From a virus: 24,682 bases of DNA. The position numbers and the translations under genes are program-made. Where the stretch lies: positions 1 to 24,682 of the IMG/VR virus record IMGVR_UViG_3300032069_000051. One strand, given 5' to 3'. Below, one piece after another: positions 1 to 24,682 of the stretch. Numbering within the stretch: position 1 is the stretch's first letter; each line of letters opens with the position of its first letter. Under the pieces are notes generated by a model, which saw only the letters and a list, made by a program, of their open reading frames with translations, did no database searches and had not been told where the DNA came from.

Positions 1-130
1 GTATCCAGATAACCTTTGATGGCATTAACCAGGCTGATTAAGCCGGTATCGGCTGTATCCAGATAACCTTTGATGGCATTAACCAGGCTGATTAAGCCGG
101 TATCGGCTGTATCCAGATAACCTTTGATGG
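1..130 (-). repeat. 54-bp tandem repeat, coding (18 aa per unit)
   Basis: Two identical 54-bp units lie at 1-54 and 55-108, followed by an identical 22-bp partial unit at 109-130. A more diverged partial match (CCAGATAATCTTCGATGACA) begins near 178. The unit length is a multiple of three, so copy-number change keeps the frame. Exact identity of the units suggests recent expansion or ongoing homogenisation. The array may continue beyond the window edge. Confidence 0.95.
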
Positions 131-521
131 TAGTGATGCTCGCGTTATCCGGTGCGATATATCCAGCCGCAACCCCAGCCAGATAATCTTCGATGACAAG
201 CCCACCCTTCACCTCAAGCTCTTGCGATCTATACCCCTTATCCACCCCATTATTGTATTTAAACAAAATTACATACTTACCGTCCTCCCAAACAGATATG
301 TCGGAAGTCGCTTGATAATAGCCTGCCAGATTCGTAGCATCTATCTCAGTCATTGCTTTCAGCAGAGTTACCCAAGAGGAACTCTTGAAAGTATTGTCGT
401 CCCAGTCCAGATATTTTCCAGTGGAAAGCTGCAAGATTTGGCAAGTTACATACGCGCCTGCCCCGGTGACTGGATCACCATCTTGAAAAACCCCAAACTG
501 AAATCTTTCGATCTGAGCCAT
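1..521 (-). CDS. Tail-fibre-like repeat protein, N-terminal 173 aa (3' end beyond window)
   Basis: An open frame starts at ATG 521 and runs without a stop to the left edge, so the C-terminus is missing. The start overlaps the stop of the upstream gene (TAATG), which suggests translational coupling. The N-terminus reads MAQIERFQFGVFQDG and is followed by about 110 residues rich in aromatic, Asp and Gly residues (KYLDWDDNTF, YYQATSDISVWEDGKYV). It then enters an 18-residue repeat, IKGYLDTADTGLISLVNA, present as identical copies at the window edge and preceded by a diverged copy (IEDYLAGVAAGYIAP). Position at the end of the structural module and the tandem repeats suggest a fibre or appendage protein. 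No family was recognised, so the fibre role is inference. Confidence 0.72.
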   Translation of the reverse strand, partial: MAQIERFQFGVFQDGDPVTGAGAYVTCQILQLSTGKYLDWDDNTFKSSSWVTLLKAMTEIDATNLAGYYQATSDISVWEDGKYVILFKYNNGVDKGYRSQELEVKGGLVIEDYLAGVAAGYIAPDNASITTIKGYLDTADTGLISLVNAIKGYLDTADTGLISLVNAIKGYLD

Positions 522-2134
522 TAGTACCCCGTCACTACCAGATCAAAGAATCCAACCGCTCCGATGGCGAGCATAAACAGTCTGGTTACTTTGGTGGTGC
601 CATCCACAAAAGGCAAGGCAGCCATTCTTTGACCGACTACTAAAGTACCTAGGGCAATAGGTATGTAAGAAAACGGAGTAATTTGACGAGTTTTTACATT
701 ATATCTGGCGGTCGCCGCCTGACCGGTATTCACATAAACATGCATCCCCAGATTACTTGCCGGATCATAAGCATAACTCGAACCTGTAGTGAATGAATAG
801 TAAGGACCCGCAGCAGTAGTATTTGTGATAGTCTGAGCAGCAATATCTATAATGTCCAAGGTTGCGGATGCTGCTCCACGGAAAGAATGAACCTGAGAAT
901 ATCTAAAAACCCTGTTAGCTGCATCTGTAGCTGGTATCTGATTATCTTGTTCCGCTCCAAAGCATGGGAACAAAGTCACGCCTGCTCCTGCCGCTCCGCC
1001 ACGACCAGTCAAAGTCGTGGTATCCCATGCACCAGATCCTACCGCACAGTAGGGAGTCACATCTCTGTATATGGCACAATAGGTTTGGCCCTGGGGCTGC
1101 CATAAATATATGTTGGGATACTCAATTACATATTTAGCTGTCCCAGAGGTAGGGGTATAGGTCCAGTTGGCATTTATCGTGTACACCGGACCTGGTCCGG
1201 AAGTGTGCGAAGTGATCACCCTTCTCTGCCCAACTGCTTGAGGGTTTGTAACATCCTCGACAATCCGAATCTGAAAATTCTTGAACTCATTGGCAGCTAC
1301 GCCAGCATCTCCTACATTGGCAGTGTTGGCTGTCTGCCCGGTAATAGACCCCAATGCACTACCTGTGCAGGTCATTACCCCCAATAAACCCTCACCCGGT
1401 GACCTGTCATAAGGAACATACATTTCATCCAGGCACAGTAACTGAGAATCTGTCCCGGAGGCTACCGGTTTTTGTGCAAAAGTGGAAACTGTCTGAGAAG
1501 CAACCTCCATGGCCTTTACATCGTTAGCCGCAGCTGCACCTCCCAACATGACCACAACCGACCCGGAGAGGATTTCATAGCTGTCTCCATTCTGTGGAGT
1601 GAACGAGGGTGCGGTATCAAGATAGACCACCGGAGTTGCTCCAGCAGTATTGGCAGTGATAATATGCTCAGATATCTTACCACCACCGCCAGCAGAATTT
1701 CCAATCAACCGGATCTTAAACCCGCGGCCATCACCTCTATCCGCAAGCTGATTTGCTAACCACACAATTGAAGCTGCCGGAACTGTTGATGCTCCAAGTG
1801 TGACCTTATAATACGAAGGAGTTCCTCCAGTGGCATAAGCCGTGATCGATCCACGTGGCCCTCTATGGGGAGCAAATCCACACGCATTACCAGCACCGAG
1901 CGTTCCACCAAGTGCTAAAGAAGTTGGATTCTTTTGTATCCAGTTGTCGGTCTTAAAATTATAAGCATTCAAAGCAGCCGCAGAGGCTATTTGAAAAACC
2001 TCTGGATGCCGGTCTTCATTATTACGCATATCGTAGGTCAAGCCCAAACCTACTGCAAAGTTAGTCAAGGGTGCAGCAAGTGGTCTCCAGACCGGTATAT
2101 GCAAGCCTGATTTAACGCCTACTGTAGTTGACAT
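521..2134 (-). CDS. Putative virion structural protein, 537 aa
   Basis: A long frame starts at ATG 2134 behind a strong AGGAGGAG site. The protein is rich in Ala, Gly, Thr, Ser and Asn, with many short beta-prone stretches (PVYTINANWTYTPTSGTAKYVIEYPN, split here by loops) and few charged residues, which is typical of phage tail or capsid-surface proteins. The N-terminal part contains GLGLTYDMRNNEDRH and a glycine-rich patch GNSAGGGGKIS. No signal peptide, catalytic motif or coiled coil is evident. It is followed with a TAATG overlap by the repeat protein at 1-521 and preceded by a small Ala-rich protein, so the three may be co-expressed appendage components. The family is not recognised; the virion role rests on composition and context. 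Confidence 0.7.
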   Translation of the reverse strand: MSTTVGVKSGLHIPVWRPLAAPLTNFAVGLGLTYDMRNNEDRHPEVFQIASAAALNAYNFKTDNWIQKNPTSLALGGTLGAGNACGFAPHRGPRGSITAYATGGTPSYYKVTLGASTVPAASIVWLANQLADRGDGRGFKIRLIGNSAGGGGKISEHIITANTAGATPVVYLDTAPSFTPQNGDSYEILSGSVVVMLGGAAAANDVKAMEVASQTVSTFAQKPVASGTDSQLLCLDEMYVPYDRSPGEGLLGVMTCTGSALGSITGQTANTANVGDAGVAANEFKNFQIRIVEDVTNPQAVGQRRVITSHTSGPGPVYTINANWTYTPTSGTAKYVIEYPNIYLWQPQGQTYCAIYRDVTPYCAVGSGAWDTTTLTGRGGAAGAGVTLFPCFGAEQDNQIPATDAANRVFRYSQVHSFRGAASATLDIIDIAAQTITNTTAAGPYYSFTTGSSYAYDPASNLGMHVYVNTGQAATARYNVKTRQITPFSYIPIALGTLVVGQRMAALPFVDGTTKVTRLFMLAIGAVGFFDLVVTGY

Positions 2135-2143
2135 TCTCTCCTC

Positions 2144-2434
2144 CTAAGTTATTAGTCTGCCAACATTATCATTCCAGGAAGACAAGGCGATACTCCTGGG
2201 GACAATATAAGTTACTTGAGCTAAATCCACAACTGCTCCTGCCGCTATAGCACCAGAGGCTATAGCACCAGAGGCTATAGTTCCTGACGCGGCGTTAATA
2301 TCTGTCTGAACCCTCGAGGTGGAACGGGACACCCACATCGGGGTATTTAAGACTGCAATAAATTCCTGCAATATTGCAGGTATGTCCGTCACTATAAAAT
2401 TCTTAAGCAGATTTATTTCTTCACTTACCGCCAT
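2144..2434 (-). CDS. Small Ala-rich protein with GAIAS repeats, 96 aa
   Basis: ATG 2434 lies behind TAGGAGGTACTAG, a strong ribosome binding site. The N-terminal third is amphipathic (EEINLLKNFIVTDIPAILQ). The middle holds a run of short repeats (GTIASGAIASGAIAAGAV) encoded by a 15-bp near-repeat around 2244-2281. It ends 10 nt before the 537-aa structural gene. A short helix plus a low-complexity linker suggests an adaptor or accessory virion protein, but no family is recognised. Confidence 0.65.
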   Translation of the reverse strand: MAVSEEINLLKNFIVTDIPAILQEFIAVLNTPMWVSRSTSRVQTDINAASGTIASGAIASGAIAAGAVVDLAQVTYIVPRSIALSSWNDNVGRLIT

Positions 2435-2460
2435 TCTAGTACCTCCTACTTAATAGTAAC

Positions 2461-2523
2461 CTCAGTGCAAACTCTCAACATCTCTTCATACTTACTATCA
2501 TTCTCATCATAAAACTGAATCTC
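2461..2523 (-). pseudogene. 3'-terminal remnant duplicating the end of the 2874-3428 gene
   Basis: These 63 bp match 2880-2942 with about six or seven mismatches. In frame they encode EIQFYDENDSKYEEMLRVCTE, one residue group at a time equivalent to the C-terminus of the neighbouring gene (EIQFYNETDSKYEEMLKVCSE). Only the 3' end is present, directly abutting the right end of the deleted TnpB element. It is either what remains of a second gene copy or a duplicated flank created when the element arrived. It has no start of its own. Confidence 0.8.
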
Positions 2524-2827
2524 TCGGAGTCTCTCTTTTGAGAAAGTTCTTGGTTCTTTGATCTGTCCATTGACAAATCTCCCCAAGCTTAAATTCGGTA
2601 GCTCCTCTACCTAATTGAAGAATATTAACGGATGCATTCAGGTCTCTGTCTAGTTTATTCTTACACTCTGGACATATCCACTGTCTATCCTCTTGATTAT
2701 AAGCTCGTATTCTCTGTTCTAGTGCCAGGTTATACAACTGATGACACAAGTATAAGGTCTGTTCCAACAACCTTTCCTGTTTCCTGGTTGGGTATAGCCT
2801 ATACTTGTATGTTCTTCTAAGTTCCAT
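2507..2827 (-). pseudogene. Internally deleted TnpB (N-terminus joined to zinc-finger/C-terminus)
   Basis: The 106-aa frame starts MELRRTYKYRLYPTRKQ, matching residues 14 onward of the intact TnpB at 6107-7285. After AYNQ it jumps to DRQWICPECKNKLDRDL, the second half of the zinc finger and RuvC-III region. About 290 residues are missing, including RuvC-I, RuvC-II and the first CxxC. The product cannot be an active nuclease. It continues through the element's right end into flanking DNA and stops there (ETPRDSVL). A site reading AGGAATTAAA before ATG 2827 might still allow translation. Confidence 0.88.
2525..2827 (-). mobile_element. Deletion derivative of an IS200/IS605-type TnpB element
   Basis: This is about 303 bp carrying the start of tnpB at the left (2827) and the complete conserved right end at 2525-2630. 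The right end carries the TCTC-TTTT-GAGA hairpin next to the CGGAGTC terminus. The interior is deleted, giving a MITE-like element that keeps both ends. It lies between two 63-bp imperfect direct repeats (2461-2523 and 2880-2942). No transposase gene (TnpA) is present in the window. Confidence 0.82.
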
Positions 2828-2843
2828 TTTAATTCCTATTGTT

Positions 2844-2873
2844 AAACCTTGAAATCTCGTTTATACAAGGTTT
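2844..2873. other. Inverted repeat, 8-bp perfect stem with 14-nt loop
   Basis: AAACCTTG at 2844-2851 pairs perfectly with CAAGGTTT at 2866-2873. It lies just after the stop of the 2874-3428 gene and 16 nt upstream of the deleted tnpB start. It could be a 3' mRNA hairpin of the upstream gene or a left-end hairpin of the element. The intact element at 6071-7249 does not share it. There is no convincing downstream T-run on the minus strand, so I do not call it a terminator. Confidence 0.55.
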
Positions 2874-3428
2874 TCACCACTCACTACAAACTTTCAACAT
2901 CTCTTCATACTTACTATCAGTTTCATTATAAAACTGAATCTCATTCAAAAACTGGTCATCGACTACAATCTGCCCCTTATTCTCTCTGAACATGTTAGCA
3001 AAAATATGGCTCTGTATACAATGTCTCAATCTCATAGACTTTGGAGTCACTATGTAAGTATGACAAACCAGTTTTAACCCCTTTTCACTCATAGCATCAC
3101 ACCATTCATCCTCAAACACAAAATGCCCGAGTTCAAATATCAAACTATCCCGCATATTGGACTTAGTCTGATGCAAATTCAGATATAAGTCACCTTTAGT
3201 TACAAGTGAAGATGTGGCCGTATCTCCTCTAACCAGAATAACCTTGATATTATTATCCTTTATAAACTGCTCTCGGCCTATCTCCTTGATAGTAGAATCT
3301 ACTAAAGCGATAGCATCTGCTTCATTCATGGGCCTGTTGCATGACTTGACAAAGTAGGCTATAAACCCTGCAATAGCTAGTATAATTATAGTCACTCCGA
3401 CAATAGCCCAGATATTTAGTTTGTTCAT
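2874..3428 (-). CDS. Membrane-anchored, degenerate ImmA/IrrE-like protein, 184 aa
   Basis: ATG 3428 is preferred over the longer frame to 3455 because AAAGGGGCTGAA lies directly before it, and it overlaps the stop of the small gene upstream (ATGA). Residues 6-27 form one hydrophobic segment followed by K28, C30 and R32, so a short N-terminus with the body outside or inside the membrane is expected. Residues 95-106 read SLIFELGHFVFE, resembling the HELGH zinc site of ImmA/IrrE-type peptidases but with the first His replaced by Phe (F98). Further on, HIFANMF (141-147) resembles the family's E..AN.FA helix. The region is more AT-rich than the head genes. The similarity is to motifs only; a catalytic role is unlikely with this site. 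Its C-terminus is duplicated at 2461-2523. Confidence 0.7.
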   Translation of the reverse strand: MNKLNIWAIVGVTIIILAIAGFIAYFVKSCNRPMNEADAIALVDSTIKEIGREQFIKDNNIKVILVRGDTATSSLVTKGDLYLNLHQTKSNMRDSLIFELGHFVFEDEWCDAMSEKGLKLVCHTYIVTPKSMRLRHCIQSHIFANMFRENKGQIVVDDQFLNEIQFYNETDSKYEEMLKVCSEW

Positions 3429-3570
3429 TTCAGCCCCTTTCTGACATACTCCCACAAGTGAACTCGTGGGGTTCTAACGAGGTCTGCAGCCTTCCCGCTC
3501 GGAGAATCGTAAACAATATCACCTTGGCGCGTTGCGTTAAAAGGCCGTCCATTTTTTCTCCTTTGTTCAT
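3425..3570 (-). pseudogene. Small gene needing a frameshift at an A6 run (about 48 aa)
   Basis: ATG 3570 overlaps the stop of the upstream gene (TAATG) and opens MNKGEK; after that the zero frame gives an unconvincing tail ending at 3430. The neighbouring frame from about 3556 reads NGRPFNATRQGDIVYDSP and on through SGKAADLVRTPRV to a stop at 3425 that overlaps the next gene's ATG. That second frame looks like a real protein but has no start codon. One extra A, or a -1 slip, in the six-A run at 3552-3557 would join the two into one 48-aa protein. It may be a sequencing or assembly indel, a genuine mutation, or programmed slippage. Function unknown. Confidence 0.5.
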
Positions 3571-3962
3571 TAGGGTTTCCTGGTTATATTTTTCGCCGCA
3601 AAGATCCCCGTGAATCGATAAAGCCGGGTGTCAGGGTCAACTCCCTGAATGCCCCTGACCGGTGGTTTGACCTGCTTGATTCGGAAATGATCCGTCTCGA
3701 GATAAAACTGGTCACGGAATAATTCGCAAATGCGCCTGAACGCCGCGTTAGCATGATCCTCGTTAATGGCGAGTACATCGATTTGATATATTCGTTCGGG
3801 ATTATTGGCAGTTAGGGTGCGCGTGGCGTCGATGGGTTTTTCCAGTATTTCAAATATGTTGTCATCAATGTAGAAAACCGCGCTCTCCCCCACGGCCAGG
3901 TTACGCCCAGAAGGCAGAGAAATATCGTTGATCCAAATATTCGTTAGTGTGAACAGCCCCAT
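3570..3962 (-). CDS. Small structural protein candidate, 130 aa
   Basis: The frame starts at ATG 3962 behind AAGAGGCAACTAAG. It begins MGLFTLTNIWINDISLPSG, with an N-terminal part likely to be beta-rich, and contains a helix-like middle (HANAAFRRICELFRDQF). There is no signal peptide or membrane segment. It follows the 111-aa coiled-coil gene by 15 nt and ends CCC TAA overlapping the start of the next small gene. The CCC TAA T end is also a possible +1 slip site into the downstream frame. The family is not recognised. Confidence 0.68.
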   Translation of the reverse strand: MGLFTLTNIWINDISLPSGRNLAVGESAVFYIDDNIFEILEKPIDATRTLTANNPERIYQIDVLAINEDHANAAFRRICELFRDQFYLETDHFRIKQVKPPVRGIQGVDPDTRLYRFTGIFAAKNITRKP

Positions 3963-3977
3963 CTTAGTTGCCTCTTT

Positions 3978-4313
3978 TTACTCTAGTTTTCCCTGATACA
4001 AGATTGTCCAGGTCTTTTCATTATCTCGACTTTCATCGATTTCAACCTGCCCAGGTATGGTGACCTTTCCGCTTCCGTTAGTTCCGTTTTTGATTGCCGC
4101 ACTGATGGCCTTCACTTCACCTATGATTTTATCCATTTCCCGTTCTTTAGCCTCAAAGAAAATAATGGACTTGGAGAGCATGATCTGGAGAGCCCGCCTT
4201 TCAGCCTTCTCATCCTTTAGCGCAAGTTCGGCTTCAGCCAAGCCAATAACCCGGAAGGCCTCTTTTCGTTCGGCCCTCCGCCTCTTAATCCGATCCACAA
4301 AGGCTATCCCCAT
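3978..4313 (-). CDS. Charged helical (coiled-coil) protein, 111 aa
   Basis: ATG 4313 lies behind AGGGAGGTAGAAG, 3 nt after the previous stop. Residues 8-75 are very rich in Arg, Lys, Glu and Ala (RIKRRRAERKEAFRVIGLAE, LALKDEKAERRALQ), predicting a long helix or coiled coil. The tail (VTIPGQVEIDESRDNEKTW) is probably beta. There is no membrane segment. It lies beside two small membrane-protein genes, so a lysis accessory or virion linker role is possible. The function is unknown. Confidence 0.65.
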   Translation of the reverse strand: MGIAFVDRIKRRRAERKEAFRVIGLAEAELALKDEKAERRALQIMLSKSIIFFEAKEREMDKIIGEVKAISAAIKNGTNGSGKVTIPGQVEIDESRDNEKTWTILYQGKLE

Positions 4314-4316
4314 CTT

Positions 4317-4700
4317 CTACCTCCCTGAATCCACTTCTCTTAAAAGCCTCTCCGCCCGGGCACATAATTCCTGCACAGACATCTTCAATGCTCTGATCTC
4401 AGAGCAGATAGCATCAATCTTATCAGCCAGCTCCTTCTGGTTCTTTCCGGCACCCTCAACCACCCCATTGTTCTCCTGGAACAGGTCAATGACCTTGTCC
4501 AGAGTCTTTTGCTGTCTATCATTAAAAGAACTGAAAATGTCCTTAACTAATTGTAAGGACTCCCCATTGCCTTTTCCATTCTTTTTCCCTTTTAGCAACC
4601 CAAATTCCCTCAGCAAGAGGATTAAAAGCACTATCACTGATATGGGTTGAGTCAGCAGCTGAGAGATTTCCCCCCAGGTCGTGGTTACGTCTAGTGCCAT
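4317..4700 (-). CDS. Single-span membrane protein with coiled-coil domain, 127 aa
   Basis: ATG 4700 lies behind AAGGTGGAATGA. Residues about 19-36 (PISVIVLLILLLREFGLL) form one transmembrane helix, followed by a basic, glycine-containing stretch (KGKKNGKGNG) that would sit in the cytoplasm under the positive-inside rule. The rest (55-120) is helical with heptad-like Leu/Ile spacing. The plan, one anchor plus a coiled coil, recalls small phage lysis or haemolysin-XhlA-like proteins. The adjacent gene has two spans and is holin-like, so a lysis module is plausible. No conserved motif confirms this. Confidence 0.65.
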   Translation of the reverse strand: MALDVTTTWGEISQLLTQPISVIVLLILLLREFGLLKGKKNGKGNGESLQLVKDIFSSFNDRQQKTLDKVIDLFQENNGVVEGAGKNQKELADKIDAICSEIRALKMSVQELCARAERLLREVDSGR

Positions 4701-4711
4701 TCATTCCACCT

Positions 4712-5056
4712 TCATTTCCCTGGACCAACCTGGCCCGGAGGAGTCCCCCCATTGTCCCCATTTCCAAACCCATTCCCTCCTTGATGGGAAGCCCAAGCCC
4801 GAATGATCTTGTAAAGGTTGGAGTTTGGTTTCTGGAGTTCCCGAATGTAAGCAAACAGGAAAATCATGATGCCGGTGAAAACCTCCGCGGTCTTGTTCCA
4901 GTTTGAGAGATAACAACCGTAACCCATGGCCACCAAGATAATCACTTTGATAGAGAAGAGCGACCGGATGAGTCGGAGAATGTCAACTACCAATCCCCTT
5001 AATTCGGTCTCAATCTGGTGAAACCACTTAAGCTGCAGCGGGCGCTTGTCCGACAT
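4712..5056 (-). CDS. Putative holin-like membrane protein, 114 aa
   Basis: I chose ATG 5056 (MSDKRPLQLKW), preceded by AAGGAGAAGGCTG, over the open frame extending to 5125, which has no ribosome binding site evidence and lies inside the upstream gene. The start overlaps the upstream coding end by 29 nt. Residues about 35-52 and 57-73 are two hydrophobic helices separated by a short SNWNKTA turn, with a charged N-terminus and a Gly/Pro/Asn-rich tail (GGNGFGNGDNGG). Small size, two spans and a neighbour with one span fit class II holins, which form inner-membrane lesions at lysis. No endolysin is seen in the window, so the assignment is tentative. Confidence 0.62.
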   Translation of the reverse strand: MSDKRPLQLKWFHQIETELRGLVVDILRLIRSLFSIKVIILVAMGYGCYLSNWNKTAEVFTGIMIFLFAYIRELQKPNSNLYKIIRAWASHQGGNGFGNGDNGGTPPGQVGPGK

Positions 5057-6122
5057 CAGCCTTCTCCTTAGGTTTGATTTTCTTACGTCTTTTGACTCTC
5101 CACTTATAAATCTCTTTGAATTCAACCTGAATTCCGATGTCTCCAGCGGGCAGCACCCCGGGTGCTACCCCAGTGCAAATCACCTTGTAGATCGCCAGGT
5201 ATTCCGAGAAGTCGACCATCACGTAGAAGATAAATTGAGGCCCCACAAAGGCGGGCTCCCCCTCAGTGGTGTCCACAGAAATGGGTTTCTCCCCGATCAG
5301 GTAATTACCCACCTCCTTGCCTTCCTCGTCCAGAGCTATCTGTTTCCACACCCGGTATTCACGATCGGCGGCCTTGATCCGATCAGCCAGAATAGCCGCC
5401 TTTTCATCCACGATGAAGTAAGCAATATCCTCGGCATCATAGGGTTCCGCACCCTCAGTTTCAGATGGCTCCTCAAGCGGTGTTGGAGGATAAACCGTGA
5501 TTTTCAGATCAGCTTCGACTTCCTTGAGGGTGATGGCGGTCTCCAGATCCCCCTCCATTTCCACGGGAAATAGCAGAGTCTGCGACTCAAACTTGGCCGC
5601 AACGGAAAAAGATATTTTGTTTTCAGTCAGAACCGGAGTGTTGTCGGGCCCAGATCCCCCGTAGTAATAGACCAACTCCAGTGGGCCGACCTTAGCAAGC
5701 AAGGATTCCGGAGCAGCCTTCTTGGCGTCCTCGATCTGCCCTTCAATCTCCAGGTGAATATCCGCCGCATACTGGTCAAACAGCAGAAAGCCCATGTCAT
5801 CCACGGACAGATCACCGGACGGTGCATCTTCGGCGACCCGAGCCCCTTTAGGAGTTACTTGTCCCCTTTTCTTCATTCCGATCCGCACGGCAGCAATCTC
5901 AACCCTTTCCCCACTCAAGAGAGCCTCAGCAGACACCAGATCTGACCTCAAGGTTGAGAGTCCCCTGGTCAGCAGATTGATCTTCTCATCAGGGTTTTCC
6001 TTGCCGTCAGCCCCAGCCTGAACACCATCAATAAAGCTGATTTCCTTGTTCAGGAATCTCGCCATCTTACGGAGTCTCTCCTCATTCTCAATTGAGAGTT
6101 CTTGGTTCACTGACCTGTCCAT
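5028..6122 (-). CDS. Virion-associated protein whose 5' end is replaced by the TnpB element, ~364 aa
   Basis: The current frame can start at ATG 6122, inside the element, seven nt after GGGGAGG (6130-6136). This gives about 19 element-encoded residues (MDRSVNQELSIENEERLRK) before the host sequence MARFLNKEISF at 6065. An alternative start is ATG 6065 itself, behind GAGGAG at a longer spacing. Removing the element joins codons 1-12 at 7285-7250 (MNKKTKICPKCK) in frame to this ATG, restoring a 357-aa protein. The protein is acidic, with likely helical N-terminal segments and beta-rich blocks (KISFSVAAKFESQTLLFPVE), ending in a basic tail KWRVKRRKKIKPKEK. No enzyme motif is seen. Head or tail role is inferred from position. 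Confidence 0.75.
   Translation of the reverse strand: MDRSVNQELSIENEERLRKMARFLNKEISFIDGVQAGADGKENPDEKINLLTRGLSTLRSDLVSAEALLSGERVEIAAVRIGMKKRGQVTPKGARVAEDAPSGDLSVDDMGFLLFDQYAADIHLEIEGQIEDAKKAAPESLLAKVGPLELVYYYGGSGPDNTPVLTENKISFSVAAKFESQTLLFPVEMEGDLETAITLKEVEADLKITVYPPTPLEEPSETEGAEPYDAEDIAYFIVDEKAAILADRIKAADREYRVWKQIALDEEGKEVGNYLIGEKPISVDTTEGEPAFVGPQFIFYVMVDFSEYLAIYKVICTGVAPGVLPAGDIGIQVEFKEIYKWRVKRRKKIKPKEKADVGQAPAAA
6062..6070. repeat. 9-bp direct repeat at element ends (partner at 7246-7254)
   Basis: CCATCTTAC occurs at 6062-6070, abutting the conserved right terminus, and again at 7246-7254, across the left boundary. Recombination or precise loss between the two restores an in-frame gene. 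IS200/IS605 elements do not normally duplicate their target, so this may be chance start-codon context (AAGATGG) or a sign of a different insertion route. Confidence 0.6.
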
Positions 6123-6200
6123 TGACAAACCTCCCCAAGCTTAAATTCGGTAGCTCCTCTACCTACTTGTAAAATGTTAATAGATGCATTCAGGTCTCTG
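6071..6200 (-). ncRNA. Probable right-end guide RNA scaffold (omegaRNA/reRNA)
   Basis: In characterised TnpB elements the guide RNA scaffold covers the 3' end of tnpB and the right end, and its guide is the flanking DNA just beyond the terminus. This location is conserved between all four right-end copies here, more strongly than needed for a protein end because non-coding positions after the tnpB stop are also kept. It includes the palindrome TCTCAATTGAGA. The extent toward 6200 is a guess from known systems. No promoter or folding was computed. Confidence 0.4.
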
Positions 6201-7285
6201 TCCAACTCACTTTTACACTCTGGACATATCCACTGTCTATCATCTAGTTTCAAATCAGCATTGATATAACCACATACAGAGCATGTTTTGGAACTTGGAT
6301 AGAACATTGGTATCTTTCTAACTAGAACACCAGCTTCTTCCGCTTTGTATCCCAGTTTAGAAAGGAAACTAGACCATGAAGCATCCATAACTGACTTTGC
6401 TAAACTATGGTTTTTAGTCATACCTTTCACATTCAAATCTTCTACATATATCTTATCGTAATTATTAACTATGTTTCTACTCGCTTTGTGTAAGAAGTCG
6501 TTTCTCTGGTCTCTTATCTTCCTATGAGTCTTGGCTACTATCATTTTAGCTTTGTTCCTATTGTTAGAACCTTTGACTTTCCTTGACAACCTTCTCTGTC
6601 TTTTCTTAAGTACCTCTTCTGACTTTTGTAGATACCTTGGATTCTCTATCTTAGTACCATCACTTAAAGTAACAAAACTTTTTATACCTACATCTATCCC
6701 TACTTCTCTGTTAGTTTTTCTTTTCTTAATGTCTACATTCTTAATCACTGAAAAACATACATACCATCTGTCCAGTTCTCTCTTAACAGTACATGTCTTA
6801 ATTATGCCTTCTATATCCCTTGTTAACCTAATCTTAACACATCCTATCTTAGGTAGCTTAACCCTCTTGTTTTCAATTTTAACAGTACCTGTCGAGTATG
6901 TAAAACTATCATATCTATTCACTGACTTGAATCTAGGAAAACCAGCTTTGCCATTTCTCTTCTTAAGCCTGATAAAGAAATTTTGGAAGGCTCTATCTAC
7001 TCTATGCAAAACATCTACCAAACTCCAAGCATACACCTGTTTAAACTCTGGAAATTGTTCTTTAAAAGCAGGTAGTTCATATACTTGGTCATACCACCCC
7101 AAACTCTTCTTGCTCTGATTATAAGCTCGTATTCTCTGTTCTAATGCAGAATTATACAACTGATGACACAGATACAAAATCTGTTCTAACAACCTTTCCT
7201 GTTTCCTGGTTGGATACAGTCTGTACTTGTATGTCCTTCTTAGTTCCATCTTACACTTGGGGCATATTTTAGTTTTTTTATTCAT
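6107..7285 (-). CDS. tnpB: TnpB RNA-guided nuclease (IS200/IS605 accessory protein), 392 aa
   Basis: TnpB proteins are RuvC-like nucleases guided by an RNA from the element's right end. Here the first twelve codons (MNKKTKICPKCK) belong to the interrupted phage gene; the element-encoded part begins MELRRTYKYRLYPTRKQ. In the numbering from GTG 7288, the RuvC-I Asp lies in VGIDVGIKSF (D199), RuvC-II Glu in YVEDLNVKGM (E283) and RuvC-III Asp in ELDRDLNASI (D363/D365). The zinc finger cysteines are C336, C339, C355 and C358. Length and motifs are complete, so the nuclease is probably active. Translation starts at ATG 7285, or GTG 7288, overlapping the stop of the upstream gene (TGATG). The stop at 6107 overlaps the start of the downstream gene. 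Confidence 0.95.
   Translation of the reverse strand: MNKKTKICPKCKMELRRTYKYRLYPTRKQERLLEQILYLCHQLYNSALEQRIRAYNQSKKSLGWYDQVYELPAFKEQFPEFKQVYAWSLVDVLHRVDRAFQNFFIRLKKRNGKAGFPRFKSVNRYDSFTYSTGTVKIENKRVKLPKIGCVKIRLTRDIEGIIKTCTVKRELDRWYVCFSVIKNVDIKKRKTNREVGIDVGIKSFVTLSDGTKIENPRYLQKSEEVLKKRQRRLSRKVKGSNNRNKAKMIVAKTHRKIRDQRNDFLHKASRNIVNNYDKIYVEDLNVKGMTKNHSLAKSVMDASWSSFLSKLGYKAEEAGVLVRKIPMFYPSSKTCSVCGYINADLKLDDRQWICPECKSELDRDLNASINILQVGRGATEFKLGEVCQWTGQ
6130..6136 (-). promoter_or_regulatory. Shine-Dalgarno inside element right end, serving the downstream gene
   Basis: GGGGAGG on the minus strand lies 7 nt before ATG 6122. It is internal to the end of tnpB and is conserved as GGGGAG in the other right-end copies. 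The ATG opens a frame that crosses the element boundary into the interrupted gene, so the element supplies a replacement translation start. The ATG is conserved in the copies at 2525-2827 and 24612-24682 but is changed to AGG in the copy at 24511-24611. Confidence 0.6.
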
Positions 7286-8454
7286 CACTGGCTCACAAAG
7301 AGATTACGGAATAAGCTCCCTCTGGGGGAGGTTTTGAGTAAGACTGCCATGGGGAAATATGGCACCACCTGAACCGTTACGCTTCCCAGTTGACTGAACT
7401 CCCACTTAAACTTGGTCATCTGGTCCTGGATATGTGCCAGCAACTCAGCCAGCACAGTGTTCAATCTCGTAAAGTGGTCCAAGGTGTATTGAAACCCCTG
7501 ATCGCTGTAAGGCATCACATCGGTATCCACGGCGAAGAGCTTCTGGGACACCATGCCGACCACGGTCGCGCTGTTGATCAACAACTGCCCAAAGGTCTCA
7601 GGCCAGTTGTCCAACATAAAATTGGTCACAGGCGGGAACATGTTGACCTCATCCATCCCGCCCTGCAGGTAGTAAAATAGCTCAGCATCGGTGTATCCGA
7701 TGTTGCTTTTATCCGCAATCTTGACAGCCTTATCCATCTGCAGGCGCAGCCGGGGGAACCACTGGTAAACCGTATGGTTCAGCACCCAAAGCCAGCTGAT
7801 AGCAATGAATTGCTCACTCCCGGCATCGACCCCGTAGGACCACTGCAGCATGTATCTCTTAGGAGCGGAAGAGAACAGGTTCTGCGGAGGATAAACAGAA
7901 GGAAGGTCCACATAATAGACCCCGATAGCCTCCCGCTTAACCTGACCCTCCAGAAGACTGGCAGTATAGACAGTGTTCCCGCCGTCATCCGCTACGTTCA
8001 GACTGACCACCCCAGGGTCATAGGGCTGCCCGTCTTTGCTGATGAAGATTTTCGCCCGCTTGGGCACATTCTTCAAAGTGATAACGGTGGAGTCGGACCC
8101 TTCGGACCATATCCCGTCCTTGCATGCCCCAAAGCCAACGAAGTTGGCCGTGATCAACCCGACCTGAGTAGTCCCAAGTACGGTAAAGTTGTACCGTTGA
8201 GTGATGGAATTTACAGCCCCGCTTGCCTGCCAGGTCCAGTCATGTGACCAAGTCCCGGCCAAAGACCCTCCGGGTACAAAGTACTGCACGAAGAACCTTC
8301 CCGGAGCTGCCCGTTGTGGGGCCAGAGTTGCAACAGGACTTCCCAGAGGATCCCGGATGACAATGGGATCGATGTGAATGGGATCAAAGGACACCCCATT
8401 ATCGATGAAGGTAACCTCCAGAGTGGCAAGTTGATTTGGCCCAACTTCTAGCAT
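7285..8454 (-). CDS. Virion protein with Ig-like N-terminal region, 389 aa
   Basis: ATG 8454 overlaps the preceding stop (TGATG). The first 220 residues are beta-rich with the pattern of Ig-like or jelly-roll phage domains (LATLEVTFIDNGVSFDP, GRFFVQYFVPGGSLAGTW). The C-terminal 150 residues are more helical (RLRLQMDKAVKIADKS, FYYLQGGMDEVNMFPP, FTRLNTVLAELLAHIQDQM). No catalytic site or membrane anchor is seen. It lies midway between the capsid genes and the lysis-like genes, so neck, connector or tail-sheath-adjacent roles are possible. Its last codons overlap the 12 codons that feed tnpB, so it and the interrupted gene were once directly coupled. Family not recognised. Confidence 0.72.
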   Translation of the reverse strand: MLEVGPNQLATLEVTFIDNGVSFDPIHIDPIVIRDPLGSPVATLAPQRAAPGRFFVQYFVPGGSLAGTWSHDWTWQASGAVNSITQRYNFTVLGTTQVGLITANFVGFGACKDGIWSEGSDSTVITLKNVPKRAKIFISKDGQPYDPGVVSLNVADDGGNTVYTASLLEGQVKREAIGVYYVDLPSVYPPQNLFSSAPKRYMLQWSYGVDAGSEQFIAISWLWVLNHTVYQWFPRLRLQMDKAVKIADKSNIGYTDAELFYYLQGGMDEVNMFPPVTNFMLDNWPETFGQLLINSATVVGMVSQKLFAVDTDVMPYSDQGFQYTLDHFTRLNTVLAELLAHIQDQMTKFKWEFSQLGSVTVQVVPYFPMAVLLKTSPRGSLFRNLFVSQ

Positions 8455-8792
8455 CAGCTCACATCCTCGGATTCGTACAGCTGTATCTGCTCCACTTCGA
8501 TGTCGACTATATCAACAAAGTGTGGAGAACTCAGATTGATGAAAAAGGTATATTGCCCATAGTCGGGTGGTGCAAAGGGGAAGTAGTAAGACGCATTGAT
8601 ACGGTTGTAATATCCGACGAGAGTTACGTCAAAGTAGTAGTAGGAGTTGATGAAGGTGGTCCCATTCCAGTAATACCCATCGGAGTCCCTGGTTATTTGG
8701 CATTCCCCCACAATACTCTCTGGGACATTCCCATCCCCTTTAAGGACCAAAACCTTTATGTACTTCATTACATTCTTGTTAAAGAATATCAT
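8454..8792 (-). CDS. Hypothetical beta-rich protein, 112 aa
   Basis: I chose ATG 8792 (MIFFNKNVMKYIKVL) because AGGGGGAGCG lies directly before it and it avoids overlapping the upstream gene; an open frame extends to 8822. The protein is rich in Tyr, Phe, Ile and Asn with alternating patterns (FINSYYYFDVTLVGYYN), predicting a beta sandwich. The stop overlaps the next start. Probably a small virion component; no family recognised. Confidence 0.62.
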   Translation of the reverse strand: MIFFNKNVMKYIKVLVLKGDGNVPESIVGECQITRDSDGYYWNGTTFINSYYYFDVTLVGYYNRINASYYFPFAPPDYGQYTFFINLSSPHFVDIVDIEVEQIQLYESEDVS

Positions 8793-8800
8793 CGCTCCCC

Positions 8801-9412
8801 CTATACCGTCGCCATCCTGCAAATCCGGTAGTCGACATCCTGAGCTGTCTGGACTTTACCGATTTGGACAAGATGATTGAAGTTGATAAAGACAAAGCTG
8901 TAAGGGCGGTTCCAAGCAAAGCCCCCAATCTCATTATGCCCATTGGATAGGCTGGCCTGGCCGAGTGAGCCATCATAGTTGGTCCAGAACATAATCAAGG
9001 ATGCCCCATCCTCCATACCAAAAATTTCCACCGTGACCGTTGTGCCATCATCCTTCCGGCGTATGTCGCCAATGCTCACGCTGTAGGATTGATCCCAAAG
9101 AACAGGCAGTGCTATGACCGAAGGGGCACTAAAATTTCCCCCAATCTCGTTCATCACGAACAACGAAATTGGCATTGGTATGTGAATCCCAAAGAAGTTC
9201 AGCACAAAGGCATGGAGGTCAAGGACAATACCAACCGGCCCGGGGCCAACCGTAGCCCCAACCTCAATTATTGGGGGCGTGGGCCATTGGAGATACCCAA
9301 CAGCAAAGGCGTGGCAGGTGGCGTCAGCGGGAACATTATCTGCTTCTGCCTCGCCGGCGGTGCCGCCAACATACCTATCATAGTTGGTCAGTATGGGAAT
9401 GTCTATGGCCAT
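8801..9412 (-). CDS. Hypothetical structural protein, 203 aa
   Basis: ATG 9412 follows AAGGAGTGGG. The N-terminus MAIDIPILTNYDRYVGGTAGE leads into alternating hydrophobic stretches with many Gly and Pro, consistent with a beta-rich fold. The stretch ITMFGIHIPMP-like around residues 70-90 is hydrophobic (LHAFVLNFFGIHIPMP) but contains His and Pro and is not a convincing membrane span. It sits 13 nt after the 126-aa gene. The tail region (NRPYSFVFINFNHLVQIGKV) resembles the beta-rich neighbours. Role unknown; probably a virion surface or head-completion protein. Confidence 0.65.
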   Translation of the reverse strand: MAIDIPILTNYDRYVGGTAGEAEADNVPADATCHAFAVGYLQWPTPPIIEVGATVGPGPVGIVLDLHAFVLNFFGIHIPMPISLFVMNEIGGNFSAPSVIALPVLWDQSYSVSIGDIRRKDDGTTVTVEIFGMEDGASLIMFWTNYDGSLGQASLSNGHNEIGGFAWNRPYSFVFINFNHLVQIGKVQTAQDVDYRICRMATV

Positions 9413-9425
9413 CCCACTCCTTATC

Positions 9426-9806
9426 CTACTTTTGAGGCACAGCAGCTACAATTTCAATCACAGCTCCCGGAGGATTCCCCGTGTTCAAGATGTCAGTCGC
9501 GAAGCTGATGTACTGGCCAGGACCAAAGTTCAGGGGCTTTTCAAACCAGGAGTACTCACCGTTGACAGAGGCCGTCCACATAAGAGTTGTTTTCCCATCG
9601 GCCAAGTTCTTAACGGAGACAGACAGCGTCACGTTGGTCAGATCGTCATCCAGACAACGCATGCCAACACGAGTGATCTGGGACGGTATGGAATGATCCA
9701 AGTTGAAGAAGTCCATGAACTCATCCCCGGTGAAGTTGCCGTTCTTGGTAACCGCAAAGGTATCGAGAGACGTCCCTATTTGCTTTGGTAATTGACCCTG
9801 ACCCAT
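9426..9806 (-). CDS. Hypothetical beta-rich protein, 126 aa
   Basis: ATG 9806 lies behind AAGGGGGTAAC. It begins MGQGQLPKQIGTSLDTFAVT, then shows alternating hydrophobic/polar strands (NVTLSVSVKNLADGKTTLMW) and a Gly/Pro-rich loop (FGPGQYISFATDILNTG). No signal or membrane segment. Its size and composition resemble small phage head-surface proteins, but no family is recognised. It is separated from the upstream gene by 46 nt with no obvious signal. Confidence 0.65.
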   Translation of the reverse strand: MGQGQLPKQIGTSLDTFAVTKNGNFTGDEFMDFFNLDHSIPSQITRVGMRCLDDDLTNVTLSVSVKNLADGKTTLMWTASVNGEYSWFEKPLNFGPGQYISFATDILNTGNPPGAVIEIVAAVPQK

Positions 9807-9852
9807 GTTACCCCCTTAAGATTAACAATGAAAGTAACCCCTGAATTCTTCT

Positions 9853-10530
9853 TCATTTGGCCTCCTTCTTTTTGTCCTCGATCTTTTTCTTTGCCGCCCA
9901 AGCAATCACGCTCTTCCAAGCGCAGTTGCCTTTGATGTACTCCAAATCCATGGCCGTGAGGTTCATGAGGGAGAGTTGTTCGATGGCACTCTTGGCCTCC
10001 ATGCGGTTTCCCGCATCTTCGGCGCAGCTAGCTATGATCTGCATGACCCTGGGGTCCACATTGTCTTCAACCATTCCCGGAACATCAATATCCCCGGTCT
10101 GCACCTTGACCCCTTCTCCCTCATCCTTCTTGACCGTGTCTTCAGCCAAAGCCCGAGCATCCTCAGGAGAGGTTTGCACGATCTTGGACTGGGCCAGAGA
10201 GACCTTCTCATTGATGTTGTTAATCACCTGCTCAACAGTCTGTCCAGACTCCCGAGCGATGGTTTCCAGCATGGCCGTGTACTCTTCCTGGGTCAGCAAC
10301 CGGATCGCGGGCGGCGTTCTTTGCACCAAGGCCCGAACATCAGTTGACCTCTTGATCAGTTCCATTGGAATCCGGTTGGTGAGGCAGAGAGGCCGACGGT
10401 CATTTGGTAGGCTGAAAGGCACCACGTCACCATTCACGTCCTTGAAGGTTAAGCTGACAATCCCCCCAGACACGTTCTGAATGTATACCTCATCGTTGTT
10501 CCCCTTGAAATACTCGTTAATCGTTTGCAT
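9853..10530 (-). CDS. Possible short product from internal start (225 aa)
   Basis: ATG 10530 (MQTINEYFKG) is in frame with the 294-aa gene and is preceded by AGAGGAGGAAAGAAA, a stronger ribosome binding site than that of the long form. Either two proteins are made from one frame, or the upstream 69 codons were once a separate gene whose stop was lost. The protein beyond this point is the same as the C-terminal 225 residues of the long form. Confidence 0.45.
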   Translation of the reverse strand: MQTINEYFKGNNDEVYIQNVSGGIVSLTFKDVNGDVVPFSLPNDRRPLCLTNRIPMELIKRSTDVRALVQRTPPAIRLLTQEEYTAMLETIARESGQTVEQVINNINEKVSLAQSKIVQTSPEDARALAEDTVKKDEGEGVKVQTGDIDVPGMVEDNVDPRVMQIIASCAEDAGNRMEAKSAIEQLSLMNLTAMDLEYIKGNCAWKSVIAWAAKKKIEDKKKEAK

Positions 10531-10737
10531 TTTCTTTCCTCCTCTTTCTAAGTCTACAGTCCGATTTAATTGGATCATCGGAGGCTTCTCGCTGACGAAG
10601 GTGGCCTTTCCTTCCTTCACCAGAATCCGGGCCTTGCCCGGCCTGGTTGATTCCAGGAACTGCCAGTTCTTGTCCGTCACCAAGACATCTTTAGAGCCTC
10701 CACCCATCCCTATATCCTTAGCTAACTGGAGGGACAT
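9853..10737 (-). CDS. Head-module protein with possible internal start, 294 aa
   Basis: ATG 10737 lies behind AGAGGTGACTGAAA. The first 69 residues contain a small beta-like domain (KDVLVTDKNWQFLEST, ARILVKEGKATFVSEKP). After the internal Met at 10530 a second beta domain follows (EVYIQNVSGGIVSLTFKDVN), then a helical half with charged segments (EEYTAMLETIARESGQTVEQ) and a lysine-rich C-terminus (AAKKKIEDKKKEAK). No enzyme motif is visible. Location just after the major capsid gene suggests a head-completion or connector component. The region 119-160 mentions a TPPAIRLLTQEEYT linker. Family not recognised. Confidence 0.7.
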   Translation of the reverse strand: MSLQLAKDIGMGGGSKDVLVTDKNWQFLESTRPGKARILVKEGKATFVSEKPPMIQLNRTVDLERGGKKMQTINEYFKGNNDEVYIQNVSGGIVSLTFKDVNGDVVPFSLPNDRRPLCLTNRIPMELIKRSTDVRALVQRTPPAIRLLTQEEYTAMLETIARESGQTVEQVINNINEKVSLAQSKIVQTSPEDARALAEDTVKKDEGEGVKVQTGDIDVPGMVEDNVDPRVMQIIASCAEDAGNRMEAKSAIEQLSLMNLTAMDLEYIKGNCAWKSVIAWAAKKKIEDKKKEAK

Positions 10738-10852
10738 TTTCAGTCACCTCTGCCGCGGGGCAGGTAATTTTGTCCCTAGTCAGATTATTATTTTCACTGA
10801 CTGCCACCAGTATTTTGGTGGGGGTGTCCTCCTCCGAGTCCACCCCCACCAT
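10718..10852 (-). CDS. Possible 44-aa small protein between capsid and next gene
   Basis: ATG 10852 opens MVGVDSEEDTPTKILVAVS and ends at TAA 10718, overlapping the next gene's start by 20 nt. The ribosome binding site is weak (ACAGGTAAA). The start lies within the hairpin at 10817-10850, so structure might limit translation. Composition is plausible for a soluble small acidic protein, but with no homologue in mind it may be a chance frame. Confidence 0.3.
   Translation of the reverse strand: MVGVDSEEDTPTKILVAVSENNNLTRDKITCPAAEVTENVPPVS
10817..10850 (-). promoter_or_regulatory. Strong GC-rich hairpin after the major capsid gene
   Basis: GGTGGGGGTG at 10817-10826 pairs with CACCCCCACC at 10841-10850: ten perfect base pairs, nine of which involve or flank G:C runs, with a 14-nt loop. 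It lies 32 nt after the capsid stop in the longest gene-free stretch of the head module (10738-10881). No T-run follows on the minus strand, so it is not a standard intrinsic terminator. It may protect the 3' end of capsid mRNA, cause partial termination, or mask the small ORF start. Confidence 0.7.
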
Positions 10853-10881
10853 TTTACCTGTTGGGGAATTGTCAAAGAACC

Positions 10882-11937
10882 TTACTTGGTCCCCATTGCG
10901 ATGGCGCGGCTGTTGGCGATGCCCTGTCCGATTATCTCGTACTGGGCCACACCCTTCTTCAGCTCACCACGGACCAGGGTGTTGTAGGGTTCGCTCTGGA
11001 GAGCAAGACGCTCACCAAGACGTCCCAGGAAGCGGCCTTCGGTGATCGCGAATACGACTCCCGGAGGAACCACTTCTTCAACCCCGATACCGGCAGAGGT
11101 GATGATCTGGCCGTTCAGCACGTTCCCCACATAGCCAGCCAGGATCAGTTCCCTCTGGGTGACGAAGTCAACCTGAGTTGACATGGTCTTCACGATGTCA
11201 ACCAGCTCATGCCTGCTGATGACGAACTTGTCGCAGGTCAGACGCCATTTCTCAACCTGATACCGGATGTCTTCAAAGACGCCCAGGTTCAGGGTGGCGT
11301 AAGTGACCACGTCGTTGACGGTGCGCGAGGCTCTCATTAGAAGCTGAACCGCCCTGCGGTCCTCGCCCCTCATGATCTGCTGAGCCGCCCTGTCAACACC
11401 ACGGTCGAAGATATCCCAGTTCGCCTGCATGACGTCCAGGATATCGATCTCGACGAAAGCGGTGTTTTTCCACTCACCGGGGAAGACGTAGCGAGTTCTG
11501 AGCTGTGAGACGATGGTCTGGCCGTCGCCGGCGACCACCCAACCCAGAACGTCGATGTCCTTTGGGATCCTGAAGATGTCGCCCTGAGCAATCGCCTGGT
11601 AGTCGAGAACCTTACGGGACCATCCCGCGTAGTCCACGATCTTGTAGACGACTTCGCCCATCGTCTGGGCAATGACCTTCATTCCCTTGTCCGGATCCGT
11701 GGCGGCCGCCTGGAGCACCCTTTTCCTCACATCGGCCGAGAGAACTGACTCCCGGATGATGTTGGAGCGAGCGCTGGCAGCCTTGTCCAGAACGTTTCCG
11801 ACCTGAATGCCGGCGTCCTTCTGGTCGTAAGCGTTGAGTTCGCCTTTGGCGTCAAAGTGCTTGTCAACGTCCTCCCAAAGTTTCCCGGCCCGGCCTTCCG
11901 CGAATTCCCGATAGGGATTTCTGTTCGTAGTAACCAT
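10882..11937 (-). CDS. Major capsid protein, HK97-like, 351 aa
   Basis: ATG 11937 lies behind AAAGGAGGTAAGAG, the best ribosome binding site in the window, as expected for the most abundant virion protein. It follows portal, protease/scaffold and decoration genes in the usual order and has a fitting length. The N-terminal 60 residues are helical and charged (REFAEGRAGKLWEDVDKHF), like a scaffold-type delta region. Later segments alternate helices and strands (IVDYAGWSRKVLDYQAIAQG, YVFPGEWKNTAFVEIDILDV) and end in a beta-rich P-domain-like region (GIGVEEVVPPGVVFAITEG). No protease cleavage site can be assigned. The assignment rests on order and overall pattern, not a diagnostic motif. Confidence 0.82.
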   Translation of the reverse strand: MVTTNRNPYREFAEGRAGKLWEDVDKHFDAKGELNAYDQKDAGIQVGNVLDKAASARSNIIRESVLSADVRKRVLQAAATDPDKGMKVIAQTMGEVVYKIVDYAGWSRKVLDYQAIAQGDIFRIPKDIDVLGWVVAGDGQTIVSQLRTRYVFPGEWKNTAFVEIDILDVMQANWDIFDRGVDRAAQQIMRGEDRRAVQLLMRASRTVNDVVTYATLNLGVFEDIRYQVEKWRLTCDKFVISRHELVDIVKTMSTQVDFVTQRELILAGYVGNVLNGQIITSAGIGVEEVVPPGVVFAITEGRFLGRLGERLALQSEPYNTLVRGELKKGVAQYEIIGQGIANSRAIAMGTK

Positions 11938-11952
11938 TTTCTCTTACCTCCT

Positions 11953-12669
11953 TTACAGTGAGAGTTCGGCGCCCAGGAACGGGTCGCTCGCGGTTGGGAC
12001 GCTTTTCACAGCTCCAACTCTGACCAAAGTACCAGGATTGTTGCTGGTCAGATTGCCATCGCCGTTGTCGTACAGGGGGGCGTTGACCGAATAGGCCTTT
12101 GAGGTGTCGTACATCGTGGTGAAGATCAAGCAGTTCCCCTGAAAAACAACAGTATTCCCGGAACCGAAGGTCTCGTCGAGGTTGTTGCTGATTGGAAGGC
12201 CAACTTCCTCTTCGGCCTCTTCCATCGTCCGCTGGTAAGTATAGCTCACCAGAGCGGTCGTTCCGATGGTGCTTCCGCTTGCCTTGGTGATGGTGCCGTG
12301 GGTGTAATCAATGGTGTAATCATAAGGCCCAGGGGTAATGGGCCCCTCTGTGTAGAGAGTAGTCCCGGTCAGGTCGGTGACACGGACCGAAGTTGGTCCC
12401 GGAGGGGGAGCACCCTGGATGTTCGCCTTTTTCAGGCTCGCAGTCGATCCGACTGCGAATGACACTTGCTCCTTGATGGAGACATAGGTCATGGTCTGGA
12501 TGGCATTGATCCCGGCGATGCCGCGGATCACGTCCAGAGACCCACCCGCGGATCGGGCCCATCCCGTCGCGCCAAACTGGAGCAGAGCCCCTTCCTCAAA
12601 GTGAGTATTTGGGTCGACCGAATCAGTACCGAGTCTCCGTTCGATAACCATTCTCGTTCTGTCTAGCAT
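11953..12669 (-). CDS. Putative capsid decoration/stabilisation protein, 238 aa
   Basis: ATG 12669 follows CGAGGAGGTAGAACAA, and the stop lies 15 nt before the capsid gene start. Residues about 93-150 carry the phage Ig-like pattern: TSVRVTDLTGTTLYTEG, then YDYTIDYTHGTITKASG and ALVSYTYQR. This module is common in phage surface and tail proteins. The flanks are Gly/Ala/Thr-rich with no membrane segment. Decoration proteins are typically encoded directly before the major capsid gene, which supports the call. It could also be another minor head protein. Confidence 0.62.
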   Translation of the reverse strand: MLDRTRMVIERRLGTDSVDPNTHFEEGALLQFGATGWARSAGGSLDVIRGIAGINAIQTMTYVSIKEQVSFAVGSTASLKKANIQGAPPPGPTSVRVTDLTGTTLYTEGPITPGPYDYTIDYTHGTITKASGSTIGTTALVSYTYQRTMEEAEEEVGLPISNNLDETFGSGNTVVFQGNCLIFTTMYDTSKAYSVNAPLYDNGDGNLTSNNPGTLVRVGAVKSVPTASDPFLGAELSL

Positions 12670-12686
12670 TTGTTCTACCTCCTCGT

Positions 12687-14363
12687 TTATTTGACTCTTC
12701 TTAGACCGAAAGACGGGAGAGCAGCTCGGATTTGCTCGTCCGTCACAGTTTCTCCACCGCCAAGCAGTCCTGAGCCAGTCTTACCCAGAACCGCTGTCTC
12801 CCTCCGTTCAGCCCGAGGTGCCACGGCCACCACGTCCACAGGTTTGAGATCCCGGTTATCAGCCTCGATCTGAAGGAAAGCTTCGTCGGACAAATTGGTA
12901 AGCTTGTCCGCCGAAGTGAGCAGCTCATCCAGAACCTCTGAACCGAGGATCTTCTGGAAGGCCCTTTCAATCAGGTCCACAGCGATTTCCGACCTCACAC
13001 CCGCGTAACGAACTCCGGGTTGAATCAGGTGCTCGCACAACGCAGACTTTATCTTGAAAAGCCCCAGGGGCTCGATATTCAGCAACTGGCGTTTGGCGGC
13101 GAGCTTCAACGCCCTTGTAAATCTCTGCTGATAGAGCTTGAACTGCTCTTCAGCCTCTTTCTTGGATGCCGCCTTCAGATCCTCGATGCCCAGTTCCTCA
13201 GTGGTGATATCGGCAGCTGGGGGTTCCTCACCCTTGCCAGTGCCCTCATCCTTTCCGGCCTCTCCAGCGGGAGCAGCGACTTCCTCACCAGCAGGAGTTT
13301 CCTCGGCCTTGACGTCCTCGGCGATGTCCTTGACCTCGGTGACGATGGCATCAACCACCTCAGGTGGCGCATCGGGCAGGATGAATTCCGTCTTGAATTC
13401 ATCCGCGATGGCATCCGGCGTGGCCTTCTCTTCCGTGGTCTTGAAGATGATGACCTCTTCGGCCAGACCCTGTGTATCCACGTTCTCGGAATTTTCCTGG
13501 ATGTCATCAGCAAACTTTTCCAGCTTGCCATCACCCTCGATTGTCAGGTTGTTTCCAAAGACCCGCAGCACGGCCTCCTTGGAGGCTTCCTCGGGCAGGC
13601 AGAGGAATTTCTGGTAGAGTCCAGCCAGAGCACTTGCCAGCTTCCCCGTATGGAGATAATCTGACTTCTTGGTTCTCCTCTTCCCCTTTCCCACCTCCAC
13701 CTTCTTCTTGTCCACCTTGGCTTTGGCTTCCTTGTCCACAGGGACCTCGGGAGCTGCCGCTGCGGGTGCAGCCGCTGGCGCTGGAGGAATTGCCTCAGCC
13801 GCGGCCGGTTCCGGTGCCTTTACCTCATCCGCCTTCTTCCCTGCGGGAGGCTCGACAGGCTTCTCAGCCGCACTCAGCTTGGGCGATGGATGAGTCGCGT
13901 AGGAAGCAGGGGGTTCCGCCTTGTCCAGAGCACCATCGGCGGTGATGGACTGGTCCACATATTTCCCTGCATCATACTTCTCCGTCCCACCCTGCATCTT
14001 GTCCACGACCCCATTGGCAGTAGCCCGGTCGCCACGAGGCGCCAGATCCCCTACCTGCTTGGGGTCCTTGTCCAAGGTCCCATCCTCAGTGATGGCCTGG
14101 AATTTGGGGGTGAACGCATACTTCTTGGTGGTGAAGGCAAGGCCAAACTTCACGAGATCGTCAAAGACTCCCTCGGCAAAAGCCTTCTCTTTCTCAGCCC
14201 CAAGAACTTTACCGAAGATGCTCTTTTTGCCGTCGGTCAGAAGCGCAATCCTCTTATTGTCCTTCGCGTCTTGCACTTCAAGAACCCAAGACTGGTACGC
14301 AGGGAACTTTACATCCCCGGCAGTCTTGTCCAGTTTTTCGATAAAATACTCTCTCTTGGGCAT
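12687..14363 (-). CDS. Nested scaffold protein, 558 aa (internal start)
   Basis: ATG 14363 (MPKREYFIEKLDK) is in frame with the protease fusion and preceded by AAGAGGAGGAAGGAAA, an ideal ribosome binding site not needed for the long product. A protease gene containing an independently started scaffold at its 3' end is a known arrangement (lambda C/Nu3). The product has a small N-terminal domain (FPAYQSWVLEVQDAKDNKR), a Pro/Ala-rich hinge (PAAAEAIPPAPAAAPAAAAP), an acidic helical stretch and a basic C-terminus (ALPSFGLRRVK) that could bind capsid subunits. It should be made in excess over the fusion. Confidence 0.75.
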   Translation of the reverse strand: MPKREYFIEKLDKTAGDVKFPAYQSWVLEVQDAKDNKRIALLTDGKKSIFGKVLGAEKEKAFAEGVFDDLVKFGLAFTTKKYAFTPKFQAITEDGTLDKDPKQVGDLAPRGDRATANGVVDKMQGGTEKYDAGKYVDQSITADGALDKAEPPASYATHPSPKLSAAEKPVEPPAGKKADEVKAPEPAAAEAIPPAPAAAPAAAAPEVPVDKEAKAKVDKKKVEVGKGKRRTKKSDYLHTGKLASALAGLYQKFLCLPEEASKEAVLRVFGNNLTIEGDGKLEKFADDIQENSENVDTQGLAEEVIIFKTTEEKATPDAIADEFKTEFILPDAPPEVVDAIVTEVKDIAEDVKAEETPAGEEVAAPAGEAGKDEGTGKGEEPPAADITTEELGIEDLKAASKKEAEEQFKLYQQRFTRALKLAAKRQLLNIEPLGLFKIKSALCEHLIQPGVRYAGVRSEIAVDLIERAFQKILGSEVLDELLTSADKLTNLSDEAFLQIEADNRDLKPVDVVAVAPRAERRETAVLGKTGSGLLGGGETVTDEQIRAALPSFGLRRVK

Positions 14364-16439
14364 TTTCCTTCCTCCTCTTAGTTTTTCACTACCGTAGTGT
14401 TTGACCTTAGCTTCTTTATGTGCCTTCACTGGGGACGATCCAGGACTGGTTGCCACCTGAATCGGCTCCAGGATTTTCTTCATTTCCTCAACCTGATCGG
14501 GGGTAGGATACGCTCCCCCCTGTTGCCTCTGCAACCAGGCCTTGGCGTCATCCATGCTGTTGATCTTCTTGTCCTTGATGGCAATTCCAAAGTTGTTCCT
14601 CCAAGCCAGGTTTACCGGTGCATTCTTCATCTCAGTGGGCATAGCCGTGGAGCTTGGCGGGATGGCGGGAATAGCAGAAGGTCCTTCAGCGCGCAGAAAG
14701 CACCGGCCATAATGCTCATGCAAGACCTGGCTGTAAAGCAGATTCCCTTCCATCCTAGGCACACCCAATTGCTCTTCAATGTCCCCGATGATGACTTCCT
14801 TAGGGGTTCTCCGTATCGTGGCCCGAATCCAATTGATAGCCTCATCCACATTGTAGGAGAGTTTCTTGGAAGCGTGGGTGGGAGGCAAGTAGATTTCCTC
14901 AAAAGCGGGCCCCATATCCTCAGGAGCGGCCTTGCTGACATCGGGAGCGTGGGTTATGAAAGTGGCGGGTGCAATCTTGAACCACACACTGTTCTTGAAA
15001 CGTTCGACAAAATCTTTTTTGGCTTGAGGATTGGTCTTGGCCTGATTCCATTCGGTGGAGAGCCTGGCATATTCGGCCGCACGGTCTTGGAGCTCGTTTT
15101 GCAGATCTCTTACCGTCTCGGTATCCCCCATCTGGGTATTGACATCAATCCTCCGCAGGTATTCACTGTACCAAGGGGTGTCCTGGACCTCGGTTAAGAA
15201 CAGGGTATCGAAGAAGTCGTTGAGTTCCTCATCGGACATTTGCTTCCCCAGAAGATCTGTGGGATCCCCTTCCTCTTCAAAGCGCTGCACATACGGAACC
15301 CGGGTCGTCAGCCTTTCTGGATTGGCTTTGAGAGATTCAAGATCATCAAACCCCTCTTTCCCCTCTTCCAGTTTACGAAAACCAAGCACGTCCCAGAGTT
15401 GCTCGTTGTAGAACTTGAGGTCCTTGGGGGTCAGGTCCACCCATCTTTCCACCCGTTGATACTTGGGTTTACCAGTGGTCTCGTCTTTTCCAACTGGCAC
15501 GTTTTCGTAAATCAGTTGGGTTTGCTCGGGGTCAAAGTCAACCCGAATCTTTCTTCCGGCAATTTCGGCCACTTCCCCGATCAGCCCCCCACCCAGGTCG
15601 GTGATGTTATACTGGTTCTTGATCAGGGGAGACACCACCACATCACCAAGATCAATGGCCTGCCCAAGATCATTTTTGATGGCGGAGGCTACTTCCCTTG
15701 CTTTCACGGTGAAAATTCCGCTGAAACGTTTGACGGAGATGACGCTGGCCCTCTTGGAAGCTAACCTTTCTTCCTCAATTGCCGCAGGATCGGCGGGGTC
15801 TTGCACTCGGGAGATTTCATCGTAGCAGACACCGTAGCACCATTCAAACGCCAGCTTGAGCACGCCAGCGGCGGCCCGGTGCATCCTCATCTTGCCCTGC
15901 TTGATATGATCACAGAATTCTTTCTCAGTGTAGGCCTTGTTGCCGCAGACGTTGCATTCGGTCCAGTCCACGGTGCAACCCATGCTGAACTTGCCCTGGA
16001 CCTTTCCCTCCCTCACCAGCCTGCCGTAGATGGGATCCTTCTTGGTATCGACAGCAAGCACAACCTCCACATAAGGCTTGCCTTCCTTGGGCTGCTCCAA
16101 GTGAGCGTCAAGGATGAAGCCGTAGACTTTGCCATCTTGCTTGTGTTCGATGAAATGAGGTTTGAGAATGAAGGTTTGATAAACTTTGCACCCATACTTG
16201 GGATCAAAGCGTTCAAGCTCGTTCATCCGGAAGGCGTCACCGTTGTTGTTGGGCTCATCAGCGTGACAGGCAACGAGAACCAAGTAAGCGTAATCATCAG
16301 GATTGGAGGAGATCTCGTACTTACTTGCGACGATCTTGAGTGCCTCCTTGATGTTCATCCGTCCGCGCTTGGCATAAGCACCCAATGAAGAAAGTTCCCT
16401 CACGTCCTCGACAAGGCTTCCCGTTACATTTTTCCTCAT
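12687..16439 (-). CDS. Prohead protease-scaffold fusion, 1250 aa
   Basis: ATG 16439 follows AGGGGTA. Residues 1-220 match phage head-maturation protease layout: a candidate catalytic His in PHFIEHKQDGKVYG (H95/H99) and a Ser in GKFSMGC (S152). After that a zinc-like cluster C162, C165, C176 and H179 (CNVCGNKAYTEKEFCDH) follows. Residues 220-690 are a long charged middle. Residues 693-1250 form a scaffold-like region with a Pro/Ala/Lys linker (about 870-920) and helical, acidic segments. It lies between portal and capsid genes. The protease would cut scaffold and capsid precursors inside the prohead. The size is much larger than usual proteases (about 200-300 aa). A second start at 14363 gives the scaffold alone. 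Confidence 0.85.
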   Translation of the reverse strand: MRKNVTGSLVEDVRELSSLGAYAKRGRMNIKEALKIVASKYEISSNPDDYAYLVLVACHADEPNNNGDAFRMNELERFDPKYGCKVYQTFILKPHFIEHKQDGKVYGFILDAHLEQPKEGKPYVEVVLAVDTKKDPIYGRLVREGKVQGKFSMGCTVDWTECNVCGNKAYTEKEFCDHIKQGKMRMHRAAAGVLKLAFEWCYGVCYDEISRVQDPADPAAIEEERLASKRASVISVKRFSGIFTVKAREVASAIKNDLGQAIDLGDVVVSPLIKNQYNITDLGGGLIGEVAEIAGRKIRVDFDPEQTQLIYENVPVGKDETTGKPKYQRVERWVDLTPKDLKFYNEQLWDVLGFRKLEEGKEGFDDLESLKANPERLTTRVPYVQRFEEEGDPTDLLGKQMSDEELNDFFDTLFLTEVQDTPWYSEYLRRIDVNTQMGDTETVRDLQNELQDRAAEYARLSTEWNQAKTNPQAKKDFVERFKNSVWFKIAPATFITHAPDVSKAAPEDMGPAFEEIYLPPTHASKKLSYNVDEAINWIRATIRRTPKEVIIGDIEEQLGVPRMEGNLLYSQVLHEHYGRCFLRAEGPSAIPAIPPSSTAMPTEMKNAPVNLAWRNNFGIAIKDKKINSMDDAKAWLQRQQGGAYPTPDQVEEMKKILEPIQVATSPGSSPVKAHKEAKVKHYGSEKLRGGRKMPKREYFIEKLDKTAGDVKFPAYQSWVLEVQDAKDNKRIALLTDGKKSIFGKVLGAEKEKAFAEGVFDDLVKFGLAFTTKKYAFTPKFQAITEDGTLDKDPKQVGDLAPRGDRATANGVVDKMQGGTEKYDAGKYVDQSITADGALDKAEPPASYATHPSPKLSAAEKPVEPPAGKKADEVKAPEPAAAEAIPPAPAAAPAAAAPEVPVDKEAKAKVDKKKVEVGKGKRRTKKSDYLHTGKLASALAGLYQKFLCLPEEASKEAVLRVFGNNLTIEGDGKLEKFADDIQENSENVDTQGLAEEVIIFKTTEEKATPDAIADEFKTEFILPDAPPEVVDAIVTEVKDIAEDVKAEETPAGEEVAAPAGEAGKDEGTGKGEEPPAADITTEELGIEDLKAASKKEAEEQFKLYQQRFTRALKLAAKRQLLNIEPLGLFKIKSALCEHLIQPGVRYAGVRSEIAVDLIERAFQKILGSEVLDELLTSADKLTNLSDEAFLQIEADNRDLKPVDVVAVAPRAERRETAVLGKTGSGLLGGGETVTDEQIRAALPSFGLRRVK

Positions 16440-16456
16440 TACCCCTAATTATAAAT

Positions 16457-16510
16457 GCAAGCACCCCGAAAGGTTTAAAAACTCACGCTTTTTTCTTTGC
16501 TTGTGCTTGC
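16457..16510. other. Inverted repeat between portal and protease genes
   Basis: GCAAGCAC at 16457-16464 and GTGCTTGC at 16503-16510 are perfect complements separated by 38 nt. They fill most of the 71-nt gap between the portal stop (16511) and the protease start (16439). On the minus strand this would form a long-looped stem directly after the portal stop. Role unknown; no T-run follows, so it is not called a terminator. Confidence 0.45.
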
Positions 16511-19500
16511 TTATTTAGGAGCCCCGCCACCTGCAGGTGCGGCAGGAGCGGTGGTTTCGGGAGGCGTTTCACCTGGCGTTTCAGCTACTGGTTCAGCCTC
16601 AGGAGGTGGAACTGCTCCCAGATCCAGCCCCGGAGGAGGTCCCCCCGGAGCCCCGAAGCTGCCACCACCCTCAGCTTTCTCCTCAAGCTGCTTGTAGTAG
16701 TTTATCTTATCCTTGACCCCGAACTCTTTGTCCAATTCCTCAAGTATTTCAGCCTCTTGCCTTGACTTAGTTTCCTGCTCTTCCCAGTCCAGACCCATGG
16801 AGGCGAGCACCTCAGACTTGCTGATGTTGATGCCCAACCGGGTCTTGATGTCGATGTAGGTCCGGACCTTGTCCGCATTGCTTTGAGAATCCAAGGACTT
16901 CTGCCAAACTATGGTTGGAATAATGTAGCGGTTGTCGTCGTTGAGTTCCCGCCTGCTCCGCCTGATCCTTACCCGATGGCTCAGTTCCGCTTGAGTTGGC
17001 TTGATCCAATCGTTTTTCTTAGCCATGACCCCGAAGAATCTTGGATACCACCAGATTTGCTCGAAGAATGAACGCATACCCCTTAAACGCTCCAGGAACA
17101 CCTGTAAGCCCTTTTCGGCTGAGGAGTTATAAGATGCCACATTATCTATGGTGTAGCTGTGGGTGCCCTTTACGGTTAAGCTGTAAACCTTAGGATATTT
17201 AGTTCTATCAACAAGGACAGACTTGACAGCCCTGACCCTGATATAGATGTAGTCGTCATCAACCCAAGCGTCCTTGCGCTCTCCCTTCACATCCTTCCTA
17301 GAGATACCCATCTTCCACATAACCCTTTTCCATACCGGATCCACATCCCCCCAAATCAACTTGAGTAGTTCAACCCCCCTCTTCCCGCATACAGCAAGTC
17401 TCCAAAGATCGTTATCCCCAAAAGACCCCCCACCCCAAGAAGCTCTCTTCTCAGCCGGGTCGCACCAAATAGTTGAAGGATACCCTAATTGGGCAAGAAT
17501 CAGTTCAACTTGTCGAATCAGCTGCTCTGATATGGAGCTATAGGCAACATCAGTAACTATAGTTGTTTTGTTCTTGCCTTTTCTTTGATGGTAATGTCCA
17601 TCACCCCGGAACATACCACGGATCAATTCCTTTTTGAGTTCGAGAGGCCAGTGCATAATTTCCTCAGACATCTTCTTATTAAGTGCTTCTCTCCCCGCAC
17701 TACTCTCCACCCAAGTCAAGAAATCCTTTCTCCGGTCCAAATCTCCAGAACAAGTTACCCAATAGCACCCATTTGCACCCGTGTATTGATCAATTTTTCC
17801 ACTAAGGTCGATAACCTGTAGGCATTTTACAACGTCTTGAGCATAGTAAAACTCCTTTTCATCTTTCCCAAAGGTGAGCACCATCGTTCTGGTCTTTCCG
17901 TTTTGGTTATAATTTATGTACCCTTCGGCTAAATAATAACCCAAAAATCGGGCCTGGGCTTTGGTTGTGTCATTAACTTGGATGTCGTTGACAGTGAACC
18001 GACGAGGAATCATTAAGTAGTCCCCCCGTCTTATGTCCCGAGCTTCCATTTCTTTATGAGGCTCATAATCGTCCAGGGTTCTTATTACCAAGGACCCCCC
18101 GTTCCTGTATTCTTTCCATACAGAAGGGTGTTCAGGATTCCGATGGTGCTTGTCGATAAAACTGTAACAATTTCCATGTCTATTATTTATTGGCCTTACT
18201 TTATTTGGAAGCTCCTTATCACACCCGCAAGCACAAGTTCTTGGAAGTGCAAAGACTGGAAAACGATGGTTTTCAGTCGTAAATAATTTCTTTCCACCGT
18301 AGGCTGTTATCTCAACTCCTTTTTCAGGAGCGTCAAAAGTCAAAACCTCTTCCACTTCTTGAGATGCGCCAAAGCGATCAATTACCTGATCTCCCTTTTG
18401 AACGTCCACGATGTGCTTCATCTCTCCATTACTTAACAGTATATTTGCGTTTTGATTAAAAACACAATATGTAACCTCCCCTGTCAAAAAGGCCTTGCTT
18501 ACCCCCAGAGCAATCAGCTTGATCCGCTCAATGATGTCCCACTCCTTGCTTACGGTCATGACCCTTTCGGTGGTGCCCCAAGCCTCGAAGTTGATCCCGT
18601 AGTGGTAGACCAACCAAGCATGAGGATCAGTTTCAGCCACGGCCAGCAGGTCCCTGAGCCTCCGTTCGTGCTCGGGCCCGGGGATCCACCCGGTAGCCGG
18701 GTTGCCCATCTTGACCACCTTGACCGGAGCTGCGTGCCGACGAGCGGTTTGAATGGTGTTAAAGGTCCCCACCCCGGACACCAGATAGCTGTGATCCCCG
18801 CTGACGGTCAGGTTGAAAACTTTGCAGTTTTTGTGCTTCAGTTCCACTTTCTTCACAGGGACATACACATAATTGTCGTCAACCCAGGCTCCCCTATCGT
18901 AGTACCTATTTTCATCCAACCCCTTTTGCCAAACCAGGTTTATGAGTTTTCGTGCAAAAACGTTTCCCACATCCACACAGTAGAGAAATTTATCCTTTCC
19001 GTTCTTGAGGAGGAACCCCCTGTTCTTATACTCATGGACAGAAGCAAAAATACCCAAATGGTGGAGGATAGCCATCACCTGATGAGCCAGAACGTAGGAT
19101 GCAGTGGCGTAGCGGGCGGAACAGGATTTTCCTCTTTGGGTGAAGGAACCGTCACCCCGGAATAGACCACGGATTAACTCAACCTTCAATTCCAGAGACC
19201 ACCCCATTACCTCAGCAGAGAGTTGCTTATACCGAGATCCAGTTCCCCCATGATAGGTCAACCAGGTGGACAACCACGCATACTCACGCTTAACAAAGTT
19301 AATGACACAGCTGTTCCGATCGGGTATCTCATATTGATGAGTTTCAACACTAAGCTCACTGCAAATACCACTTATATCTTTTATCCAGGAACCCTTTTCT
19401 CCTATGTTGAAAGTCCACTGAATCCCGAACCCGTCAAACCCCCTGAGCTTAACCTTACACCCCTCGGCCACATAATAACCAAGTAATCGGGCCTGATCTT

Positions 19501-21046
19501 TGTTTAATCCGGAGTAATCAGAAGGTTCAAAATAACGAGGGATCATCAGGTAGTCATGTTTTTTAAGGTTCTGCGCCTGCAACTCCTGATAAGGGTTATA
19601 CCCACAAGGGAAGGACCTCAGGGACCACCGTTCATTATTATCAGTCCCATAAGTCTTCCAAGTACTCGCCGTTCTCTTTATTCCCCTTGCCCTCGGGACC
19701 TTTATCTTGAGTTTCCCTCTTCTGTATGCAGTGTAGCAATTAGAGCACAATCCCAAAGCGTTATGAGAAATTTTAGTAGTCCCGCAGTTTATGCACTTTT
19801 CACTCTGAATGGACCAAGACCCCTTCTTTCCCACACTATGCAAAGGAAGAAAGGAAGACCGGTTGCTCACGTCTCCCCCGCAACCACACTGACACTTTCT
19901 CGGATAAGCAAACACAGGGAACCGATGGTGGGGAGTGCATTCAAAAGACATCCCCCCAAACAGGGTCACCTTTGCAATATCCTTCGCGTCCTCTTCCCAG
20001 GCGTCCTCCACGGCTTGAATATGACCATTGCGGTCAAGGACTCTATCCCCCACCTTAACATCCTCGATCTTGATAGGTTGGTATTTAGTATTGTATATTT
20101 CAGTTCCCTTAACGAAACATGCGTTAAAGACTGCATCCTCGAAGATGAGAGTACGCCACAGGCGGCTGAAGATGCTGATACCCCTTACATCGTAAGGAGA
20201 GAGCCGCCGGGGGATGAAGGTCACATTTTCCTCAGTGTTCAGGGGGATGCCCCGTCCATCCTGAAGCATCTGCATGAACTCAGTAGGCACGGCATCCCGG
20301 AACCTCTGATAGCGAGGATCAGGATTGGTGATGATTCTCCGGACCTCATTGGAGACATTGAGCTCCACATAAGGCTGAGTACCCACGAAGGGCACGTCCA
20401 CCACTTTGATATTCAAGGGGTCCTGGAATCCAAGGTAAATCCAACGTCCCTCTTCGTCATCCCAAATCAGATGGGGCAGGACTTCACCGTCCACCAGATA
20501 TCCGACCACCAACCAGCGGAAGTTGCCCAGGGCGTTGGTATCTTCCAGAGCCTTCCACATGTTATCCCGGATTTCCCCATCCACACCCTCTCCAGCCAGT
20601 TCAATATCGGAGAGCATCAGTTCGGCGTACATGTCGATCACGTTACCGCAGACGGGATCCAGGGCGTAGAAGTAACGCCAGAACTTCATGGCCTGACGAG
20701 GATCGGAAGGGAAGAACAGCCGGTCAGGAGACGCAAACTCAGGAATGTAAGGCTGTGGGACGGTTACGTTGACGTTGTAGCCAACCCCGGTGGGATTGGC
20801 AATACCAGAAGTAAAGTCAGCGGTCCTCTGAGAAGCGGCGGTCCTCTGAGAAGCGGCGGTCCTTTGCCCACTAGGGCGAGCCCGGGTCCCCCCGTTGGGA
20901 TCAGGAGCCCCATAAGATTCCGACCCATACCGGGATTCATAGAAGCGGAAAACCTCGTTGGTTAGCCAACTTGATGTATCCCCCAAGCGTATCAGCTGGG
21001 GGAAATAATTTTCCGGGTTGTCAAATTTCATGCCTTTCCGTTTCAT
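16511..21046 (-). CDS. Portal protein with two inteins, 1511-aa precursor (610-aa mature extein)
   Basis: The portal is the dodecameric ring through which DNA enters and leaves the head. ATG 21046 follows AGAGGAGGAATTGA. Extein N (residues 1-309) has a basic start, a triple QRTAAS-type repeat (61-76) and portal-like segments (FWRYFYALDPVCGNVIDMYA, GYLVDGEVLPHLIW). Extein middle (764-860) includes TIQTARRHAAPVKVV and the conserved LGVSKAFLTGEVTY. Extein C (1308-1511) starts SSAEKGLQVFLERLRGMRSF and ends in a Gly/Pro-rich tail. Inteins occupy 310-763 and 861-1307. Removing them leaves 610 residues, a normal size for a portal. It lies between terminase and prohead protease genes, as expected. 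Confidence 0.93.
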   Translation of the reverse strand: MKRKGMKFDNPENYFPQLIRLGDTSSWLTNEVFRFYESRYGSESYGAPDPNGGTRARPSGQRTAASQRTAASQRTADFTSGIANPTGVGYNVNVTVPQPYIPEFASPDRLFFPSDPRQAMKFWRYFYALDPVCGNVIDMYAELMLSDIELAGEGVDGEIRDNMWKALEDTNALGNFRWLVVGYLVDGEVLPHLIWDDEEGRWIYLGFQDPLNIKVVDVPFVGTQPYVELNVSNEVRRIITNPDPRYQRFRDAVPTEFMQMLQDGRGIPLNTEENVTFIPRRLSPYDVRGISIFSRLWRTLIFEDAVFNACFVKGTEIYNTKYQPIKIEDVKVGDRVLDRNGHIQAVEDAWEEDAKDIAKVTLFGGMSFECTPHHRFPVFAYPRKCQCGCGGDVSNRSSFLPLHSVGKKGSWSIQSEKCINCGTTKISHNALGLCSNCYTAYRRGKLKIKVPRARGIKRTASTWKTYGTDNNERWSLRSFPCGYNPYQELQAQNLKKHDYLMIPRYFEPSDYSGLNKDQARLLGYYVAEGCKVKLRGFDGFGIQWTFNIGEKGSWIKDISGICSELSVETHQYEIPDRNSCVINFVKREYAWLSTWLTYHGGTGSRYKQLSAEVMGWSLELKVELIRGLFRGDGSFTQRGKSCSARYATASYVLAHQVMAILHHLGIFASVHEYKNRGFLLKNGKDKFLYCVDVGNVFARKLINLVWQKGLDENRYYDRGAWVDDNYVYVPVKKVELKHKNCKVFNLTVSGDHSYLVSGVGTFNTIQTARRHAAPVKVVKMGNPATGWIPGPEHERRLRDLLAVAETDPHAWLVYHYGINFEAWGTTERVMTVSKEWDIIERIKLIALGVSKAFLTGEVTYCVFNQNANILLSNGEMKHIVDVQKGDQVIDRFGASQEVEEVLTFDAPEKGVEITAYGGKKLFTTENHRFPVFALPRTCACGCDKELPNKVRPINNRHGNCYSFIDKHHRNPEHPSVWKEYRNGGSLVIRTLDDYEPHKEMEARDIRRGDYLMIPRRFTVNDIQVNDTTKAQARFLGYYLAEGYINYNQNGKTRTMVLTFGKDEKEFYYAQDVVKCLQVIDLSGKIDQYTGANGCYWVTCSGDLDRRKDFLTWVESSAGREALNKKMSEEIMHWPLELKKELIRGMFRGDGHYHQRKGKNKTTIVTDVAYSSISEQLIRQVELILAQLGYPSTIWCDPAEKRASWGGGSFGDNDLWRLAVCGKRGVELLKLIWGDVDPVWKRVMWKMGISRKDVKGERKDAWVDDDYIYIRVRAVKSVLVDRTKYPKVYSLTVKGTHSYTIDNVASYNSSAEKGLQVFLERLRGMRSFFEQIWWYPRFFGVMAKKNDWIKPTQAELSHRVRIRRSRRELNDDNRYIIPTIVWQKSLDSQSNADKVRTYIDIKTRLGINISKSEVLASMGLDWEEQETKSRQEAEILEELDKEFGVKDKINYYKQLEEKAEGGGSFGAPGGPPPGLDLGAVPPPEAEPVAETPGETPPETTAPAAPAGGGAPK
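17126..18466 (-). mobile_element. Intein 2 in portal, LAGLIDADG type, 447 aa
   Basis: The intein runs from C861 (CVFNQNANILLSNGEMKHIV) to N1307, followed by Ser1308 as the extein nucleophile. Block B reads TTENHRFPVFALPR (923-936); the C-terminal block ends HSYTIDNVASYN, with Tyr1306 in place of the usual penultimate His. Endonuclease motifs are FLGYYLAEG (1034-1042) and LIRGMFRGDGHY (1141-1152). It shares many segments with intein 1 (RFPVFALPRTCACGC vs RFPVFAYPRKCQCGC; AWVDDDYIYIRV vs AWVDDNYVYVPV), so the two are paralogues. It lacks the second cysteine cluster of intein 1. It interrupts the conserved GEVTY/SSAE motif. Confidence 0.92.
18758..20119 (-). mobile_element. Intein 1 in portal, LAGLIDADG type, 454 aa
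   Basis: The intein runs from C310 (CFVKGTEIYNTKYQPIKIED) to N763, followed by Thr764 as the extein nucleophile. Splicing blocks are visible: block A at the start, block B with a TPHHRF motif (371-375), and block F/G near YLVSGVGTFN. The usual penultimate His is Phe here (F762). The endonuclease motifs are LLGYYVAEG (521-529) and LIRGLFRGDGSF (624-635). Between splicing and endonuclease regions lie cysteine pairs (C385/C387/C389 and C418/C421 with C434/C437), probably zinc-binding. It interrupts the portal at a conserved site (FNA/TIQ). Confidence 0.92.
20819..20866 (-). repeat. 18-bp coding repeat in portal N-terminus
   Basis: Nearly identical 18-bp units encode QRTAAS, QRTAAS and QRTAD in tandem at residues 61-77. 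The unit keeps the frame, so copy number could vary without breaking the protein. It lies in a Ser/Gly/Arg-rich, probably disordered stretch before the portal core. Confidence 0.85.
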
Positions 21047-21072
21047 TCAATTCCTCCTCTCTCCATCTGCAT

Positions 21073-21261
21073 CTACCATTTTTCCTTATCTAAATCCTGA
21101 AGATTCCCTTCAATGACCTTGACCTTATCAGCCTTGACCAGGGCAAATTGCCCCTTGAAATTACCAAATAGGTAGTCCTGTCCACCGACCTCAGCGGCAA
21201 AGAAAACAATACCGGGGAGCCCATCAAACTCCACCTTGCAAGCTTTTTTCCTCTCGGTCAC
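21073..21261 (-). CDS. Hypothetical small protein, 62 aa
   Basis: It starts at GTG 21261 behind GGGAGGGAGATC, 28 nt after the previous stop. It begins with a basic segment (TERKKACKVEFDG), then a beta-like stretch (IVFFAAEVGGQDYLFGNFKG) and a Lys/Asp-rich end. It resembles a small SH3- or OB-like barrel in pattern, but this is only an impression. Located between terminase and portal genes; function unknown. Confidence 0.6.
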   Translation of the reverse strand: MTERKKACKVEFDGLPGIVFFAAEVGGQDYLFGNFKGQFALVKADKVKVIEGNLQDLDKEKW

Positions 21262-21289
21262 GATCTCCCTCCCAAGGAAGCCCCTGGCT

Positions 21290-21892
21290 TTAGCCGTTGG
21301 TAGTTGACTTGACCCCCGTCAGAGACTCAGCAAACTTGCTCAATTCTTGGCTCAGTATTATAACCGACTTTATCAAGGCGGATCCCTTGCGCCAGAGGTC
21401 TTTGAGATTATTCTTGGCCTCCAAGGAGATTACCGCTTGGACCTCCTGCTTCTGGCCTTCCTTATCCTGCCAGACAATCTTGGCCCCCTCTTTGGGATTG
21501 AAATCCAATACCACCAAAGGCTCAATAAGCCCGGCATCCTTAGCCAGCTGCAAGGCCTTGTCAAAGTCGGTGGATGCCTGCTTGAGAGCCTCCCCGTTCT
21601 TTTCGATGATCCAGAGATACATCTGCTTGTCCCGAAGTGGCTGCAGAGGCAGAGCAGTCTTGATCAGCTCCAAGTCCTTCCCAATCTTAGAAGCCCGACG
21701 GGTTAACCCCTGGGCCAGGGAGCAGAAGGCCTTTCTCCAGTCTGGAGTGGCCCGGCTCATGTCATCCCCGAATAGTTGAAGGTTGGTTACCAACCGCCCC
21801 AGTTCCTGGGACTGTTGGTTTACTACATCATCAATTTGTTGAGGGTTCAGATCCGCAAAATACTGCGTAAAATCCTGGATCGTCCTATTCAT
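21290..21892 (-). CDS. Hypothetical helical protein, 200 aa
   Basis: I chose ATG 21892 (MNRTIQDFTQYFADL), preceded by ATAGGAGAAAAA, over a GTG at 21919. The protein is mostly helical with many Gln, Leu and Asp (NPQQIDDVVNQQSQELGRLV, FDKALQLAKDAGLIEP), no membrane span and no motif. A short beta-like insert (GAKIVWQDKEGQKQEVQAVI) lies around residue 140. Position between the large terminase and portal suggests a packaging or head accessory role, but the family is not recognised. Confidence 0.68.
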   Translation of the reverse strand: MNRTIQDFTQYFADLNPQQIDDVVNQQSQELGRLVTNLQLFGDDMSRATPDWRKAFCSLAQGLTRRASKIGKDLELIKTALPLQPLRDKQMYLWIIEKNGEALKQASTDFDKALQLAKDAGLIEPLVVLDFNPKEGAKIVWQDKEGQKQEVQAVISLEAKNNLKDLWRKGSALIKSVIILSQELSKFAESLTGVKSTTNG

Positions 21893-21920
21893 TTTTTCTC
21901 CTATTTTCTTGTCCTCCACC

Positions 21921-23807
21921 TTACCATCCCCTTAAACTTCGAGTATGTCCGCCGAATTGAATTACCTGCCCGGTCATGGGTGTTTCCTGCCCAGAGGAGA
22001 AAGTCGCCAGGCTGGCCATCCGCCAACAGTTGACCACAGCCTCAAACAGGTCGGAAGTGCTGTTGGGAGAGTGGTCCACCTTCTTCAAATCCTTGCTCCT
22101 TTGCATCCTTTTCATTTCCCAGTAGAGCCGGGTCTGAGAATCCATCGTGGAGGGATCCCCATCCTCGTTGTAAACCTTAGGCAGCAGCTTGACTTTCCCG
22201 GACATGACGGCTTCCTTGAAGTTGAAAAAGTCCTCCACCCGCAGGGCGGACATGGAGTACTGTTCAACGGGAACCCCCTTGAGTTGAAGCTCTTGAATGA
22301 TCAGTTCAGAGTTCCAATAGTCAAAGGACACCTTGGAGATTTTCCACTTCTCATTCAGACGCTCAATGATGGGCACCACCACAGTGAAATCCACGTATTT
22401 CCGTTTCTTCTTATCAGGCAGGATGTGGAAGGCAAATCCCTGGAAAAGAGTGAACTTGGACCCGGTCCACACCTTGCGGAACCCGGTGAGAGAAAAGGTG
22501 TCCTTGGACCTCCCGGCGTCACCGGCGATGAACCACTCAGCAGTGTCCATTTTGACTTCCATTACAGCCTTGCCCACATAAGTGACACTGTTGGCGATCC
22601 TCACGGTGTCCTGGAAGGTGGTGTAGGGCACTAAGGCCTTATCCTCCACCATCTCTGTGACCAGAGCAAAGTCCTCAAAGAAGGGCAGTTCAGCTCCAGG
22701 GGGCTCGGCTCCATAGTCACGGGCGGCAGCTATAGAATCGTCCCTGAATTTATCGTCAAAGTCGCTTTCCTTGTAAGCCCGATTAAATCCCCAAGTGGAG
22801 AACTTCATCTTGCAAAGACGCTGGGTTTTCTCGTTCTGATACATTTTCATGCTGTAATCGTCAATGCTTATAGGCGACCCGATGGCGATCAGACTGCTCA
22901 TCCAAGGAGGCAGCCCCCGATCGGAGACCACCTTGCGCACGGTGGTAAGGCTGGCGTCACCGACCCTCCAGACCTCCTTGGCAGACCGTTTGCTTTCCGT
23001 GGTGTCAAAACGCCCCAGCTCATCAATGATGAACATCACACGGGTGCGTCCGGCCAAGGAAGCGGAAGAAGAATTCAAGCTGTGGATCCGCAGGCCCACC
23101 ACATCATTCTTAATCAGGTCATCCGTTTCGGTGTAGGCCCCAGACCGGTCCATCCCCTCCTCCCTGATGATGACCTTCATGGAATCAAACCACCGGGAGT
23201 TGTTCCGCAGCGTTCTATACTGCGCCCAGATGGTCTCCTTGGCCTGTTCAGCGGAGACAGCGATGCAGCCGATTTCCACAAAGGGAGAAGAGGAAATTCC
23301 GAAGAAAGCCCTAGCGTCCTCATACCCTACAAGCAGGGCTTCAATATAGGTCATGATCATGGCAGCCAGGGTAGTCTTGCCGGCCCGCATTCCCACAATC
23401 CCCAACAGGGCGTTGTAATTCTTGAGCATCTTTTCCTGGATGAACTCATTTTTGGTCATCCCGCACTTGGGGCAGTATTCCACCCCCCGAACGGGGTCGT
23501 ACACCAGAAGCTGGTCCTTGACCAGATCGGAGATGTCCATATCAAATACTTTGTGGCTTTCAAAACCGCTGCAGACGGGGCAGTAACACTGGAAGAACTC
23601 CCGCAGAGCAAAGTATTGCCCCCGGTTCTTGTAGATGTCAATATCCTGGGGAGTCAAGAACTTATCACTGCTCACCCACTCAATGATGTTAGCAGGCCGG
23701 GGCAGGGATCCAAAGATCAGCTTGGCCTTCCCAAAGGAAAGATCAAGGGTGCGGGCGACATCGTTGATGATGTCGTGCAAGTCCCTATCTTCAAAATACC
23801 TTCCCAT
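21921..23807 (-). CDS. terL: Terminase large subunit, 628 aa
   Basis: TerL is the ATP-driven DNA packaging motor with a headful nuclease. The ATPase Walker A reads GMRAGKTT (139-146) and Walker B VMFIIDELGRF with D262 and E263. The C-terminal RNase H-like nuclease shows D430 (AGDAGRSKDTF), D496 (VSFDYWNSE) and an acidic motif near DHSPNSTSDLFEA. An N-terminal cysteine cluster (C74, C76, C79 and C112, C115) probably binds zinc, an addition not universal in TerL. Length is normal. The start overlaps the small-subunit stop (TAATG). Confidence 0.96.
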   Translation of the reverse strand: MGRYFEDRDLHDIINDVARTLDLSFGKAKLIFGSLPRPANIIEWVSSDKFLTPQDIDIYKNRGQYFALREFFQCYCPVCSGFESHKVFDMDISDLVKDQLLVYDPVRGVEYCPKCGMTKNEFIQEKMLKNYNALLGIVGMRAGKTTLAAMIMTYIEALLVGYEDARAFFGISSSPFVEIGCIAVSAEQAKETIWAQYRTLRNNSRWFDSMKVIIREEGMDRSGAYTETDDLIKNDVVGLRIHSLNSSSASLAGRTRVMFIIDELGRFDTTESKRSAKEVWRVGDASLTTVRKVVSDRGLPPWMSSLIAIGSPISIDDYSMKMYQNEKTQRLCKMKFSTWGFNRAYKESDFDDKFRDDSIAAARDYGAEPPGAELPFFEDFALVTEMVEDKALVPYTTFQDTVRIANSVTYVGKAVMEVKMDTAEWFIAGDAGRSKDTFSLTGFRKVWTGSKFTLFQGFAFHILPDKKKRKYVDFTVVVPIIERLNEKWKISKVSFDYWNSELIIQELQLKGVPVEQYSMSALRVEDFFNFKEAVMSGKVKLLPKVYNEDGDPSTMDSQTRLYWEMKRMQRSKDLKKVDHSPNSTSDLFEAVVNCWRMASLATFSSGQETPMTGQVIQFGGHTRSLRGW

Positions 23808-24496
23808 TAGATGAGCTTCCTCCGGAAGTTGCGGTCCATCCGCTTGGTGTGTTCCACCACCCGGTCCCGCATCTTGCCGATAAGTTCTTCTTTTTCGGCC
23901 TCAGTCAGCTTGTTCTCAGTAAATCCCACAAATTCCCTTATGACTTCCTTGAAGAGGTTGATGAACTCCTGTTTGATGATTTCCTTGTTGACTTCCTTGG
24001 AGGCCTCGATCCGAGCGATATCAGCAGCGATGTGCACAATCGCGTTAGCAATCTTGGCATAGGTCTCAGAGTTGTCCTCGCTCATCTGCCCGCTGGTGGA
24101 CTTCTGGAATTCCTCAAACTGGGCGCTCAGAGCCACAAACATCTTCTTGAGCTTCTCCAGCATATCAAAGCTGTACTTGGCCCGGGGTGAGTACCGCATC
24201 TTTCCAGCGTAGGATTCCCCATCCTCACCACCCTCGGTCAGAATCGCCTTCTTCCCGGGCAGAGATCTCAAGACCTGGCACTGACGTTCATAGGCCAGGG
24301 TCTGGGCATGGTCCTGATGCCTCTTGTAATGCCGAAGCAGAGCCACCTTGTGCAGAGAGACCCCGGTTTCGGCAAACACCTTTTGCACCACCTGATCCAG
24401 AGTCAGGAAGTTGTCGTACTTATCCTTGTTGATGATCCGAGAGATGATCTCGTTGCTCGCGATGGCCTTGCAGACATTGCACCGGACATTAGGCAT
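23807..24496 (-). CDS. terS: Putative terminase small subunit, 229 aa
   Basis: ATG 24496 lies behind AGGAGGAATACTAG. The N-terminus carries a CxxC-HTH pattern: C6 and C9, then a helix-turn-helix-like segment (LTLDQVVQKVFAETGVSLHK) and a basic RHYKRHQDH with H56 and H60. This domain type binds DNA in many phage proteins. The C-terminal 130 residues are helical and charged, suited to ring oligomerisation and contact with TerL. It is coupled to terL. Small terminases vary greatly, so the assignment depends on domain pattern and position. Confidence 0.75.
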   Translation of the reverse strand: MPNVRCNVCKAIASNEIISRIINKDKYDNFLTLDQVVQKVFAETGVSLHKVALLRHYKRHQDHAQTLAYERQCQVLRSLPGKKAILTEGGEDGESYAGKMRYSPRAKYSFDMLEKLKKMFVALSAQFEEFQKSTSGQMSEDNSETYAKIANAIVHIAADIARIEASKEVNKEIIKQEFINLFKEVIREFVGFTENKLTEAEKEELIGKMRDRVVEHTKRMDRNFRRKLI

Positions 24497-24510
24497 CTAG
24501 TATTCCTCCT

Positions 24511-24611
24511 CGGAGTCTCTCTTTTGAGAGAGTTCTTGGTTCTTTGATCTGTCCCTTGACAAATCTCCCCAAGCGTAAATTCGGTAGCTCCTCTACCTAC
24601 TTGAAGAATAT
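24511..24611 (-). mobile_element. Right-end relic of TnpB element, copy A (101 bp)
   Basis: It matches the last 40 or so codons of tnpB and the element right end, from ATATTCTTCAAGTAGG to GAGACTCCG. The 6-bp stem TCTCTC/GAGAGA with TTTT loop at 24516-24531 is perfect. It abuts the terS ribosome binding site with one or two bases between. The internal ATG present in other copies is changed to AGG. Confidence 0.85.
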
Positions 24612-24682
24612 CGGAGTCTCTCTTTTGAGAAAGTTCTTGGTTCACTGACCTGTCCATTGACAAATCTCCCCAAGCTTAAATT
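24612..24682 (-). mobile_element. Right-end relic of TnpB element, copy B (truncated by window edge)
   Basis: The sequence from the window edge to 24612 matches the right end from the LGEICQW region to the CGGAGTC terminus, closest to the intact element in the GTCAGTGAACC stretch. Copy A follows directly, so the two are head to tail. Whether a full tnpB precedes it cannot be seen. Confidence 0.85.

Follow-up and report, generated by a model that had tools for sequence, protein, structure and literature searches.

A portal gene with two inteins

The sequence analysed here, a linear virus fragment 24,682 bases long and referred to as the window throughout, contains a portal precursor gene interrupted by two inteins, I1 and I2 (Table 1). 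The 610-aa sequence left after removal of both inteins matches the phrog_16240 portal protein (E 4.5e-74), and its alignment to the intein-free portal of Rctr197k, a virus from a DAMO enrichment culture (43.7%), is ungapped over the sites of I1 and I2, with the host protein restored by excision. The neighbouring genes (terminase large subunit, head maturation protease and major head protein) are consistent with portal identity. A sequence search for the portal among solved structures gave no match, and no close DNA-level match of the gene was found in isolated phages. Elsewhere in the window, an intact TnpB gene of IS605 type is accompanied by shorter relatives with internal deletions (direct repeats, 75–96% identity), which suggests that the fragment also harbours miniature versions of this element. 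A partial ORF has a perfect 54-bp tandem repeat at its end.

Table 1 Features of the window; a slash marks an intein insertion point or splice junction
Feature	Position	Strand	Remarks
Portal precursor ORF	16511..21046	(-)	1511 aa; 610 aa with both inteins removed; from the ORF list
N-extein	20120..21046	(-)	portal residues 1-309; ends ...FEDAVFNA
I1	18758..20119	(-)	454 aa, CFVKG...GTFN, +1 Thr, insertion point D
I1 block B TxxH	19925..19936	(-)	TPHH
I1 CxxC...CxxC zinc-finger-like insert	19709..19795	(-)	I1 residues 109-137; CINCGTTKISHNALGLCSNCY
I1 first LAGLIDADG motif	19460..19486	(-)	LLGYYVAEG
I1 second LAGLIDADG motif	19148..19177	(-)	LIRGLFRGDG
I1 block F	18785..18820	(-)	VFNLTVSGDHSY; Asn instead of usual Asp; block F His retained
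I1 C-terminus	18758..18769	(-)	GTFN; penultimate Phe
Middle extein	18467..18757	(-)	97 codons, between I1 and I2
I2	17126..18466	(-)	447 aa, CVFNQ...ASYN, +1 Ser, insertion point H'
I2 block A	18440..18466	(-)	CVFNQNANI; Val at canonical residue 1
I2 block B TxxH	18266..18277	(-)	TENH
I2 first LAGLIDADG motif	17921..17947	(-)	FLGYYLAEG
I2 second LAGLIDADG motif	17597..17626	(-)	LIRGMFRGDG
I2 block F	17153..17188	(-)	VYSLTVKGTHSY; Ser instead of usual Asp; block F His retained
I2 C-terminus	17126..17137	(-)	ASYN; penultimate Tyr
C-extein	16511..17125	(-)	begins SSAEKGLQ
Head maturation protease	12687-16439	(-)	empty SMG/C point kept (GKFSMGCTVDWTEC)
TnpB gene, IS605 type	6107-7288	(-)	intact
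Shorter TnpB relatives	about 2461-2831 and 24403-24682		internally deleted
54-bp tandem repeat	1-108		perfect

An earlier, sequence-only reading had placed two related inteins within 17126–20119, a range that comprises both inteins plus the extein between them. The lengths and coordinates it gave are borne out, as are the last Asn, the +1 Thr or Ser, Phe and Tyr in place of the penultimate His, the paired endonuclease motifs and the segments RFPVFA.PR.C.CGC, LIRG.FRGDG and AWVDD.Y.Y shared by I1 and I2. The intact first Cys that it assigned to both inteins is present in I1, at residue 1 in block A register, and not in I2, in which the Cys lies one residue upstream of register and Val occupies the position.

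I1 and I2 align over almost their entire length (30% identity, E 1e-49) and both retain the block B Thr and His, the block F His, the last Asn and the LAGLIDADG acids. LAGLIDADG_3 matches exceed the Pfam cut-off (E 4e-14 and 2e-12), and Intein_splicing matches lie below it yet are significant (E 2e-7 for I1, 4e-6 for I2). Both LAGLIDADG helices carry acidic residues in each intein (AEG, GDG), as in homing endonucleases. The AlphaFold models (pLDDT 84.5 for I1, 83.7 for I2) both match PI-SceI / VMA inteins in Foldseek with probability 1.00. The CxxC...CxxC insert, which is confined to I1, weakly matches an HNH endonuclease phrog (E 0.0024), and we infer a DNA-binding role for it. In the full-length family members compared, block B is followed by a PRxCxCGC motif and a His downstream of it; the motif is missing from mini-inteins of 135 aa (L094) and 210 aa (L020) and is therefore likely part of the endonuclease portion.

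Regarding class, the C-terminal Asn is followed by a +1 nucleophile in both inteins (N/T in I1, N/S in I2) and I1 has the class 1 Cys at residue 1; the penultimate His, which both lack, is usual and not obligatory in class 1. Class 3 inteins have Cys at block F:4 with Trp and Thr partners, whereas F:4 is Asn in I1 and Ser in I2, and class 2 inteins (KlbA type) lack a nucleophile at residue 1 and have Cys +1, whereas +1 is Thr or Ser here. With the class 1 LAGLIDADG inteins PI-SceI, TliVMA and PI-PkoII, I1 and I2 share a predicted Hint fold with an inserted two-motif endonuclease (Foldseek 1.00), and PI-PkoII is also matched by sequence profile (E 1e-13). In contrast to these inteins, to which identity is 11–15%, I1 and I2 lack the penultimate His, carry Asn or Ser for the block F Asp and contain the CxCGC motif of their family, and block A of I2 is one residue longer.

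A packaging-gene intein clade and its penultimate residue

A scan with I1 recovered one other kind of intein-bearing portal, and profile scans were extended to the portals of many large phage contigs, with inteins parsed by profile HMMs and E-values of the locus scans relative to candidates. Two trees were calculated, the first of 54 inteins and the second of 38 with more portal members. I1 and I2 both fall into one portal/terminase clade (100/100), which confirms the common ancestry proposed for them. The clade occupies nine points in portal genes of large uncultivated phages, defined by their flanking residues: A (PEFE/S), C (MYED/S), D2 (EDAVF/S), D (FNA/T or S), E (DPQ/S), F (GISK/S), G (HGE/S), H (TYA/S) and H' (TY/S, I2 only). 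Points C, D2 and D span no more than seven codons, and another cluster of about eleven codons comprises F, G, H' and H; the terminase has two points as well (L016/L017 and L026). Some portals (L018, L020) carry three family inteins each, and others (L011, L022, the window portal) carry two. About 16 of 34 distinct portals, on contigs found by portal rather than intein pattern, contain at least one intein, a figure that is no population estimate because the seeds were mostly intein-bearing. Bacterial and archaeal genomes were scanned for relatives and yielded none, matches in isolated phages were limited to distant inteins in other genes, and no account of this intein family was found in the open PMC set. 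The clade is specialised on packaging genes, the portal and less often the large terminase, of large uncultivated tailed phages.

Several inteins of other kinds or unusual form were encountered in these scans. L094 (7129–7533), whose portal is ~60% identical to the window portal over the N-part, carries a 135-aa Ser1 mini-intein without endonuclease, close to the smallest natural intein size quoted, 134 aa (PMC4031507). Several stretches resembling inteins of other kinds occur in the portal ORFs of L092 and L093; one 2051-aa frame (L092) has at least four. The SMG/C point of the head maturation protease, empty in the window, is occupied in many other large phages by mostly His-bearing inteins (L031–L083); terminase, portal and protease are therefore all intein targets. 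These protease inteins belong to the same superfamily and LAGLIDADG type, in a gene adjoining the portal, but form a separate clade (100/100) with mostly penultimate His and +1 Cys.

None of 30 clade members has a penultimate His (Tyr 21, Phe 6, Arg 1, Leu 1, Cys 1; L027_B and L131_X, portal inteins of other kinds with long branches and HN/C and SN/T junctions, are left out of clade counts), against 23 of 28 inteins outside the clade (Ser 4, Gly 1). Fisher's test gives 1e-11, which serves as description only because the sequences are related and were counted as such rather than as independent events. In the tree of 54 inteins, the His-less clade is one side of a 100/100 branch. Judged from these sequences, lack of the penultimate His is a trait of the clade, and an old one compatible with long-term function.

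Block F:13 is most commonly His (PMC4031507), and most clade members, I1 and I2 included, retain the block F His; F:4 is Asn or Ser in most members. In place of the block F His, the five closest relatives of I2 have Ser (L011, L086), Asn (L020) or Glu (L027, L094), which means that this His is not the only substitute. Pairs without penultimate His show dN/dS of ~0.1–0.4, indicating purifying selection, with a value of about 0.1 for L011_H/L086_H, which have penultimate Phe and belong to the subclade of I2; all values are rough, as synonymous sites are near-saturated.

The suggestion that the penultimate substitutions make splicing slow or conditional, and portal supply limited, finds no backing in these data: slow splicing is not implied, because related His-less inteins are under purifying selection and His is absent clade-wide. 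In known inteins, absence of the penultimate His is tolerated (PMC5050341), this residue can have effects in either direction and its role can pass to the block F His (PMC5050341; PMC4031507); in a mycobacteriophage intein with natural penultimate Gly, introduction of His slowed splicing (PMC5050341). Mycobacteriophage inteins (TerL, portal, RDF; Kelley et al. 2016, PMC5050341) likewise reside in phage packaging genes, with several terminase sites, and include class 1 inteins without penultimate His; set beside them by description, His varies across those inteins, whereas here an entire clade lacks it, with mostly Tyr or Phe instead.

Descent of I1 and I2

I2 groups with the site-H inteins L011, L020 and L027 in both trees, joined by L086 and L094 in the second (100/99). 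I1 joins L099, which is inserted two codons away in another phage (97/87, second tree); a position of I1 as sister of a terminase intein, weak in the first tree (73/83), was lost on adding L099. Branches are long (0.75–0.9), and support for the deeper branching order within the portal clade is poor. A tree comparison thus unites I1 and I2 in one clade and does not make them sisters: AU tests reject the sister arrangement (p 0.001 and 5.8e-5).

This bears on the proposal that one intein had been copied into the second site of the same gene. Near full-length homology and the shared lack of the penultimate His would fit such a copy, and the family does offer an example of ectopic movement. A single phage contig (3300009503_000018) carries L026 in its terminase gene and L032 at site H of its portal gene; they pair as sisters (100/99) at 39.5% identity and are, by the trees, the clearest case of spread between genes. 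For I1 and I2, however, the AU tests speak against copying, each intein is more closely related to inteins of other phages that sit at its own site or no more than a few codons away, and the flanks of the two sites have little DNA in common (8+5 identities of 24+24). No pair tried had the common flanking DNA that would mark ectopic homing. We therefore regard copying within the gene, combined with slow splicing, as very improbable; on this phylogeny, I1 and I2 are distant relatives and not a recent copy.

A single clade of site-H inteins is also rejected (AU p 2e-5), and point H has therefore been colonised repeatedly. Sisters at neighbouring points are found for L007 (H) and L019 (G) (100/99), and for L022 (C) and L023 (D) (97/96 in the first tree, 92/90 in the second). 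Ectopic intein movement is held to be very rare, with same-site inteins closer to each other than to those at other sites (PMC1635734). Prp8 inteins (seven sites, PMC6805012) and haloarchaeal MCM inteins (four close sites, PMC10643990) likewise occupy many points in one essential gene, but Prp8 inteins group by site, pointing to independent acquisitions, in contrast to the portal family with its divided site H and its sisters at neighbouring points. In haloarchaeal MCM, neighbouring intein endonucleases that are both active interfere with each other's homing (PMC10643990); by analogy, the same may apply to the points of I1 and I2, which are 291 bp apart.

The out-of-register first residue of I2

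Insertion point H' of I2 lies one codon upstream of H. Counted from residue 1, the conserved hydrophobic residue of block A comes at a spacing of 8 in 57 of 58 inteins; I2 alone has 9, its Cys being one residue upstream of the homologous residue 1 in all 57 other aligned inteins. Across the junction, TYCVFNQNANI of I2 aligns gap-free over TYASSYVDSNI (L094) and TYACSVDGTSV (L011), so that the Cys stands in place of the relatives' Ala(-1) and Val in place of their nucleophile Ser or Cys; in the AlphaFold models, the first strand of I2 is one residue more distant from the Cys than in I1. On the C-side, N/SSAEKG of I2 compares with N/SAEKG of L094, and the C-extein starts with one Ser more than in this closest relative (SAEKGLQ). 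A cut before the I2 Cys yields TYSSAEKG, equal in length to TYASAEKG of L094 and many empty sites; the 12 other site-H inteins all have their cut behind TYA, TYS or NYA, with products of one and the same length. An exact-pattern scan for a second portal with a TY/CV junction returned two DNA matches, both in short unrelated ORFs, and the shift rests on n=1 sequence. The residue-1 register holds Thr in L032 and Ser in L018 (site C), L027, L028 and L094, making the first residue unusually variable in the family; the L032 portal intein (5968–7353) has, besides this Thr, a Cys at position 3 (TYA/TLCKSAKIL).

The simplest reading of this register change would be a compensated one-codon shift. Tentatively, we take I2 for a working intein whose nucleophile and boundaries may lie one residue from where they once were, product length being kept by an added codon on the opposite side. 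Decay of I2, with residue 1 mutated to Val, the adjacent Cys there by chance and N-side splicing dead or poor, would account for a spacing seen only in I2, and on structural grounds a one-residue move of the nucleophile in an extended strand is expected to disturb the geometry. We nevertheless consider decay unlikely: the frame is open, block B, the block F His, Asn and both LAGLIDADG motifs are intact, the portal is essential for packaging, and decay does not predict an extra C-side Ser that restores the exact product length. Possible but doubtful is a fresh insertion of I2 one codon upstream in a TYSSA portal, followed by gain of a residue behind the Cys. Both Ser codons can pre-exist, as the L020 product TYSSAKSG (TYS/C...N/SAKSG) illustrates, and sisters a few codons apart occur elsewhere (L007/L019, L022/L023). 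I2, however, groups with the site-H inteins and aligns without gaps through the N-junction, and an in-place boundary change is therefore simpler.

Taken jointly, we consider it probable (roughly 70%) that I1 and I2, as members of the packaging clade, are active by the class 1 route, that they arrived independently and that the boundary of I2 shifted. Both are full-length LAGLIDADG inteins with probable splicing and endonuclease activity. The N-terminal Cys would form a thioester, Thr+1 (I1) or Ser+1 (I2) would accept the N-extein, and cyclisation of the last Asn, presumably with the block F His and the local fold assisting in place of the penultimate His, would release the 610-aa portal. The common ancestor of the clade had probably already swapped the penultimate His, mostly for an aromatic residue. 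I1 would belong with inteins of the insertion-point cluster around EDAVFNAT and I2 with a lineage resident at GEVTYA/S. The boundary of I2 would later have moved one codon N-terminally, making the Cys at the relatives' Ala(-1) the nucleophile and leaving Val at the old residue 1, while the extra Ser codon behind the intein would give the host its residue back.

The 30 His-less inteins constitute a natural test of Asn cyclisation without the penultimate His, and protein engineering may gain small Ser1 mini-inteins (135 aa) from the clade. With I2, the strictness of the first-residue register could be tested directly and, if the shift is true, intein 'sliding' could help explain sister inteins only a few codons apart in the family. 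With nine portal points, terminase and portal sisters in one phage and one site entered several times, all within one family, the steps of intein movement become traceable.
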